From NCBI RefSeq assembly GCF_024585165.1, contig NZ_CP029008.1, positions 2,914,001-2,978,000 on the forward strand: a DNA stretch of 64,000 bases. Reading direction: 5' to 3'. The first letter of the stretch is position 1, and each line of letters starts with the position of its first letter. Shown here piece after piece: positions 1 through 64,000 of the stretch. The position numbers and the translations under genes are program-made. Source of the stretch: Bradyrhizobium sp. WBOS07. GTDB lineage: Bacteria > Pseudomonadota > Alphaproteobacteria > Rhizobiales > Xanthobacteraceae. A model generated the notes under the pieces. The model saw only the letters and a program-made list of their open reading frames with translations. It did not search any database and was not told where the DNA came from.

Positions 1-2829
1 GCGGGAAGCGTCGCTCTTGCTGCCTTTGTCCTCACAGCCACGGCCTATCCCGGCGTCACGAATGGCGGCGTCATCGCCTGGCGAACGGAGTGGGTTGCCG
101 AACTCGACCTCGCGTTTGTTCTGAGAGTTGACGGCTTCGCCTGGGCCTTCGCCATGCTGGTCACCGGAATCGGCTTTCTGGTGGTGCTGTATGCTCGCTA
201 CTACATGTCGCCCAGCGATCCCGTTCCGCGCTTCTTTTCGCTGCTGCTCGCGTTCATGGGCGCCATGCTCGGGATCGTGCTGTCCGGAAACCTGCTGCAG
301 CTGGTGTTCTTCTGGGAGCTGACCAGCCTGTTTTCGTTCTTGCTGATCAGCTACTGGCACCACAATTCGACCGCAAGGGACGGCGCGCGAATGGCGCTCG
401 TGATCACTTCGAGCGGCGGCCTTTGCCTGTTCGCCGGCGTGCTGCTGATCGGGCACATTGTCGGGAGCTACGACCTGGACAAGGTGTTGGCCTCCGGAGA
501 CGCGATCCGCTCGCATGCGCTCTACGTCCCCGCGCTCGTGTTGATCCTGCTCGGCGCTCTCACCAAAAGCGCCCAGTTTCCCTTTCATTTCTGGCTTCCG
601 CACGCGATGGCGGCTCCGACGCCCGTGTCCGCCTATCTTCATTCAGCCACCATGGTGAAGGCCGGCGTGTTCCTCCTGGTGCGGCTCTGGCCGGCTCTGG
701 GCGGAACGAACGAGTGGTTGTGGCTGGTAGGATCTGCCGGCTTGATCACGTTTCTTCTGGGCGCATTTCTCGCCGTGTTCCAGCAGGATTTGAAAGGGCT
801 CCTCGCCTACTCGACAATCAGCCATCTCGGCTTGATCACGCTCCTGACCGGACTCGATACCCCGTTCGGTCAGATCGCCGCCATCTTTCACATCATGAAT
901 CACGCGACCTTCAAGGCGTCGCTTTTCATGGCCGCGGGCATCATTGACCATGAAACGGGCACGCGCGACATTCGCCGCCTGAGCGGTCTATGGACCTTCA
1001 TGCCGATCACGGCGACCTTGGCCATGGTCGCCGCGGGCTCGATGGCGGGAGTCCCGCTATTGAACGGATTTCTCTCCAAGGAAATGTTCTTCGCCGAAAC
1101 CATCGAGATCCACGACAACTCGCTTGTCGACCGGGCGCTTCCCTATATCGTCACCGCCGCGAGCACTTTCAGCGTGGCCTATTCGCTGCGGTTCATTCGC
1201 GACGTGTTCTTCGGGCCGGCTCCGGTCGGCCTTCCGCATACGCCCCACGAGCCGCCGCTCCTGATGCGGCTTCCCGCCGAGCTTCTGGTGCTCGCATGCG
1301 TCGTCGTCGGTATCGCGCCCTCCTTGACCGTTGCACCCATTCTCGATACGGCAGCTCAAGCAGTTCTCGGCTCAAAGATGCCGGAATACAGTCTGCGCAT
1401 TTGGCACGGCTTTACCCCCGAATTGCTGATGAGCATCGTCGCGATGGTCGGTGGCGTCGCCGTCTATGCGATGCTGCGCTCGTACCTGCTCGCCCACGAA
1501 GGCCCACCCTTGCTCCGCCGCTTCAGCGGCAAGCAGATTTTCGACTGGTTGATGGTGACGTTGTCCTGGCGGCTTGCACGATGGCTCGAGAGCAAGCTCG
1601 GGACGAGACATCTCCAGCCGCAGTTGAGGGTTCTGGCCGGCATCGCTTTCCTCGCTGCCTTGCTGCCGCTCCATGCACGCGGCATCATGCTGACCGATCC
1701 CCTGGCCGGCGAGTTCGATCCCGTCTTTGCCTTGCTCTGGGCGGTCGGCGCCGCCTGCGCTATCGGAGCTGCAGTACAGGCGAAATTCCATCGTGTCGTC
1801 GCGCTGATACTGCTCGGGACCGCCGGTCTCGTGACCTGCATCAGCTTCGTATGGCTGTCCGCTCCGGATGTCGCGCTGACACAGATCGTCGTGGAGACCG
1901 TCACGACGGTCCTCCTCTTGCTCGGCTTGCGGTGGCTGCCGAAACGCGTGACACCAGCGAGTTCGGACAAGGGACCCGGCAGGATCCGATGGCATCGCGT
2001 TCGTGACTTTGCCATCGCGCTCTTTGTCGGCGTCGGGCTGGCGGCGATTGCGCTGGCGGCCATGCAGCGTCCGGATACCGACAGCATCTCGCGGTATTTC
2101 GTCGAAAACGCCTACACGAAGGGCGGCGGGACCAACGTGGTCAACGTCATCCTGGTGGACTTCCGTGGATTCGATACGTTGGGTGAGATCACGGTGCTTG
2201 CGGTTGTTGCGCTGACTGTCTACGCGCTCTTGCGCCGCTTCCGTCCGGCGCCAGAGAGCATTCCCGTCCCTGAACAGCAGCACGCCCAGGATACTCACGA
2301 CGAGGCGCACCCCGATCGGCAGAAGGGCGACACCAAAAGGGAGGCGACGGCCATTGCCGCGCTGATGATGGGTCTGCTTTTCCCCGTGATCGGAGTGGTG
2401 GCGATCTTCCTCCTGTTGCGCGGGCATGACCTTCCCGGCGGAGGTTTCGTGGCCGGCGTGGCGATGGCAACCGCGTTCATCCTGCAGTACGTGGCCCGCG
2501 GCACGACATGGGTGGAATCGCGCCTCCACGTGCTGCCGGTGCGTTGGATCGGCGTCGGGCTGTTGCTGGCAGGATGTACAGGAGCTGCTGCCTGCGTTGT
2601 CGGATATCCCTTCCTGACCTCTTACTTTTCGTATGCCGAGCTGCCACTGGTCGGCCGCGTTCCCATGGCCAGCGCCTTCCTGTTCGACATCGGCGTGTTC
2701 TCTCTCGTGGTCGGCGCCACGGTGCTGATGCTCATCGCCATCGCGCATCAATCGTTGCGCCGCTACGGAATTCCGCACCAGACCGGCCAGCGCCTGACGG
2801 CTGAGCGGTCGAAGGAGGGATTGGCCTGA
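1..2829 (+). CDS. phaAB: Na+(K+)/H+ antiporter subunit A/B fusion (MrpA-MrpB/PhaAB), 5' truncated
   Basis: The reading frame is open from base 1, so the true start lies upstream; 942 codons are visible. It is the large membrane subunit of the multi-subunit monovalent cation/proton antiporter of the inner membrane. The first part is a NuoL-like proton-antiporter domain: it has the WELTSLFSF segment with a membrane glutamate (near base 320) and the KSAQFPFHFWLPHA segment with the transport lysine (near 570-610). The last 160 or so residues (about 2340-2829) form a separate MnhB-type domain with an LRGHDLPGGGF motif, so A and B are fused as in rhizobial Pha systems. It overlaps subunit C by one base (TGATG). 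Confidence in family is very high. Confidence 0.96.
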   Translation, partial: AGSVALAAFVLTATAYPGVTNGGVIAWRTEWVAELDLAFVLRVDGFAWAFAMLVTGIGFLVVLYARYYMSPSDPVPRFFSLLLAFMGAMLGIVLSGNLLQLVFFWELTSLFSFLLISYWHHNSTARDGARMALVITSSGGLCLFAGVLLIGHIVGSYDLDKVLASGDAIRSHALYVPALVLILLGALTKSAQFPFHFWLPHAMAAPTPVSAYLHSATMVKAGVFLLVRLWPALGGTNEWLWLVGSAGLITFLLGAFLAVFQQDLKGLLAYSTISHLGLITLLTGLDTPFGQIAAIFHIMNHATFKASLFMAAGIIDHETGTRDIRRLSGLWTFMPITATLAMVAAGSMAGVPLLNGFLSKEMFFAETIEIHDNSLVDRALPYIVTAASTFSVAYSLRFIRDVFFGPAPVGLPHTPHEPPLLMRLPAELLVLACVVVGIAPSLTVAPILDTAAQAVLGSKMPEYSLRIWHGFTPELLMSIVAMVGGVAVYAMLRSYLLAHEGPPLLRRFSGKQIFDWLMVTLSWRLARWLESKLGTRHLQPQLRVLAGIAFLAALLPLHARGIMLTDPLAGEFDPVFALLWAVGAACAIGAAVQAKFHRVVALILLGTAGLVTCISFVWLSAPDVALTQIVVETVTTVLLLLGLRWLPKRVTPASSDKGPGRIRWHRVRDFAIALFVGVGLAAIALAAMQRPDTDSISRYFVENAYTKGGGTNVVNVILVDFRGFDTLGEITVLAVVALTVYALLRRFRPAPESIPVPEQQHAQDTHDEAHPDRQKGDTKREATAIAALMMGLLFPVIGVVAIFLLLRGHDLPGGGFVAGVAMATAFILQYVARGTTWVESRLHVLPVRWIGVGLLLAGCTGAAACVVGYPFLTSYFSYAELPLVGRVPMASAFLFDIGVFSLVVGATVLMLIAIAHQSLRRYGIPHQTGQRLTAERSKEGLA

Positions 2830-3170
2830 TGGAGCTCGTGCTGGCGATTGGCATTGGTACGCTTGCGGCGTCCGGCGTTTGGCTGATCCTCAGGCCGCGG
2901 ACGTTTCAGGTCATCATCGGGCTGTCGCTGCTATCCTATGCCGTCAACCTCTTCATCGTGGCCATGGGGCGCTTGCGGACCGGAGCTCCCGTGCTCATCG
3001 CAAAGGAAATCGGAGATGCCGCCAAGCATGCTGATCCGCTCCCACAGGCGCTCGTCCTGACTGCAATCGTCATCAGCTTTGCGACCACCGCGCTGTTCCT
3101 GGTGGTCCTCCTCGCAGCACGCGGCCTCGCACGAACCGATCACGTCGACGGTCAGGAGCCGGAAGCGTGA
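2829..3170 (+). CDS. phaC: Monovalent cation/H+ antiporter subunit C (MrpC/PhaC)
   Basis: Encodes a 113-aa NuoK-like membrane protein with three predicted hydrophobic segments. The stretch RPRTFQVIIGLSLLSYAVNL followed by an LPQALVLTAIVISFA segment is characteristic of MnhC. It is a subunit of the Mrp/Pha antiporter, which exchanges cytoplasmic Na+ or K+ for external protons. The start codon overlaps the stop of the A/B gene, and the stop overlaps the GTG start of subunit D, so the genes are probably translationally coupled. Length matches the family. Confidence 0.96.
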   Translation: MELVLAIGIGTLAASGVWLILRPRTFQVIIGLSLLSYAVNLFIVAMGRLRTGAPVLIAKEIGDAAKHADPLPQALVLTAIVISFATTALFLVVLLAARGLARTDHVDGQEPEA

Positions 3171-4789
3171 GCGGCGCCGCGGGTTTGGTCATTGCGCCCA
3201 TCATCCTCCCGCTGCTGGCAGGTGCCGGCATGCTGCTGCTCAATGGAGAAAAGCACCGGACCATCGTCGCCGGCCTCAACGTCGCGGGAACCCTCGCACT
3301 GGTATGGATCGCGGCGATCCTGCTTGGATTATCAGATTCCGGATCCCGCATCGTCTATCGTTTGGGCAATTGGCCTGCTCCGTTCGGAATAGTCCTCGTC
3401 CTCGATCGGCTGTCCGCGCTCATGCTGATGCTGAGCAACGTGCTGGCACTGGCTTCGGCTGTGTTCTCTCTTGCGCGTTGGCACCGGGCGGGTGCGCATT
3501 TCCATTCCTTGTTTCAGTTCCTGCTGATGGGCCTCAACGGCGCCTTTCTCACCGGCGATCTCTTCAACCTTTTCGTATTCTTCGAACTGTTGCTGGCGGC
3601 TTCATACGGCCTTCTGCTGCATGGCTCCGGCCTCACGCGGGTGAAGGCAGGACTGCATTACGTCGTGGTGAACCTTGCGGCCTCTTTGCTGTTTCTGATC
3701 GGAGTCAGCCTGATCTACGGCGTCACGGGGACGCTCAACATGGCCGATCTTGCGGCGCGGATGCCGCAGGTCGCCGCGGAGAGCCGCGGCTTGCTCGAAG
3801 CCGGTGCCGGCGTGCTCGCAGTCGCCTTCCTCCTCAAGGCCGGGATGTGGCCCCTGAGCTTCTGGCTGCCCACGGCCTACGCAGCCGCAACTCCGCCGGT
3901 CGCGTCGATCTTCGCGATCATGACCAAGGTCGGCGTGTATGTCGTGCTCCGACTATCGCTGTTGCTTTTCGGCGAAGGCACCGGCGCTTCGGCCGGCTTC
4001 GGCAGCGACTGGTTGTTGTGGGGTGGATTGGCGACGATCCTGTTCGGGGCGATCGGCACATTGGCGTCGCAGGACACCGCCCGCCTCGGCGGCTTTTCGG
4101 TGCTCGTATCCTCTGGAACCTTGCTCGCCGCGACAGGGATGGGACAAGTCGGCGTCACCGGCGGCGCGCTGTTCTACCTCGTCAGTTCGACGCTCGGCAT
4201 CAGCGCGTTTTTCCTTCTCATCGAACTCATCGAACGCGGCCGCGAACCTGGTGCGGACGTGATCGCCGTCACCAGGGAGGCTTATGGTGAAGAAGTCGAA
4301 GTGGAAGAAACAGACGAGAATGTCGGCATCGCCATCGTAGCCACCATGGCGTGGCTGGGCGTCGCTTTCATTGGATGCGCGCTGGTGATCGCCGGCTTGC
4401 CGCCCTTATCAGGGTTCATCGCCAAATTTGCGCTGCTTGCTGCGGCGCTCGACCCGGCAGCCGTGCATCGGAGCGGTACCGTTCCCGGCAGCGCATGGGC
4501 GTTTCTCGTGGTGCTGATTCTGTCCGGCCTCGCGACGTTGATTGCGATGACACGCGCCGGAATCCGCATCTTCTGGGCGTCGCCGGATCGCACGGTGCCG
4601 CGTGTACGCCTGATCGAGATGGCGCCGATCATGTTCCTGCTGATCATGTGCGCGGCACAAACGGTCTTGGCGGGACCCGTGATTCGTTTCATGCAGGCTA
4701 CGGCGCAGTCTCTGCACGCGCCAACCGGCTACGTCGGTGACATCCTGGAAACTGGCGTCCGAGACAGTCGAAAGGCGGACAGCAAATGA
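3167..4789 (+). CDS. phaD: Monovalent cation/H+ antiporter subunit D (MrpD/PhaD)
   Basis: 540-aa NuoN/NuoL-like polytopic membrane protein of the antiporter. It carries the proton-antiporter core with the glutamate-containing FNLFVFFELLLAASYG segment and the lysine segment AFLLKAGMWPLSFWLP, both part of the proposed proton path. A hydrophilic acidic insert (around residues 365-390, EEVEVEETDEN) sits between membrane segments. It starts with GTG in a four-base GTGA overlap with subunit C and ends in a four-base ATGA overlap with subunit E. Confidence 0.96.
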   Translation: MSGAAGLVIAPIILPLLAGAGMLLLNGEKHRTIVAGLNVAGTLALVWIAAILLGLSDSGSRIVYRLGNWPAPFGIVLVLDRLSALMLMLSNVLALASAVFSLARWHRAGAHFHSLFQFLLMGLNGAFLTGDLFNLFVFFELLLAASYGLLLHGSGLTRVKAGLHYVVVNLAASLLFLIGVSLIYGVTGTLNMADLAARMPQVAAESRGLLEAGAGVLAVAFLLKAGMWPLSFWLPTAYAAATPPVASIFAIMTKVGVYVVLRLSLLLFGEGTGASAGFGSDWLLWGGLATILFGAIGTLASQDTARLGGFSVLVSSGTLLAATGMGQVGVTGGALFYLVSSTLGISAFFLLIELIERGREPGADVIAVTREAYGEEVEVEETDENVGIAIVATMAWLGVAFIGCALVIAGLPPLSGFIAKFALLAAALDPAAVHRSGTVPGSAWAFLVVLILSGLATLIAMTRAGIRIFWASPDRTVPRVRLIEMAPIMFLLIMCAAQTVLAGPVIRFMQATAQSLHAPTGYVGDILETGVRDSRKADSK

Positions 4790-5274
4790 CACGCTTCCTG
4801 CCCTTTCCAATCGTCAGCTTCTGCCTGCTCGCATTGTGGCTGCTGCTCAATCAAGCGCTTACGTTCGGCCATCTCCTCCTCGGTTGTGTCGTTGCGCTCG
4901 CCGGCGGTCGGATTCTCACCGTGCTCGAGCTACCGCATACACGTCTCAGGCGCCCCGGCCTCATGCTGCGATTGTTGGGCCTGGTGGCGGTTGACGTCAT
5001 CCGCTCAAATCTTGCGGTGGCGCAGATCGTTCTCGGCTTCGGGCGGCGGCACCGAAAGTCGGGATTCGTGAACATTCCTCTCGACATGCGCAATCCGTAC
5101 GGGCTGGCCTGCTTGGCTTGCATCATTACGTCGACCCCCGGCACGCTTTGGGTGAACTTCGATGCTCAGAAGGGCTCGTTGTTGATCCATGTTCTGGACC
5201 TCGTCGATGAAGACGACTGGATCCGCACCATCAAGGACCGCTACGAACGCCATCTGCTGGAGATATTCCAATGA
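4786..5274 (+). CDS. phaE: Monovalent cation/H+ antiporter subunit E (MrpE/PhaE)
   Basis: 162-aa protein with hydrophobic N-terminal segments followed by a cytoplasmic domain, as usual for MnhE. The segment ending ACIITSTPGTLWVNFD and the later LLIHVLDLVDEDDW are typical of the family. It is thought to help assemble or stabilise the antiporter rather than carry the ion path. Four-base ATGA overlaps on both sides place it firmly in the operon. Confidence 0.95.
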   Translation: MTRFLPFPIVSFCLLALWLLLNQALTFGHLLLGCVVALAGGRILTVLELPHTRLRRPGLMLRLLGLVAVDVIRSNLAVAQIVLGFGRRHRKSGFVNIPLDMRNPYGLACLACIITSTPGTLWVNFDAQKGSLLIHVLDLVDEDDWIRTIKDRYERHLLEIFQ

Positions 5275-5552
5275 GCCAGCTCGTGCTCAGCTACTCGCTC
5301 GTCGTCGCGCAGATCTTGGTAGGACTGGCGATCGGATGCGGTGCTGTCCGCGTTTTTCTCGGGCCGCGGGCGCAGGACCGCGTCCTGGGCTTCGACACCT
5401 TGTCCGTGAATGCGATGTTGCTGCTTTTGACGTTCGGAATCCGATCCGGCGAGCCGCTCTATTTCGAGGCGGCTCTGGCCATGGCGGTCTTCGGTTTCGT
5501 CGGCACGGTCGCGTTGGCCAAGTTCCTGCTCCGCGGCGAGGTGATCGAATGA
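5271..5552 (+). CDS. phaF: Monovalent cation/H+ antiporter subunit F (MrpF/PhaF)
   Basis: 93-aa protein with three hydrophobic segments, a typical MnhF. The RVFLGPRAQDRVLGFDTLSV segment between membrane helices 1 and 2 is the family hallmark. In other bacteria MrpF has been linked to bile-salt/Na+ efflux as part of the complex. Start and stop overlap the neighbouring genes by four bases (ATGA). Confidence 0.94.
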   Translation: MSQLVLSYSLVVAQILVGLAIGCGAVRVFLGPRAQDRVLGFDTLSVNAMLLLLTFGIRSGEPLYFEAALAMAVFGFVGTVALAKFLLRGEVIE

Positions 5553-5899
5553 ACGGCATCGAACAATTGCAGCCCTGGGCCGCTGCTCTCACGGCGGTTC
5601 TCCTTCTGCTCGGCGCTTCTGTCACGCTGATCGGTTCGCTGGGACTTTTGCGGCTCAACACGTTCTACGAACGGGTCCATGCGCCGACACTCGGGACGAC
5701 GCTCGGCACTTTCTTCATCGCGGTCGCTTCAATGCTCTACTTCTCCGTCCTGCAGAGCAGACCAGTGTTGCATGAAATGCTGATTGTGGCGTTGGGCATC
5801 GTGACGACTCCGATTGCGCTGACAGTGTTGGTGGGTGCGGCCCGGTTTCGCGATACTGCCGAACGGACTACTCAGGCCGGCGAGCCGGAGGCCGATTGA
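5549..5899 (+). CDS. phaG: Monovalent cation/H+ antiporter subunit G (MrpG/PhaG)
   Basis: 116-aa last gene of the antiporter operon. I chose the ATG at 5549 because it sits in the same four-base overlap used throughout the operon; the frame stays open further upstream inside phaF, but that is shadow. It has three hydrophobic segments and the LLRLNTFYERVHAPTLGTTL motif diagnostic of MnhG. The charged C-terminal tail is short. No clear T-rich terminator follows; a GC-rich hairpin lies 245 bases downstream. Confidence 0.94.
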   Translation: MNGIEQLQPWAAALTAVLLLLGASVTLIGSLGLLRLNTFYERVHAPTLGTTLGTFFIAVASMLYFSVLQSRPVLHEMLIVALGIVTTPIALTVLVGAARFRDTAERTTQAGEPEAD

Positions 5900-6208
5900 G
5901 ACCAGGCCCGGGGCCTCATTCGCCAACTGCGCGCTCGTTCCAGGCGTCTCTGCGGACCGGCCAAGGCCGGCTAAATGCCGCATTTGAACTCGAGCCGCGC
6001 ATACCCAAATTGAGTGTGGAGGCCGCGTGCGAGTCCGCCGCGACGATCCGGGATGGCATTTCGGCCATCCGTAAACAGAGGATATGATGGCCAGAGCGCT
6101 TCAATATCGAATTCATGGGAACCGGCTGCTGATCGGCCGGTAACCCGGGCGATTCCACATCGCCCGGGCGCGGCACCTCAAGGTTCTGAACCAAACCGGG
6201 AGTTCTCC
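5900..6208. other. Intergenic region with a strong GC-rich hairpin
   Basis: No convincing gene. The one structure is a perfect 10-bp inverted repeat, CCCGGGCGAT at 6144-6153 and its complement at 6159-6168, with a 5-base loop. No T-run follows, so it is not a classical rho-independent terminator. It lies 40 bases before the start of the small ORF at 6209 and could end the antiporter transcript or structure the leader of the next one. Confidence 0.5.
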
Positions 6209-6334
6209 ATGGCGGTATTTTTAGCACTGTTCGTCCTGACTTCATGGATCATGTTCATCTGGATTTGTGATCCCGACGGATTCCGCGCGGCATCTGCTCG
6301 GCGCCCGCCACCGATCCGTGATGTAAGAAAGTGA
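6209..6334 (+). CDS. Possible small membrane protein (41 aa)
   Basis: A short ORF starting ATG at 6209 with a GGGAG ribosome-binding site 6-7 bases upstream. The first 20 residues are strongly hydrophobic (MAVFLALFVLTSWIMFIWIC), enough for one membrane helix, followed by a basic tail. It lies between the antiporter operon and the universal stress protein. No family is recognised. The RBS and clean helix favour a real gene, but coding cannot be proved at this length. Confidence 0.45.
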   Translation: MAVFLALFVLTSWIMFIWICDPDGFRAASARRPPPIRDVRK

Positions 6335-6518
6335 CGCCGGAGGTGCCTTGTTGCCTCGCGCCCCAGTGCACATCGTTGCGTTCGAGCGCCACGCGATCGC
6401 CTGCACGTCTCGCGGCGGGTCCGCGCGATCCGGCATCATAAGCCGTTCCCCCAAACCAATCGAATTGCCACAGCCGGTAGCGCTTTGCCGCCACCGCTGG
6501 CCCATATGAGGTCCTGAC

Positions 6519-7427
6519 ATGAACATCGTCGCTGCGACGGATTTCTCGACACGCTCACATCGCGCTGTGCGGCAGGCGGGTCTGCTGGCTCGCGCCAAGC
6601 ATGCTGAGCTGCATCTTGTCCATGTGGTTGACGATGATCGACCGCCTGATCTGGTCCACATGGAAGAGCGCGAGGCCCATCGGGTCCTGATCGAGCAGAT
6701 CGGAGCCGTACCGGAACTGCGTGATATTCGCTGTCATCCGACGGTCATCAAGGGCCATCCCGTCGATGGGATATCGCGCGCAGCCGCGGCGGCCGGCGCG
6801 GATCTTGTCGTCATGGGCGCTCATCGCAAGCAGTTTTTGCGCGATATGGTCACAGGTACCACTATCGAGCGGGTCATTCGCGGAGGAAAGTATCCGGTGC
6901 TGATGGTGAACAATGAGGCGCAGCGGCACTACGAGCGGGTTCTGGTGCCGGTCGACATGTCCGACACGTCCGCACAAGCAATTCGCGTCGGTCTATCCAC
7001 CGGGCTGCTTGAAGATGAAGCAGCAACGCTTCTGCATGCCTTCTCGCCTATGGGAAAGACGCGGCTGATCAGCTCTGGCGCGAGCACCGCCGTCATCGAT
7101 GGATACGTCGAGAGCGAGCGGCACAGAGCGATGGAGGAACTGAGCGCCTTTCTCGTGACCAATGGGTTCGACATGCGACGATGGTCGCTTCGGGTTGGCG
7201 AAGGCGGAGCGGTGCACGTCATAACCCGTGCCGTCGAGGAGAAACGGCCTGATCTGCTGGTGATGGGCACGCACAGCAGATCCGGATTGCTGCGGGCGTT
7301 GATCGGGAGCGTAACGGAAGAAGTCCTGCGTTCCGTGAATGTGGACGTCCTGGTCGTGCCTCCCGTCGAACTCCGAGCATCGAATCCGGACGATCGGTCC
7401 AGGATCGAAGCTGCAACCCGCACCTGA
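6519..7427 (+). CDS. Tandem-domain universal stress protein
   Basis: 302-aa protein made of two UspA domains (about residues 1-138 and 142-290). Each carries the nucleotide-binding G-2X-G-9X-G(S/T) signature: GAHRKQFLRDMVTGTT in the first and GTHSRSGLLRALIGSV in the second, so ATP binding is plausible. The ATG at 6519 follows a GAGG ribosome-binding site. Family members act in the cytoplasm during stress, starvation or low oxygen, but the specific trigger here is unknown. It stands alone downstream of the antiporter operon. Confidence 0.92.
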   Translation: MNIVAATDFSTRSHRAVRQAGLLARAKHAELHLVHVVDDDRPPDLVHMEEREAHRVLIEQIGAVPELRDIRCHPTVIKGHPVDGISRAAAAAGADLVVMGAHRKQFLRDMVTGTTIERVIRGGKYPVLMVNNEAQRHYERVLVPVDMSDTSAQAIRVGLSTGLLEDEAATLLHAFSPMGKTRLISSGASTAVIDGYVESERHRAMEELSAFLVTNGFDMRRWSLRVGEGGAVHVITRAVEEKRPDLLVMGTHSRSGLLRALIGSVTEEVLRSVNVDVLVVPPVELRASNPDDRSRIEAATRT

Positions 7428-7579
7428 GGCTTGCGCTCGATCGCGTCATCGTGCGCCGATCAGATCGTCCGCGATCTCGGGGACATCATGACTGAAGCCG
7501 ACTGTGCCGGTCGCGCCCGCCTCCGCAGGTTTCATCCGGCACGGTCGCAGTGCGTGCGCATCGATGCGGACAGTCCAGC

Positions 7580-7720
<141 letters not shown>

Positions 7721-7917
7721 TCAATCTCCGCGTCGCGCTTTGGTGACCGGCTGACCGTCGCTGGAGAACTCCGTCTCCAAGACTTTGGTACCGCAAAAAG
7801 CGAGCGAAATTGAGGATTCTGCTCCAGGTCGGCTTGGAAGCGCCTGCGGAGATCGCTCGAGGCGAAGCTTAAGGCTTCTTCTCGGCGGGAACTGCCGTTC
7901 CCCTTGCTTGCAGCAGC

Positions 7918-8278
7918 TTACGCCCTTCGCATCAGCTTGAGCGACGCCGCAGCCGCAGGCTGCGCTTCCCCGCCAGTGCGGTGCCCTCGAGCTCGCCGCT
8001 ATCGGCCGTGCATGTCCCGGAGAAGCCGATCCCGACCTCAAAGCCGCCGAACACGGGGTTCTCACCCTTCGCCGGCGTGTGCTCCTGGTTCAGCATCTCG
8101 CCCTTCCAGCGGCCATCTGCCGAGGAATAACATCCGAGATAGTAGAAGAACGCATCGCCGCCGAGGATGCGGCCGTCGATCAGCAGCATCACGCCGGAGA
8201 GACCGGCATCGACACCGTCGAGCGCGCGAAGGCTCATCCCATGGAGCCCGTCGGCGATCCGCTACCAATCGTGCCGCG
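7918..8278 (-). pseudogene. Truncated, frameshifted copy of the GrlR-like gene at 10479-11183
   Basis: This stretch is a near copy of the 3' half of the GrlR-like gene 2.5 kb downstream. The protein it would encode runs through MSLRALDGVDAGLSGVMLLI and FFYYLGCYSSADGRWKGEML, matching the intact copy with few changes. It lacks the whole N-terminal domain. One C is missing near 7950 relative to the intact copy (GCGACGCCGC-AGCC against GCGACGCCGCCAGCC), which changes the last residues to RLRRRSS. The homologous stop (TAA at 7918-7920) remains but is out of frame. Probably a decayed duplicate. Confidence 0.85.
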
Positions 8279-8363
8279 AAGCTCACGGGCAGAACGTCAT
8301 GAGATCCTCGCCGACAGCGAAAGCGCCATCGTATTCCCGGTGAATGGCGCGTCCATGCCGGTC

Positions 8364-9332
8364 CTACTGCTCCGGCCTGAAGCCGGACGCCTTGATCGGC
8401 ACGGCCCAGCGTTCGATATCCTCGCGCTGAATGCGGGCAAATTCCTCGGGCGATGTACCGGTCGGCCTCAGTCCGATCTGCGCAATGCGCGCCTTGACGT
8501 CGTCCTCCTGGACAATCCGCGCGATTGCACCGCTCAGCTTGGATACCGTCGCGGCCGGAGTGCCGGCAGGTGCAAAGAACCCCCACCAACCGCCACCTTC
8601 GATCTCGTATCCGATCTCCCTGAACGTTGGAACATCTGGCAGGAATGTCGACCGTTGCACGCCGGAGGTCGCCAGCACGCGTATCCGACCAGACTTGTGC
8701 AACTCGGCCAATTCATTGGTCGACAGGAAGACGATGGGGATCTGGCCACCCATCAGGTCGGTCAGGGCGACCGTGCCTCCCTTGTAGGCGATGTGCTGCA
8801 GCGGCACGCCGGCGGCCTTCGCAAACATCAATCCGAAGAAATGGGGAAGCGTGCCTGCGCCCGGTGTGCCGAAGTTCGCCTTGTCGGGGTTTGCCTTCAG
8901 CCAAGTGACGAGCTCGGAAATGTTGCTGGCGGGAATCTTCGGGTCGATGCAGATGCCGAAATCAAAGGTGGCAATCTGTGAGACCGGCGCGAAGTCCTTG
9001 ACCGGATCGTAGTCGAGGGCGGGGTAGACGCTTTGATACACCGCCATTGGAGCTATCGGAGTGGCCAGCAGCGTGTTGCCGTCCGGCTCGGACGTCTTGA
9101 CAGCGTGCACGCCGAGGCGGCCGGCGGCTCCCGCACGTGGCTCCACGATCACCGGACGTTCGAGCACCACGCTCAGCCGATCGGCAACCAACCGGGTCAG
9201 GACGTCGCCGGACCCTCCTCCGGCAAACGGGTAGATGATGCGAAGGGGCGTGGTGCGGTTCTGGGCTGTGAGAGGCTCCAGCATCAGCACAGCGAAGCCG
9301 GCGACCGCGAAAGCAATTCGGATGAACCGCAT
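8364..9332 (-). CDS. TctC/Bug-family tripartite tricarboxylate-type solute-binding protein
   Basis: 322 aa, starting ATG at 9332 after a GGAGGGAG ribosome-binding site; the frame stays open upstream but lacks this site. An N-terminal signal peptide (to about residue 24, LTAQN) indicates export to the periplasm. The mature protein has Bug-family segments: IIYPFAGGGSGDVLTRLVAD near the N terminus, FGTPGAGTLPHFFGLMF in the middle, and IAYKGGTVALTDLMGGQI. Bug proteins bind carboxylates or other small organic acids; no TctA/TctB membrane genes lie nearby, so it is an orphan. Divergent from a LysR regulator 108 bases away that probably controls it. Confidence 0.92.
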   Translation of the reverse strand: MRFIRIAFAVAGFAVLMLEPLTAQNRTTPLRIIYPFAGGGSGDVLTRLVADRLSVVLERPVIVEPRAGAAGRLGVHAVKTSEPDGNTLLATPIAPMAVYQSVYPALDYDPVKDFAPVSQIATFDFGICIDPKIPASNISELVTWLKANPDKANFGTPGAGTLPHFFGLMFAKAAGVPLQHIAYKGGTVALTDLMGGQIPIVFLSTNELAELHKSGRIRVLATSGVQRSTFLPDVPTFREIGYEIEGGGWWGFFAPAGTPAATVSKLSGAIARIVQEDDVKARIAQIGLRPTGTSPEEFARIQREDIERWAVPIKASGFRPEQ

Positions 9333-9412
9333 GGTGGTCTCCCTCCTGATCAGAAGCGGGTTCACCTTGGTCCGGTTCGGGGTATACCGGGAAGCTCGAT
9401 TATCGGATATGG

Positions 9413-9431
9413 CTATCAGAAAACCAGATAG
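9413..9431. promoter_or_regulatory. Candidate operator between divergent tctC-like and lysR genes
   Basis: Inverted repeat CTATC (9413-9417) and GATAG (9427-9431) with a nine-base spacer, in the 108-bp divergent intergenic region and next to the lysR ribosome-binding site. LysR proteins often bind interrupted dyads of this kind and repress themselves. Short and unproven. Confidence 0.3.
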
Positions 9432-9440
9432 GGAGGCCGG

Positions 9441-10370
9441 ATGGACGATCTGCGCCTGCGGCGGCTGAAGCTCCGCGATCTGCACATTCTCGACGCCGTC
9501 GCCGAAGCCGGAAGCATGGCGAAGGCTGCGCCACGGCTCGGCATGTCGCAACCCGCCGTGTCGCGCGTGGTAGCCGACATGGAGCACCTGCTTGGCGTGC
9601 CCCTGTTCGATCGGACATCGACGGGCGTGGAGTTGACGAGATTCGGCCGGGCGCTGCGCCGCCGCACCAACATCGTCACCGACGAGCTCAAGCAAGGCCT
9701 CGGCGAGCTGGCGTTTCTGGCGGACCCGACGCAGGGCGAGATTCGTATCGGCACGACGGAGCCCATGACGGCGCTGACGGCGACGATCATCCAGAACATC
9801 TCGGAGGTATATCCAAAGATCAGGTTTGTCATCAGAGCGGACGATACGCTGGCGCTGCATGAGAGGTTGCGTCAGCGCGAGATCGACATCGCGGTGACGC
9901 GAATGGCGGCAGACTTCGACCGCTACGAGGATCTGACCGGAGAGGCGTTGTTCGAGGACGAGCTTGCCGTGATCGCGGGAAAGCACAATCCGCTCGTGCG
10001 CCGCAGGCGCCTCACGCTGCGGAGCCTGATCAACGAGAGATGGCTGCTCGGCCAGCCGGCAGCCTCGTTCCTGCGTCCCTTCATCGAGGAGGCCTTCCGA
10101 ACCGAAGGACTGGATGTGCCGGAGGCAACGGTGACGTGCGGCTCATACGCGATGCAGATCAATCTGCTTGCGGCCGGTCGCTTCCTCGCGATCCTGCCCA
10201 GGGCCGCGCTCCGCTATCCCACGCCGCACCCGACATTGGTTCCGCTTCGCCTGCGAATGCCGACAACGCGCCGGCCGGTCGGCCTGGTGCGGCTGACGCA
10301 TCGCCATGTGAGTCCAACCGTCAGCCTCTTCACCAGCGTGGCGCGTGAAGCGGCTGCGAAAATGCGATAA
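9441..10370 (+). CDS. LysR-family transcriptional regulator
   Basis: 309 aa. An N-terminal winged helix-turn-helix (residues about 5-65, with LHILDAVAEAGSMAKAAPRL and MSQPAVSRVVADMEHLLG) is followed by a LysR substrate-binding domain (about 95-300). The ATG at 9441 has a GGGAGG ribosome-binding site immediately upstream. Divergent orientation relative to the tctC-like gene suggests it regulates that gene in response to the ligand. The gene pair lies between two copies of a 360-bp direct repeat (7919-8278 and 10480-10843). Confidence 0.93.
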   Translation: MDDLRLRRLKLRDLHILDAVAEAGSMAKAAPRLGMSQPAVSRVVADMEHLLGVPLFDRTSTGVELTRFGRALRRRTNIVTDELKQGLGELAFLADPTQGEIRIGTTEPMTALTATIIQNISEVYPKIRFVIRADDTLALHERLRQREIDIAVTRMAADFDRYEDLTGEALFEDELAVIAGKHNPLVRRRRLTLRSLINERWLLGQPAASFLRPFIEEAFRTEGLDVPEATVTCGSYAMQINLLAAGRFLAILPRAALRYPTPHPTLVPLRLRMPTTRRPVGLVRLTHRHVSPTVSLFTSVAREAAAKMR

Positions 10371-10478
10371 GGCGGCATTGCGTCCCGACCGCAATTGGGC
10401 CCGGGATGATATTCATCCAGTCCCGCTTCGATGTTCGCTTTTTGCCGATAAACAGCGAGCTCTGGATGAGGACACGTC

Positions 10479-11183
10479 CTACGCCCTTCGCATCAGCTTG
10501 AGCGACGCCGCCAGCCGCAGGCTGCGCTTCCCCGCCAGCGCGATGCCTTCGAGTTCGCCGCTGTCCTCGTTGCATGTCCCGGAGAAGCCGATCCCGACCT
10601 CGAAGCCGCCGAACACGGGGTTCTCACCCTTCGCCGGCGTGTGCTCCTGGTTCAGCATCTCGCCCTTCCAGCGACCATCTGCCGAGGAATAAGAACCGAG
10701 ATAGTAGAAGAACGCATCGCCGCCGAGGATGCGGCCGTCGATCAGCAGCATCACGCCGGACAGACCGGCATCGACGCCGTCGAGCGCGCGCAGGCTCATC
10801 CCGTAGAGCCCGTTGGCGATGCCGCCCTGCCCGATCGTGCCGCGCGGCGGCAGCGCCCCATCATCGAGCCGGGTGAGATTGGCCCAGAAATGCGCGCCGG
10901 GCATGGTGTCGGCGCCGCCCTGCAGGCGGATCTGGTCTCCGTGAAGCCGGCCGCGCGCCCCGATCGAGGCGACGTCCGCGCCCATCAGCGGCTTGTAATT
11001 GGGATCGACATTGTGCCGCTCGGTAATGACTTCGGCGACGATCTCGCCGCCCTGCTCGGCATAGGTGCCAAGATGCGCGAAGCCCGAATTGCCGCCCAGC
11101 ATCTTGCCGTCATGCAGGCACATGATGCTGCGCCCGAATGCATCGTTGACGCCGTATTCGACCTTGTAGAGTCCGTCCAGCAA
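10479..11183 (-). CDS. GrlR-like protein with tandem domains, intact copy
   Basis: 234 aa made of two related halves. Each begins with a (D/N)GLY(K/G) segment, continues to a GG(N/D) turn (MLGGN near residue 30, ILGGD near 145) and has an LG(T/S)Y strand, as in the GrlR (type III secretion negative regulator) fold. No signal peptide or membrane helix. No ATG fits; TTG at 11183 gives MLDGLYKV, the usual family beginning, with only a weak GGG upstream. The function outside enteric pathogens is unknown, and no type III secretion genes are in the window. The second half is duplicated as a pseudogene at 7918-8278. Confidence 0.75.
   Translation of the reverse strand: MLDGLYKVEYGVNDAFGRSIMCLHDGKMLGGNSGFAHLGTYAEQGGEIVAEVITERHNVDPNYKPLMGADVASIGARGRLHGDQIRLQGGADTMPGAHFWANLTRLDDGALPPRGTIGQGGIANGLYGMSLRALDGVDAGLSGVMLLIDGRILGGDAFFYYLGSYSSADGRWKGEMLNQEHTPAKGENPVFGGFEVGIGFSGTCNEDSGELEGIALAGKRSLRLAASLKLMRRA
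10480..10843. repeat. Direct repeat, downstream copy (partner at 7919-8278)
   Basis: About 360 bp of highly similar sequence present twice in the same orientation, beginning at TACGCCCTTCGCATCAGC in both copies and fading after ATCGTGCCGCG. Similarity by eye is roughly nine bases in ten, with single-base indels. The downstream copy is the 3' half of the intact GrlR-like gene. The tctC-like/lysR pair occupies the 2.2 kb between the copies. Confidence 0.85.
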
Positions 11184-11463
11184 CGCAATGAGCCCACAAA
11201 ACCGGAAAAGAACCGCGCGGGCTACCTAGCATTGCCGCCGCATCTCGGCCACCCGGCTTTTGCGCGCGGGGGCATTGCGGGTCTCAGCGGGCCTAACCCC
11301 TGTTTCGCCCGACGAGACAAGACATTTTCGCCAATTCGCAACGCGCCGTTTCGGCCCGACGGGCGATTTCGGCGACCAAGCGATTTCAAGCACTTGGCTA
11401 CTGTGCATGGGGTTGTTTTCGCACTTTTTGCCTGACCGGTCCCGCACGGCCTTGCTTAGGGGC

Positions 11464-11613
11464 TCAGTGCCGCTTGAAATACTGCACCTCGCGCTCGTGC
11501 TTCTCGGCGGCCGCACGGCTCTTGAAAGTGCCGAGATTGCGACGCTTGCCGGTCTTGGGGTTCACCTTGCGCGAATAGAGACGATATTCGCCTGATGCCA
11601 GTTTACGGATCAT
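11464..11613 (-). CDS. Small basic protein (49 aa), conserved rhizobial type
   Basis: 49 aa, starting ATG at 11613: begins MIRKLASGEYRLYSRK and ends AAEKHEREVQYFKRH. Rich in Arg and Lys (about a third of residues). I recall near-identical small proteins in Bradyrhizobium genomes, all unannotated. The basic, compact composition would suit nucleic-acid or ribosome contact, but that is inference. The frame is open further upstream, but MIRKL is the natural start. It lies 76 bases downstream of the ModA-like gene on the same strand. Confidence 0.72.
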   Translation of the reverse strand: MIRKLASGEYRLYSRKVNPKTGKRRNLGTFKSRAAAEKHEREVQYFKRH

Positions 11614-11689
11614 GATCCGCGCTCCGTTGTGTCTTGATGTCAACGACATACGCGCGACACAGGTTCCGTCGCGTGCGGCTCCGGCAAAT

Positions 11690-12373
11690 CTAGGGCTCCA
11701 GTCCAGATCGGCGCAGCACAGGAACGACCTGCGGCGAGGCCAGATAGCGCAGCAGCCGGTCGGCGGCGCCGGCTTGTTTGGCATTCGCCATGCGGCCGGC
11801 GGAGAACACCGCCGGCGTCTGCAATTCATACGGGATCGGGCCGACCACCTCGATGCCTTCGACCTGCTTCAGCTCGCTGATCTGCTGCACGGCCAGATCG
11901 GCCTCGCCGCTGACGAGGCGCTGCGCCGTGAACCCTTGCTCGACGATGGTGGCCCTGGCGTTGATCTCGGCTGCGATGCCAATCTGTACGATCAGCTGGG
12001 CGAAGTAGACGCCGCTCGCGCCCAGCCGCGAATAGGCGACGGACCGCGCCGCGAGCAGCGACTTACGCAGCGCCGCTTCGCTTCCGATGTCGGGATGCGG
12101 CTGCCCGGCCCGCACGGCGATGCCGACATAGGAGCGCGCCAGATCGGCCGCGCCATCGGCAAGCACGCGGCCCTCCGCGATCATCTCGTCGAGCCCTTCG
12201 CGGGTGAGGATGACGAGATCAGCGGCCTCGCCGTCGCGCAAGCGCTTCAGGAGGGCAAGGGTCGGCGCGAAGTCCGCGTCGACATGGATGCCTGTTGCAG
12301 CCTCGAAGGCCGAGGACAGGCTCCGCATCGCGCCCATCAGGCCGAGCGTCGACAGGATGCGAACCTTTTCCAT
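11690..12373 (-). CDS. ModA-like substrate-binding-domain protein without signal peptide
   Basis: 227 aa, starting ATG at 12373 just after a GGGAAG ribosome-binding site; an upstream GTG at 12388 is less likely. The sequence resembles molybdate/ABC solute-binding proteins (SBP_bac_11 type): LSSAFEAATGIHVDADFAPT, ADLVILTREGLDEMIAEGRV, and GEADLAVQQISELKQVEGIE. Unlike true ModA it lacks an export signal, so it may act in the cytoplasm as a ligand sensor. It follows the third GrlR-like gene by 17 bases, so the two probably form an operon. No ABC permease or ATPase is nearby. Confidence 0.82.
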   Translation of the reverse strand: MEKVRILSTLGLMGAMRSLSSAFEAATGIHVDADFAPTLALLKRLRDGEAADLVILTREGLDEMIAEGRVLADGAADLARSYVGIAVRAGQPHPDIGSEAALRKSLLAARSVAYSRLGASGVYFAQLIVQIGIAAEINARATIVEQGFTAQRLVSGEADLAVQQISELKQVEGIEVVGPIPYELQTPAVFSAGRMANAKQAGAADRLLRYLASPQVVPVLRRSGLEP

Positions 12374-12390
12374 GTGGCTTCCCGTCACGA

Positions 12391-13092
12391 TCAGCCGCGG
12401 TGCATCAGCTTGAGCGCGGCGGTCAGGCGCAGGCTGCGCTTGCCGGCAAGCGCAGCCGCCTCCAGCACCGCCTCTTCCGCGTCGTAGCGGCCGGAGAAGC
12501 CGATGCCGACCTCGTGGCCGCCGAAGATCGGATCGTCCTTGGCCGGCGTGTGCTCCTGGTTGAGGATCTGGCCCTTCCAGCGGCCGTTCGCGGCGGTGTA
12601 GCTGCCGAGATAGTAGAACGAGGCATCGCCGCCGAGGATGCGGCCGCGGTTGAGCAGCATCACGCCGGTGAGGCCGCCGTCGAGACCGTCGAGCATGCGC
12701 AGATGGATGGAATAAAGACCGTCGGCGATGCCGGCTTCGCCGATGCCACCGGCGATCGGCACCTCGTCGTCCGTGATCGGCGTCATCACCGACTGGAAGG
12801 GAATGCCCGGCAGCTCCTTCAGCTCGCCCTTGAAGCGATAGCGATCGCCGTCCGCCCAGCCCTTGGCGAGCAAGGTGGCGTCGTCGGTGCCGGCCATGGC
12901 GCGGTAGTTCGGATCGGGGTTGTGGCGAACGGTGTTGATCACGACGTCGACGCCGCTGTCGGTTTGCTCGTAACTGCCGATATGGGCGAACGCCGAATTG
13001 CCGCCGAGCAACATGCCGTTGGCAGCATGCATCACACTGCGCCCGACGGCATCGCCGAGCTGAAATCTCACCTTGTAGAAGCCTTCAATCAC
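12391..13092 (-). CDS. GrlR-like protein with tandem domains, third copy
   Basis: Paralogue of the gene at 10479-11183 with the same two-half layout (MLLGGNSAFAHIGSY, then ILGGDASFYYLGSY) and the same tail (ALAGKRSLRL). I favour GTG at 13092 (MIEGFYKV), preceded by GGGGA at good spacing; ATG at 13125 would add 11 residues not found in the paralogue. The N-terminal halves of the paralogues differ much more than the C-terminal halves, which suggests functional divergence of the first domain. Co-directional and nearly contiguous with the ModA-like gene. Confidence 0.75.
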   Translation of the reverse strand: MIEGFYKVRFQLGDAVGRSVMHAANGMLLGGNSAFAHIGSYEQTDSGVDVVINTVRHNPDPNYRAMAGTDDATLLAKGWADGDRYRFKGELKELPGIPFQSVMTPITDDEVPIAGGIGEAGIADGLYSIHLRMLDGLDGGLTGVMLLNRGRILGGDASFYYLGSYTAANGRWKGQILNQEHTPAKDDPIFGGHEVGIGFSGRYDAEEAVLEAAALAGKRSLRLTAALKLMHRG

Positions 13093-13210
13093 CAGCCGTG
13101 TCCCCGGCCCTTGCGCGCATCCCAAGACATTCTATCGCGCTTTCGGTGGCAATGGAGAAGTTTCGCGCAGCCGAGCGCGGCAGGTCCGAGGACGGCCGTC
13201 ATCCAAATGC

Positions 13211-13243
13211 AAAAATCCGCCGGAGCCATGCAGCTCCGGCGGA
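13211..13243 (-). terminator. Rho-independent terminator of glnII
   Basis: Perfect 11-bp stem: TCCGCCGGAGC at 13216-13226 and its complement at 13233-13243, with a six-base loop. On the minus strand it is followed by TTTTT (13211-13215). It lies 46 bases after the glnII stop codon. Confidence 0.88.
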
Positions 13244-13288
13244 TTGAGACCAACCCGGGCCAGCCCCCCAGCCCGGGCCGGGAGGATC

Positions 13289-14323
13289 TTAGGCCGCGGC
13301 CTTCTTGTCGGTCGGCACGGACGCGATCGTCTTCAGGATCTGCGAAGCGATCTGGTAGGGGTCGCCCTGCGAGTTCGGACGGCGGTCTTCCAGATAGCCC
13401 TTATAGCCGTTGTTGACGAAGGAGTGCGGAACACGGATCGAGGCGCCGCGGTCGGCAACGCCGTAGCTGAACTTGTTCCACGGCGCGGTCTCGTGCTTGC
13501 CGGTCAGACGCTTGTCGTTGTCCGGGCCGTAGACGGCGATGTGGTCCATCAGGTTCTTGTCGAAGGCGGCCATCAGCGCCTCGAAATACTCCTTGCCACC
13601 TACCGTGCGCATGTACTCGGTCGAGAAGTTGGCATGCATGCCCGAGCCGTTCCAGTCGGTGTCGCCGAGCGGCTTGCAGTGGAATTCGATGTCGATGCCG
13701 TACTTCTCGGTCAGGCGCAGCATCAGGTAGCGGGCCATCCACATTTCGTCAGCGGCCTTCTTGGAGCCCTTGCCGAAGATCTGGAATTCCCACTGGCCCT
13801 TGGCGACTTCCGCGTTGATGCCTTCATGGTTGATGCCGGCAGCCAAGCAGAGGTCGAGATGCTCTTCGACGATCTTGCGGGCGACGTCGCCGACGAACTT
13901 GTAGCCGACGCCGGTGTAGTACGGGCCCTGCGGCGCGGGATAGCCGTATTCGGGGAAGCCGAGCGGACGGCCGTCCTTATAGAAGAAGTACTCCTGCTCG
14001 AAGCCGAACCAGGCGCCGGAATCGTCGAGAATAGTGGCGCGCTTGTTGGACGGATGCGGGGTCTTGCCGTCCGGCATCATGACTTCGCACATCACCAGCA
14101 CGCCGTTGGTGCGGGCACCGTCGGGGAACACCGCGACCGGCTTCAGCACGCAATCGGAGCTGTGGCCTTCGGCCTGCATGGTGGAGGAGCCATCGAAGCC
14201 CCAGAGCGGAAGCTGCTCGAGCGTCGGGAACGACGCGAATTCCTTGATCTGAGTTTTGCCGCGCAAATTCGGAGTCGGCGTATATCCGTCGAGCCAGATG
14301 TACTCGAGCTTGTACTTGGTCAT
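13289..14323 (-). CDS. glnII: Glutamine synthetase type II (GSII)
   Basis: 344 aa, starting MTKYKLEYIWLDGYTPTPNL, which I recognise as rhizobial GlnII. It makes glutamine from glutamate, ammonium and ATP in the cytoplasm and is the eukaryote-like octameric enzyme, not the adenylylated GSI. The beta-grasp domain includes LPLWGFDGSST; the catalytic domain has FGFEQEYFFY, INHEGINAEVAKGQWEFQIF (metal and glutamate ligands) and the RGASIRVPHSF segment. Its promoter is of the sigma-54 type with a structured leader, and a GstI-type gene is divergent. Nitrogen control through NtrC is known for Bradyrhizobium glnII. Confidence 0.97.
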   Translation of the reverse strand: MTKYKLEYIWLDGYTPTPNLRGKTQIKEFASFPTLEQLPLWGFDGSSTMQAEGHSSDCVLKPVAVFPDGARTNGVLVMCEVMMPDGKTPHPSNKRATILDDSGAWFGFEQEYFFYKDGRPLGFPEYGYPAPQGPYYTGVGYKFVGDVARKIVEEHLDLCLAAGINHEGINAEVAKGQWEFQIFGKGSKKAADEMWMARYLMLRLTEKYGIDIEFHCKPLGDTDWNGSGMHANFSTEYMRTVGGKEYFEALMAAFDKNLMDHIAVYGPDNDKRLTGKHETAPWNKFSYGVADRGASIRVPHSFVNNGYKGYLEDRRPNSQGDPYQIASQILKTIASVPTDKKAAA

Positions 14324-14355
14324 TGAGCCTCTCTGTAGATGATGCGAAAGGTTTG

Positions 14356-14401
14356 GGGGCCCGGAGGCCCCTGAACGTTTTGTACCCGGCCATCATCGGC
14401 C
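14356..14401 (-). promoter_or_regulatory. Two hairpins in the glnII 5' leader
   Basis: Inside the roughly 80-base untranslated leader of glnII. First (5') hairpin: GGCC at 14388-14391 pairs with GGCC at 14398-14401 around a six-base loop. Second: GGGGCC (14356-14361) pairs with GGCCCC (14366-14371) around a four-base loop, 33 bases before the start codon. Such a leader could be the target of translational control. Confidence 0.5.
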
Positions 14402-14411
14402 AGCCCTTTAC

Positions 14412-14429
14412 AAGCATTTTGCGTGCCAA
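14412..14429 (-). promoter_or_regulatory. Sigma-54 (RpoN) promoter of glnII
   Basis: On the minus strand the sequence reads TTGGCACGCAAAATGCTT, a near-perfect -24/-12 element: TGGCAC, then GC of the -12 box with exactly ten bases between GG and GC. Transcription should begin about 12 bases downstream, near position 14400. A clear NtrC enhancer was not identified, although a partial GCACC-N5-GTG lies near 14515-14528. Confidence 0.88.
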
Positions 14430-14863
14430 AAAGCCGCAGATGCGGGCCGTTTTCCGTCGGTGCCGAGTCTCCTCCCAGCGAGCAGACCGCCCCCGGCGAC
14501 ATGCGTCATAGCCGCGCACCTTCGCGTGAAGCTGCAATGCAAAAACCCTGCGGAAATCGCCCGATTCTGCAGCAGGCGGCGCTTCCCCGGAAGTTGCCGA
14601 TGAAACGCGCATCAACCGCCGGCAATTTTTGCAAAGTCTTCCGCCCCTCTGCCGCAACCTTTGGAATGGCCGCCGCGTTGGCCGTGGGCAAGCTGCCTTT
14701 GGGAATGCAGACCTCCATCTGCCTACAAATTAAGCGGCAACTGATTTCCTTTTCAGCACTTTCCAATCCACGGGACGCGGCCGATATGGGGATTCCGGTA
14801 ACCACAATCGAACGAGTCGGGCGCACCATGGAGGCCGATGCGCTTCGACCAAGGAGAATCGCA

Positions 14864-15067
14864 ATGATGAACAATGGTCTGAGTCACGGATCGGCAACGA
14901 TCTACCAATTCCCGGTCGGGGGCCGCGCAGCTCTCGCCGGACGCCGCTATGGCGAGACCCGCCTCCCCGCCGATCATGCCTCGCATCCCGCGAATGTCTC
15001 GATCTGCAGCGACAGCTGGTATCACCAGGACGCGGTCGATGACGCCAAGCCGAAATGGGATCGCTGA
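14864..15067 (+). CDS. gstI: DUF2735/GstI-like small protein (67 aa)
   Basis: 67 aa with AAGGAG seven bases before the tandem ATG codons at 14864/14867. The N-terminal GSATIYQFPVGGRAALAGRR matches the DUF2735 family: a short hydrophobic strand, then a basic patch. In Rhizobium leguminosarum a small gene divergent from glnII, gstI, encodes an inhibitor of GSII translation. Position, orientation, length and family fit that role, but the assignment is inference by context. The leader between the two genes is 540 bases. A strong terminator follows at 15126. Confidence 0.78.
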   Translation: MMNNGLSHGSATIYQFPVGGRAALAGRRYGETRLPADHASHPANVSICSDSWYHQDAVDDAKPKWDR

Positions 15068-15125
15068 TGCCTGTGCTCGGTTTGAAGCCGCCGCGCTCGC
15101 GCAAGCGCCTGACGGCAGTTAAAGA

Positions 15126-15161
15126 AAAAAGGGTCGAAACAGCAATGTTTTGGCCCTTTTT
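15126..15161 (+). terminator. Rho-independent terminator after the gstI-like gene
   Basis: A 16-bp stem with GNRA-like loop GCAA (15142-15145), arms 15126-15141 and 15146-15161, two G-T pairs, A-run on one side and T-run on the other. It could work in both directions. Confidence 0.85.
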
Positions 15162-15347
15162 GATTCCTGGGTGAACCTGCGCCGTTGAACCATGCACAGG
15201 CGGTGGCCGGCGACTTCAGAGGCTTGACCGTGGCGCGCCGGACTTGCTCGCAAGAGAAGGGCCTTGTGCCGGCTCATGATCGCCCCCTGTAATGGATTCA
15301 AGGACGCCCCTCGCGCGTCCAATGGAACCATAACCGAAGCCGATCCC

Positions 15348-16106
15348 ATGCAAGACTCCTCTCTGAGAGACTCCCCTGCCCGTCACCTAGCCCTGCAAGG
15401 CGCCAGCAATTTTCGCGATCTCGGCGGTTATCCGACCGCCGATGGCCGCACCACGCGCTGGCGCCACATCTTCCGCTCCAACCATCTCGGCCAGCTCACC
15501 GCCGCCGATGTCGAGATCGTCCGCGCGCTGGGCGTGCGAAGCGCATTCGATTTCCGCGGGCTGGAGGAGCGCACAGCCGGCGTCTGCGTGGTGAAAGAGA
15601 TCAATGTGCATTCGCTGCCGATCGAGCCGAGTGTCGTGGCTGCGCTGCGCGCCGAGATCGCGAAGGGGACGCTGACCGCGCCGGTGGCACTCGAGCTGAT
15701 GCGCGAGTCCTATCGCAACTACGTCCGCCACCATACGCACAGCTTTCGCAGCCTGTTCGGCCATCTGCTGGAAGACCGTGCGCCGCTGGTGATTCACTGC
15801 ACCGCCGGCAAGGACCGTACCGGCTTTGCCAGCGCGCTGATCCTGCATGCGCTCGGCGTGCCCGATGACATCATCGCCGAGGACTACCTCTTGACCAACC
15901 GTCACTACAAGCGCGATGCAACGGCCGCCACGGACCTGCCCCAGGACGTCCGCGATGCCATCGGCAGCGTCGAGGCCTCGTATCTCGCTGCGGCCTTCGA
16001 GGCCGTCGGCGAAGAATACGGTGATCTCGAAACCTACTTGCGCGATGGACTCAAGCTCGGCGCGGCCGAACGGACCGCACTGAAGGAGCGTTATCTGCAA
16101 GCATAG
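15348..16106 (+). CDS. Tyrosine/serine-type protein phosphatase (Y_phosphatase3)
   Basis: 252 aa from ATG 15348. It belongs to the bacterial dual-specificity-like phosphatases: SNFRDLGGYPT near the N terminus (residues 20-30) and the active-site P-loop HCTAGKDRTG with nucleophile Cys151 and Arg157. Members hydrolyse phosphotyrosine or phosphoinositides; the substrate here is unknown. No signal peptide. An upstream in-frame start at 15264 is possible, but MQDSSLRD aligns better with the domain. A possible operon with the SDR gene 19 bases downstream. Confidence 0.88.
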   Translation: MQDSSLRDSPARHLALQGASNFRDLGGYPTADGRTTRWRHIFRSNHLGQLTAADVEIVRALGVRSAFDFRGLEERTAGVCVVKEINVHSLPIEPSVVAALRAEIAKGTLTAPVALELMRESYRNYVRHHTHSFRSLFGHLLEDRAPLVIHCTAGKDRTGFASALILHALGVPDDIIAEDYLLTNRHYKRDATAATDLPQDVRDAIGSVEASYLAAAFEAVGEEYGDLETYLRDGLKLGAAERTALKERYLQA

Positions 16107-16125
16107 GCCGCTCCACCGGAGAACG

Positions 16126-16809
16126 ATGATGCGAGACAAGGTCCTGATCGTGACAGGCGCGCGCGGAGCGCTCGGCAAGGTCGTCGCCGAAATCGCGCAG
16201 TCGCGCGGCGCCCGCGTGGCCTGCATCGACCATGCGCCTTCGCAAGTGCCCGCGACGCCCGACCGCATCGAGATCGGCGGCATCGACCTATCGGACGCGG
16301 CCCAGGCGAAGACGGCAGTCGATGCGGCGGCAAAGCACTTCGGCCGGCTCGATGCGCTGATCAACATCGCCGGAGGCTTTGCGTTCGAAACGATCGGCGA
16401 CGGCGACGTCAAGACCTGGCAGCGCATGTACGCGCTCAATGTCCTGACCGCGCTCAACACCTCGCGCGCGGCGCTGCCGCATCTCGCCGCTTCCGAGGCA
16501 GGCCGCATCGTCAACATCGGCGCCATAGGCGCGCTCCAGGCCGGCAGCGGCATGGGCCCGTACGCCGCATCGAAGGCCAGTGTGCACCGGCTCACCGAGG
16601 CGCTCGCCAACGAGTGGAAAGGCAAGGTCACGGTCAACGCAGTGCTTCCGTCGATCATCGACACCGCGGCCAATCGCGCCGACATGCCGAAGGCGGACTT
16701 TTCCAAATGGGTGACGCCGCAGGAGCTCGCCGAGGTCATCCTGTTCCTCGTCAGCGACGCCGCGAGCGGCGTCACCGGCGCGCTGATCCCGGTGGCCGGG
16801 CGGATCTAG
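16126..16809 (+). CDS. Short-chain dehydrogenase/reductase with altered active site
   Basis: 227 aa, ATG at 16126 after GGAG. Rossmann-fold NAD(P)-binding motif TGARGALG (residues 10-17), the structural NIAGG (80-84), and the YxxxK pair Tyr146-Lys150. The catalytic serine, expected 13 residues before the tyrosine, is Ala133 (NIGAIGAL). It may therefore use another residue, have weak activity, or be a non-catalytic family member. Follows the phosphatase on the same strand. The substrate is not predictable. Confidence 0.85.
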   Translation: MMRDKVLIVTGARGALGKVVAEIAQSRGARVACIDHAPSQVPATPDRIEIGGIDLSDAAQAKTAVDAAAKHFGRLDALINIAGGFAFETIGDGDVKTWQRMYALNVLTALNTSRAALPHLAASEAGRIVNIGAIGALQAGSGMGPYAASKASVHRLTEALANEWKGKVTVNAVLPSIIDTAANRADMPKADFSKWVTPQELAEVILFLVSDAASGVTGALIPVAGRI

Positions 16810-16925
16810 GCGCGTGCCTTCCGATCACATCATCCTGCGCGACGGCTTTGATTCAATCGGACCACAGAAGGCTCTAGACTGCCGCAAGTGATTCTCCGAT
16901 CGAACATCGCCCCCGGAACCTTCCT

Positions 16926-17612
16926 TTGGAAACCGCGCTTTACCTGCCCGTCAAACGCTTCCTCGAAGAGCTCGGCTTCACCGTGAAGGGCGAGATCGGC
17001 GGCTGCGACCTCGTCGGCCTCAGCGCCGGCGATCCGCCGGTCGTGGTGATCGGCGAGCTCAAGCTCGCCTTCAATCTCGAGCTGATCCTCCAGGCGGTCG
17101 ACCGCGCGCCGGCCGGCGACGAGGTCTGGATCGCGGCGAAGATGTCGGCCCGAGGCAAGGGACGCGAGAGCGATGCGCGCTATCGCAATCTCTGCCGCCG
17201 CCTCGGCTTCGGCATGCTCGGTGTCACCGATCGCGGCCAGGTCGAGGTGCTGGTGAAGCCGCCGACGGCAGCGCCGCGCCGCGAACCGAAGCTGCGCTCG
17301 CGCCTCGTCACCGAGCATCAGCGCCGCCAGGGCGATCCCGCGCTCGGCGGCAGCACCCGCGCGCCGATCATGACGGCCTATCGGCAGCAGGCGCTGGCCT
17401 GCGCTTCCGCGCTCGCCGACGGACCGCGGCGCGTGCGCGAATTGCGCGAGCACTGTCCTGACGCCGGCAAGATCTTGCTTAACAATGTGTATGGCTGGTT
17501 CGAACGGGCCGACCGGGGAATCTACGGGCTCACCGAGGCCGGACACGCCGCCCTGAAACGCTGGCCACAGCAGCGGGTTGACGTCGATTCCGCTGTTGCG
17601 TCGCCGCCATGA
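16926..17612 (+). CDS. DUF2161 / PDDEXK-like protein
   Basis: 228 aa from a TTG start at 16926 (no ATG in a suitable place). The N-terminal domain has EIGGCDLVGL then VVVIGELKLAF, a pattern like the D-x(n)-E-x-K core of PDDEXK nucleases; the C-terminal part is a predicted winged helix (PRRVRELREHCPDAGKILLNN). I recognise it as the uncharacterised DUF2161 family. Nuclease activity is unproven. It stands alone, with the next gene 95 bases on. Confidence 0.75.
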   Translation: METALYLPVKRFLEELGFTVKGEIGGCDLVGLSAGDPPVVVIGELKLAFNLELILQAVDRAPAGDEVWIAAKMSARGKGRESDARYRNLCRRLGFGMLGVTDRGQVEVLVKPPTAAPRREPKLRSRLVTEHQRRQGDPALGGSTRAPIMTAYRQQALACASALADGPRRVRELREHCPDAGKILLNNVYGWFERADRGIYGLTEAGHAALKRWPQQRVDVDSAVASPP

Positions 17613-17707
17613 CACCCGACCGGTGCATAGCTGAGATGCCACACCAATTTCATATTGCAATGCAACATTGGCGGCACTAGGTATCCCGGCATCGAAACGA
17701 GGCCGTT

Positions 17708-18013
17708 ATGAGCGCAGACTGGAATACCAAATATGGCACGCGGCGCGTGCGCCACGATCCGCCTACCCTGGATGAGGCGATCTTCGCCGCCATCGGCATC
17801 ACCGACGACCAGGGGCAGCAGGCCGAGATCGCCGCAGCCTTGATGGGGATGCCGCTCGACGTCGTGCAGGCCGAGGTGAAGAAGCAAGCGCGCACCAACA
17901 GCCGCATCACTGCGACGCGCGTGATCGCCGGCGAACAGGGGGCACAGCGCTCCGTCGTGGTCGAACGCCGCGTCGTCCGCCGTTTCGGCAACGACAAGCG
18001 CACCGGCACCTGA
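17708..18013 (+). CDS. Conserved hypothetical protein (101 aa)
   Basis: Soluble 101-aa protein starting ATG at 17708. It has an N-terminal aromatic segment (MSADWNTKYGTRRVRHDPP), a predicted helical middle (LDEAIFAAIGITDDQGQQAE and LDVVQAEVKKQAR), and a basic C terminus (VVVERRVVRRFGNDKR). I recall similar rhizobial proteins without known function. Followed by a good terminator at 18044, which supports a real transcription unit. Confidence 0.8.
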   Translation: MSADWNTKYGTRRVRHDPPTLDEAIFAAIGITDDQGQQAEIAAALMGMPLDVVQAEVKKQARTNSRITATRVIAGEQGAQRSVVVERRVVRRFGNDKRTGT

Positions 18014-18043
18014 GGCGTTCGTTTACGACCTGCGAAATACGGA

Positions 18044-18072
18044 GCGGACCGGCCCTGCCGGTCCGCTTTTTG
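18044..18072 (+). terminator. Rho-independent terminator
   Basis: GCGGACCGG (18044-18052) pairs with CCGGTCCGC (18058-18066), loop CCCTG, then a run of T. It ends the 17708-18013 gene, 30 bases after its stop. Confidence 0.9.
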
Positions 18073-18092
18073 ATTCAGCCTGCGATTTGAAG

Positions 18093-18698
18093 TCAGGCCG
18101 CGCGATTGTCGTACATGCTGGAGATGATCTTCCAGCAGGTCGAGTTGAGGCTGAGCAGAGCGCGTCCGGCCGCGAAGGGCGAAGCCGCGAGATCGGCAAG
18201 CTCTGCCTCGGGCGTCTTGGCAAGATCGATCGTGCCAGTCGATTCGCCCTGGCGGAAAGCCAGGTGCGCGCCGAACTTTCTGGCGAGCGCCCTCATCGCG
18301 TGATTGTCGGCGCCGGTCGTGATGCGCAGCTGCTTGTAGCCCTTCCAGCGCGCCTCCGCGATCAGGCGGCGGAACAACGCAGTGCCGACACCTTGGCGCC
18401 GCGCCGAAGCTTCGACGCTGAAGGCGACTTCAGGCAAGGCGTCAGCCTCCGGCGGATGCAGTTCGGCCGCACCGCGGACCACACCGTCGACGATATAGGC
18501 AACGATCACGGTGCCGTCCTCGGCACAGCGGGCGGCGTAACGCTCGATGAAGCTGTCGTCGAGATAGCCATTGAAACGGTCGTGCCGGCTTGCGGCATCG
18601 AGCCTCAGCAAATGATCACGCAGGAGCGGCAATTCTTCCTGCTGGATCAGGGTCCGTACATAGCCCCGAGCAGTGCGGACGGTCTCTTCAAGTACCAC
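18093..18698 (-). CDS. GNAT-family N-acetyltransferase
   Basis: 201 aa from GTG at 18698, preceded by AGGAG at good spacing; longer starts upstream lack this site. The acetyl-CoA-binding motif A is visible as VEASARRQGVGTALFRRLIAEA (about residues 92-113), preceded by the strand VRGAAELHP and followed by LRITTGADNHAMRALARKFG. Typical of GNAT enzymes that acetylate small amines or proteins; the substrate is unknown. Alone on its strand. Confidence 0.87.
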   Translation of the reverse strand: MVLEETVRTARGYVRTLIQQEELPLLRDHLLRLDAASRHDRFNGYLDDSFIERYAARCAEDGTVIVAYIVDGVVRGAAELHPPEADALPEVAFSVEASARRQGVGTALFRRLIAEARWKGYKQLRITTGADNHAMRALARKFGAHLAFRQGESTGTIDLAKTPEAELADLAASPFAAGRALLSLNSTCWKIISSMYDNRAA

Positions 18699-18850
18699 GT
18701 CAAAACTCCTCTTGGTGACCCTCGAGGAGGCGTTCGAATCCCTAGGTCCCCTATATTGTGCATCGCAGCATCTTTTGCAAGACAGGGACCTGCCTAAGTT
18801 AAAGGCACGGGAGACGACTAATTCGTTAATGAAATCAAAGTCCCGTAGTC

Positions 18851-19249
18851 TTACAGGACCAGCTGGGTCTGGGTCACCACGGCTACCAGTTTGCCGTCCT
18901 CTGTCTCCAGGCGGGTGGTCCAAACCTGGGTCCGCCGGCCGCGATGGACCGGGGTCGCGGTGGCAAGGATCGTGGTTCCCTCCTTGGCCCCACCAATGAA
19001 ATTGGTCTTGCTCTCCAGCGTGGTCGTGCCCTTGGCGTCGTCAGGCAGATTGATCACAGTCGCCGCCGCGCCAACGGAATCGGCCAGCGCCATCACCGCC
19101 CCGCCATGGATGGTGTGGTGCAGCGTGCAGAGATCGGGGCGGACCATCATCCGTGCCACCACACGGTCCTTCCCGGCCTCGATGAACTCGACGCCCTTGA
19201 GCTCGGCGAACGGCATCTTCATCGCTTTGAGTTTCTCGAGCGGCGTCAT
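18851..19249 (-). CDS. PaaI-type hotdog thioesterase
   Basis: 132 aa from ATG 19249, which has GGGAG eight bases upstream. The hotdog-fold signature HHTIHGGAVMALADSVGAAA is present, with the catalytic-region HGG. Members hydrolyse acyl- or aryl-CoA thioesters, often to recycle CoA from aromatic degradation intermediates; the substrate cannot be read from sequence. A dispersed repeat lies upstream at 19355-19518. Confidence 0.88.
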   Translation of the reverse strand: MTPLEKLKAMKMPFAELKGVEFIEAGKDRVVARMMVRPDLCTLHHTIHGGAVMALADSVGAAATVINLPDDAKGTTTLESKTNFIGGAKEGTTILATATPVHRGRRTQVWTTRLETEDGKLVAVVTQTQLVL

Positions 19250-19354
19250 CAGATCTTCTCCCAATTCGTTGTTGTCTCAGCGTGAATTGCTTCACGCGGC
19301 AAAGCAATGACGTCCGAAGTAATGGCCGCTGGCGCTAAAGCGGCAAATACTCTG

Positions 19355-19518
19355 GTGTCCCGGACGCGCTGCAACGCCACAAGCGCGTTCACGCGCGTCT
19401 TCGACGCGCTATGGCGTTGCTGCGCTGAGCCGGGACCCATCTCGCGACGGTTTCGGTACGGCGTGGGCCGGCTCTGCAGCGCACCGCCAAGAGCGCTGCG
19501 CTGCGTCCGGGGCACGAG
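19355..19518. repeat. Dispersed palindromic intergenic repeat, family A, copy 1
   Basis: Begins GTGTCCCGGACGCGCTGC and ends CGCTGCGTCCGGGGCACGAG, so the ends are inverted repeats; a GAGCCGGGACCCA core lies in between. A second copy is at 39385-39516. Non-coding, lying just downstream of kynU. Confidence 0.82.
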
Positions 19519-19525
19519 ACCTTAC

Positions 19526-20746
19526 TCACGTCACCGCATTCACGATCTGATATTCCGGCCGCCGCCACAGCTCGCCTGCGATCACCTCCTCGATGATTTC
19601 GGTGGCACGGATGATCTCGCCCTCGCCAATGTACAGCGGCGTGATCCCGAACCGCATGATGTCAGGCGCGCGAAAATCGCCGATGACGCCGCGGGCGATC
19701 AGCGCCTGCATGGCGGCGTAACCGCCGCCGAAGGCGAAGGAGACCTGCGAGCCGCGGTGGTCATGCGCGCGCGGTGTCACCAGCTTCAGGGACGGACAGC
19801 GGCGCTCGACCTCGGCGATCAGCAGGTCGCCGAGCGCCAGCGAGCGTGCACGTACTTCGGCGATATCGACGCGGTCCCAGATGTCGAGCGAGGCCTCCAG
19901 CGCCGCCATCGCCAGCACCGGTGGCGTGCCGACGCGCATGCGCTCGACACCGCCGGCGGCTGCATAGGCAAGCTCGAACGCAAACGGCTTGGCGTGCCCC
20001 ATCCACCCCGACAGCGCGGCGCGCGCGGTGTCGGCGTGCCGCGGCGCGACGTAGAGGAAGGCCGGCGCGCCCGGCCCGGCGTTGAGATATTTGTAGGTGC
20101 ACCCCGCAGCGAAATCGGCGCCGGTCCCGGCGAGATCGACCGGCAGCGCGCCGGCGGAATGTGCGAGATCCCAGACCGTGACGATGCCGAGCGCATGCGC
20201 CTTCGCGGTCAGATCCGCCATATCGTGGCGGCGGCCGGTGCGATAGTCGACCTCGGTGAGGTAGAGCACCGCGATCTCCTCCGACAACGACGCATCGATT
20301 TGCTCCGGCGCCACCAGACGCAATTGGTGGCCCCGCCCGAGCGTCGCGATCAGGCCTTCGGCCATGTAGAGGTCGGTCGGGAAATTGCCGGTGTCCGACA
20401 GGACGATCTTGCGCGACGGATTCATGTCCAGCGCGGCGGCGAGCGCCTGGTAGACCTTGAGCGACAGCGTGTCGCCGACCATCACCGAGCCGGCTTCCGC
20501 ACCGATCAGCTGGGCGATGCGATCGCCGAGTTGGCGCGGCTGGACGTACCAGCCCGCGGTGTTCCAGGCGCGGATCAGCTCATTGCCCCACTCCGTCGTG
20601 ATGACGCGGTTGACCCGTTCGGCAACGCCCGACGGCAGCGCACCGAGCGAATTGCCGTCGAGATAGATCACGCCGTCAGGCAGATGGAACAGAACTTTGG
20701 TCTCGTCATAGACGCGATATCTGGTCATAGACATTGCTTTGGGCAT
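19526..20746 (-). CDS. kynU: Kynureninase
   Basis: 406 aa. PLP-dependent fold-type I enzyme that cleaves kynurenine to anthranilate and alanine. Seen: GNSLGALP near the N terminus, the WDLAHSAGALPVDL aspartate segment, and the cofactor lysine in CTYKYLNAGPGAPAF. I took ATG 20746, two bases after the kynA stop; ATG 20734 or 20728 would also serve, and no strong RBS separates them. Last gene of a kyn operon. A family A repeat follows. Confidence 0.96.
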   Translation of the reverse strand: MPKAMSMTRYRVYDETKVLFHLPDGVIYLDGNSLGALPSGVAERVNRVITTEWGNELIRAWNTAGWYVQPRQLGDRIAQLIGAEAGSVMVGDTLSLKVYQALAAALDMNPSRKIVLSDTGNFPTDLYMAEGLIATLGRGHQLRLVAPEQIDASLSEEIAVLYLTEVDYRTGRRHDMADLTAKAHALGIVTVWDLAHSAGALPVDLAGTGADFAAGCTYKYLNAGPGAPAFLYVAPRHADTARAALSGWMGHAKPFAFELAYAAAGGVERMRVGTPPVLAMAALEASLDIWDRVDIAEVRARSLALGDLLIAEVERRCPSLKLVTPRAHDHRGSQVSFAFGGGYAAMQALIARGVIGDFRAPDIMRFGITPLYIGEGEIIRATEIIEEVIAGELWRRPEYQIVNAVT

Positions 20747-20748
20747 TT

Positions 20749-21588
20749 CTACAGAATGGTGCGGACGCGCCAGAGCTCGGGGAACAGCTCCACCTCCAGC
20801 ATGCGCTTGAGATAACTGACCCCGCCGGTGCCGCCGGTGCCGCGCTTGAAGCCGATGACGCGCTCGACCGTGGTGACGTGGTTGAAGCGCCAGCGGCGGA
20901 AATAGTCCTCGAAATCGACCAGTTTCTCGGCGAGCTCGTAAAGCATCCAATGCGTCTCCGGCGCCTCGTAGACGATACGCCAGGCTTGCAGCACGCCTTC
21001 GTTGAAGCTGTGGGTCTCGCGCACATCGCGCGCCAATACCGCGGCGGGCATCTTCAATCCGTTGCGGTCGGCGAGCCTGAGCACCTCGTCATAGAGGCTT
21101 GGGGTCGCAAGCTCGGCTTCCAGCAGCTTGGTCGTCTCCGGATCGTGCGCGTGCGGCTTGAGCATGGCGTGGTTGCGGTTGCCGAGCAGGAATTCGATCA
21201 GCCGGTACTGGCGCGACTGGAAGCCCGACGATTGTCCGAGCTGCGAGCGGAAGCGCGTGTACTCGCTTGGCGTCATCGTGCGCAGCACGTCCCAGGCGTT
21301 GTTGAGCTGCTCGAAGATGCGCGACATCCGCGCCAGCATCTTCATGGCAGGCGACACATCGTCCCTGGCAATGGCGCGGCGTGCGGCACTGAGCTCGTGG
21401 ATGGCGAGGCGCATCCACAGCTCCGTGGTCTGATGCTGGATGATGAACAGCATCTCGTCATGCGCTTCCGACAGCGGATGTTGCGCACCGAGGATCGCGT
21501 CCAGCGCGAGATAGTCGCCGTAGGACATGCGCCGGGCAAAATCGGTCTCGGCGCCTTCGCTGGTGGGATCATAATCGCTGGACGTCAT
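20749..21588 (-). CDS. kynA: Tryptophan 2,3-dioxygenase
   Basis: 279 aa, the normal length. Haem enzyme that opens the indole ring of tryptophan to N-formylkynurenine. Diagnostic stretches: [32 protein letters not shown] (haem-side His), [20 protein letters not shown] and [20 protein letters not shown]. Lies between the formamidase-like gene (36 bases upstream) and kynU (two bases downstream), all on the minus strand. Confidence 0.97.
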
Positions 21589-21624
21589 GGGCAGGCCCTT
21601 TCGATCGATCTTCCCCGGCCATGT

Positions 21625-22434
21625 TCAGTCGAGGCCGATCAGGCGCGCGGTGATCGGCGAGGCCGGATCCTTCAGTCCGTCGATCACGGTAAAATGGTTC
21701 AGCCCAGGATCCACGACGAGACTGGTCGGCACGTCGAAACCGGTCCAGATATTGGCCATCAGATCGGACTGGCGGATGAATTCGGGCCGTTCGCCGCCAC
21801 CGACCCAGGCGGTCACGGGCGAATGCCCGCGCGGCAGATGCAGCGCCGCGCTTTCGAGCGTCGCCTCCTCCGAAGTCATGCGCAGCGTGTCATTCATTCT
21901 GGTCTTCAGCAATGGCCGCAGGTCATGCAGGCCGCTGATCGAGAGCGTACCACCGATGCGGTTGAAAACGGCCGGCTCCAGCCGGCTGTCGTCGCACAGC
22001 ATGCGCGTGACGAGGTGGCCGCCGGCGGAATGGCCGGCAAGCCGGATCGGTCCTGCGACGAGCGACGCCGCTTTGGCGATCGCCGCGGTGATTTCGGCAG
22101 TGATGTCGGAGATGCGTGCGGCCGGGGTCAGCGTGTAGCTCGGCAGCGCCACGGTCCAGCCGTGATGGCGCGCGCCTTCGGCGAGATCGGTCCAGGTCGA
22201 CTTGTCGAAGCGCATCCAGTAGCCGCCGTGCACGAAGACGACGAGGCCCTTGCTGTCGGCGTCGGGCAGGACCAGGTCGAGCTTCTGGCGCTCACCGGCG
22301 CCATAGGCGATATCAGCGCGAAAATTCTTCAGCCCGGCCCGGTAGGCCGCCGCCCGCTCCGCCCACAGCCCGGGCATCTTGTCCGAGCCGGGGATATGGG
22401 CCGAATTGGCGTAAGCATCATCCCAATCGCGCAT
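21625..22434 (-). CDS. Alpha/beta hydrolase, probable N-formylkynurenine formamidase
   Basis: 269 aa from ATG 22434 behind GAGGAG. It has the HGGYW oxyanion motif (residues 69-73) and nucleophile Ser136 in GHSAGG, like eukaryote-type arylformamidase. It is not the metal-dependent bacterial KynB family. Its place as the first gene of a kyn operon implies it hydrolyses N-formylkynurenine to kynurenine, completing tryptophan to anthranilate. A general esterase role cannot be ruled out from sequence. Confidence 0.88.
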   Translation of the reverse strand: MRDWDDAYANSAHIPGSDKMPGLWAERAAAYRAGLKNFRADIAYGAGERQKLDLVLPDADSKGLVVFVHGGYWMRFDKSTWTDLAEGARHHGWTVALPSYTLTPAARISDITAEITAAIAKAASLVAGPIRLAGHSAGGHLVTRMLCDDSRLEPAVFNRIGGTLSISGLHDLRPLLKTRMNDTLRMTSEEATLESAALHLPRGHSPVTAWVGGGERPEFIRQSDLMANIWTGFDVPTSLVVDPGLNHFTVIDGLKDPASPITARLIGLD

Positions 22435-22509
22435 GGTCACTCCTCGGACTCGGGGCTCTGCGATCAGGCGTCAGTCTGCCACCGGTCAAAGCCGCATCCT
22501 AGTGCTTAT

Positions 22510-22521
22510 TTTAAGCTTAAA
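22510..22521. promoter_or_regulatory. Candidate operator upstream of the kyn operon
   Basis: Perfect 12-base palindrome TTTAAGCTTAAA, 75 bases before the formamidase start, in an AT-rich patch that stands out from the GC-rich surroundings. Position suits a promoter-proximal regulator site, for example an Lrp-type KynR; no such regulator is adjacent. Confidence 0.35.
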
Positions 22522-22572
22522 GGATTTTGGAGGGCTGATGATTGTGCAAGCAAGCGCGTCAACCACGGTGCC

Positions 22573-22696
22573 GTAGGGTGGGCAAAGCGGCTTGTCCGCC
22601 GTAGCTCGAAGAGCGAAGGCGGAAGCGTGCCCACGATTTTTGTCATGTTCGAGACAACTCGTAGGCACGGCGCTAACGCGCCTTTGCCCACCCTAC
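22573..22696. repeat. MITE-like repeat with 15-bp terminal inverted repeats
   Basis: GTAGGGTGGGCAAAG at 22573-22587 and its exact complement at 22682-22696 enclose about 94 bp without a coding frame. The outer GTAGGGTGG is shared with the REP hairpins beside the RAYT gene at 43 kb. Sits between the M20 peptidase gene and the kyn operon. Confidence 0.85.
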
Positions 22697-22720
22697 GACA
22701 GCTGCGATTTAAGGCGGCGG

Positions 22721-23998
22721 CTACGCCTTCTCGATTCCGCACCATTCCGCGATGAACAGCGCCATCGCCTTGGTGGTCTTCTTCAGCGAGTCCAGGTCGA
22801 CGAATTCGTTGAAGCCGTGCATTTCGCCGCCGCTGGCGCCGAAGCAGAGGCTCGGGATGCCCTCGTTGAGGCCGTAGAAGCGGGTGTCGGTGAGCGCGGT
22901 GAAGACGAGATCCTCCGGCATGCCGCCATAGACCTTGCCGAACGCCTTGGCGAAGGCAGCTTCGGGGGCGGCGGCGTCGGTCAGCTCATAGCCTTCCGAC
23001 AGGAAGCCCGACCATTCGATCTCGGGCGGATTGTTGGCGAGGAAGCGGTGGTTGCGCGCCGCGGCCGCGACGCAGGCCATGATCTCCTTCTGGTGATCGG
23101 CGATCGACCAGCCCGGCAACACCGCGATCCGGCAATCGACGTCGCACCAGGCCGGCACGCTGGAGGCCCAGTCGCCGCCCTTGATGATGCCGGGGTTGAA
23201 GTTGATGGGATGATTGAGCGTCTTGAAGTGCCTGTCGGCCTTGGCGCGCTCATTCCACTCGACCTCAAGCTTCTGCAGCGCCTGGATCAAATGATAGGCC
23301 GCCATGATGGCGTTGGCGCCGGAGCCGGCGAAGGCGACATGGGTCGGATGCCCCTTCACGCGCAGGCGAAACCAGATCACGCCGACCTGCGAGCGCACCA
23401 TCTTGCCGCCGGTCGGCTCCGGAATGAAGCAGGCATCGGCGCGGTAGCCGCGCTGCAGCGTCGAGAGCGCGCCGACACCGGTGCTCTCCTCCTCGATCAC
23501 GGATTGGAGATGGATCCGCGCCGTCGGCTTGAACCCGGCGGCCTTGATCGCGTCCAGCGCATAGAGGGCGCCGATGGTGCCTGACTTCATGTCGCAGGCG
23601 CCGCGGCCGAACATCTTGCCGTCCTTGATGACCGGCGAGAACGGCGGCGTGTCCCACAATTCCAGCGGGCCAGCGGGCACCACGTCGCAATGGCCCTGCA
23701 GGATCAGCGATTTGCCGCCGTTCGTTTGCGGACGGTAGGTCCCCACCACCGAACGCGCCTTGGAGAAATCATGCTCGATCGGGCCGAAGCCGCGCAGATC
23801 CTTGAGATCGTCGACGTCGATGTGCCAATCGTCGACCTCGTAGCCGCGCTCGCGCAGGAGATCGCCGATCATGTCCTGGCACGGCCCCTCCGCCCCGCGG
23901 GTCGAAGGGATCGCGACGAAATCGCGCGTGGTGGCTAGCTGGGCTTCGAAGCCGGCATCGACGGCGTCGAGGATCCTCTGCTGCGTTTCGGCATTCAT
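22721..23998 (-). CDS. M20-family metallopeptidase / ArgE-DapE-like deacylase
   Basis: 425 aa from ATG 23998 with GGAG seven bases upstream. Metal-site motifs: GHCDVVP (His and Asp), FGRGACDMKSG, EEEST and a C-terminal MHGFNEFV histidine. Family members deacetylate N-acetylated amino acids or cleave small peptides in the cytoplasm, using two zinc ions. The lid dimerisation domain is present in the middle. The substrate is not determinable. The next gene upstream (PPOX-like) is on the same strand 53 bases away. Confidence 0.9.
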   Translation of the reverse strand: MNAETQQRILDAVDAGFEAQLATTRDFVAIPSTRGAEGPCQDMIGDLLRERGYEVDDWHIDVDDLKDLRGFGPIEHDFSKARSVVGTYRPQTNGGKSLILQGHCDVVPAGPLELWDTPPFSPVIKDGKMFGRGACDMKSGTIGALYALDAIKAAGFKPTARIHLQSVIEEESTGVGALSTLQRGYRADACFIPEPTGGKMVRSQVGVIWFRLRVKGHPTHVAFAGSGANAIMAAYHLIQALQKLEVEWNERAKADRHFKTLNHPINFNPGIIKGGDWASSVPAWCDVDCRIAVLPGWSIADHQKEIMACVAAAARNHRFLANNPPEIEWSGFLSEGYELTDAAAPEAAFAKAFGKVYGGMPEDLVFTALTDTRFYGLNEGIPSLCFGASGGEMHGFNEFVDLDSLKKTTKAMALFIAEWCGIEKA

Positions 23999-24051
23999 CA
24001 GGCAACTCCAGGCATTCCAATGGTCCCAAGGAGTGCGCAAGCTAGCCGATT

Positions 24052-24777
24052 TCAGCCGTTCGGGTACTCCACAAAATATGCATCCCGCAATGCATCTTCG
24101 AGCAGCCGGCCTTCGGCATAGCCGTCCAGTGTCGCAGGGCGTTTCACGCCGTCGAGCAGGCGCGGACACGGCTCCGGCGCGCCGAGCACCGTTCGAACCG
24201 GGATGCGCTCGGCATAGATCGGCAACGCGTAGTCCTCATCGTCGTCGGCAACACCCTTGGCGCGTATCTTGGCCGAGGCTTCCTCGATCTCCATCGCGAT
24301 GAAGGACGTCGCCTTGACCTCCTGGGCGGTGCTGGCGCGAAGGCTCGCGGTGCGGTCCGGGAAGAAGCGGTCGACCATCGCGATCACCGCGCGCTCCTTC
24401 TCCGCGGGATCGGTGACGAGATAGGCGGTGCCGAATGCCATCACCGCGCGGTAGTCGGCGGAATGGTTGAAGCCGCAACGCGCCAGCACGAGGCTGTCGA
24501 GATGGGCGACCGTGAGGCACACGCGCTCGCCCTTGGTCTGGTTGCGCAACATCCGGCTGGCGCTCGAACCGTGCCAGTACAGCTTGGTGCCATCGCGCCA
24601 GAAGAAGGTCGGGGTGCAATAGGGCTGGCCGTCGATCACGTAGGAGACGTGGCAGAGCATCGAAGAATCCAGAATGCGATGGACCGTTGCGTGATCGTAG
24701 AAGCCGCGGTCGTGCCGGCGCTTCACCTGGTTGCGCGCCGATGTCGGATAGGAATTCGAGGTCTCGGTCTGGCTCAC
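24052..24777 (-). CDS. Pyridoxamine 5'-phosphate oxidase-like FMN-binding protein
   Basis: 241 aa from GTG 24777, preceded by AGGAG. NimA/PPOX-like split-barrel: HVSYVIDGQPYCTPTFFWRD, LYWHGSSASRMLRN and VCLTVAHLDSLVLARCGFNH are the usual FMN-barrel strands. The exact reaction is unknown; such proteins reduce or bind flavin and haem-like ligands. Divergent from a MocR-type regulator, which in other genomes often controls a PLP- or flavin-related neighbour. Confidence 0.88.
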   Translation of the reverse strand: MSQTETSNSYPTSARNQVKRRHDRGFYDHATVHRILDSSMLCHVSYVIDGQPYCTPTFFWRDGTKLYWHGSSASRMLRNQTKGERVCLTVAHLDSLVLARCGFNHSADYRAVMAFGTAYLVTDPAEKERAVIAMVDRFFPDRTASLRASTAQEVKATSFIAMEIEEASAKIRAKGVADDDEDYALPIYAERIPVRTVLGAPEPCPRLLDGVKRPATLDGYAEGRLLEDALRDAYFVEYPNG

Positions 24778-24852
24778 GGCCGCTCCTGATCGGATTAGGG
24801 GAGATCGGGAAGAGTTGTAGCGGCGCATTTGGTCTGCGATAGTTCCAATTCC

Positions 24853-26340
24853 ATGCGAAAAATTCCGACCAATTCCCGGCCGTCACCGGCCAAGTCTTTG
24901 CCGACAAAGACCGAGCTGCCGCTCGACCTTACCGGCCCCCACGTCACGGCCGGGGTCTCCGCCGCGCACCGGCTTTATCAGGCCCTGTGCGAGATGATCG
25001 TTTCCGGCCTCGCCAAGCCTGGCGAGCCGCTGCCGCCCTCGCGCACGCTGGCCAGGCAGACGGGCTTCCGGCGCAACGCCATCGTGATCGCCTATGAGCG
25101 CCTGATCGCTGACGGCTTTGCCGAGGCCAAAGTCGGCTCCGGGACTTTCGTCGCCGCGCGCATCCCAACGCGCGCGGCCGCGCCGAGCAAGCCGAAGGTC
25201 GTGGTCGAAGCGCCGCGACAAGGCGCATTCGCGCTCGGCTGCACCCATATCGACGCGCGTGCCGTGCAGCGCTTCCGCGCTTTCGTCGGCCGGCGCATGC
25301 GCGCCTTCGGGTCGGAGCATCTGCATTATGGCGATCCGCGCGGCAGCCGCGAGCTGCGCGTCGCCATCGCCGATCACCTGTTGTCGGCGCGCGGGCTGCG
25401 CTGCGATCCCGATCAGATCATGCTGACGTCAGGCACCCTGCATGCGCTGCGCATCGTGCTGAGCGCGATCCTGAAGGGCGGCGACCAGATCTGGTGCGAA
25501 GACCCCGGCTATCCCGCTGTGCGAAAGACCTTCACGCATTGCGGCTATCGCGCCGTGCCCGTTCCCGTCGATGAGCACGGCATGCGTATCGCCAAGGGCC
25601 GCGCCGCGGCGCCGTCTGCGCGCGCGGCCTACGTCACGCCGTCGCATCAGTTTCCGCTCGGCGTGCAGATGTCGATGCCGCGGCGGCTCGAGCTTCTGGA
25701 CTGGGCCAGGCAGGCCGGCGCCTTCGTGCTGGAAGACGATTACGACAGCGAGTTTCGCTACGACGGCGCACCGCTGATGTCGCTCGCCGGCATCGACCGT
25801 CTCCAGCGCGTCATCTACCTCGGCACCTTCGCCAAGACGCTGTTTCCGGGCCTGCGCATCGGCTATTGCGCCCTGCCCGAACGCCTCATCGCCGACGTGA
25901 CGGCTGCGCGCGCGGCGCTCGATCGCTTCCCCGGCACGCTGATGGAAGGCGCGGTGGCCGACATGCTCAACTCGGGCGCATTCGCCGCCAACCTCAAGCG
26001 GGTGCGAAAGCTCTACCGCGAAGCGCGCGACGTGCTGGCCGAAACGCTGGAAGCGGCTTCCGATGGCGCGCTCTCGGTGCCGGTGCCGTCACAAGGCCTG
26101 CATCTGGTCGCCAGGTTCGATCCGTCGGTCGACCCGTCGGTGGCCGCGCGGGCCAAGCAGGCGTGCGACGCGGAAGGCTGGCTGTTGGCCGACACCTATT
26201 CGCGCGCGCGGCCTCTGCCCGGCTTCGTGCTGGGATTTTCCGGCCATGCGGTTCCGCAGCTCAAAGCGTCGGCCGAACGGCTCGCGCGCGAATCGCGTGC
26301 AGCCCTGCGCGCGGGAACCAGAGCCGCTCGGCGCGCGTGA
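24853..26340 (+). CDS. MocR/PdxR-type GntR regulator with aminotransferase domain
   Basis: 495 aa from ATG 24853. N-terminal GntR winged helix (about residues 35-105: LYQALCEMIVSGLAKPGEPL, SRTLARQTGFRRNAIVIAYE) fused to a fold-type I aminotransferase domain with LEDDYDSEFRY and the PLP-lysine segment GTFAKTLFPGLRIGY. MocR proteins sense PLP or PLP adducts. The divergent PPOX-like gene is the likely target. Two copies of CCAATTCC (24845-24852 and 24869-24876) overlap the start codon area. Confidence 0.93.
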   Translation: MRKIPTNSRPSPAKSLPTKTELPLDLTGPHVTAGVSAAHRLYQALCEMIVSGLAKPGEPLPPSRTLARQTGFRRNAIVIAYERLIADGFAEAKVGSGTFVAARIPTRAAAPSKPKVVVEAPRQGAFALGCTHIDARAVQRFRAFVGRRMRAFGSEHLHYGDPRGSRELRVAIADHLLSARGLRCDPDQIMLTSGTLHALRIVLSAILKGGDQIWCEDPGYPAVRKTFTHCGYRAVPVPVDEHGMRIAKGRAAAPSARAAYVTPSHQFPLGVQMSMPRRLELLDWARQAGAFVLEDDYDSEFRYDGAPLMSLAGIDRLQRVIYLGTFAKTLFPGLRIGYCALPERLIADVTAARAALDRFPGTLMEGAVADMLNSGAFAANLKRVRKLYREARDVLAETLEAASDGALSVPVPSQGLHLVARFDPSVDPSVAARAKQACDAEGWLLADTYSRARPLPGFVLGFSGHAVPQLKASAERLARESRAALRAGTRAARRA

Positions 26341-26407
26341 TGAAGGTTCACTATGAGAATCGCCGGCTAGTCCCTACATTGCCGCATCGTCTCCGAGACC
26401 CTTCGCC

Positions 26408-26653
26408 ATGCTGCTACGACGGACGACCTGCCTCTCGTTCCTGATCTCCATCGTGCTTGCCGCGACGGCGCATGCCGGCTCGGTTGGACGCGAGCAGGAC
26501 ATCGTCGATCTCAAGCTGGGTCAGCGCGTGCAGGTGGATGACGGAACCTGTCCTGCCGGACAGGTCAAGGAAGTGCGTGGAGCGAGGATGACCGACAAGG
26601 GCGTCGCGCGCACCAGCACCTGCGTGCCGCGATACGGTCCGAAGATGAAATAG
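26408..26653 (+). CDS. Small secreted protein (81 aa), DUF6719-like
   Basis: 81 aa with a clear signal peptide (MLLRRTTCLSFLISIVLAAT, cleavage after AHA). The mature part has two cysteines, in DDGTCPAGQVKEV and RTSTCVPRYG, suggesting a disulphide in the periplasm. I recognise it as a rhizobial secreted family (DUF6719 from memory). Function unknown. Convergent with the next gene, stops adjacent. Confidence 0.78.
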   Translation: MLLRRTTCLSFLISIVLAATAHAGSVGREQDIVDLKLGQRVQVDDGTCPAGQVKEVRGARMTDKGVARTSTCVPRYGPKMK

Positions 26654-27019
26654 CTACGGCTTCGCCGGATCGAACATGCACTGCAAGGTCGGCTTGGCGA
26701 TCTTGGTGAAGGTCGGGCCGATCTCGCTTTGCTTGGAAGCCGGCACCCAGTCGGTCTCGATGGTAGGCACGCCGGTTTCGCTGATGCCGCGTAGCAGCGC
26801 TTCGCGCAGATCGCGGTCCTCGACGGCCGCCGCGGCGTGATCGTGCAGGCAGCCGCAGACTTCCTCGGGATGCGCCCAGCGCCCGAGCATCCGCGGCGCG
26901 CATTGGCGCACGAACTCAGTGCGGGGATCCGGTAATCTGGAGGGCGCCCGCACCTGCGCCTCGGCGGCGCTGATCGTCAGAATGGACACGAAAGCAGCGG
27001 CGCAAAATCGAACGAGCAT
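26654..27019 (-). CDS. Secreted cysteine-containing hypothetical protein (121 aa)
   Basis: 121 aa from ATG 27019. Signal peptide to about residue 22 (ISAAEAQ). Mature protein has four cysteines (FVRQCAP, EEVCGCLHDH, LQCMFDP), probably forming disulphides in the periplasm. No family recognised. The stop codon directly abuts that of the convergent gene at 26408-26653. Confidence 0.75.
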   Translation of the reverse strand: MLVRFCAAAFVSILTISAAEAQVRAPSRLPDPRTEFVRQCAPRMLGRWAHPEEVCGCLHDHAAAAVEDRDLREALLRGISETGVPTIETDWVPASKQSEIGPTFTKIAKPTLQCMFDPAKP

Positions 27020-27053
27020 GACGGCCTATACCGGCTGATTTTCTTATTGTCGA

Positions 27054-27218
27054 TCAGAAGCGCGCGGCAACCCTGATCGGCTGCGACGTCGCAACGGTCA
27101 CCGGCGAGCCGCTGTACTGGAAGGTGCCGATACCCGGGAGATTGCCATCCGGCGCGCCTGCGAACGAGGAGCCGGCAACCACGAGAGCGAAAGCAAGGAT
27201 GAAGCTGAGCGCGCGCAT
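27054..27218 (-). CDS. Small secreted protein (54 aa)
   Basis: 54 aa from ATG 27218, with GGAG eight bases upstream. The first 20 residues are a signal peptide (MRALSFILAFALVVAGSSFA). The mature peptide of about 34 residues is glycine- and valine-rich (LPGIGTFQYSGSPVTVATSQ). I recall comparable short exported proteins in Bradyrhizobium; function unknown. The next gene downstream on the same strand begins 35 bases away, so they may be co-transcribed. Confidence 0.68.
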   Translation of the reverse strand: MRALSFILAFALVVAGSSFAGAPDGNLPGIGTFQYSGSPVTVATSQPIRVAARF

Positions 27219-27812
27219 GGTGTCGTCTCCGAATTCCGTGGCCGGCGGTGCGCCGTTCGTCGTTGTGGAGTTGATAACCATGGGCGGTTTCGCGCGTGAT
27301 GCGCCAAAAGCGCAAAATGGTTTCATTTTGCCTGAGAATTGTTTCGTCGGCTCCGTGGCGACGACACAATTCTCGAAAACAGCCAATCATTTCAGACAGG
27401 TCGCACCGGAGCTCAAAGCGGCCTGCCAGGTTCCGCATCCGGCGCATGAGCGCGCGCTGCGCAGCCGTCGTCACGGTCCAGCCTTGCGCGCTTCACACGC
27501 ATTTTACGTTTTGCTGCTGAAGAGGAGAGACCAACGAAGGCTGGGCCGTCGAACCGAGCGCGCATCGGCTGCGACCCAAGCCATCGAAACCGAGACGCCG
27601 GGAATCACCGGGCGCGTTCAGCTGAGGGATGGCCATCATGATGAGGCAAGATCGCGCAACGCCGCGCGAGGCGGAGCAACGGACTGACGGCGGAAGTCAA
27701 CGGCCCAGCCGCGTCGCCTCGGCCGGCGCGATGTCGCTGCAGTCCGGCCGCGGCTTCGAGGCCGCGCCGCAAGCCTTCGTGCGGCTGACCGGCTCGCATC
27801 TCGCCAAGCGCG
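27219..27812. other. 594-bp intergenic region with two inverted repeats
   Basis: No convincing gene; a 64-codon ORF at 27629-27823 lacks support. Two inverted repeats stand out near the left end. GCAAAATG (27312-27319) pairs with CATTTTGC (27324-27331), loop GTTT. Immediately after, GAGAATTGT (27334-27342) pairs with ACAATTCTC (27366-27374), and inside it CGTCG (27345-27349) with CGACG (27359-27363). They lie about 95-155 bases upstream of the 54-aa gene, in a lower-GC patch. Confidence 0.5.
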
Positions 27813-28361
27813 TCAGTCCGTGAAGAACTCGCCGCACTTCTGAACGTTTGCGTCCGCCGGTCCCCACGGCATGATCGGCACCGTCGAGGTCGAATTCTTC
27901 GGCGAGCCCTCGATGATCCTGTCCGAATAGACCATGTAGACCAGCACGTTGCGCTTGGTGTCGCAGCCGCGCACGATCTGCATCTTTTTAAAGAACAGCG
28001 AGCGGCGCCGGCGGAACATGTCGTCGCCCTGCTCCATCTTGTTCTTGAACTTGATCGGGCCGACCTGGCGGCAGGCCAGCGAGATATCCGAGACCTCCTC
28101 GGCAAGGCCCAGCCAGCCCTTGAAGCCGCCCTTCTCCGGCACCGTGAAATGACAGGCGACGCCCTCGACCTCGGGATCGTCGAGACCATAGGTCGCGAGC
28201 TTGTCGTTCGGGCTCATCCATTTGAACACGGTGGAGCGGCGGAAGATCAGATCGGGCTCGTCGGCAGCTTGGACGGGCACTGCCGGCACAGCCAGGACCA
28301 GGAGCAATAAGACGAGGCCTTTCAAGCGGATGCCGGCAAGACCAGGGAAACGAGATGACAT
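27813..28361 (-). CDS. creA: CreA family protein
   Basis: 182 aa from ATG 28361 behind GGAG. Signal peptide or anchor to about residue 33 (VPVQAAD). The mature part is classic CreA: VACHFTVPEKGGFKGWLGLAE, ISLACRQVGPI, LFFKKMQIVRGCD and NVLVYMVYSD. CreA is a periplasmic protein of unknown function found in many proteobacteria. Its neighbours do not suggest a specific pathway. Confidence 0.93.
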   Translation of the reverse strand: MSSRFPGLAGIRLKGLVLLLLVLAVPAVPVQAADEPDLIFRRSTVFKWMSPNDKLATYGLDDPEVEGVACHFTVPEKGGFKGWLGLAEEVSDISLACRQVGPIKFKNKMEQGDDMFRRRRSLFFKKMQIVRGCDTKRNVLVYMVYSDRIIEGSPKNSTSTVPIMPWGPADANVQKCGEFFTD

Positions 28362-28557
28362 GAAGTTCTCCGCTAACAAGTCCCCGCAATGTAGGAACGC
28401 GTCAGCCTGAGAGGAAGACGACGCGCAGCCAGAGCTGGCCGCCGTTTACCGCTCTGTGAGGCTTTTTTGTTACGTCTTGAACAAAAGTAGCCGACGGCAG
28501 AACCACCCTGCTGGTGAACGCGTATCCCCTTTGCGAGACTAACGTCTGATTTGGATT

Positions 28558-30162
28558 ATGGATTCGAGGATGAACAGCGTGATCGGGTCGGGTTTTTCGG
28601 CCAAGCCGGCGCGGCTTTGGCAGCTCGCCATCTTGACGGCGGCGGGTGTGATCGGCGCGACCAGCCAGGCAGACGCAGCATTTTACTATTGGACGGATTA
28701 TTCCGACGGATCCTATTACCCCCGTCAGAGCCGGCCTCCCGAGCTTCCGCGCCAGAAGCCGCAGAAGCGCGGCGCGACCGACAAGAAACAGATTGGCGAG
28801 AAGGAAGCAGGCACCAAGCCTCAAGGACCGCTGGTCATCGTCGTCTCGATCGACCGGCAGAAGGTCACGGTCTACGACACAAATGGCGTGTTCGCGGAAT
28901 CTCCGGTGTCGACGGGCATGAAGGGCCACTCGACGCCGATGGGCGTGTTCAGCGTCATCCAGAAGCACAAGTTCCACCGTTCCAACCTCTATAGCGGCGC
29001 GCCGATGCCGTACATGCAGCGGATCACCTGGTCCGGCGTCGCCATGCATGCCGGCGTATTGCCGGGCTATCCGGCTTCGCATGGCTGCATCCGCATGCCG
29101 ATGTCGTTCGCGATGAAGATGTGGAATTGGACCAGAATGGGCGCGCGTGTCATCGTCGCGCCCGGCGAGATGACGCCGCAGAACTTCTCCCATTCCCTGC
29201 TCGCCTCCGTGCGCGTGCCGCCGCAGCCCACTGTCAGCATCGAGCCGCAGACCAATGTCAGCGACAAGGCCGACAAGGGCGCGGCGCCAACCAAGGCCGC
29301 CGAAGCCAAGCCGACCGAAACCAAGCCGACCGAAACTAAGACCGCCAGCGTCGATGCCGCGCTCCAGCTGCGCGCCTCCGTGGGCCACACCGTGATGTCG
29401 GATGCGACCACGGGCAATGCGTCGGTCCACGGAGATGCCGCCGCCGCGGCCGACGAGGTCAGGACGGCCGAAGCATCCGATGCGGCCAGGCCTCGATCGG
29501 ACGAAGCCGCCAAGCCCGCGAATGAGGACAAGCCCGCCGATCAGGCCGAGCCGGCCAAATCTGAAGCGGCTAAGCCGAACGCCGCGAAGGCGCCCGATGC
29601 ACCGGCACCTTCGGCCGCCGTCTCGCCCGACGCCAGGAAGGACGAGAGCCGCGTTGCCGAACCGGCGCCGGCTGCGAAGCCGGAAACCCCCAAGCGAGCC
29701 GGCCAGATCGCCGTCTTCATCAGCCGCAAGGATTCCAAGCTCTACGTGCGGCAGAATTTTGCGCCGCTGTTCGATGTCCCGGTCACGATCGCCACCAGCG
29801 ACCGTCCGCTCGGCACGCATGTCTTCACCGCCGAGCTCGACAAGACCGATTCCAATACGCTGCGTTGGTCGGTGGTGTCGCTGCCCATGTCCGCCCGTGC
29901 CGCGGCACGCGAGGACGACAGCCGCCTCGCGCGCCGCAAGGTGGGCGCTGCCGTGATCCCCGTCGCCGCCAAGCCCGTCGCCAAGCCCGTGGTGACACCC
30001 GACAGCCCGGCCCAGGCCCTCGACCGCATCTCGATCCCCGCCGACACCATGGCGAAGATCAACGAGATGCTGACGTCGGGCGGCTCCATCATCATCTCCG
30101 ACCAGGGCATCAACCAGGGCGAGACCGGCGAAGGCACCGACTTCATCGTTCGCCTGTACTAG
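28558..30162 (+). CDS. L,D-transpeptidase with C-terminal second YkuD-like domain
   Basis: 534 aa from ATG 28558. Signal sequence to about residue 41 (SQADAA), then a YkuD domain (about 90-205) with His164 and the SHGCIRM motif holding nucleophile Cys177. It crosslinks or anchors peptidoglycan in the periplasm. A long Ala/Lys/Pro/Glu linker (about 225-375) with tandem TETKP repeats leads to a second YkuD-like module (about 380-440, GQIAVFISRKDSKLYVRQNF) that lacks the catalytic cysteine. The C terminus ends SIIISDQGINQGETGEGTDF, also typical of this rhizobial type. Confidence 0.93.
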   Translation: MDSRMNSVIGSGFSAKPARLWQLAILTAAGVIGATSQADAAFYYWTDYSDGSYYPRQSRPPELPRQKPQKRGATDKKQIGEKEAGTKPQGPLVIVVSIDRQKVTVYDTNGVFAESPVSTGMKGHSTPMGVFSVIQKHKFHRSNLYSGAPMPYMQRITWSGVAMHAGVLPGYPASHGCIRMPMSFAMKMWNWTRMGARVIVAPGEMTPQNFSHSLLASVRVPPQPTVSIEPQTNVSDKADKGAAPTKAAEAKPTETKPTETKTASVDAALQLRASVGHTVMSDATTGNASVHGDAAAAADEVRTAEASDAARPRSDEAAKPANEDKPADQAEPAKSEAAKPNAAKAPDAPAPSAAVSPDARKDESRVAEPAPAAKPETPKRAGQIAVFISRKDSKLYVRQNFAPLFDVPVTIATSDRPLGTHVFTAELDKTDSNTLRWSVVSLPMSARAAAREDDSRLARRKVGAAVIPVAAKPVAKPVVTPDSPAQALDRISIPADTMAKINEMLTSGGSIIISDQGINQGETGEGTDFIVRLY

Positions 30163-30254
30163 CCTGTCTCACGGCGTCCGATAACGCGGTGTTGACGAGG
30201 CGGGGCGCTGCCGCGGAGTAACATGCGGCCCGGATCATTTCGGGGGATGCCGTC

Positions 30255-30821
30255 ATGCTGAACCGCAGGACCATGCTCACCGTCGCGCTGGGCGTGCTCG
30301 CGCCGGCGACGCGTGTGTTTGCCGATGGCGGCATGAGCCGCATCTCGGCCTATGCCTTTTCTTTCCCCGCCTTGTCCGGCGACGACATCCGCCTCGCCGC
30401 TTTCACCGGTAAGCCGCTGCTGGTCGTCAACACCGCCTCGCTCTGTGGCTACACCCCACAATATGCCGGCCTGCAGGAGCTCTGGAACGAGTTTCGCGAA
30501 CGCGGCTTCACCGTGATCGGCGTGCCCTCCAACGATTTCGGCGGTCAGGAGCCGGGCGGCACCAGCGAGATCGCGGCGACCGCGCACCACCAATATGGCG
30601 TGACCTTTCCGATCACGGCCAAGGCTGCGGTGGTCGGTGCCAAGGCGCATCCGTTCTATAAATGGGCCGCTGAGGCGAGGCCTCGCGAAGTTCCGCGCTG
30701 GAACTTCCACAAATACCTGATCGGCCGCGACGGCTATATCGCCGAGGTGTTTCCCTCGGCGGTCGAGCCGGCCGACACGCGGATCAAGACGGCCGTTGCC
30801 AAGGCGCTGGCCGCCGGTTGA
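30255..30821 (+). CDS. Glutathione peroxidase (periplasmic)
   Basis: 188 aa with signal sequence (cleavage near residue 23, RVFADG). Active-site cysteine in NTASLCGYTPQYAGLQ, the glutamine in NDFGGQEPG and the tryptophan/asparagine in RWNFHKYLIGRDG form the catalytic tetrad. It reduces peroxides with thiols. Export to the periplasm suggests defence against external peroxide. Stands alone, with a clear start at 30255. Confidence 0.93.
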   Translation: MLNRRTMLTVALGVLAPATRVFADGGMSRISAYAFSFPALSGDDIRLAAFTGKPLLVVNTASLCGYTPQYAGLQELWNEFRERGFTVIGVPSNDFGGQEPGGTSEIAATAHHQYGVTFPITAKAAVVGAKAHPFYKWAAEARPREVPRWNFHKYLIGRDGYIAEVFPSAVEPADTRIKTAVAKALAAG

Positions 30822-30987
30822 CGCGAGCCGCACCCAATCGGGTTGGGCACAATCGTGGCGAGGTGCCAAACAGCCGTTGCAATGGCGATGGCCTACCATC
30901 TAGGCTAGGTTTGGTTTGGGGCAGGATGGTTTTGCCGGTGGCGAAAAGCCGCGGCGGAACAACGGGATCAATCTCAAGGACAACATT

Positions 30988-32007
30988 ATGCGCGTGGCGG
31001 CAGGACTGATTTTGGCAAGCGCGATATCTCTGGCCATGACCGGCGCGGCGTGGTCGCAGACCCCGGCAAAGCCCGCAGCCGCGGCGCAAGCCGCACCGCC
31101 GGCCACGCCGACTGCTGCGGCTGCTGCCGCTCCGCCCGCAGCTCCCGCGGCAGGCGCCGCGCCGGCCGGCTTCGTCAATCCACCGCCGCCCAAGCAGGCA
31201 CCGCAGCCGGCGCGCGCGGCCTGTACCACGCCAGGCGCGCTCGGTGTTGCCCGCACCGTCGAGATCGACACCACGGGCGGTCCGGGCTTCGGCTTCGAGC
31301 ACTTCAAGGAGCTCGACTTCCTGCGCGACAAGGAGGTGGTGCTGACCTTCGACGACGGTCCATGGCCGCGCAATACGCCCGCGGTGCTGAAGGCGCTGGC
31401 CGATGAATGCACCACCGGCATCTTCTTCATCATCGGCAAGCACGCGACCTACGAGCCGGAGATCCTCAAGCAGGTCTACGCCGCCGGCCACACCGTCGGT
31501 GCCCACACCTGGTCGCACGCCAATCTCAACAACAAGAAGCTCAACGAAGCGCAGCGCAAGGACGAGATCGAGAAGGGCTTTGCAGCGGTGAAGTGGGCGC
31601 TCGGCGGCATCTCGCCCGCACCGTTCTTCCGCTTCCCGGCGCTACAGCATCCGCCCGAGATGGTCACCTATCTCGGCAACCGCAATGTCGCGAGCTTCTC
31701 CTGCGACATCGACTCGTTCGACTTCAAGGCCTCCAAGCCCGAGAAGATCGTCGACACCGTGATGAAGAAGCTCGACACCAAGGGCAAGGGCATCATCCTG
31801 ATGCACGACTTCCAGAAGCACACTGCAGAGGCCCTGCCCGAGCTGCTCAAGCGGCTGAAGGCCGGCGGCTACAAGGTGGTGGCGATGCGCGCCAAGTTCC
31901 CGGCCTCGACGCTGCCGGAATACGACCAGGAGCTGATCAAGGACCTCAAGCTGCCAACGGTGAGCCAGCGCCCGGTCAATTCCGTGGTGACGACCGTTTC
32001 CGAATAG
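30988..32007 (+). CDS. Polysaccharide deacetylase family protein
   Basis: 339 aa from ATG 30988 after AAGGA. Signal peptide to about residue 24 (AAWSQ), Ala/Pro-rich linker (25-76), then a NodB-like domain. Motif 1 TFDDGPW supplies Asp122 and Asp123, motif 2 HTWSHANLNN supplies metal histidines, and IILMHDF lies near the C terminus. Members deacetylate N-acetyl sugars in cell wall or exopolysaccharide. It is not nodB of a nod cluster. The DHFR-like gene follows nine bases later. Confidence 0.92.
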   Translation: MRVAAGLILASAISLAMTGAAWSQTPAKPAAAAQAAPPATPTAAAAAAPPAAPAAGAAPAGFVNPPPPKQAPQPARAACTTPGALGVARTVEIDTTGGPGFGFEHFKELDFLRDKEVVLTFDDGPWPRNTPAVLKALADECTTGIFFIIGKHATYEPEILKQVYAAGHTVGAHTWSHANLNNKKLNEAQRKDEIEKGFAAVKWALGGISPAPFFRFPALQHPPEMVTYLGNRNVASFSCDIDSFDFKASKPEKIVDTVMKKLDTKGKGIILMHDFQKHTAEALPELLKRLKAGGYKVVAMRAKFPASTLPEYDQELIKDLKLPTVSQRPVNSVVTTVSE

Positions 32008-32015
32008 AAGGGCCA

Positions 32016-32567
32016 TTGTCTTTCCGGATCGAAGGCTACGTCATCGTCTCGGCGGACGGCATGCTTGCCGACGCCGGTCGCGTCATGCCCGACAGCCTGA
32101 AGTTCGAGGGCGACAAGCTGTTTTTCGAGCAGGCGCTCGATCGCGCCGCGCTGATCGTGCATGGCCGCAACTCGCATGAGCAGCAGCCGAACTCGCCGCA
32201 TCGCAAGCGGCTGATCCTGACCCGCAAGATCAGGGCGCTCACCGTCGATCCGGAACTGCCGAACGCGACGCTGTGGAATCCGGAACATGCGAGCTTCGAG
32301 GAGGCCTGCGCCTTTGCCGACATCGCCGCCGGCATTGTCGCCGTGATCGGCGGCCCCGTCGTGTTCGACCTGTTCATGGACCGCTACGACACGTTCTGGC
32401 TGTCCGAAGCCCCGCATGTGCGCCTGCCCGGCGGCGAAGGCTGCTTCGTCGGCGTACCCCAGCGGACGCCGCACGAGGTGCTGGCTTCGCACGGACTGAA
32501 GCCGGGCGCGCCGTATTTGCTCGACGCGGCGCACGAGGTGACCGTGACGCCGTGGCGGCCGGGCTAG
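32016..32567 (+). CDS. Dihydrofolate reductase/RibD C-terminal-like protein
   Basis: 183 aa from TTG 32016, preceded by GAAGGG; no ATG is available. The start MSFRIEGYVIVSADGML resembles the RibD C-terminal/DHFR fold, and AAGIVAVIGGPVVFDLFMDR is the conserved glycine turn (GG) and helix. It probably binds NADPH and reduces a pterin- or ribitol-like substrate; specificity unknown. Only eight bases separate it from the deacetylase stop, so they are likely co-transcribed. Confidence 0.83.
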   Translation: MSFRIEGYVIVSADGMLADAGRVMPDSLKFEGDKLFFEQALDRAALIVHGRNSHEQQPNSPHRKRLILTRKIRALTVDPELPNATLWNPEHASFEEACAFADIAAGIVAVIGGPVVFDLFMDRYDTFWLSEAPHVRLPGGEGCFVGVPQRTPHEVLASHGLKPGAPYLLDAAHEVTVTPWRPG

Positions 32568-32979
32568 CCCGCATCAAAATCGGGAAAACAACCCCATGCA
32601 CAGCACCGGCATCATGACACCTTTACGTATCTCGTCCATATCATGCCGAAATTGGTCCCGCCGCCGGCCAGCGCAAAGCCGGCTAGCAAATCTGCCGAGA
32701 ACCCATAATCGGCCCCGACGGCGGTGATGGCGCTATAGCCAACCTCTGTGGCGCTGCGTCAATACGGGCCGACCATTCCGAAACACCGCATCAATAGACT
32801 GAGACAAAAGCGCAAGACTGGACGGCTTCGGCTCGCGGCTGCCGCCGCGCAGGCGGCAGGGCTTCCACGCAAACGAACCCTTTCCCTTCGCCGGATATCA
32901 ACCTCCAGCCGGGCATGATTGTCCCGGCGCTGCGGCTCCCCCCTCCTTCACTGACGATCAAAACGCGACCATCACCACC
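32568..32979. other. 412-bp intergenic region
   Basis: No gene seen. One perfect hairpin: CTGCCGCC (32839-32846) pairs with GGCGGCAG (32852-32859) with a five-base loop, about 120 bases before the AraC-type gene. No T-run follows. Otherwise nothing recognisable. Confidence 0.5.
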
Positions 32980-34098
32980 ATGAGCGACGACGCTATTACG
33001 ACGACGGGGTCGACTGACGCCTCCGGACTGGCCGCTGATGCAGCGCCGATTTCAGCCTTGCTCCCGGCATTCGGCTTCCGCGCCGATCAGATGGAGGCCA
33101 GTGCCAACGTCGTGGCGTGGCGGGAGGCCGTCGCAACGCTATTCGACGTCGACGAGCTCGCCGCCGACGAACCGGGTCCGTTCCGCGCCGACATCAGCTC
33201 CTACGCGATGGGACCGGTGCTGATCGGATTGAGCCGGGCCAGCGGCCAGCGCTTTCGTCGCACCGCCGAGACGATCGCGCGCAGCGGCGTCGACCACATC
33301 ATCCTCCAGCTCTATCTCAAGGGCGGCTTTGACGGCATCGCAGGCGAACGTCCGATCCGTGTGTGCGCCGGCGACATCTGCCTGTTCGACCTGGCGCAGA
33401 CGCTGGAGACCAAGGCGACGGCCTTCGAGAATGTCACGCTGGTGGTTCCACGCCCGATGTTCGGCACGCATCTGCTGCGGGTCGACGATTTGCATGGTCT
33501 CGTCCTGCCGGGCAGCAGCGTCGTCGCGAGGCTGCTTGCGGGGCATCTCACCGCGCTGTTCGAATTTGCCCCGCGCATGAGCCTCGACGAATGCCAATCG
33601 GTGGTCGAGGGCACAGTCTCGCTGCTGGCGGCGTGCCTGCGCAACGAGCTCGAGCGCGGCGATCCCGACACCGACCATGCCGTCACGGCGGGTCCGTCCG
33701 TGATGCGGATTCGCCAATATATCGAAGCCGGCCTTGCCAGCGACGAGCTGTCGGCCGGGTCGATCGCGGCGCACTTCGGACTGTCGCGGGCTTCGCTGTA
33801 CCGGCTGTTCGCGCCGGTCGGCGGCATCGCCGACTACATCCGCAGCCGGCGGCTGCACCGCGCCTTCTTCGACCTCGCCAGTTCAGATGCGAGAACCCTA
33901 CGGATCAGCGAAGTCGCGCGGCGCTGGCAGCTCGGCACCGACGCGCATTTCACACGCTCTTTCAAGGCGGCCTATGGCATCACGCCACGCGCCGCGCGCG
34001 AGGCCGCCTTGCTCGGTGTGCAGCGGAGCACGGACGGAACCTGCAACGCGACGATTTCGCAGTGGATGCGCGAGATCGCGCCTCCACGTGCAGATTGA
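32980..34098 (+). CDS. AraC-family transcriptional regulator
   Basis: 372 aa from ATG 32980. The N-terminal ~250 residues form an AraC_binding_2-type domain (includes DHIILQLYLKGGFDGIAGE); the C-terminal domain has two helix-turn-helix motifs: SAGSIAAHFGLSRASLYRLF and RISEVARRWQLGTDAHFTRS followed by FKAAYGITPRAARE. Regulator of unknown target. Its stop is three bases from the stop of the convergent DoxX gene. Confidence 0.92.
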   Translation: MSDDAITTTGSTDASGLAADAAPISALLPAFGFRADQMEASANVVAWREAVATLFDVDELAADEPGPFRADISSYAMGPVLIGLSRASGQRFRRTAETIARSGVDHIILQLYLKGGFDGIAGERPIRVCAGDICLFDLAQTLETKATAFENVTLVVPRPMFGTHLLRVDDLHGLVLPGSSVVARLLAGHLTALFEFAPRMSLDECQSVVEGTVSLLAACLRNELERGDPDTDHAVTAGPSVMRIRQYIEAGLASDELSAGSIAAHFGLSRASLYRLFAPVGGIADYIRSRRLHRAFFDLASSDARTLRISEVARRWQLGTDAHFTRSFKAAYGITPRAAREAALLGVQRSTDGTCNATISQWMREIAPPRAD

Positions 34099-34101
34099 TC
34101 G

Positions 34102-34554
34102 CTACACGTCGCCGTAGGCCGCCTCGGCCGGACGCGTTGTGCGGCCGTAGCCCATCAGCATGAACAATGCGCCGATAATCGAGAGGTTCTTCAGCGCGTC
34201 GACCACCACTTTCGCATTGTCGGGCGCCGCCTGGTTCCAGAAGTCATAGAACAGCACGGTCGAAACCGCGACGTAGACGATCATCAGCAGCGCGAAGAAC
34301 CTGGCGCCGAAATTCAGCGCGATCATCAGGCCTGCGACGATCTCGAGCCCGCCGATCGCGATCGCCAGCAGCTGCGGCGTGGTCATGGCGGTGGCGGTCT
34401 CGATCTGGCTGGCATAGGGCGCGACGACGTCGGGCACCACGACCTTGGTGGCGATGAAGTCAGCCGTCGCCTGGATGGCAAAGAGCTTGGTCGCGCCCGT
34501 GTAGATGAACAGAACGGCGAACAGAATTCGCCCGAAAGTCACGAACGCTGGCAT
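34102..34554 (-). CDS. DoxX-family membrane protein
   Basis: 150 aa with four predicted membrane helices: residues about 5-25, 60-82 (LLAIAIGGLEIVAGLMIAL), 85-105 and 122-138. ILFAVLFIYTGATKLF is the typical DoxX opening. In the inner membrane; some members are linked to quinone or redox handling, but the role here is not known. Convergent with the AraC gene. Confidence 0.88.
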   Translation of the reverse strand: MPAFVTFGRILFAVLFIYTGATKLFAIQATADFIATKVVVPDVVAPYASQIETATAMTTPQLLAIAIGGLEIVAGLMIALNFGARFFALLMIVYVAVSTVLFYDFWNQAAPDNAKVVVDALKNLSIIGALFMLMGYGRTTRPAEAAYGDV

Positions 34555-34680
34555 GATCGGCCTCTTGGCAAGCTCAAAGCGCGGGAATGCTCGGCAGGAT
34601 TATGAAGAGTCGTGCGCCGGTTTACAAACGGGGAAATGGAGAACTGAAAGGAATTCAAAACATGTCACACGCGCGGTGCA

Positions 34681-34830
34681 CCTTCTCCCCTTGTGGGAGA
34701 AGGTGGCGCGAAGCGCCGGATGAGGGGCATCTGTCCGCAAGCGCAATTCAGAGAAGGACTCGCGGACAGACACCCCTCACCCGTCTCGCCGCTCCGCGGC
34801 GAGCCACCCTCTCCCGCAAGGGGAGAGGGG
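34681..34830. repeat. Dispersed palindromic intergenic repeat, family C
   Basis: Ends are imperfect inverted repeats: CCTTCTCCCCTTGTGGGAGA at the left, and CCACCCTCTCCCGC then AAGGGGAGAGGG at the right. An inner inverted pair CTGTCCGC / GCGGACAG (34731-34738 and 34762-34769) makes a nested cruciform. Non-coding, between doxX and maeB. Confidence 0.75.
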
Positions 34831-34850
34831 AAGAGCAGCGCGCTCCGCAG

Positions 34851-37160
34851 TTACGTAAACAACGTCGGCTGCTGCCTTGCGGCGCGCTCCTGCGCTTCCA
34901 CCACGGCCACGGCTGTCATGTTGAGGATGCCGCGCGCGGTCACCGACGGCGTGAGGATGTGTGCGGGGCGCGCCGGGCCGACCAGGATCGGGCCGACGGG
35001 CAGCGCGTCTGCCAGCGACTTGATCATCTGATAGGCGACGTTGGCGGTGTCCAGCGTCGGCATGATCAGGATGTTGGCCTCGCCCTCCAGCTTGGAATGC
35101 GGCAGCACCATTTTTCGCGCGGCAACGGATAGCGCGGTGTCGCCCTGCATCTCGCCGTCGGCCTCGATCTCGGGATGCTTGTCCTTCAACAGCTGGGTCG
35201 CCAACCGCATCTTGCGCGAGGAATCGGTATCGTAGCTGCCGAAATCCGAATGCGAGACGAAGGCGATCTTCGGCTTGATGTTGAAGCGTTGGACGTGGAC
35301 CGCGGCGAGCGATGCGATCTCGGCCAGCTCCTCCGCGCTCGGATTGGGCCGGACTTGCGTGTCGGCGATGAAGAAGGCGCCCTTAGTCGTGATCAGCAGC
35401 GCCAGCGCCGCGTAGTCGCTGATGCCGGGACAGAAGCCGACGATCTCGCGAACATGGCGCAAATGGCTCATATAGCGGCCCTCGACACCGCACAGCATGG
35501 CGTCCGCCTCGCCGCGCGTGACGGCGAGCGCGGCGATCACCGTGTTGTTGGTGCGCACCACGGTGCGGGCCGCATCCGGCGTCACGCCGCGGCGGCCGGC
35601 GACCTCGACATAGGACTGCACGTAGGAGCGGTAGCGCGGATCGTCCTCGGGATTGACGAGGTCGAAATCCTTGCCGGCGCGGATCGAGAGGCCGAAGCGC
35701 TTGATGCGCGCCTCCACCACCGAGGGACGGCCGACCAGGATCGGCCGCGCCAGGTTCTCCTCCAGCACCACCTGCGTGGCGCGCAGCACGCGCTCGTCCT
35801 CGCCTTCGGCGTAGATCACGCGCACCGGCTGGGTCTTGGCCTTGGCGAACATCGGCTTCATGACGAGGCCGGAGCGGAACGCGAAGCGCATGAGCTGCGC
35901 GGCATATTCGTCGAAATTGGTGATGGGACGCGTCGCGACACCCGATTCCATCGCCGCCTTCGCAACCGCCGGCGCCACCCGCAGGATCAGCCGCGGATCG
36001 AACGGGCTCGGGATCAGCGAGCCCGGACCGAAACCGCCCATTTCGTTGGTCTCGACCCCCAACGCCACCGCATCCGAGGGCGCCTCGCGTGCGAGCTGTG
36101 CGATGGCCTCGACCGCGGCGTGCTTCATCTCCTCGTTGATCGCGGTGGCGCCGACGTCGAGCGCGCCGCGGAAGATGAAGGGAAAGCAGAGAACGTTGTT
36201 GACCTGGTTCGGATAATCCGAGCGCCCGGTGCAGATCATGGCGTCGGGCCGCGCCTTCCGCGCCTCCTCCGGCATGATCTCCGGGGTGGGATTGGCGAGC
36301 GCCATGATCAACGGCTTGTCCGCCATCGCCTTGGCCATTTCCGGCTTGAGCACGCCCGGTGCCGAGAGACCGATGAAGATGTCAGCGCCGCCGATGACGT
36401 CGCCGAGCGTGCGCTTGTCGGTCTTCTGCGCATAGACTGCCTTCCAGCGGTCCATCGACGTATTGCGGCCCTCGTGCACGAGCCCGTCGATGTCGCAGAC
36501 CCAGATATTCTTGCGCTGCGCGCCCATCGACACCAGGAGATTGAGCGTCGCGAGCGCCGCGGCCCCCGCCCCGGACGCGACGATCTTGACGTCGGACAGC
36601 TTCTTGCCGTTCAGCCTGAGGCCGTTGGTGATGGCAGCGGCGACGATGATGGCGGTGCCGTGCTGGTCGTCATGGAAGACCGGGATCTTCATGCGCTCCT
36701 TCAAGCGCGTCTCGATCTCGAAGCACTCGGGTCCCCGGATGTCCTCCAGATTGATGCCGCCGAAGGTCGGCTCGAGCGCCGCCACGGTCTCGACCACGCG
36801 GTCGATGGTGTCGGCGGCAATCTCGATATCGAACACGTCGATGCCGGCGAACTTCTTGAACAGGACCGCCTTGCCTTCCATGACGGGCTTGGAGGCCAGC
36901 GGCCCGATATTGCCGAGGCCGAGCACGGCGGTACCGTTCGAGACCACGGCAACCAGATTGGCGCGGGTGGTCAGGCTGGCGGCCTCGGCCGGATTCTTGG
37001 CGATCTCGGTGCAGGCCGCGGCGACGCCCGGCGAATAGGCCAGCGCGAGGTCGCGCTGGTTGGCAAGCGGCTTGGTCGCCTGGATCTCGAGCTTGCCGGG
37101 GCGCGGCAGACGATGGTAGGCGAGCGCCGCCTGGTGGAGATCATCAGAATAGGACGACAT
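34851..37160 (-). CDS. maeB: NADP-dependent malic enzyme fused to phosphotransacetylase-like domain
   Basis: 769 aa, the usual length for the MaeB-Pta fusion. N-terminal malic domain ([20 protein letters not shown]), NAD(P)-binding Rossmann region ([20 protein letters not shown]), then a phosphotransacetylase-like domain from about residue 430. It decarboxylates malate to pyruvate and reduces NADP; the C-terminal domain is generally regulatory (acetyl-CoA sensing), not catalytic. Important for C4-dicarboxylate growth in rhizobia. The next gene upstream is divergent. Confidence 0.96.
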
Positions 37161-37406
37161 GCGTTGTCTCGCCTCGCGTTACCGGCCTCAAAATGTATGA
37201 TCCGGGGCCGCCATCCAAGCGGACCGGATCTCCGGGTCATGGACACGGGATGAAGCACGCCGGGTGCCCCGGTGGCAACATCCGATTGCCCGACCATCAA
37301 CAAGGCGCGCGCTCAAATATTTGAAAACCAAAGCTTTCCCTGGACCGCGCGCTGTTTCCCGAATATGGCAGGTTGCGCGGCGCAAAAGAGCAACTGGAGC
37401 CACGGT

Positions 37407-39371
37407 ATGAAGCGAGTCCTGATCGGCCTGATCGTGGCAGCCGCGCTCGGCGCGGGCGGGTGGTTCGGCTTCAATCTCTACGTCCAGCACCGGGCGACCA
37501 GCGAGGTCGAGGCGGCCTTCGAGCGGCTTCGCGCTGGCGGCAGCAAAGCCAGCCACGGCAAGATCACGTTCGCGCTGGCGACCCGAACGCTGACGATCGA
37601 GGACATCAATGTCGAGCCTGCGCAGCCGCAGGTCGCCACCTTCAAGATCGCCAAGATCACGGCCGTCGGTGTGCGCCAGCCGGACGAGGCCCGTTTCTCG
37701 GCCGACAGCATCGAGGCGTCAGGGGTCGAGGTCGGCTTCACATCCACCGAGCGGATGACCGTGAAGGCGAACTACAAGATCCCCCAGATCAGCGCGCGAG
37801 ATTTTTCCGGCTCGACCCGCGCAGACGGCACGCCGCTGTCCGGCTCGATCATCGACATGTACCGCTTCATCCTCGCGCAATACGCGACCATCTCGGCGTC
37901 GGAGATCGCGGTGCCGACCCTCGCGGTCAACGTCGATGCGGGCAGGAATGCCGGCAGCGGTGATTATGTCTATTCAGGTCTATCGGTCCAGAACGTCAAC
38001 CGGGGCAAGATCGAAACGGCGAAGATGGACCGCGTCACCTATGCGATCGACCTGGCCCAGCCGGGCAAGTCCGCGAAGATGACCGGCGAATTGTCCGGTC
38101 TGGCGATCTACGATTTCGACGCAACCGCTGTGAGAGCCGCGCTCGATCAGCAAGGATCGAACGACGACAATTTTCACAGGATCTATCGGCGCATCTCGGT
38201 CAACTCCTATGTCGTGACGGCGGCGCCCGGCATGCGCATGCAGGTGGACGGCTTCACTTTCGACGACATTGCCATCCGGCCCTCGAAATTCCGGCCGGCC
38301 GAAATCATCGCGCTGGTGCCGGCTGACGGCGCGATCCCGACGCCGGCGCAATCGCGCGACATGATCGCGAGAGTGGCTGACTTCTTCGAAGGCTTTCAGA
38401 TCGGCAAGGTCGAAATCGGCAAGCAGACGGTCGAGATGCCGCAAGGAACGTGGCGGCTCAGCGCCGTCAAATACGATCCGGACAAGGTCGCGCTGGAAGG
38501 CCTCGACATGCCGCTGCCGCAGGGGCAGCTCAAGATCGAGCGCTTCGCGCTGAAGTCCTTCAGCGCGGCGAATCTGATGCGCTGGGCGGCGAGCCTCCAA
38601 ACGTCCGGGCAGGCGCCCTCGCCGGATCAAATGCTCGGCCTGTTCCGCGTGCTCGAAGGTGCCGAGGTCAAGGGGGTGGTGTCGCCTTACAAGAATACGG
38701 GGCAGCTCTTCACCATCGACACGATCAGCCTGAATTGGGGCCAGCTGGTCGGGTCGATCCCGAGCCGGGCCAATCTGGTCGTCAAGATGGTCACGCCGAC
38801 AGATCCGGCCAATCCGGCGCTGCAGCCGCTGATCATGGCGGGCGTGGACAAGCTCGCGATCGACCTCGATCTCGGCGCGGCCTGGACCGAATCGTCGGGC
38901 GCATTTGCGCTTGCGCCCGCCACCATCGATCTCGGCAATCTCGCCAAGGCACAGGCCCGCCTCGCGCTCGCCAACGTGCCGCGCGGCCTGTTCACCACCG
39001 ACCCGGTGCAGGCGATGGGCCAGGCGGCGCAGGTCGAGACCGGTGCGTTCGAGCTCTCGCTGCGCGACAGCGGCGTGGTCGATCTGGTCGTGGCGCAGTT
39101 CGCGCGCATGCAGAATGTCAGCCGCGACACCGCGCGCAGCGCCATCGTCGAGATGATCCGCGCGCAGGGCGAGAAGATCGCGGGATCCAGCGTCGACGCC
39201 CGGGGCGTGGTGGATGCGCTCGCCGGCTTCGTCGAGACGTCAGGACAGACGCTGAGCCTCAAGCTCGCGCCCCGCGCCAAGGTGCCGCTGATGCAATTGA
39301 TGCAGCTGATCCAGACCGCCCCGGACAGCGCGCTAGCGCAGTTCAGGATCGAGGCATCGACGGGGTTGTAG
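37407..39371 (+). CDS. Membrane-anchored periplasmic protein, uncharacterised (654 aa)
   Basis: From ATG 37407 behind GGAGCC; an upstream start (37272) would add a non-conserved extension. One hydrophobic segment at residues 4-25 (VLIGLIVAAALGAGGWFGFN) anchors a long domain outside the membrane. That part looks beta-rich and repetitive, resembling AsmA/DUF945-like lipid-transport or envelope proteins only loosely. No catalytic motif is seen. Composition is normal for the region. A family A repeat follows immediately. Confidence 0.72.
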   Translation: MKRVLIGLIVAAALGAGGWFGFNLYVQHRATSEVEAAFERLRAGGSKASHGKITFALATRTLTIEDINVEPAQPQVATFKIAKITAVGVRQPDEARFSADSIEASGVEVGFTSTERMTVKANYKIPQISARDFSGSTRADGTPLSGSIIDMYRFILAQYATISASEIAVPTLAVNVDAGRNAGSGDYVYSGLSVQNVNRGKIETAKMDRVTYAIDLAQPGKSAKMTGELSGLAIYDFDATAVRAALDQQGSNDDNFHRIYRRISVNSYVVTAAPGMRMQVDGFTFDDIAIRPSKFRPAEIIALVPADGAIPTPAQSRDMIARVADFFEGFQIGKVEIGKQTVEMPQGTWRLSAVKYDPDKVALEGLDMPLPQGQLKIERFALKSFSAANLMRWAASLQTSGQAPSPDQMLGLFRVLEGAEVKGVVSPYKNTGQLFTIDTISLNWGQLVGSIPSRANLVVKMVTPTDPANPALQPLIMAGVDKLAIDLDLGAAWTESSGAFALAPATIDLGNLAKAQARLALANVPRGLFTTDPVQAMGQAAQVETGAFELSLRDSGVVDLVVAQFARMQNVSRDTARSAIVEMIRAQGEKIAGSSVDARGVVDALAGFVETSGQTLSLKLAPRAKVPLMQLMQLIQTAPDSALAQFRIEASTGL

Positions 39372-39384
39372 GACGAACAGTCTC

Positions 39385-39516
39385 GTGTCCCGGACGCGCT
39401 GCGGCACGTAGTGACGCTGCGCAGAGCCGGGACCCACAAGGCAACACGCGACTTCGCCAAGACTGGGCCCCGGCACTGCAGCGCATCACTACGTGCTGCG
39501 CTGCGTCCGGGGCACG
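39385..39516. repeat. Dispersed palindromic intergenic repeat, family A, copy 2
   Basis: Same ends as the copy at 19355-19518 (GTGTCCCGGACGCGCTGC left, CTGCGTCCGGGGCACG right) and the same GAGCCGGGACCCA core. Sits between two convergent genes (37407-39371 and aspS). It has an inner inverted pair GCACGTAGTGA / TCACTACGTGC, so it would fold well. Confidence 0.82.
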
Positions 39517-39523
39517 TACCATT

Positions 39524-41296
39524 TTACTTCTGCGGCAGGTTCACCCGCACATGCAGCTCACGGAGCTGCTTAGTCGTCGCTTCCGACGGGGCGCCCATCA
39601 GGAGGTCCATGGCCTGCTGGTTCATCGGGAACAGCGAGATCTCGCGCAGATTCGTGGTGCCACAGAGCAGCATCACGATGCGGTCGACGCCCGCGGCCAT
39701 GCCGCCATGCGGCGGCGCGCCGTACTGGAAGGCGCGGTACATGCCGCCGAAGCGGTCGACCACTTCCTGCTCGCCGTAGCCGGCGATCTCGAACGCCTTC
39801 ACCATCGCTTCCGGCACGTGGTTGCGGATGCCGCCGGAGGCGATCTCGTAGCCGTTGCAGGTGATGTCGTACTGGAACGCCTTGATGGTCAGGGGATCCT
39901 GGCCCTTCAGCGCCTCGAGGCCGCCCTGCGGCATCGAGAACGGGTTGTGCGAGAAGTCGACCTTCTTGTCGTCCTCGTTGTACTCGTACATCGGGAAGTC
40001 GACGATCCAGGCGAGCTCGAACCGCTCCTTGTCGGTGAGGTTCAATTCCTCGCCGACCTTGTTGCGGGCAAGGCCGGAGAACTTCCAGAACTTGTCGGGA
40101 TCGCCGGCGACGAAGAAGGCGGCATCGCCCTCCTTGGTGCCGATCTGCGCGCGGATCGCGGCCGTGCGCTCGGGGCCGATGTTGTTCGCAAGGGGACCCG
40201 CGCCCTCGCCGCCCTCGCGCCACATGATGTAGCCGAGGCCGGGCTGACCCTCGCCCTGCGCCCACGAGTTCATGCGGTCGCAGAACGCGCGGGAGCCGCC
40301 GCCCGGCGCCGGGATCGCCCAGACCTGGTTCTTGGGATCCTCGAGCATGCGCGCGAACACCTTGAAGCCGCTTCCGCGGAAATGCTCGGAGACGTCCTGC
40401 ATCTCGATGGGGTTGCGCAAATCCGGCTTGTCGCTGCCGTATTTGCGCAAGGCTTCGGCGAACGGAATCCGGCGCCAGCCCTTGGTCACCGGCTTGCCCT
40501 TTGCGAACTCCTCGAACACGCCGGTGATGACCGGCTCCATCGCCGCGAACACGTCGTCCTGCGTGACGAAGCTCATCTCGACGTCGAGCTGGTAGAACTC
40601 GCCGGGCAGACGGTCGGCGCGCGGGTCCTCGTCGCGGAAGCACGGCGCGATCTGGAAATAGCGGTCGAAGCCGCTCATCATCAAGAGCTGCTTGTATTGC
40701 TGCGGCGCCTGCGGCAGCGCGTAGAACTTGCCGGGATGGATGCGCGACGGGACGAGGAAGTCGCGCGCGCCTTCCGGCGAGGACGCGGTCAGGATCGGCG
40801 TGTTGAACTCGAAGAAGCCCTGCTCCTCCATGCGCCGGCGCATCGACTTGATGATCGCGACGCGCGTCATGATGTTCTGGTGCAGTTTTTCGCGGCGCAG
40901 ATCGAGGAAGCGATACTTGAGGCGGATATCCTCAGGGTATTCCTGGTCGCCAAACACCGGCAGCGGCAGGTCGCCGGCCGGACCGAGCACCTCGATCTCG
41001 CTGATATAGACCTCGACCTTGCCGGTCGGCAGGTCGTCATTGTCGGTGCCGTCGGGGCGGCGGCGGGCCTTGCCGTCCATCCGCACCACGAATTCCGAGC
41101 GCAGCTTCTCGGCCAGCGAGAAGGCCGGCGAGTCCGGATCGACCACGCACTGGGTCAGGCCGTAATGGTCGCGCAGGTCGATGAACAGCACGCCGCCATG
41201 GTCGCGGACGCGATGGACCCAGCCCGAAAGCCGGACCGTCTCGCCGATGTTGCTCTCGCGGAGCGCGCCGCATGTATGTGACCGGTAGCGATGCAT
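39524..41296 (-). CDS. aspS: Aspartyl-tRNA synthetase
   Basis: 590 aa from ATG 41296. OB-fold anticodon-binding domain at the N terminus ([20 protein letters not shown]), bacterial class II core with motif 2 ([21 protein letters not shown]) and motif 3 ([20 protein letters not shown]), plus the GAD insert of bacterial enzymes. It charges tRNA-Asp (and in many alphaproteobacteria tRNA-Asn too, if a GatCAB path exists; not decidable here). Divergent from selO with 196 bases between starts. Confidence 0.97.
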
Positions 41297-41492
41297 GGTC
41301 GTCCCAAAATCGATGTCTGAGGAATCGAATCGGACCACCGGAAACGGCCGGTCCGAGATTGCGGCAGGGTTTACCCGACGAGGCCCGGGGCGGCAACCAA
41401 GGGAACGCCCTGTTTTGGACCCGGAGGGCCCATTTTTGGCTTATCAGAGGGCAAGCCTTTGCCATCAGGCGTTCCAGCCCTATCTTGAGCCC

Positions 41493-42965
41493 ATGACGGT
41501 GCATTTCCCCTTCCAGAACTCCTATTCGGCGCTGCCGGACAGCTTCTTCGCCCGCGTCGCGCCGACCCCGGTCGCTGCTCCCCGGCTGATCAAGCTGAAC
41601 CGGCCGCTGGCGCTCCAACTCGGGCTCGATCCTGACCTGCTGGAGACCCCCGAGGGCGCGGCGATCCTGGCCGGCAAGACGGTTCCCGCCGGAGCGGATC
41701 CCATCGCCATGGCCTATGCCGGGCACCAATTCGGGCATTTCGTGCCCCAGCTCGGCGACGGCCGCGCCATCCTGCTCGGCGAGGTCATCGACCGGGACGG
41801 CATCCGTCGCGATATCCAGCTCAAGGGAAGCGGCCCCACCCCCTTCTCCCGCCGCGGTGATGGCCGCGCCGCGCTCGGGCCGGTGCTGCGCGAATACATC
41901 GTCAGCGAAGCGATGTTCGCTTTGGGCATTCCCACCACGCGCTCGCTCGCCGCCGTCGTCACCGGCGAGCACGTCATCCGCGAGACCGCGCTGCCCGGCG
42001 CGGTGCTGACACGCATCGCCTCCAGCCACATCCGCGTCGGCACCTTCCAGTTCTCCGCCGCGCGCGGCAACACCGAGGCGATCCGCGCCCTCGCCGATCA
42101 CGTCATTGCGCGACATTACCCTGAGCTGCGCGAGGTGGAGCGGCCCTATCACGCGCTGCTCGCGGCCGTGGTCGCGCGCCAGGCCGAGCTCATCGCGCGC
42201 TGGCTGCTGGTCGGCTTCATCCACGGCGTGATGAACACCGACAACAGCTCCATCTCCGGCGAGACCATCGATTACGGTCCCTGCGCCTTCATGGACGCCT
42301 ACAACCCCGCCCAGGTGTTCTCCTCGATCGACGAGATGGGCCGCTACGCCTATGCCAACCAGCCGCGCATCGCCTTGTGGAATCTGACGCGCCTCGCCGA
42401 ATGCCTGCTGCCGCTGTTCGCGGACGAGCAGGAGAAAGCGGTCGCCGAGGCGCAGGACATTCTCGGCGCGTTCTCCGACCTGTTCAGCGCGGCGTATCAA
42501 GCGGGTCTTCGCCGGAAGGTCGGCCTGTTCACGGAGCGCGACGGCGACGAGGCGCTGATCCAGGACCTGCTCGATGCCATGGCCAAGAACCAGGCCGACT
42601 TCACCCTCACCTTCCGCAAGCTCGGCGATGCCGCGGCCGACGATGGCACCGACGTGCGCGCCCAGTTCATGGAGCCCGCCGCTTTCGACGAATGGGCCGG
42701 ACGCTGGCGCGCCCGCATCGCGCTGGAGCCGCAGAGCGCCGCGGAGCGGAAAGCGGCGATGCACGCCGTCAATCCCATCTTCATCCCGCGCAATCACCGC
42801 GTCGAAGCCGTGATCCAGGCCGCCGTGAACGACGACGATTACGCGCCGTTCGAGGAATTGGTGAAGGTGCTGGCGCGGCCGTTCGAGGACCAGCCGGACT
42901 ATGCGGCATATGCCGATCCGCCGCTGCCGGACCAGCGGGTGCTGCAGACGTTCTGCGGGACGTAG
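41493..42965 (+). CDS. selO: SelO-family protein adenylyltransferase (YdiU)
   Basis: 490 aa from ATG 41493. Pseudokinase-fold enzyme that transfers AMP to proteins: characteristic stretches [40 protein letters not shown] and [20 protein letters not shown] are present. Known in other bacteria to AMPylate redox-related proteins under oxidative stress. No selenocysteine is visible. Followed by REP hairpins. Confidence 0.94.
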
Positions 42966-42980
42966 CCGCAAACTCAGTGC

Positions 42981-43070
42981 GTAGGGTGGATTAGCCGCAG
43001 GCGTAATCCACCACTGCTCTCCCTGCGCGGGCAGTAAAGAGGTGGATTACGCTTCGCTAATCCACCCTAC
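42981..43070. repeat. REP hairpin pair flanking the RAYT gene (left)
   Basis: Two hairpins, 42981-43012 and 43041-43070, each with the stem GGTGGATTA / TAATCCACC. The first opens with GTAGGGTGGATTAG and the second closes with TAATCCACCCTAC, so they are inverted to each other, like a bacterial interspersed mosaic element (BIME). Confidence 0.88.
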
Positions 43071-43091
43071 AGGCTATTGCTGCCGCAATCA

Positions 43092-43625
43092 TCATCCCCG
43101 CTCTCCGAACTCGCCGACGACCTTCGCGTCTCCGCCCCAATCCTCCGGAAACAATCCGGCGCGGACGTCGCGGTGAAACGACGAATACGGCCAGTCGCTC
43201 ACCTTCGAAACGTGCCCGTGCTTCACGGGATTGTAATAGCAATACTCGACGTGGCGGGCGTAGTCGGCCTCGTCCCGGATCAAGTGCTCCCAGAAGCGTC
43301 GCTGCCAGATGCCGCGTTCAGTACGTGCGAAACGGACTGCGCTCAGCTGCTCCGTCGCCGGAAGTGCTTTGGCAAAACGGGTCTTGATCAACCGCCAGCG
43401 CACCGAAAAATCGGCATCACCCGATGGCAGCTTCCAGAATGCGTGGAGATGATCCGGCAGAACAACGAAAGCATCAATCGTAAAGGGATGACTCTGTCGC
43501 GTTGCGGCGACCGCATCTCGCAGCAGCTCGATCCGGTCGGTCAAAAGAGCCTTGCGCCGATCGAGCAGGTTCACCGTGAAGAACCAACATCCTCCGGCGA
43601 CGAATGCGCGGCGATAGTCGGACAT
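43092..43625 (-). CDS. REP-associated tyrosine transposase (RAYT, TnpA-REP)
   Basis: 177 aa. HUH-type Y1 single-strand transposase: YRRAFVAGGCWFFTVNLLDR near the start, the metal-binding HUH-like motif in LPDHLHAFWKLP, and WQRRFWEHLIRDEADYARHV with the active tyrosine in the YCYYNPVKHG region. RAYTs act on REP hairpins rather than on their own insertion-sequence ends. REP hairpins lie on both sides (42981-43070 and 43663-43692). The start is uncertain by a few codons. Confidence 0.92.
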   Translation of the reverse strand: MSDYRRAFVAGGCWFFTVNLLDRRKALLTDRIELLRDAVAATRQSHPFTIDAFVVLPDHLHAFWKLPSGDADFSVRWRLIKTRFAKALPATEQLSAVRFARTERGIWQRRFWEHLIRDEADYARHVEYCYYNPVKHGHVSKVSDWPYSSFHRDVRAGLFPEDWGGDAKVVGEFGERG

Positions 43626-43662
43626 AGATCATCGGTAGCACAACTCTGAGTGGACACACAGC

Positions 43663-43692
43663 GGTGGATTACGCTTCGCTAATCCACCCTAC
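43663..43692. repeat. REP hairpin flanking the RAYT gene (right)
   Basis: Identical 30-base copy, in the same orientation, of the hairpin at 43041-43070 (stem GGTGGATTA / TAATCCACC, loop region CGCTTCGC, tail CTAC). Together they bracket the RAYT gene as direct repeats. Confidence 0.88.
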
Positions 43693-43721
43693 GACCTTGC
43701 TGCTTGTGGACGCTGGAACCG

Positions 43722-43739
43722 CTGTCATCAAACTGAAAC
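43722..43739 (+). promoter_or_regulatory. Pho-box-like sequence upstream of gpdQ-ugp operon
   Basis: CTGTCAT, spacer CAAA, CTGAAAC: the first half matches the PhoB half-site consensus CTGTCAT fully, and the second partly, with the correct four-base spacing. It lies 74 bases before the phosphodiesterase start. Confidence 0.55.
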
Positions 43740-43812
43740 ACACGCGCTCTAACCGCCTGTCAGGGTCGTCTTGCCGGAGACGTCCATCCTCCAACGGTCC
43801 CGACAGCGCGCC

Positions 43813-44661
43813 ATGCCCTTCAAATTCATCCACCTCACCGACACGCATCTCGCCAATCCCGGCTCGACGCTCTACGGCCTCGATCCGCGCGCGCGGCTGG
43901 ATGCGGCGATTGCCGACATCAACGCGCATCAGTCCGATGCTGCGTTCGCGGTCGTGACCGGCGATCTCACCCATTGGGGCGAGGCTGACTCCTACGCCAA
44001 TTTCGCCGAGGCGATGGTTGCGCTGAAGATCCCGTACATCGCCATGGTCGGCAATCACGACAAGCGCGTCACCTGCCTCGACGCCCTGAAGGCCGCGCCG
44101 CGCGATGCCAACGGCTTCGTGCAGGGCACGAAGACCACCGAGCACGGCCTGTTCGTCTTCCTCGACACGCTGGACGAGACCAGCCACGCCGGCGAGATGT
44201 GCGAGAGGCGCCTGGGCTGGCTGGCGAGCACGCTGGCGGCCGCGCCCGCCGACCAACAATTCGTCGTCTTCATGCACCATCCGCCCTTCCCGGTCGGCGT
44301 CCACGCCATGGACGAGATCGGGCTGAAGCAGAGCACGGAATTCGCCGAGGTGATCGCGCCCTACCGCGCGCGCATCCGCCACCTGTTCTTCGGCCACGTG
44401 CATCGGCCGATCTTCGGCAGTTTTGGCAAGATCCCGTTCTCGACACTGCGCGGCACCAACCACCAGGTCTGGTTCGAGCTCGACCAGAGCGCGCCGCACC
44501 TCGCCAGCCACGAGCCGCCGGGCTATGGCGTGGTGCTGATCGACGACGACAACATCGTCGTGCACAGCCACGACTTCCTCGACGAAAGCCTGCGCTTCCC
44601 GTTCGAGCCGCCCGCGGGAATGGACGGCCGCGACTATGCGCTCAACTTCGCGGCACGGTGA
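43813..44661 (+). CDS. GpdQ-like metallophosphodiesterase (glycerophosphodiesterase candidate)
   Basis: 282 aa from ATG 43813. Calcineurin-like fold with two-metal motifs: DTHLANPG (Asp, His), GDLTHWG, GNHDKR, FMHHPPFPVG and GHVHRPIFG. It resembles GpdQ more than CpdA because of the FMHHPP segment. GpdQ hydrolyses glycerophosphodiesters to sn-glycerol-3-phosphate. Its stop is one base from the start of the Ugp-like permease gene, so it is the first gene of the operon. No signal peptide, so it acts in the cytoplasm on imported substrate. Confidence 0.85.
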   Translation: MPFKFIHLTDTHLANPGSTLYGLDPRARLDAAIADINAHQSDAAFAVVTGDLTHWGEADSYANFAEAMVALKIPYIAMVGNHDKRVTCLDALKAAPRDANGFVQGTKTTEHGLFVFLDTLDETSHAGEMCERRLGWLASTLAAAPADQQFVVFMHHPPFPVGVHAMDEIGLKQSTEFAEVIAPYRARIRHLFFGHVHRPIFGSFGKIPFSTLRGTNHQVWFELDQSAPHLASHEPPGYGVVLIDDDNIVVHSHDFLDESLRFPFEPPAGMDGRDYALNFAAR

Positions 44662-44662
44662 G

Positions 44663-45613
44663 ATGAGCCTCGCTGAACCCGCGGCTCTCCCGGTCGCGAC
44701 CTCGGCGGCGCCGCGCCTCGACATCCTGCGGCGCCTCATCACCCGCTTTCAAGCCTCGCTGCCCGCCTATCTTCTGCTGCTGCCCTCGCTGGTCTTCCTC
44801 GCACTGTTCACCTATGGCGCTTTGGGCCGCGTGCTCGTCGATGCGCTGTATCAGCGCACGACGCCGAAGGCGCCGGTTCGTTTCGTCGGTCTCGACAATA
44901 TCAGCGCGGTGCTGGCCGACCCCGCCTTCACCGGCGCCGTCGTCAACAATCTCATCTACGCCGTCGGCACGGCGGTCCCGAGCATCGCGCTGGCGCTGCT
45001 GTTCGCGCTGGCGCTGTCGCGCACCCACGCCGTCAGCAGCGCGCTGCGCGCCGCGCTGTTCCTGCCGGTGCTGATCCCGATGGTCGCGGCCTCCGCGCTG
45101 TTCATGTTCATCTTCCTGCCCAATGTCGGCCTGCTCGACTATTACATCGGCCGGCTGCTTCCGGTGCTGCCGAACTGGCTCGGCGATCCCGACGTCGCGC
45201 TCTACGCGATCATGGTCATCACGATCTGGAAGAATGCCGGCTATTACATGCTGTTCTTCCTCGCCGGCCTCCAGGCGGTGCCCGAGGACGTGATGGAGGC
45301 CGCCCATCTTGACGGCGCGGGTCCCTATCAGCGCCTGCGTCACATCATCCTGCCGGAGCTCAAGCCCACCTTCCTGTTCGTCACCGTCATCGCGATCCTC
45401 AACGCGGTGACGCAGGTCGACCACGTCTTCGTCATGACCCAGGGCGGGCCCTCGAACTCCACCAATCTGGTGCTGTTCTACATCTACCAGCAGGCGGTCG
45501 AGCACTACGACATCGGCAAGGCCTCGGCCGCGACGCTATTGACGCTCGCCGCCCTGATGGGCCTGACCGCGCTCTCGTTCCGCACCATGGCCAGCCGCGA
45601 GGGCGAGCCATGA
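44663..45613 (+). CDS. ugpA: ABC transporter permease, UgpA-like
   Basis: 316 aa with about six membrane helices. The EAA loop (EDVMEAAHLDGAGPYQRLRHIILPEL) that contacts the ATPase is clear at about residues 212-237. It forms the inner-membrane channel with the UgpE-like partner. It starts at 44663, one base after the phosphodiesterase stop, and overlaps the next permease by four bases (ATGA). Confidence 0.88.
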   Translation: MSLAEPAALPVATSAAPRLDILRRLITRFQASLPAYLLLLPSLVFLALFTYGALGRVLVDALYQRTTPKAPVRFVGLDNISAVLADPAFTGAVVNNLIYAVGTAVPSIALALLFALALSRTHAVSSALRAALFLPVLIPMVAASALFMFIFLPNVGLLDYYIGRLLPVLPNWLGDPDVALYAIMVITIWKNAGYYMLFFLAGLQAVPEDVMEAAHLDGAGPYQRLRHIILPELKPTFLFVTVIAILNAVTQVDHVFVMTQGGPSNSTNLVLFYIYQQAVEHYDIGKASAATLLTLAALMGLTALSFRTMASREGEP

Positions 45614-46479
45614 AGCTGATCGACTGGCTCACCAGGGATGCCCCGCTCGCCACCCGCAATGAGATCACGCCGAAGCTCGGCTTTCTGCTGACCGTGCTGC
45701 TCGCGATCGTCTGGCTCATCCCCTTCCTGTGGATGGTCGTGGCGACGCTGCGCCCGCCCTCCGACGGCATCAACACCATGGCCGAGCTGATGCCGAGCCT
45801 GAAGCCGACGCTCGACAATGTCAGGGATGCCTGGGAGATCGGCGATTTCCCGCGCTACACGCTCAACACGACAATCATCTGCGCCGGCATCCTGCTGGTG
45901 CAGTTCGTCACCATCACGCTGGCGGGCTTTGCCTTCGCGCGCCTGAAATTCGCCGGCAAGACACTGATTTTTTATCTGTTCCTGATGCAGCTGATGCTGG
46001 TGCCGGTGCTTCTGATCGTGCCGAACTTGTCGCTGGTGGCGCAGCTCGGGCTCTACGACACGCTCACCGGCGTGATGATGCCGTTCTTCGCCTCCGCCTT
46101 CGGCACCTTCCTGATGCGCCAGGCCTTCGAGGCGATTCCGACCGAGCTGGAGGACGCCGCCCTGATCGATGGCGCCAGCCTCATTCAGCGCATCCGCCAC
46201 ATCTACGTGCCGCTGTCGATGCCGAGCTTCTCGGCCTTCGCCATCATCTCGGTGACCAGCCATTGGAACGACTTCCTGTGGCCGCTGATGGTGATCAATT
46301 CGCCGGACAAGCGGCCGCTCACGGTCGGCCTCTCCGTCTTCACCAAGACCGCCGAAGGCACGCAGGCCTGGGGCACCATCGCCGCCGGCACGCTGATGGT
46401 GATCGCCCCGCTGCTCGTCACCTTCCTGGTCTTCCAGAAGCGCTTCATCAGCTCTTTCGTCACCTCAGGCATCAAATAG
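45610..46479 (+). CDS. ugpE: ABC transporter permease, UgpE-like
   Basis: 289 aa, about six membrane helices, with an EAA loop ELEDAALIDGASLIQRIRHI. It has an N-terminal helix after a short cytoplasmic segment. Pairs with the UgpA-like permease. Ends 11 bases before the binding-protein gene. Confidence 0.88.
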   Translation: MKLIDWLTRDAPLATRNEITPKLGFLLTVLLAIVWLIPFLWMVVATLRPPSDGINTMAELMPSLKPTLDNVRDAWEIGDFPRYTLNTTIICAGILLVQFVTITLAGFAFARLKFAGKTLIFYLFLMQLMLVPVLLIVPNLSLVAQLGLYDTLTGVMMPFFASAFGTFLMRQAFEAIPTELEDAALIDGASLIQRIRHIYVPLSMPSFSAFAIISVTSHWNDFLWPLMVINSPDKRPLTVGLSVFTKTAEGTQAWGTIAAGTLMVIAPLLVTFLVFQKRFISSFVTSGIK

Positions 46480-46490
46480 GAGATTCTTCG

Positions 46491-47822
46491 ATGCTGTTTT
46501 CCCGCAGGCTTGCACTCGGCCTCGCCATGATAGGCACCATGGCCGGCGCCCTCGCCTTTCCGGCGATGGCCGAAGGCCCGACCGAGATCGATCTGTTCTT
46601 CCCGGTCCCCGTCGACGGCAAGCTCGCCCGCGACATGGGCACCCTGATCAAGGAGTTCAACGAGACCCATCGCGACATCAAGGCGACCGCGGTCTACACC
46701 GGCTCCTACGACGACACGCTGATCAAGACGCGCGCCGCCATCAAGGCCGGCAAGCCGCCGTCCGCCGTGATCATGTCGGCGAACTTCCTGCTCGACATGC
46801 AGATCGAGAACGAGCTCACCAATCTCGATGCGCTGATCAAGGCCGACGGCACCACCAAGGAGCAGTTCCTCGGCCAGTTCTTCCCCGCGTTGCACGGCAA
46901 TGCGGTGATCAACCGCTCGGTCTACGGCGTGCCGTTCCACAATTCGACGCCGCTGCTCTACATCAATGCCGACAAGGCCAAGGAAGCCGGCCTCGACCCA
47001 AACAAGCCGCCGCAGACCTGGGCCGAGCTCACCGACTGGGCCAAGAAGCTGACCAGGCGTGACGGCGACAAGGTGACCCAATGGGGCATCGCGATCCCCT
47101 GCGCCTATGATTATTGCGGCTGGATGATGGAAACGCTCACCATGAGCAATGGCGGCCGCTACTACAACGAGGAATTCGGCGGCGAGGTCTATTACGACAC
47201 GCCCTCGATGCTCGGGGCGCTCTCCTGGTGGAACGACCTCGTCGCCAAGCACAAGGTTCACCCGCCCGGCGCCACGCCTGGACCGGCCGTCAGCACCTCC
47301 TTCATCTCGGGCAATGCCGCGATGATGATGCTGTCGACGGGCTCGCTCACTTACGTGCGCGACAACGCCAAGTTCAATTACAAGGTCGCCTTCATCCCAC
47401 GTAACGTCCGCAACGCCGTGCCGATTGGCGGCGCCTCGCTGATCGTTCCGGCCGGTCTCGAAGCCGACAAGCAGAAGGCCGCCTGGACGCTGATCAAGTG
47501 GATGACCTCGCCCGAGAAGAGCGGCTGGTGGAGCCGCGCCACCGGCTATTTCGCGCCGAACATGGCGGCGTACAAGACGCCCGACATGGTCGACTTCCTG
47601 AACAAGAACCCCGACGCCAAGACCGCCGTCGAGCAGCTTGACGTCGCCAAGCCCTGGTTTGCGACCTACAAGACCGTGCCGGTCCGCAAGAACCTCGAGG
47701 ACGAGGTGATGCTGGTCCTCAACGGCAAGAAGCAGCCGAAGGAAGCCCTCGCCGCCGCCCAGAAGGCCGCCGACGAGACGCTGAAGCCGTACAACGCGGA
47801 GACGTCGCTGAAGCTGCCGTAA
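46491..47822 (+). CDS. ugpB: ABC transporter substrate-binding protein, UgpB-like
   Basis: 443 aa, ATG 46491 after AGGAG. Signal peptide (cleavage near residue 27, PAMAEG). Extracellular solute-binding protein family 1, which in this setting would bind sn-glycerol-3-phosphate or glycerophosphodiesters in the periplasm. Segments such as VPFHNSTPLLYINADKAKEA and NAAMMMLSTGSLTYVRD fit UgpB. No ATPase (UgpC) gene is in the window, so the transporter must borrow one encoded elsewhere. Confidence 0.88.
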   Translation: MLFSRRLALGLAMIGTMAGALAFPAMAEGPTEIDLFFPVPVDGKLARDMGTLIKEFNETHRDIKATAVYTGSYDDTLIKTRAAIKAGKPPSAVIMSANFLLDMQIENELTNLDALIKADGTTKEQFLGQFFPALHGNAVINRSVYGVPFHNSTPLLYINADKAKEAGLDPNKPPQTWAELTDWAKKLTRRDGDKVTQWGIAIPCAYDYCGWMMETLTMSNGGRYYNEEFGGEVYYDTPSMLGALSWWNDLVAKHKVHPPGATPGPAVSTSFISGNAAMMMLSTGSLTYVRDNAKFNYKVAFIPRNVRNAVPIGGASLIVPAGLEADKQKAAWTLIKWMTSPEKSGWWSRATGYFAPNMAAYKTPDMVDFLNKNPDAKTAVEQLDVAKPWFATYKTVPVRKNLEDEVMLVLNGKKQPKEALAAAQKAADETLKPYNAETSLKLP

Positions 47823-47848
47823 AGCGGCCGACATCGGCTAACGACCGT

Positions 47849-47873
47849 CGGCGCTCCGTCATGCGGGGCGCCG
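47849..47873 (+). terminator. Candidate terminator after the ugp-like operon
   Basis: CGGCGCTCCG (47849-47858) and CGGGGCGCCG (47864-47873) form a 10-bp stem with one G-T pair and a five-base loop, 27 bases after the stop. Only a weak T-tract follows (AATTCGTTT). Confidence 0.55.
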
Positions 47874-48004
47874 AATTCGTTTGGGCAAGTCCCTCATTAA
47901 CCCCCCGTCCACCATCCGGATGCGCCTACCGCCGGTAACCATTGGAATTAACAGACCCTCAACAAACCCCCGACAAATCTATCAATGTTTCTGGAGATTT
48001 CGCC

Positions 48005-48115
48005 GTGGATCTGTTGGTTTTCGAGTTCCTGGGGCTGGCGCTGGTCGTCATGTGCGTGATCGTGGTGGCGTTGCCCTGCGCCCGAAAATCCTCGCACCGG
48101 GTCCGTTACGAATAG
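48005..48115 (+). CDS. Small membrane protein (36 aa)
   Basis: GTG start at 48005 with GGAG eight bases upstream; stop at 48113-48115. Residues 1-24 are hydrophobic (MDLLVFEFLGLALVVMCVIV), then a short basic tail ARKSSHRVRY. It would be a single-pass inner-membrane protein. Upstream of RNase D on the same strand, but 116 bases apart. Ideal RBS spacing and clean helix support it, but length limits certainty. Confidence 0.52.
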   Translation: MDLLVFEFLGLALVVMCVIVVALPCARKSSHRVRYE

Positions 48116-48231
48116 AAATTTCGTCGGAAAAAGCGATTCCGGCCCCGATGCAAGGCTCGAATTCGCATCGAGCCCCTTGACATCACAGCACTTTCGGCAG
48201 AACGGCTGATATCAAGTGTCATGGGCCGTTC

Positions 48232-49380
48232 ATGGATTTGATTACCACCACCGCTGACCTCGCGGCTGCCTGCAGCCGGCTGGCCAAGCACCCCGTCATA
48301 ACCGTCGATACCGAGTTCCTGCGCGAGACCACCTACTACCCGCTGCTGTGCGTGGTGCAGATGGCCAGCGCCGAGGAAGCCATCGTCATCGACACCCTGG
48401 CTGCCGGCATCGACCTCAAGCCGTTCTTCGAGCTGATGGCCAACGAGAGCGTGCTGAAGGTCTTCCACGCCGCCCGTCAGGACATCGAGATCATCTGGCA
48501 TCAGGCCGGCATCATCCCGCACCCGGTGTTCGATACCCAGGTCGCCGCGATGGTGCTCGGTTACGGCGATAGCATCGCCTACGACGCCCTGGTCGAAAAG
48601 GTTACCGGCCACCGTCCGGACAAGACCCACCGCTTCACCGACTGGTCACGCCGGCCGCTGACCAAGGAGCAGATGCATTACGCGGTATCCGACGTCACCC
48701 ACTTGCGTGACGTGTTCGCCGCGCTCGACGCCGACCTCAAAAAGCGCCGCCGCAGCGAGTGGGTCTCCATCGAGATGGAGGTGCTCACCTCCCCCCGAAC
48801 CTACGACTTCCATCCCGAGCGGGCCTGGGAGCGGCTGAAGACGCGCGTGCGCAAGCCGAAGGATCTCGCGGTGCTGATGGAGGTCGCGGCCTGGCGGGAG
48901 CAGGAGGCGCAGAGCCGCGACGTGCCGCGCGGCCGCGTGCTGCGTGACGAGGCGATCACCGACATCGCCACCCACGCGCCGACCACGCTGGAGAAGCTCG
49001 CCCATCTGCGCTCGGTGCCGAAAGGGTTCGAGAAATCCAAATGGGGCGCGGATATCGTCGCCGCGGTCGAGCGCGGGCTCAAGCGGGATTTTTCGACGCT
49101 GCCGAAGCTGGAAAAGCCGCGAAACAATTCCAACGGCGCCGCTATCGTCGAGCTGTTGAAGGTGCTGCTGCGGATGACCGCCGAGCGCCACGCGGTCGCC
49201 AGCAAGGTGATCGCGACGGTCGACGACCTCGAGGAGATCGCGGCTGACGACGAGGCCGACGTGCCCGCCTTGCGCGGCTGGCGCCGCGAATTGTTCGGCG
49301 ATGCCGCGCTCAAGCTGAAGCGCGGCGAGCTGGCGCTGGCGATCGAAAAGGGTCGCGTGATCGGGGTGCAGCGGGCGTAG
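48232..49380 (+). CDS. rnd: Ribonuclease D
   Basis: 382 aa. DEDDy-type 3'-5' exonuclease: VDTEFLRE (Asp26, Glu28), [13 protein letters not shown] (Asp) and the [13 protein letters not shown] motif with catalytic Tyr and Asp. The C-terminal HRDC-like region ([20 protein letters not shown]) helps RNA binding. It trims the 3' ends of tRNA and other small RNA precursors. Ends before a family D repeat. Confidence 0.95.
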
Positions 49381-49419
49381 TCGGCCAGCACGATCGTCAC
49401 AGCGGCGGCAGAATCAGAT

Positions 49420-49522
49420 CCTCATCCTGAGGAGCGCGGAACGCGCGTCTCGAAGGATGAAGGCCCGGCTGGTGGCCTCGCCCTTCGAGACGCGCGCAAC
49501 GTGCGCGCTCCTCAGGGTGAGG
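49420..49522. repeat. Dispersed palindromic intergenic repeat, family D
   Basis: CCTCATCCTGAGGAGCGCG at the left end and GCGCGCTCCTCAGGGTGAGG at the right are near-perfect inverted repeats, with a second inverted pair CGCGTCTCGAAGG / CCTTCGAGACGCG inside. Non-coding, between rnd and the aminotransferase gene. Confidence 0.82.
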
Positions 49523-49544
49523 GTCCACCATCTCCAATGCTGCT

Positions 49545-50927
49545 CTACGCCGGCGTCAGCTTGGCCACTTCCGTCTTCATGTCGTCCAGCACGCCCGAGA
49601 TCGCGGCGACCAGATCGTCGATATGGGATTTATTGACGATCAGCGGCGGGCAGATGGCGATCGCGTCCAGCATGTTGCGCGAGATCACGCCGCGCTCCTG
49701 CAGCATGCGGCTGGCGATGCCGCCGACCGCGCCGGGCGTTGCCGCCGCCGTCTTGCGGCCCTTGTCGAGCACGAGCTCGATCGCCGCGATCATGCCGACG
49801 CCGCGGACCTCGCCGACCAGGGGATGGCTGGTGAGCTCGCGCAAGCGGCCCTGCATGTAGGCGCCGAGCTCGGCCGCATGCGCGACCAGGCCGCGTTCCT
49901 CGATGATCTTGAGGTTCTCCAGCGCGATCGCCGAACCGACCGGATGGCCGCCGGCGGTAAAACCGTGGCCGAGCACGCCGATCTTGTTGCTCTCGTCCGC
50001 GATCGGCTCGAACATGCGCTCGTTCATGATGATCGCCGACAGCGGGAAATAGCTCGACGTGATCTGCTTGGAGACCACGATCGCATCCGGCTTGATGCCG
50101 TAGGTCTCGCAACCGAACATCTTGCCGGTGCGGCCGAAGCCGCAGATCACCTCGTCGGCGACCAGGAGGATGTCGTACTTCTTCAGGACCGCCTGGATCT
50201 TGTCCCAATAAGTCGCCGGCGGCACGACGACGCCGCCCGCCCCCATCACCGGCTCGCCGAAGAACGCCGCGATCGTATCGGGCCCTTCCTTCTGGATCAG
50301 CGCATCGAGCTCCTCCGCGCGGCGCGTCGCAAACGCCTCCTCGCTCTCGCCGGCGGCACCGTCCTTGTAGAAATGCGGCGAGCCCGTGTGCAGAATGTTC
50401 GGCAGCGGCAGGTCGAACGAGCGGTGATTGTTCGGCAGGCCGGTGAGGCTGGCGGAGGCGATGGTGACGCCGTGATAGGCGCGCATCCGGCTGATCACCT
50501 TCTTGCGCTGCGGCTGGCCGAGCGCGTTGGAGCGATAGGCGATCAGCTTCAACACGGTGTCGTTGGCTTCCGAGCCGGAATTGGTGAAGAACACCTTGCT
50601 CATCGCAACCGGCGCGAGCGCGACCAGCTTCTCGGCGAGGTCGATCGAGGGCCCGTGCGATTTGGCGGAGAAGGTGTGATAAAACGGCAGCGCCTGCATC
50701 TGCTTGTGCGCCGCTTCGACCAGCCGCTTCTCGTTGAAGCCGAGCCCGACGCTCCACAGCCCGGCCATCGCCTCGAAATAGCGCTTGCCCGACGCATCGA
50801 AGACGTAAGGACCATCACCGCGTTCGATCACCAGGGGACCGGCCTGCTGATGCGTGCGCGCGTTGGTGTAGGGATGGAGCTGATAGGCCACATCCCGGGC
50901 CTCTTGCGAATTGGGCAGCATGGACAT
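49545..50927 (-). CDS. Class III aminotransferase (omega-amino acid:pyruvate type)
   Basis: 460 aa. PLP fold-type I: FFTNSGSEANDTVLK (phosphate cup), YHGVTIASASLTG, LVADEVICGFGRTG (Asp to pyridine nitrogen) and the cofactor lysine in VVSKQITSSYFPLSA. Likely transfers amino groups from omega-amino acids, amines or beta-alanine to pyruvate. No neighbouring catabolic gene pins the substrate. Confidence 0.92.
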   Translation of the reverse strand: MSMLPNSQEARDVAYQLHPYTNARTHQQAGPLVIERGDGPYVFDASGKRYFEAMAGLWSVGLGFNEKRLVEAAHKQMQALPFYHTFSAKSHGPSIDLAEKLVALAPVAMSKVFFTNSGSEANDTVLKLIAYRSNALGQPQRKKVISRMRAYHGVTIASASLTGLPNNHRSFDLPLPNILHTGSPHFYKDGAAGESEEAFATRRAEELDALIQKEGPDTIAAFFGEPVMGAGGVVVPPATYWDKIQAVLKKYDILLVADEVICGFGRTGKMFGCETYGIKPDAIVVSKQITSSYFPLSAIIMNERMFEPIADESNKIGVLGHGFTAGGHPVGSAIALENLKIIEERGLVAHAAELGAYMQGRLRELTSHPLVGEVRGVGMIAAIELVLDKGRKTAAATPGAVGGIASRMLQERGVISRNMLDAIAICPPLIVNKSHIDDLVAAISGVLDDMKTEVAKLTPA

Positions 50928-51085
50928 TTGCGAGGATCCTTGAAAGCGTCACGTCGCAGGCATAGCCGGCGTCATCACTCGATGATCAAGTCCCTTGGCT
51001 ATTGCGACAGCGCAGAACTTGCAACGCCAATTCGCCGGCAGCAAGCGCTCAGCAGCGTTGCACAAAGCCGCAGACGACAAAGCCG

Positions 51086-51130
51086 CGCATCACGGAACGG
51101 CACATCACGGAACGGCACATCACAGACCGC
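51086..51130. repeat. Three tandem 15-bp repeats
   Basis: Units 51086-51100, 51101-51115 and 51116-51130 follow the pattern CACATCACGGAACGG; the first differs at one base and the third at three or so. In non-coding DNA between the aminotransferase gene and the 56-aa gene; slippage-prone. Confidence 0.75.
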
Positions 51131-51156
51131 ATGTCAGAACGGCTGGGCGGCAGCTC

Positions 51157-51327
51157 TCACGCCGCGCCGTCGTCATGCCCGTCGTCGGCGCCGGCTGCGG
51201 CTTCCCTCACCTCCACCAGCGCCATCGACAGCAGATAGACCGTCGTCGGCAGACCAAGCCTGCGCGCCTTCTCGGCGGCACGCGACAGGTCGCTGGCCAG
51301 CTCCTCGAGCTCGTCTCCCCGTGACAA
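51157..51327 (-). CDS. Small helical protein (56 aa), last gene of a LysR-linked cluster
   Basis: Too short for ordinary ORF cut-offs. From TTG 51327 (GGGG 7 bases upstream) it encodes SRGDELEELASDLSRAAEKA, then RRLGLPTTVYLLSMALVEVR and an acidic tail. The regular hydrophobic spacing suggests a compact helical protein, not noise. I recall similar short rhizobial hypotheticals. It follows the isochorismatase-like gene by 30 bases on the same strand, so it is probably part of the same operon. Function unknown. Confidence 0.62.
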   Translation of the reverse strand: MSRGDELEELASDLSRAAEKARRLGLPTTVYLLSMALVEVREAAAGADDGHDDGAA

Positions 51328-51357
51328 TCCCTCACCCCATCCGCCGGTCGCGGCCGC

Positions 51358-51921
51358 CTACACCGCAACGACGCCGCTGGTTCTGATCAGTTCGGCGCTG
51401 GATTGGATTGTAGCAAAATTCCCGACCACATTCACTACCGCATGCTTGTAGGCGGCGGCATCGCCTGTGCCCGGCTGTCGGCAAGCCACGGCGTCGGCGA
51501 CGACCTGGTAGCGATGGCTGCGGTGAAACCCGTCGGCGGCGGTGGCCAGGATCGTCTCGTCCAGCGAAAACCCGACCAGAATGCAGTGCACACTGCGGAT
51601 ATTGGACATGTAGTCCACAAACCGCGACGAGCTGTAGGCAGACGGCAGCGGGTGCTCGAACGTCAGTTCCCCCGGCCGCGGCTTCATCTCCGCGATCCAA
51701 TCGGTCAGCCTGGATGCCGGATTGAACCAGGCGGCCTGCGCGATGCGCTTCAGGTGCATCACCGGCCACAGATTGCCGCGCCACAGCGTCAGGAGTTCCA
51801 GGCAGCGCGCCATGGCGCCGTCGCCGTCGAGGATGACGTGGCGGCGCCCTGGGGTCAGATATTCGATCTGCAGATCCGCGCAGACCAGGATCGGCGGATC
51901 GTCGTGGATGGAAGCCAGCAT
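51358..51921 (-). CDS. Isochorismatase-like protein lacking catalytic Lys and Cys
   Basis: 187 aa from ATG 51921. The fold is recognisable (LVCADLQIEYLTPGRR at the start, HCILVGFSLDETILATAADG in the core). The Asp of the catalytic triad is Asp16, but the usual Lys position is His90 (EHPLPSAY) and the nucleophilic Cys position is Thr123. It is therefore probably not an active cysteine hydrolase. Lies 25 bases after the GNAT gene and 30 bases before the 56-aa gene. Confidence 0.78.
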   Translation of the reverse strand: MLASIHDDPPILVCADLQIEYLTPGRRHVILDGDGAMARCLELLTLWRGNLWPVMHLKRIAQAAWFNPASRLTDWIAEMKPRPGELTFEHPLPSAYSSSRFVDYMSNIRSVHCILVGFSLDETILATAADGFHRSHRYQVVADAVACRQPGTGDAAAYKHAVVNVVGNFATIQSSAELIRTSGVVAV

Positions 51922-51946
51922 TGTGTTGCGCCGAGCTGCACCAGTT

Positions 51947-52567
51947 TCAGCGGTCGGCGAGCGCGAGGTCCCGCAGCGGTGAGGTCACCGCCCGCCCCGC
52001 CGAGGCGTCGAGCACGCCCGGCCGGTCCCAATCGCCCTCGGGACGGATGATCACATAGGGATCGCTGTCCAGCGTGATCGCGTCCGGGCCCGGCTCGATC
52101 TCCAGCAGCATCTCCGTGTAGGAAAAATCCGAGAAGGTGATCTTGCGATTATGGCCGAGCGGCTTGGCGCCGAAATGCGCCCAGAAATCCACCAGCCTGT
52201 CCTGCGCCTGCCCGTAGATCTTGCGAAATCCCTTGCGCTTCACGTAGTCCACGCTGGCCTGCACCAGCTTGAACGAGACGCGCGAGCGCCGGTATTGGTG
52301 ACGCACCGCAAGCCGCTCCACCTTGGCGAAATCGCCGAAGAAGCGCACCCGCAGGCAGCCCGCAGGTTCGTTGCCGACGAAGCCGATGAAGTGCGCCGCG
52401 ACCATGTCGTTACCGTCGAACTCCTCCTCGAACGGACAATCCTGCTCGGCGAGATAGACCGCGGAGCGAATGGCGGTGACCAGCATGAGATCGTTTGGAT
52501 CGCGCGCAAGGCGGATGGTGATGGCGCGGGAACTGGGCTTGGCGACGGGAATCCTAGTACCGTGCAT
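51947..52567 (-). CDS. GNAT-family acetyltransferase
   Basis: 206 aa from ATG 52567 with AAGGAG upstream. The N-terminal half has AIRSAVYLAEQDCPFEEEFD and ACGCLR-like core as GCLRVRFFGDFAKVERLAVR, followed by RSRVSFKLVQASVDYVKRKG, which is the CoA-binding helix. Overlaps the previous gene by 14 bases, implying coupling. Substrate unknown. Confidence 0.82.
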   Translation of the reverse strand: MHGTRIPVAKPSSRAITIRLARDPNDLMLVTAIRSAVYLAEQDCPFEEEFDGNDMVAAHFIGFVGNEPAGCLRVRFFGDFAKVERLAVRHQYRRSRVSFKLVQASVDYVKRKGFRKIYGQAQDRLVDFWAHFGAKPLGHNRKITFSDFSYTEMLLEIEPGPDAITLDSDPYVIIRPEGDWDRPGVLDASAGRAVTSPLRDLALADR

Positions 52568-53171
52568 CTGCAAAACTCCTTGCTTGAATGATCGCGCCCG
52601 GCATGCGCATCGGCTGCCGATGCCAGGGCCGCTCGTAGCACCAGAGGTCGGGCTGGAAGCTTGGGACAGGTGCAAAGCCGGTCGCCCTCATGATGTCGCG
52701 TCCGGCCACCGTTGACGGCTGCGCATAGCAATCCGCGCCGCGAAACCTTAGCTGTCGCAGATGTGCCGCCGCCTTGCCGAGACCGGCGATGCCCCGCCCC
52801 GTCGCCGCGATCGCCCAGATGTAGATGGCGGCGACGTCTTCCTTCGCGGAAGCGAGATAGTGCGTCTCCGGCGCGGTCAGGCAGATCTCGTCGAGCAGCA
52901 GCGCATCATGCCCGCGGTCATTGAGAAACAGAAAGGCCATGCCGCCGACGAGATGGCCCTTTCGGCTGAACGTCAGAATGCTCTGAGGATCGAACGTGGC
53001 ATATCGCGCAAGCTCTTCCGCTCCGATCCGCACGCCCGGCACCAGCCGGTGCGCCATCTGCGCCAGCGCGGCTATTTCGGAAGATTGCGCGCACCGGACG
53101 TCCACATCCGGGCTCAGCGGCAAGGCATCGAAATCATGCCTTGCGGCAAACGAGCCCCTTTCCATACCCAT
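52554..53171 (-). CDS. GNAT-like protein, first gene of LysR-linked cluster
   Basis: 205 aa from ATG 53171. A divergent GNAT fold is inferred from the strand-helix pattern (GHLVGGMAFLFLNDRG, then GIAGLGKAAAHLRQLRFRGA and MRATGFAPVPSF, the last resembling the usual end of GNAT). The canonical Q/RxxGxG/A loop is replaced by GRGIAGLGKAA. Lies 71 bases from the divergent LysR gene. Function unknown. Confidence 0.7.
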   Translation of the reverse strand: MGMERGSFAARHDFDALPLSPDVDVRCAQSSEIAALAQMAHRLVPGVRIGAEELARYATFDPQSILTFSRKGHLVGGMAFLFLNDRGHDALLLDEICLTAPETHYLASAKEDVAAIYIWAIAATGRGIAGLGKAAAHLRQLRFRGADCYAQPSTVAGRDIMRATGFAPVPSFQPDLWCYERPWHRQPMRMPGAIIQARSFADARY

Positions 53172-53242
53172 ATCACGCCTCTATCGTTCGAGGCTTTCGT
53201 GCCCCGCTACGCCGAGGAGCTTAGCGGCTGGAGATCAGGAGT

Positions 53243-54283
53243 ATGCACCAGTTATTGCACCGGGGTGCTGCGATGACGCAGCACCGTGAAGAGGCCCTGG
53301 ATGCGTCCTGGGACGATTTGAAACTGTTTTTAGCATGCGCAAAATATAAAAGTTTCCGCAACGCCGCCGAGGAGCTCGGGCTCACCTCGACCACGCTGAT
53401 GCGCCGGGTCGACCGGCTCGAAGAGAGCATCGGCTGCAAGCTGTTCCTGCGCGACCAGAGCGGGCTCACGCTCAGCGATGAAGGCACAGCAATGATCGCC
53501 GACGTTGCGCATATGGAGCGTCATGCCTTCAACGTCTTCCGGCGCGCCTCGCGATCGTCGAACGACACCTCGGGCACCGTGCGCGTCGCGGTGACGGAGG
53601 GGCCCGGCAATTTCTGGATCCTGCCGCGACTGATCGACTTCCAGAAGACCTACCGCAGGATCACCGTCGATCTGCGCTGCGCGATGGAGCAGACCGACGT
53701 CGCCCGGCTTGAATCGGACATCGCGATCCAGCTCGAGCCGCCCACCAATCCCGACCTGATCGTCACCAAGCTCGGCCGCCTGCACATCTATCCCTTCGTC
53801 TCCAAGGAGTACGAAAGCCTCTACGGTGTGCCGGCGACCCTCGCAGAGCTGAAGGACCACCGCATCATCAAACAAAGTGCACCGCAGGTCGACGACGGCG
53901 CCTACGCCCGCGTGCTCGGACTGAAGTCGCTGGAGGGCATCGTCGGGATCAAGACCAATTCCTCGGTCGGGGTGCTCTATGCCGTCGAACGCGGCGCCGG
54001 CATCGGCTTCCTGCCGACGGTCTCGATCGCGCTCGGCGCGCCGCTGATCGCCGTCGATCTCGGCGTCAGCCACCACGCCGATCTCTGGCTCACCTATCAC
54101 AAGGAGTTCCGCGCCTCCGAGCGCCACAAGATCGTGGTCGACTGGCTGAAGAAGATCTTCGATCCCAAAACCTATCCCTGCTTCCGCGACGAGTTCATCC
54201 ATCCGAACGCGCTGGTGCCGATGATGGCGGCCGCGCGCGAGGGATTTGGGCTGACGGGATATGTCGCCACGACGCCGGCTTGA
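53243..54283 (+). CDS. LysR-family transcriptional regulator
   Basis: 346 aa (or 336 from ATG 53273). N-terminal HTH: LKLFLACAKYKSFRNAAEEL and LTSTTLMRRVDRLEESIG; effector domain follows from about residue 110. Divergent from the two-GNAT/isochorismatase-like cluster with 71 bases between starts, so it probably regulates it. Confidence 0.9.
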   Translation: MHQLLHRGAAMTQHREEALDASWDDLKLFLACAKYKSFRNAAEELGLTSTTLMRRVDRLEESIGCKLFLRDQSGLTLSDEGTAMIADVAHMERHAFNVFRRASRSSNDTSGTVRVAVTEGPGNFWILPRLIDFQKTYRRITVDLRCAMEQTDVARLESDIAIQLEPPTNPDLIVTKLGRLHIYPFVSKEYESLYGVPATLAELKDHRIIKQSAPQVDDGAYARVLGLKSLEGIVGIKTNSSVGVLYAVERGAGIGFLPTVSIALGAPLIAVDLGVSHHADLWLTYHKEFRASERHKIVVDWLKKIFDPKTYPCFRDEFIHPNALVPMMAAAREGFGLTGYVATTPA

Positions 54284-54301
54284 GCGCCGGCGAGCCTAAG
54301 C

Positions 54302-55459
54302 TCACCATTTGTACTCGAAGCCGACGGTGCCCTGGTGCGAGGTCAGCTCGTTGCGGAATTTGCCGTCGTAATTGACGTAGAGCCGCGCCACGCTGGTCAG
54401 GCTGAGCGAAGCCGAGGCGCCGGCATCCGCGCCATAGCGGCTCTCCCCGATGCCGGGAACGACGATGTTCTGGGTTCCCAGGCTGACCTGGATCGACCCG
54501 AGATCCTGGTGAAAATTATCGACGAACTTGCCGTAGGCGGACAGGTCGAGGATTTTCTGGTCGATGATGAAGTAGCGGCCGATCTCGGCTCCGATCATGA
54601 CGCGTGCGCGCGCGAGCGCCGTCGAGCCGACATTGAGCGGATCGAGGCCGCCGGTCTCCTGGAACGCCGCGCTGGTGGCACGCACATATTCCAGCGCCCC
54701 CTTTGGAACGACACGCATCTGGTCTTGGGTCCAGTAATAGCTGATCTCGGTCAGCGCGCCGTCGATCGCCGCACGATAACCCGCGGTCGCAAGGCCGAGA
54801 CCGGTGTCGCGGCTGGAGCGGACCTTGCCGAAGCCGTGCACCACGGCGAAGGCCCAGGTCCACGGGCCCTTGTCGACCGAGCCGCTGAAACCGATTTGCG
54901 TCAGGTCGAGCGTCGCCGATTGCAGCGCCAGCGGCACGTCGACGTCGGTGTGGCTCTGGTCGACGGAGAAGCCGAGATTGACGCCCGGCGCAACGCGCGC
55001 GCCAAAGCCGGCGACGCCGCCAACCGTCTTGCGCTTGTCGCCGACGAAGTCGCCCTGTGCGTCGGTGCGAACCGAGATGCCGTAGCCCTCGACCCAGGTG
55101 CGGTAGCGCGGATCCTCCGTGCTCGCCGATGCGCCGCCGCCGCCGGGATTGGTTCGGAACGCCCGGTTGTAACCACCCGAGGCCTGGTTGCCGAGCCGCT
55201 CCAGGAAGCCCGAGCCGAGATTGAGCGCGCCGCTGCGGACCGACTGGTCGTAATTGGTCGATGTCGGCGTCGGGATCGGGGTCGGTGACGGAGTGGGTGT
55301 CGGGGTCGGCGTGGGCGTCGGGCTTTGCGCCAGGACGGGCGATATGGCCGACATCATCACGACGATCGCAAACGCCATCGCGATCGCTGCCGCGACCCTG
55401 CCGACGCGGCCACGTCCGATCGTCTGCCGTGTCCCGGAGGGCTGCGATGTGCAGCACAT
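54302..55459 (-). CDS. Autotransporter-type beta-barrel outer-membrane protein with Pro-Thr linker
   Basis: 385 aa from ATG 55459 (a TTG at 55501 would add 14). Signal sequence (about residues 20-45, ending SPVLAQS), then a Pro-Thr repeat region (TPTPTPTPTPSPTPIPTPTS) encoded by a GTCGGG-type tandem repeat near 55265-55325, and an autotransporter beta-domain (about 120-385) ending in aromatic FEYKW. There is no long passenger domain, so it may act as a porin-like or surface protein. Stop is 18 bases from the LysR stop. Confidence 0.82.
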   Translation of the reverse strand: MCCTSQPSGTRQTIGRGRVGRVAAAIAMAFAIVVMMSAISPVLAQSPTPTPTPTPTPSPTPIPTPTSTNYDQSVRSGALNLGSGFLERLGNQASGGYNRAFRTNPGGGGASASTEDPRYRTWVEGYGISVRTDAQGDFVGDKRKTVGGVAGFGARVAPGVNLGFSVDQSHTDVDVPLALQSATLDLTQIGFSGSVDKGPWTWAFAVVHGFGKVRSSRDTGLGLATAGYRAAIDGALTEISYYWTQDQMRVVPKGALEYVRATSAAFQETGGLDPLNVGSTALARARVMIGAEIGRYFIIDQKILDLSAYGKFVDNFHQDLGSIQVSLGTQNIVVPGIGESRYGADAGASASLSLTSVARLYVNYDGKFRNELTSHQGTVGFEYKW

Positions 55460-55829
55460 GACGACAAATCCCGAAAGCCAATGGCGACGCGCAAGATGCA
55501 ACGTGCACGCAAGCTGCGATTTGGGCCGAACTGCACCGGAGGGTCAACCGCTTAGCATGCCGGCACGCAGGCTATTGCCTCGATTGTGGTTCCGCCGCCA
55601 CAGGTCGGAAATTGCAAATCGGTCCGGCCTGCCTGCCCTTGAAATTCGCGCTCTGCTTGCTAACGCGCGATTTTCATGTTGCAATATCGGACACAATCGG
55701 AATTGGCCGCTCGACTGTGCGTTTCGCGACATTGCGCCTCAAGACTCGAACAGACTTCGGAAGCCCGTTTGTGGCGTGGCACGCGAAAAGCGGCCGCGTC
55801 TTTTTTGTATCTAGTGGAGGAGACTAGCG
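55460..55829. other. Leader and upstream region of the cold-shock gene
   Basis: No gene seen. The sequence turns AT-richer just before the cold-shock start, with a TTTTTTGTAT patch (55801-55809) and a GGAGGAG ribosome-binding site. Such long leaders commonly fold differently in the cold. Confidence 0.45.
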
Positions 55830-56036
55830 ATGCCGCAAAAGGGCACCGTCAAATGGTTCAACCCAACCAAGGGCTATGGGTTCATCAAGCCGAACGGTGG
55901 CGACAAGGATGTGTTCGTTCACATCTCCGCCGTCGAGCGCGCTGGACTCTCGACCCTCAACGAAAACCAGGTGGTTGAATACGACCTCGTGGAGAACCGC
56001 GGCAAATCCTCCGCGGAGAACCTCAAGGTCTCCTGA
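55830..56036 (+). CDS. cspA: Cold-shock protein (CspA family)
   Basis: 68 aa. Single cold-shock domain, with RNA-binding motifs KGYGFIKP (RNP1) and DVFVHIS (RNP2). It binds single-stranded RNA and DNA and helps translation in the cold. Strong GGAGGAG ribosome-binding site and a terminator 38 bases after the stop make it a monocistronic unit. Confidence 0.96.
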   Translation: MPQKGTVKWFNPTKGYGFIKPNGGDKDVFVHISAVERAGLSTLNENQVVEYDLVENRGKSSAENLKVS

Positions 56037-56074
56037 TGTCTCTCGGCGTGAAGCGCGAGAGACCATGACGTGGC

Positions 56075-56102
56075 CCCCCGGCTCTGCCGGGGGATTTTGT
56101 TT
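56075..56102 (+). terminator. Rho-independent terminator of cspA
   Basis: CCCCCGGC (56075-56082) pairs with GCCGGGGG (56086-56093), loop TCT, then ATTTTGTTT. Confidence 0.85.
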
Positions 56103-56128
56103 GGGAAGACCGCTGCGGGGGCGGGGCT

Positions 56129-56785
56129 TCAGCCAACCACCGGCGCCACTAGAAAATTCTCCGACGGCCCGCTTCCATCAGTCTTGCAGACATCGCCCTC
56201 GATCCGGACCTTGCCGGTCGCAAGCAGCCGCAGCGCCTCGGGATAGATGCGGTGCTCGACCTCGAGGATGCGCTCCGACAGCGTATCCCCGGTGTCGTGA
56301 TCGCTGACCGGCACCGCGCCCTGCATCACGATCGGGCCGGCATCGGTCTCGGGGATCACGAAATGCACCGTCGCGCCCGACAGCTTGACGCCGGCGCGCA
56401 AGGCCTGGCCGTGCGGATCGAGGCCGGGGAAGGACGGCAGCAGCGAGGGATGGATGTTCAGCATCCGCCCGTACCAGGCTTTGGTGAACTCGGCCGTGAA
56501 AAGGCGCATGAAGCCGCCGAGACAGATCAGCTCGATGCCGTGCTCATCGAGCGCGGCCTGCAGCACCTTCTCGAAACCGGCGCGGTCCTTGCCGAACGGC
56601 TTGCTCTCGATCACCAGCGTGTTCACGCCGGCCGCCTTGGCCCGTTCGAGCCCGGGCGCATCGGCCTTGTTCGAAATGACGAGCGAGATCTCCGCCGGGA
56701 AATCCGCCGAGCTCGCGGCCCTGATCAGCGCGGCCATGTTGGAGCCGCGGCCGGAGATCAGGATGGCGACGCGGCGCTTCATCAC
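56129..56785 (-). CDS. purN: Phosphoribosylglycinamide formyltransferase
   Basis: 218 aa. Uses 10-formyltetrahydrofolate to formylate GAR in purine synthesis. Seen: [13 protein letters not shown] at the start, [12 protein letters not shown] (catalytic Asn and His) and [13 protein letters not shown] (catalytic Asp). Its ATG overlaps the purM stop by four bases, so the two genes are co-translated. Confidence 0.97.
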
Positions 56786-57855
56786 AGCGCCAGATCAAGA
56801 TGGCCGTTATAGACGACGCGGTGCTCGCCCTCGGCCGGGATCACGGTGCCGAGCTGCGCCACGGTCTCGCCGGCATCGGTGAAGACCTCGATCACCTGAT
56901 CGACCTTGTCAGGCTCGACGATCGCGATCATGCCGATGCCGCAATTGAAGGTGCGCAACATCTCCAGCTCGGCAATGCCGGCCTGCGCCGCCAGCCATTT
57001 GAACACGGGCAGCACCGGCAGGCGCGCGAGGTCGATGCCGACGCCGAGGTGCGGCGGCAGCACGCGCGGAATGTTGTCGGTGAAGCCGCCGCCGGTGATA
57101 TGGGCAAGGCCCTTCACCGCGCCGGTCTCGCGGATCGCGCGCAGGCAGGACTTGACGTAGAGCCTGGTCGGCGTCAGCAGCGCGCCGCCGAGCGTCATCA
57201 CGGGTGCGAACGGCGCCTGCGCCCCGAAGCCGAGGCCGGATTGTTCCACGATCTTGCGCACCAGCGAAAAGCCGTTGGAATGCACGCCCGACGAGGCAAG
57301 GCCGATCACGGCATCGCCCGCCGCGATGTCCTTGCGCGGCAGCAGCGTGCCCCGCTCCGCCGCGCCGACGGCAAAGCCGCCGAGATCGTAATCGCCGTCC
57401 TTGTAGAGGCCGGGCATCTCGGCGGTCTCACCCCCGATCAAGGCGCAGCCGGATTCGCGGCATCCTTCCGCGACGCCCGCGACGATCGAAGCCGTGGCCT
57501 CGGGGTCGAGCTTGCCGCAGGCGAAATAATCCAGGAAGAACAGTGGTTCGGCGCCCTGCACCACGAGATCGTTGACGCTCATGGCGACGAGGTCGATGCC
57601 GATCCCGCCGTGCAGCCCGGTCTCGATCGCGATCTTGACCTTGGTGCCGACACCGTCGGTCGCGGCCACGAGGACGGGATCCTTAAAGCCGGCCGCCTTG
57701 AGGTCGAACAGGCCGCCGAAGCCGCCGATCTCGGCATCGGCCCCCGGCCGCGCCGTGGCGCGCACCATCGGCTTGATCAGATCGACCAGGCGGTTGCCCG
57801 CATCGATATCGACGCCTGAATCGGCGTAAGTGAGGCCGTTTTTGCGGTCGGTCAT
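56782..57855 (-). CDS. purM: Phosphoribosylformylglycinamidine cyclo-ligase (AIR synthetase)
   Basis: 357 aa from ATG 57855 ([20 protein letters not shown]). Catalyses the ATP-driven ring closure to AIR in purine synthesis. Characteristic [31 protein letters not shown] and [17 protein letters not shown] are present. Upstream extension to 57909 is unlikely. Forms an operon with purN. Confidence 0.97.
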
Positions 57856-58012
57856 GCCCGATTTCCAGTGGGGTTGCGGCTGGTTACGTCGAATTCCGGG
57901 GACACGCAATGGCTCGCGTGGCGCACCGCCATATACTATGTAGAGATATCAACCGGTTCAGCCTCCCGAGGGGCCGGATTTCGAGGTAGACCGGGTGCCG
58001 GGAAGCGCTTTC

Positions 58013-58555
58013 GTGAGTATTCCGAACATCATTACGCTGGGCCGCATCATGCTGGTCCCGATCATCGTCTGGGCCATCGTGTCGAGCCAAATGGAGGTCG
58101 CGTTCGCCGTCTTCCTGATCGCCGGTATCAGCGACGCCGTGGACGGCTTCCTGGCCAAGCGTTTCAACATGACGAGCGAGCTTGGGGCCCTGCTCGACCC
58201 GCTCGCGGACAAGGCCCTGCTGGTCTCGATCTACATGGCGCTGGGCATCTGGGGCGCGATCCCGCGCTGGATCGTGATCCTGGTGGTCTCGCGCGACATC
58301 ATGATCGTCGCCGCCGTGATCATATCCTGGCTGTTCGACCGGCCGGTCGAGATGAAGCCGTCGAAAGTGTCCAAGCTCAACACCGTTGCCCAAGTGGCGT
58401 TCGCGGCGCTGGTGCTGGCGGCACTTGCCTTCGGCTTCAAGCCGGCTCCTTATGATATCATCCTGATGGGCCTCGTCACGGTCTTCACGCTCACGTCGGT
58501 GTCGCTCTATCTCGTCGGGTGGCTGCGGCACATGAGCACGATCGAGGCCAAGTGA
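58013..58555 (+). CDS. CDP-alcohol phosphatidyltransferase (PgsA-like)
   Basis: 180 aa from GTG 58013, with GGGAAG at good spacing, giving VSIPNIITLGR, the usual opening. Membrane protein with the CDP-alcohol motif spanning DAVDGFLAKRF...LGALLDPLADK (D-G-x2-A-x-R then G-x3-D-x3-D). Makes a phosphatidyl-type lipid from CDP-diacylglycerol; the alcohol is probably glycerol-3-phosphate, but cardiolipin synthesis is possible. Next on the strand is hdaA. Confidence 0.88.
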   Translation: MSIPNIITLGRIMLVPIIVWAIVSSQMEVAFAVFLIAGISDAVDGFLAKRFNMTSELGALLDPLADKALLVSIYMALGIWGAIPRWIVILVVSRDIMIVAAVIISWLFDRPVEMKPSKVSKLNTVAQVAFAALVLAALAFGFKPAPYDIILMGLVTVFTLTSVSLYLVGWLRHMSTIEAK

Positions 58556-58678
58556 GAGCGGACGACAAGTGAGAGCGGACCAGGCGAGAGCGGAAGCGGC
58601 CCCGCAAAAGGCCAATTCCGCTCCATCAAGTCGCATTCTCTTCGAACGGGCCGGCGCGCCGGCAGGAGCAAAGCAAGC

Positions 58679-59356
58679 GTGGCAGGCCGCGTCCATCCCC
58701 GACAATTGGCGTTTACGCTTCCGCATGCGGAGAGCCTCAGCCGGGACAATTTCCTTGAGGGCCCCGCCAACGCGGCCGGCGTGGCCCTGATCGACAGCTG
58801 GCCGGAATGGCCGAACCGGATCATGTGGCTCGCCGGCCCCGAAGGCAGCGGCAAGAGCCACCTCGCCGCGATCTGGGCCGACATATCAGGTGCCCGCTCG
58901 GCTGCCGCCAACGTCCTGACGGCCGCCGGCGTTCCGGGCGCGCTCGCCACCGGCGCCCTGGTGGTCGAGGATCTCCGGGCGGGAGATTTCGACGAACGCG
59001 CCCTCTTCCACCTCATGAACCTTGCTCGCGAGGACGGCGCCTACGTGCTCTTCACCGGGCGCGAGGCACCGGCCGCGCTCGAGATCGAGCTTCGCGACCT
59101 GCGCTCGCGCCTGCGCGCCGTGCCTGTTGTCACGCTGCTGCCCCCGGACGACCAGCTCTTCCGCGGCCTGATCTTGAAATTCTGTGCCGACCGCCAGCTC
59201 AATGTGGACGAGAGCGTGGTCGGCTATCTCGCCACCCGCCTGGAGCGGTCCTCGGCCGCCGCCCGCCAAGCCGTGGAACTGCTCGACAGCGAGGCCCTGC
59301 GGCTCGGCCGTCCCGTGACCAGGGCGCTGGCCGCCGAGCTGCTGCGGGACGCCTGA
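58679..59356 (+). CDS. hdaA: DnaA-related regulator HdaA
   Basis: 225 aa from GTG 58679. A DnaA-type AAA+ domain only: P-loop GPEGSGKS (residues about 54-61), with no DNA-binding domain IV. Near the N terminus is QLAFTLPH, which fits the QLxLxLP-type motif by which HdaA binds the sliding clamp. It promotes DnaA-ATP hydrolysis to prevent re-initiation of replication. Its position upstream of ppk-ppx follows the usual rhizobial order. Confidence 0.9.
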   Translation: MAGRVHPRQLAFTLPHAESLSRDNFLEGPANAAGVALIDSWPEWPNRIMWLAGPEGSGKSHLAAIWADISGARSAAANVLTAAGVPGALATGALVVEDLRAGDFDERALFHLMNLAREDGAYVLFTGREAPAALEIELRDLRSRLRAVPVVTLLPPDDQLFRGLILKFCADRQLNVDESVVGYLATRLERSSAAARQAVELLDSEALRLGRPVTRALAAELLRDA

Positions 59357-59414
59357 CGCTCGCCCGCCCGGGCGCCGCGGAGCCCGCTTGACGCCGCCAA
59401 GCGGCGGAACATCA

Positions 59415-59432
59415 ATGTCATCGAAACGTCAT
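59415..59432 (+). promoter_or_regulatory. Pho-box-like sequence upstream of ppk
   Basis: ATGTCAT, spacer CGAA, ACGTCAT: two half-sites with six of seven and five of seven matches to CTGTCAT and exact four-base spacing, 60 bases before ATG 59492. A GGAAC-N16-CGTC (59406-59430) resembling an ECF sigma (EcfG-type) promoter overlaps it and is an alternative reading. Confidence 0.5.
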
Positions 59433-59491
59433 CGCTGTAACACATGCTCCCGCGGGTTTTGCGCATAGATCGCAAAGTGAGGCGAGACAGG

Positions 59492-61699
59492 ATGGACCGA
59501 CTTCTGATGGACTCTGCGCAAGCCATTGAAATAAAAGAGAAAGTTCCGGAGGCCGAAGGCTTGCCGGCGATCGCGGCCAGCCCCGAACGATTCATCAATC
59601 GCGAGCTCTCCTGGCTGCATTTCAACCGCCGCGTCCTGGAGGAATCCGTCAATTCCAGCCACCCCGTGCTGGAGCGGGTGCGATTCCTGTCGATTTCGGC
59701 AAATAACCTCGACGAATTCTTCATGGTCCGCGTCGCCGGCATCAAGGCCCAGGTCCGCGAGGGCATTGCCGAACGCAGCCCCGACGGCCTGACGCCGTCC
59801 GAGCAGCTCGCGCTGATCAACCGCACCGTGTCCGAACTTGCCTCCGACCAGCAGGCGATCTGGCGCGACCTGCGCGGAACGCTGGCCGATGTCGGCATCG
59901 TGCTGGTCGACGGCAAGGATGTCAGCAAGGCGGAACGAACCTGGATCGAGGACTACTTCCTCAACAACGTGTTCCCGTTGCTGACGCCGCTGGCGATCGA
60001 CCCGGCGCACCCCTTCCCGTTCATCCCGAGCCTCGGCTTCACCATCGCGCTCCAGCTCACGCGCGCCGCCGACGGCAGGCAGATGAACGCCCTGATCCGC
60101 ATGCCCGGCAAGATCGACCGCTTCATCCGCCTGCCGGCCGACGGCAAGATCGTCCGGCTGATCTCGCTGGAACAGGCAACCGCCCTGTTCATCAACCGCC
60201 TGTTTCCCGGCTACAACCTGCACGGCCAGGGCGCCTTCCGGATCATCCGCGACTCCGAGCTCGAGATCGAGGAAGAGGCGGAAGACCTGGTCCGCCTGTT
60301 CGAGACGGCGCTGAAGCGCCGCCGCCGCGGGTCGGTGATCCGGCTAGAGATCGACGCCAAGATGCCGGAGCAGCTGCGCAGCTTCGTGCAGCACGCGCTC
60401 TCGGCCGCCGACGATGAGGTCTTCCTGGTCGACGGCGTGCAGGCGATGAACGAGCTCTCGCAGCTCACCCGCCTCGACCGCCCCGATCTGGAATTCACCC
60501 CTTACGTGCCGCGCCACCCCGAGCGCGTGCGCGAGCACGGCGGCGATATTTTTGCCGCGATCCGGCAAAAGGACCTCGTCGTCCATCACCCCTACGAATC
60601 CTTCGACGTCGTGGTGCAGTTCCTGCAGCAGGCCGCACGCGACCCCGACGTCGTCGCGATCAAGCAGACGCTTTACCGCACCTCCAACAACTCGCCGATC
60701 GTCCGCGCGCTCGCCGAAGCCGCCGAGGCCGGCAAGTCCGTCACGGCGCTGATCGAGCTGAAGGCGCGCTTCGACGAGGAAGCCAACATCCGCTGGGCCC
60801 GCGACCTCGAACGCGCCGGCGTGCAGGTCGTCTACGGCTTCCTCGAGCTGAAGACGCACGCGAAGCTCTCGATGGTGGTGCGCCGCGAGGGCGGCAGCCT
60901 CACCACCTATGTTCATACCGGCACCGGCAATTATCACCCGGTCACCGCGCGCATCTACACCGACCTCTCCTACTTCACTTCCGATCCGACCATCGGCCGC
61001 GATGCCGCGCGCGTGTTCAATTTCATCACCGGCTACGCCGCGCCGAGCGATCTGGAAAAGATGGCGGTGTCGCCGCTCACCCTGCGCAAGCGCATCATCG
61101 AGCACATCCAGGGCGAGACCGCGCATGCGCGGCACGGCCGGCACGGCGCGGTCTGGATGAAGATGAATGCGCTGGTCGACCCCGACATCATCGACGCGCT
61201 CTACGAGGCCTCGCAGGCGGGCGTGCAGGTCGAGCTCGTGGTGCGCGGCATCTGCTGCCTGCGCCCCGGCATTCCCGGCCTGTCCGAGAACATCCGCGTC
61301 AAGTCGATCATCGGCCGCTTCCTGGAACACGGCCGAATCTACTGCTTCGGCATGGGCCAGGGCCTGCCGAGCGCCAAGGCGGCTGTGTATATCTCCTCCG
61401 CCGACATGATGCCGCGCAACCTCGACCGCCGCGTCGAGGTGCTGTGCCCGCTGCAAAATCCGACGGTGCATCAGCAGGTTCTCGAACAGATCATGGTCGC
61501 CAACCTGAAAGACAACGAGCAGAGCTGGCAGTTGTTGCCGGATGGGTCCTCAACGCGTATGAAGACCGCGAAAGGCGAGGAGCCTTTCAACGTCCACAAC
61601 TACTTCATGACAAATCCGAGTCTGTCTGGCCGTGGAAAGTCGCTCAAGGAATCCTCGCCGCGTCGTCTCACGCGCCGGAACGAACGCCATCCATCCTGA
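59492..61699 (+). CDS. ppk: Polyphosphate kinase
   Basis: 735 aa from ATG 59492, preceded by GAGG. Forms polyphosphate from ATP at the membrane. N domain [19 protein letters not shown], central domains, and catalytic C domains with the phospho-histidine segment [11 protein letters not shown] and THTGTG-type [20 protein letters not shown]. 15 bases before ppx. Probably under phosphate control. Confidence 0.97.
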
Positions 61700-61714
61700 T
61701 CGGGGATTTCCGAC

Positions 61715-63217
61715 GTGAAGCGGCCGCGCAAGCGCGGCTCGAGCGTCGCGGTCATCGACATCGGCTCCAACTCGGTCCGTCTCGTCGTCTACGAGGCGCT
61801 GGCGCGGAGCCTCATTCCGATCTTCAACGAGAAGACGCTGTGCGGTCTCGGGCGCGAGGTGCAGAGCACCGGCCTGCTCGCCCCCGACGCCGTCGACAAG
61901 GCGTTGACCTCGCTCAAGCGCTTTCGCGCTTTGTGCCGCGTGATGCAGGTCGGGCGCGTGTTCGCGATCGCGACCGCAGCCTGCCGCGACGCCTCCAACG
62001 GCGCCGATTTCATCGCCAAGGCCGAGCGCATCTGCGCCGTGGACATCGAGATCCTGTCGGGCCCGCGCGAGGCGCGGCTGTCGGCGCTCGGCGTGATCTC
62101 CGGCATCCATCATCCCGACGGCATCGTGGGCGACCTCGGCGGCGGCTCGCTCGAATTGATCGACGTGCGCAAGAACAGCGTGCGCAGCGGCGTGACGCTG
62201 CCGCTCGGCGGACTCGCGCTGCAGGATCTCGCGCACAAATCGCTCAAGCGCGCCGACCGCATCGTGCGCGAGGAGCTCGACGAGGTGCCGCAGCTCACCG
62301 CGGGCCGCGGCCGCACCTTCTACGCGGTCGGCGGCACCTGGCGCGCGCTCGCGCGCATTCACATCATCCAGAGCGGCTATCCGCTCCAGGTGATGCATGG
62401 CTATTCGCTGTCCGCGGCGGAAGCGCTCGACTTCTCCCGCAGGCTGCGGCGCCTCGCGGCCGCGGACATGCTCGCCGACATCGAGAGCGTCGCCGACGCA
62501 CGCCGCCCGCTCCTCACCTATGCGGCACTGGTGCTCGAGCACATCATCCGGGTGGCGAAGCCCAAGACCATCGTGTTCTCGACCTTCGGCGTGCGCGAGG
62601 GCCTGCTGCACGAGAAGCTGGCGGAGGCGGAACGCAACAAGGACGGCCTCATCTGCGCCGCGGAGGAGCTGAACCAGCTGCTGTCGCGCTCGGCCAAGCA
62701 CGCCCACGAGCTGATCGCCTGGACCGATCGCCTCGTGCGCGTGGTCAAGCTCCGTGAGACCGAGGAGGACCGGCGGCTGCGCCACACCGCCTGCCTGTTG
62801 TCCGACATCGGCTGGCGCGTGCATCCGGATCACCGCGGCGAGCAAACGCTGAGCCTCGTCGTCAACGGCAATTTCGGCGCAATCACCCACACCGAGCGCG
62901 CCTTCGTCGGCCTGTCGGTATTCTATCGCTATGCGGGGCTCAGCGAAGAAAATCAGCCGCCGGTCACCACGCAGGAGCTGCTGACGCCGGCGCAGCTCGA
63001 ACGCGCGCGTCTGTTGGGCGCTGCGTTCCGTGTCGCGCATCTGATCTCGGCGGCGCGCCCGGGTGTCTTGCCCGCCACGCATTTCCGCAGCCAGGGACGT
63101 AAATTGATGCTGGTGTTCGAGCACCGCCTCGGCGACCTCGTCGCCGACCGCGTCGGCAGCCGCTTCCGCCAGCTCGCCCGCCTCATTGCCCGCACCGGCT
63201 CGATCGTGCGGCGCTGA
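61715..63217 (+). CDS. ppx: Exopolyphosphatase / Ppx-GppA family
   Basis: 500 aa from GTG 61715 behind GGGGA. Actin-like ATPase fold: AVIDIGSNSVRLVVYE (phosphate loop), AIATAACRDASNG and VGDLGGGSLELIDVR. Hydrolyses terminal phosphate of polyphosphate or pppGpp. Co-directional with ppk, so synthesis and breakdown are encoded together. Convergent with the sensor kinase. Confidence 0.93.
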   Translation: MKRPRKRGSSVAVIDIGSNSVRLVVYEALARSLIPIFNEKTLCGLGREVQSTGLLAPDAVDKALTSLKRFRALCRVMQVGRVFAIATAACRDASNGADFIAKAERICAVDIEILSGPREARLSALGVISGIHHPDGIVGDLGGGSLELIDVRKNSVRSGVTLPLGGLALQDLAHKSLKRADRIVREELDEVPQLTAGRGRTFYAVGGTWRALARIHIIQSGYPLQVMHGYSLSAAEALDFSRRLRRLAAADMLADIESVADARRPLLTYAALVLEHIIRVAKPKTIVFSTFGVREGLLHEKLAEAERNKDGLICAAEELNQLLSRSAKHAHELIAWTDRLVRVVKLRETEEDRRLRHTACLLSDIGWRVHPDHRGEQTLSLVVNGNFGAITHTERAFVGLSVFYRYAGLSEENQPPVTTQELLTPAQLERARLLGAAFRVAHLISAARPGVLPATHFRSQGRKLMLVFEHRLGDLVADRVGSRFRQLARLIARTGSIVRR

Positions 63218-63234
63218 CGAACCGCAACAATGCG

Positions 63235-64000
63235 TCAAGCGAGCGGCTGGGTTCTTCGATCGGCAACAGCGATCCGGTCGCCGCCATCCTCCGGCGCGAC
63301 GACGGCTTTCAGTCCACCGAGCTCGGACTCGGCGAGAATAAGCTGCCATCCGTAGGCACTGAGCACGTCCTGAACGATCGCGAGGCCGAGGCCGGCCCCT
63401 TCGCCACGCTCGTCGAGCCTGACCCCGCGTTCGAGCACGCGTGAACGCTCGGCGGGCGCGATGCCCGGGCCATCATCCTCGACCGTGATCGCCGGTTTCG
63501 CCGCATCCGCGCCGATGCGCACCTCGCTCTTGGCGTGGCGCGCGGCGTTCTCCAAGAGATTGCCCAGCACTTCCGCCAGATCAGTGCGATCGAGTGGCAC
63601 GCTCGGCTCGCCCGTCATGCAGATCTTGAAGTCGAGCCGTTGTGCCGCAGGCGTCCGCGCCAAGGTCAGGATCAGGGACTGCACCAGCGGTCTGAGCGGC
63701 GTGGAAATACCGCAGCGCAGGCGGGCCGTCCCCCTCGCCCGCGCACGCGCCAGCTCGCGGTCGACGTGACGGCTCATTGTGTCGCCGACGGCTTCGATCG
63801 CCTGTGCGACCTCCTGCTCACCGCGCTGACGCAGCAGCGCGACATCGGCGGCGAGCGCGGCAAGCGGCGTCTTCAGTCCGTGCGCCAGGTCGGCGGCGCG
63901 GCGGCGCGACCGTTCGATTTCGCGTTCCTGGGCGTCGATCAGGCTGTTGACCTCCTCCACCAAGGGCGTCACCTCCGTTGGGACCTCGACGGGAAGATGC
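63235..64000 (-). CDS. Sensor histidine kinase, truncated by window edge (N terminus missing)
   Basis: The frame stays open to the window edge, so the start lies beyond base 64000. About 254 codons are visible. HisKA motif around the phospho-acceptor His in LAHGLKTPLAALAADVALL, then an HATPase_c with LGNLLENAARHAKSEV (N box), VEDDGPGIAPAE (G1) and GEGAGLGLAIVQDVL (G2). Membrane kinase partly outside the window; the partner regulator gene should lie to the right. Confidence 0.9.
   Translation of the reverse strand, partial: HLPVEVPTEVTPLVEEVNSLIDAQEREIERSRRRAADLAHGLKTPLAALAADVALLRQRGEQEVAQAIEAVGDTMSRHVDRELARARARGTARLRCGISTPLRPLVQSLILTLARTPAAQRLDFKICMTGEPSVPLDRTDLAEVLGNLLENAARHAKSEVRIGADAAKPAITVEDDGPGIAPAERSRVLERGVRLDERGEGAGLGLAIVQDVLSAYGWQLILAESELGGLKAVVAPEDGGDRIAVADRRTQPLA

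Follow-up and report, generated by a model that had tools for sequence, protein, structure and literature searches.

A recurrent LysR-linked gene set in Bradyrhizobium and related bacteria: two GNAT-type proteins, an altered isochorismatase-fold protein and a 56-aa protein

Four tightly packed genes, encoding two GNAT-type proteins (GNAT1 and GNAT2), an isochorismatase-fold protein (ISO) and a 56-aa protein, recur together with a divergent LysR-type regulator in many related bacteria and thus form a real functional unit. The module is present in ~70% of the sampled Bradyrhizobium genomes (104/146) and has no assigned function. With a probability of roughly 0.5, it would be one LysR-controlled enzyme unit, in which a double-GNAT acyltransferase acts on a small amine or amino acid and is accompanied by a triad-less ISO partner.

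Organization of the locus

The window is a stretch of 64,000 nt from Bradyrhizobium sp. WBOS07, whose gene coordinates were checked via the ORF list and the sequence. The features are given below in the order of the operon, after the regulator.

53243..54283, plus strand: LysR-type regulator, divergent from the operon (PF00126, 62.1 bits; PF03466, 88.6 bits)
53257..53268, no strand: candidate LysR operator, a GCACC-GG-GGTGC inverted repeat within the first LysR codons
52554..53171, minus strand: GNAT1, which has a GNAT fold but fits no Pfam family; the CoA loop is reduced to a single invariant Gly, G130
51947..52567, minus strand: GNAT2, ElaA/YjcF-like GNAT whose C-terminus is extended (RPEG-x-W motif) and whose CoA loop has an Arg
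51358..51921, minus strand: ISO, isochorismatase fold with D16-H90-T123 where D-K-C is expected
51157..51327, minus strand: gene of the 56-aa protein, TTG start, two-helix core predicted

The packing described in the initial annotation (a 14-base overlap of GNAT1 and GNAT2, then gaps of 25 and 30 bases down the operon) and the divergent LysR agree with the ORF list and the sequence, and 71 bases lie between the divergent LysR and GNAT1 starts. A PRK06105-type aminotransferase adjoins the module in the window, and in three f5 genomes the module is followed by ornithine-cyclodeaminase-like and BenE-type genes (the Pfam search covered L135). Both would fit a catabolic or amino-acid side pathway serving the neighbouring class-III aminotransferase or a similar enzyme. 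This explanation is improbable, as the aminotransferase lies ~4 kb off in 5/65 loci and is not seen in L061, L063 and L064 (L061 and L064 are short contigs), and the neighbours vary by family. The same distances and absences make the aminotransferase unlikely as a fifth member.

Recurrence of the gene set

All 65 loci collected via ISO contain LysR, GNAT1, GNAT2 and ISO, and 63/65 also have the 56-aa gene. Members of the close ISO family were found in 16 of 199 genomes of the order (Rhizobiales), with GNAT2 adjoining in 16/16. A strong GNAT2 is found in 26 genomes of the order; GNAT1 is present in 24 of them, adjacent in every case (24/24), and was recovered by profile in a 25th (G185). Of the 22 strong loci of the order outside Bradyrhizobium, 13 contain ISO and 21 contain GNAT1; strong loci outside the order (n=8) lack ISO in seven cases and GNAT1 in two, so neither is needed everywhere. 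GNAT1 and LysR lie side by side without GNAT2 in three genomes, all of one genus. The 22 strong loci from the order's other families all have LysR beside the GNAT genes, oriented divergently in 21 and convergently in L187. No LysR adjoins the module in L217 or L185. The genes of L134, L137, L140, L141 and L144 were called with a second gene-caller version. LysR, GNAT1 and GNAT2 co-diverge (r 0.81-0.85, 0/2000 permutations), the species tree not being controlled in these values.

A chance neighbourhood is ruled out by this recurrence (65/65 loci, ISO beside GNAT2 in 16/16, and the type-2 loci described below). The initial annotation staked its proposal on the genes being found together in other genomes; this was checked, and the check did not refute it. 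The set had not been recognised at that stage, and it matches no described system found. A listing-level search of the open-access literature returned no publication about it. A reading as an anti-phage defence system was dropped, because a PADLOC search of four proteins matched 0 families.

The two GNAT-type proteins

GNAT1: None of 18 GNAT1 members matches the GNAT family models in Pfam at E 0.05, and no sequence relatives of GNAT1 were found in the PDB (best E 0.064). The AlphaFold model (mean pLDDT 81.5) retrieves GNAT structures in Foldseek, with query TM-scores of 0.40-0.57 among the best 50 matches listed; the best matches listed include AANAT, Ard1, EctA and SxtA/CurA/GphF. Judged by this predicted model, GNAT1 belongs to the GNATs by fold only and is a GNAT domain outside every Pfam family. 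The canonical GNAT pyrophosphate loop is Q/R-x-x-G-x-G/A. The first GNAT-like protein had been said to lack a canonical CoA loop, and its loop is indeed reduced to G130, which is invariant in 18/18 sequences. That account was incomplete in that it missed the Gly to Arg change in the loop of GNAT2.

GNAT2: GNAT2 is a member of the GNAT superfamily (PF00583, 36.4 bits; cut-off 20.7) and has the PDB relatives 1q2y, 5jq4 and 5z6n. Its loop departs from the canonical motif and reads R93-x-S/T-R96-x-A/S98, with R93 kept. Position 96, Gly in the canonical loop, is Arg in 19, Thr in 2 and Gly in 1 of 22 sequences, and position 98 is Ala/Ser in 19/22. With the CoA loops of GNAT1 and GNAT2 both departing from the canonical form, it is uncertain that the reaction uses acyl-CoA. 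GNAT2 resembles the ElaA/YjcF-like GNATs (5z6n, 1q2y and SACOL1063 5jq4) in its core and in the alignment of an EQ-x-CP-x(2,3)-E-x-D region, but differs from them in the Arg replacing the loop Gly, an extra C-terminus of ~60 residues and the GNAT1 partner. The ElaA model (NF007644) gives 29.1 bits, far under its curated cut-off of 171. An identity as the Nit1C/MSMEG_0567 GNAT was dropped, as the MSMEG_0567/Sll0786 model (TIGR04045) gives 22.1 bits against a cut-off of 68.45. The predicted structure model of GNAT2 (pLDDT 43.7) was unusable. GNAT1 and GNAT2 were also rejected as detectable sequence duplicates, with an hhalign probability of 0.3%.

Median dN/dS values from 11 of the 65 loci, picked for spread, show that the genes are under selection. 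GNAT2 is the most constrained member (0.043; adjoining RNase D 0.050), and LysR has a value of 0.081.

The signalling pathway that the initial annotation named as one option is conjecture. A LuxI/FeeM-like acyl signal would have GNAT2 make an N-acyl amino acid signal that ISO quenches. The weak similarity of GNAT2 to the FeeM N-acyl amino acid synthase (PF21926; 14.8 bits in the window, 21.1 bits in the best remote case, L140) points in this direction, as does the isochorismatase-like HqiA, which degrades acyl-homoserine lactones according to PMC5430456. Such a role is very improbable, because every FeeM match is under the curated cut-off of 27 and the nearest solved relatives of GNAT2 are ElaA/YjcF-like. 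In addition, HqiA retains D, K and C (PMC5430456), whereas ISO does not.

The isochorismatase-fold protein

ISO scores 59.3 bits against PF00857 (cut-off 27), which places it in the isochorismatase-like hydrolase superfamily, as the initial annotation had proposed for the third gene. Its proposed residue changes are likewise borne out by profile alignment to solved relatives: Asp16 is kept, position 90 (His90) aligns with the Lys kept in 4h17 and 3oqp, and position 123 (Thr123) aligns with the Cys of 3oqp and the Ser of 4h17. Asp16, His90 and Thr123 are invariant in 57/57 Bradyrhizobium-type ISO sequences (the window and 56 of the 65 loci). In two further alignments Cys is absent from position 123 (0/15 and 0/17), and Lys at position 90 occurs in 1/15 and 1/17, in one and the same sequence. 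Position 90 is basic in the 17 sequences, being His in Bradyrhizobium, Arg in most other relatives and Lys only in L139. As aligned, the loss of Lys is family-wide, and with it the textbook triad is lost across the family.

ISO thus keeps the fold and catalytic Asp16 of the superfamily (PhzD, YecD, 4h17, 3oqp) and lacks the Lys and Cys of the D-K-C cysteine hydrolase triad. PMC5353710 states that the nucleophilic Cys is missing in three of six isochorismatase-like subgroups, that PhzD and YecD have no Cys at this position, and that PhzD (D38-K122-G155) is an active enzyme. Given such Cys-less subgroups, only the loss of Lys is unusual in ISO. PhzD and YecD keep Lys in the same source, whereas the His or Arg of ISO also departs from their D-K-G pattern. 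The earlier description of ISO as a dead, non-catalytic protein was too strong, since the Cys is missing from true isochorismatases too, including active PhzD, and position 90 stays basic. Decay to a pseudogene is ruled out by a dN/dS of 0.185 and the invariant pocket residues.

The 56-aa protein and the regulator

The frame of the 56-aa gene is open and conserved in 63/65 loci, with a TTG start in 60/64 and a median dN/dS of 0.20 (11 pairs). The protein matches small proteins beside remote modules in hhalign (probability 95.3, E 2.3e-8). A spurious ORF is ruled out by the conservation, the dN/dS and this match. No similar small ORF was seen by eye in L126, L127, L129 and L130.

Within the LysR gene, synonymous variability is lowest at codons 5-13 (0.016 vs 0.140 elsewhere, 63 rows), and GNAT1 codons 1-12 are also low (0.037 vs 0.169). 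The GCACC-GG-GGTGC repeat at 53257..53268 may be the LysR operator.

Split and fused forms

GNAT1 and GNAT2 are fused in one protein in L140-L143, L188, L178, L217 and the 11 readable Bradyrhizobium type-2 loci. The type-2 module is a second, fused version at another locus in 12/146 Bradyrhizobium genomes; the fusion itself was read in 11 of these, and L219, without gene calls, was dropped from the type-2 counts. The split form is found in 92 of the 146 genomes, including G672 (frameshifted) and G642 (two contig pieces), the fused form in 12 and both in 0. This mutual exclusion has a probability of 2.8e-6 if the forms are independent, phylogeny not being controlled. The small protein of the type-2 module had no detectable relation to the 56-aa protein (probabilities 0.8% and 7.2%), so only their position is common. 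The last gene of the type-2 operon has MFS size in 11/11 loci, with MFS confirmed in the two tested, and an EamA exporter lies near the module in the one locus tested.

Streptothricin is acetylated by SAT enzymes. The isochorismatase-like hydrolase SttH attacks streptothricin, as reported in PMC5353710. These precedents, the exporters beside the type-2 module and the absence of the module from 42/146 Bradyrhizobium genomes, which fits a dispensable trait, are consistent with detoxification or resistance. The GNAT pair would acetylate, and ISO would hydrolyse, an environmental amine or lactam toxin, with induction by LysR and expulsion by the exporters. This explanation is possible but rather unlikely: GNAT2 shows the same degree of constraint as the adjoining RNase D and is common across the genus, the split type has a fixed chromosomal place, ISO lacks the Cys used by such amidases, and resistance families gave no significant match (sat3, E 0.069).

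Proposed function

In the favoured LysR-controlled enzyme unit, GNAT1 and GNAT2 would each supply one half of a double-GNAT acyltransferase, and a small amine or amino acid would be the compound acylated. ISO may bind or slowly hydrolyse the same compound or its product, and the 56-aa protein could be a helical adaptor or regulator. LysR would sense the substrate or product and control the operon, with putative autoregulation, from the 71-base divergent region. The recurrence, fusion, co-divergence, operator-like constraint, type-2 exporter genes, the ornithine-cyclodeaminase-like and BenE-type genes of the f5 genomes and the precedents were counted in favour. The two non-canonical CoA loops, the lack of detectable relation between the GNAT1 and GNAT2 profiles, the loci without ISO or GNAT1, the three genomes with GNAT1 and LysR but no GNAT2, and L217 and L185 without an adjacent LysR were counted against.

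The double-GNAT enzymes (HisAT/NAT16, NMT, Eis, mycothiol synthase), like the fused homologues, have two GNAT folds per chain. In contrast, the window has two overlapping genes with both loops altered, and no sequence relation to those enzymes was seen. Usually one domain of a double-GNAT enzyme is active, according to PMC12219266. The second precedent is CysB/OatA of Salmonella, where the GNAT product raises the regulon of the LysR-type CysB (PMC6277577). A section heading of that paper, 'DAS Does Not Change CysB Binding Patterns in vitro', counts against the parallel. The Salmonella genes are not one operon and the GNAT is of a different family. In Salmonella, oatA is not known to lie beside cysB.

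A bolder version, which is improbable, is an undescribed alphaproteobacterial make-and-sense module. Here the double GNAT with both loops altered would make a new acylated small molecule read by LysR, and ISO, re-tooled in Bradyrhizobium from Asp-Lys-Cys to Asp16-His90-Thr123, would turn it over. If the enzyme-unit reading is right, LysR offers a convenient reporter in the search for the module's compound, and the two module versions at unrelated loci in one genus provide a natural cross-complementation test.

Gene arrangement and recurrence

The window comes from a 6.73-Mb single-contig genome whose nearest named relatives are Bradyrhizobium, and a B. frederickii locus (L003) shares 94-100% identity over the module proteins. 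The positions of the five genes in the initial annotation agree with the ORF list and the sequence, as does the reported spacing, with GNAT1 and GNAT2 overlapping by 14 bases, followed by gaps of 25 and 30 bases.

53243-54283 (+): LysR regulator, divergent from the genes below
51157-53171 (-): GNAT1 and GNAT2 (GNAT-fold acyltransferase-like proteins), ISO (isochorismatase-fold protein), and the 56-aa gene

On the far side of LysR lies an autotransporter-domain protein (54302-55501; PF03797, 104.9 bits) that carries a stretch of Pro-Thr-Ser repeats.

The arrangement of the module is more than chance. An ISO scan with one genome per species returned 65 loci, titled Bradyrhizobium (63), Bradyrhizobiaceae (1), and Alphaproteobacteria (1). 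The search for the same order in other genomes, proposed at the outset, found LysR, GNAT1, GNAT2, and ISO in that order in all 65; the 56-aa gene is present in 63 (missing from L061 and L063). A downstream class-III aminotransferase is about 4 kb off in five loci and unseen in three, and is therefore probably not a member of the unit.

Among 199 genomes of the order Rhizobiales, GNAT2 was detected in 38 at E 0.001 and in 26 as a strong match (E below 1e-22). GNAT1 occurs in 24 of these 26, adjacent every time, and in 25 of the 199 in all; G185 has an additional weak GNAT1 by profile. ISO was found in 19 genomes at E 1e-20. The 16 matching at E 2e-69 or better (four in Bradyrhizobium, 12 from other families) carry it next to GNAT2, and the three weaker matches are in genomes without a strong GNAT2. 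Within the order, 22 strong loci come from genera other than Bradyrhizobium; in all of them LysR adjoins the GNAT genes (divergently in 21), with GNAT1 present in 21 and ISO in 13. Eight strong loci lie outside the order: LysR is adjacent in six, one gene away in one, and not so placed in one, while GNAT1 is present in six and ISO only in G460, which has the full four-gene set. An Aureimonas sp. AU20 plasmid has only LysR, GNAT2, and a small gene. GNAT1 is rare beyond the order, occurring in 3/289 genomes of the class, a count that includes the window's own genome. Over 19 loci, the divergences of LysR, GNAT1, and GNAT2, taken pairwise, correlate at r 0.81-0.85, a value that still includes shared host ancestry.

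Three genomes of one genus pair LysR with a GNAT1-like gene in the absence of GNAT2, and a gene of 1109-1124 aa lies nearby; the GNAT1 genes of G075 and G192 came from the order-wide GNAT1 search, and their neighbourhoods were read separately.

L198:7488-9213 (G033): LysR and GNAT1-like gene
L199, about 6089-7799 (G075): LysR and GNAT1-like gene
L200, about 4214-5918 (G192): LysR and GNAT1-like gene

Split and fused versions

Seven loci (L140, L141, L142, L143, L188, L178, L217) encode GNAT1 and GNAT2 in one reading frame of 347-412 aa. GNAT2 is present in 104 of 146 Bradyrhizobium genomes, as the split type (GNAT1 and GNAT2 as separate genes) in 92 and as a second type (type 2) in 12; none has both, and 42 have neither. 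The GNAT2 of type 2 is only 46-50% identical to that of the split type. All 11 readable type-2 loci (of 12) contain the GNAT1-GNAT2 fusion and ISO together with two further genes, one of 56-78 aa and one of 392-421 aa, the latter being an MFS transporter by Pfam in the two loci run. LysR is present in ten; L216 begins at a contig end. At L208, one of the type-2 loci, the genes past LysR include an HTH gene and an EamA exporter, with purA and ybaK on the opposite side, so the chromosomal place differs from that of the split type. In a 45-row GNAT2 tree, type-2 Bradyrhizobium form one clade (7 rows, support 100/100) apart from the split clade with the window (22 rows, 95/96), and the fused state needs at least three changes. 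Two old versions with the same gene order in one genus are the strongest sign of a functional unit, and LysR, GNAT1, GNAT2, ISO, and the 56-aa gene very probably form one. At L218 (about 6646-7691), in the single Bradyrhizobium genome G672, GNAT2 is in two overlapping frames, a frameshift either real or from sequencing, and the other module genes are intact.

The acyltransferase-like proteins

GNAT2 is the core of the unit. It is the most constrained member (median dN/dS 0.043 vs. 0.050 for RNase D; 11 of the 65 loci), is single copy in its own genome, and is related to YjcF, SACOL1063, and ElaA. Comparison of 18 GNAT1 members with Pfam and a PDB sequence search found no sequence family. The GNAT1 model has the strand and helix order of a GNAT, and Foldseek matched GNATs with modest TM-scores. 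The odd CoA loop initially attributed to GNAT1 stands, G130 being its sole invariant residue (18/18), and the GNAT2 loop is altered too, with Arg in the usual Gly position in 19/22 and the first Arg kept in 22/22. Double-GNAT enzymes are described as usually having one active domain (PMC12219266). On this pattern, catalysis may tentatively be assigned to GNAT2 and a structural role to GNAT1, although both have altered loops. Elsewhere, a tandem pair of GNAT2-like genes follows a cytidylyltransferase-like gene (L184:5793-8323, G321).

The isochorismatase-fold protein

The initial annotation held that ISO had lost the Lys and Cys of its triad and kept Asp, and the alignments bear this out. Asp16 never varies. 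Position 90 is His in 57/57 Bradyrhizobium-type sequences, and Arg (13), His (3), or Lys (1) in a 17-sequence alignment, where Cys is never at 123 and is instead at 124 in 13. Q18, R48, P93, S94, Y96, G117, H136, D143, and C40 are also invariant there; E20, R26, H56, and E85, invariant among 15 sequences, are lost in type 2. In these alignments the loss is ancient and shared by the whole family, and the pocket stays conserved; either binding of a ligand or an isochorismatase-type reaction that does not use cysteine would be consistent with this. A Thr nucleophile is disfavoured because MhIHL C111T is described as losing most activity (PMC5353710).

Proposed function

The most likely reading (probability about 0.5) is a LysR-controlled double-GNAT unit that would acylate a small amine or amino acid. 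On this reading, the triad-less isochorismatase-fold protein would be its partner. Detoxification is a possible but doubtful alternative, an amino-acid side pathway is unlikely, and an acyl signal is more improbable still. Judged by title and abstract opening, no paper retrieved for the combination from an open-access library deals with this gene set.

The small protein and regulation

The 56-aa protein has a core of two predicted helices. Its gene (51157-51327) starts with TTG in 60, GTG in three, and ATA in one of 64 sequences, as though weak initiation were selected; in L064, an ATG precedes this position by one codon. The own genome holds no paralogue at E below 0.3. Profiles relate the protein to small proteins adjoining remote modules, and detect no relation to the type-2 small protein.

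Synonymous variability over 63 rows is lowest at LysR codons 5-13 (0.016 vs. 0.140 for the rest) and low at GNAT1 codons 1-12 (0.037 vs. 0.169), which suggests that regulatory DNA spans both gene starts. A candidate site lies within the low-variability LysR codons.

53257-53268: inverted repeat GCACC-GG-GGTGC, putative regulatory site
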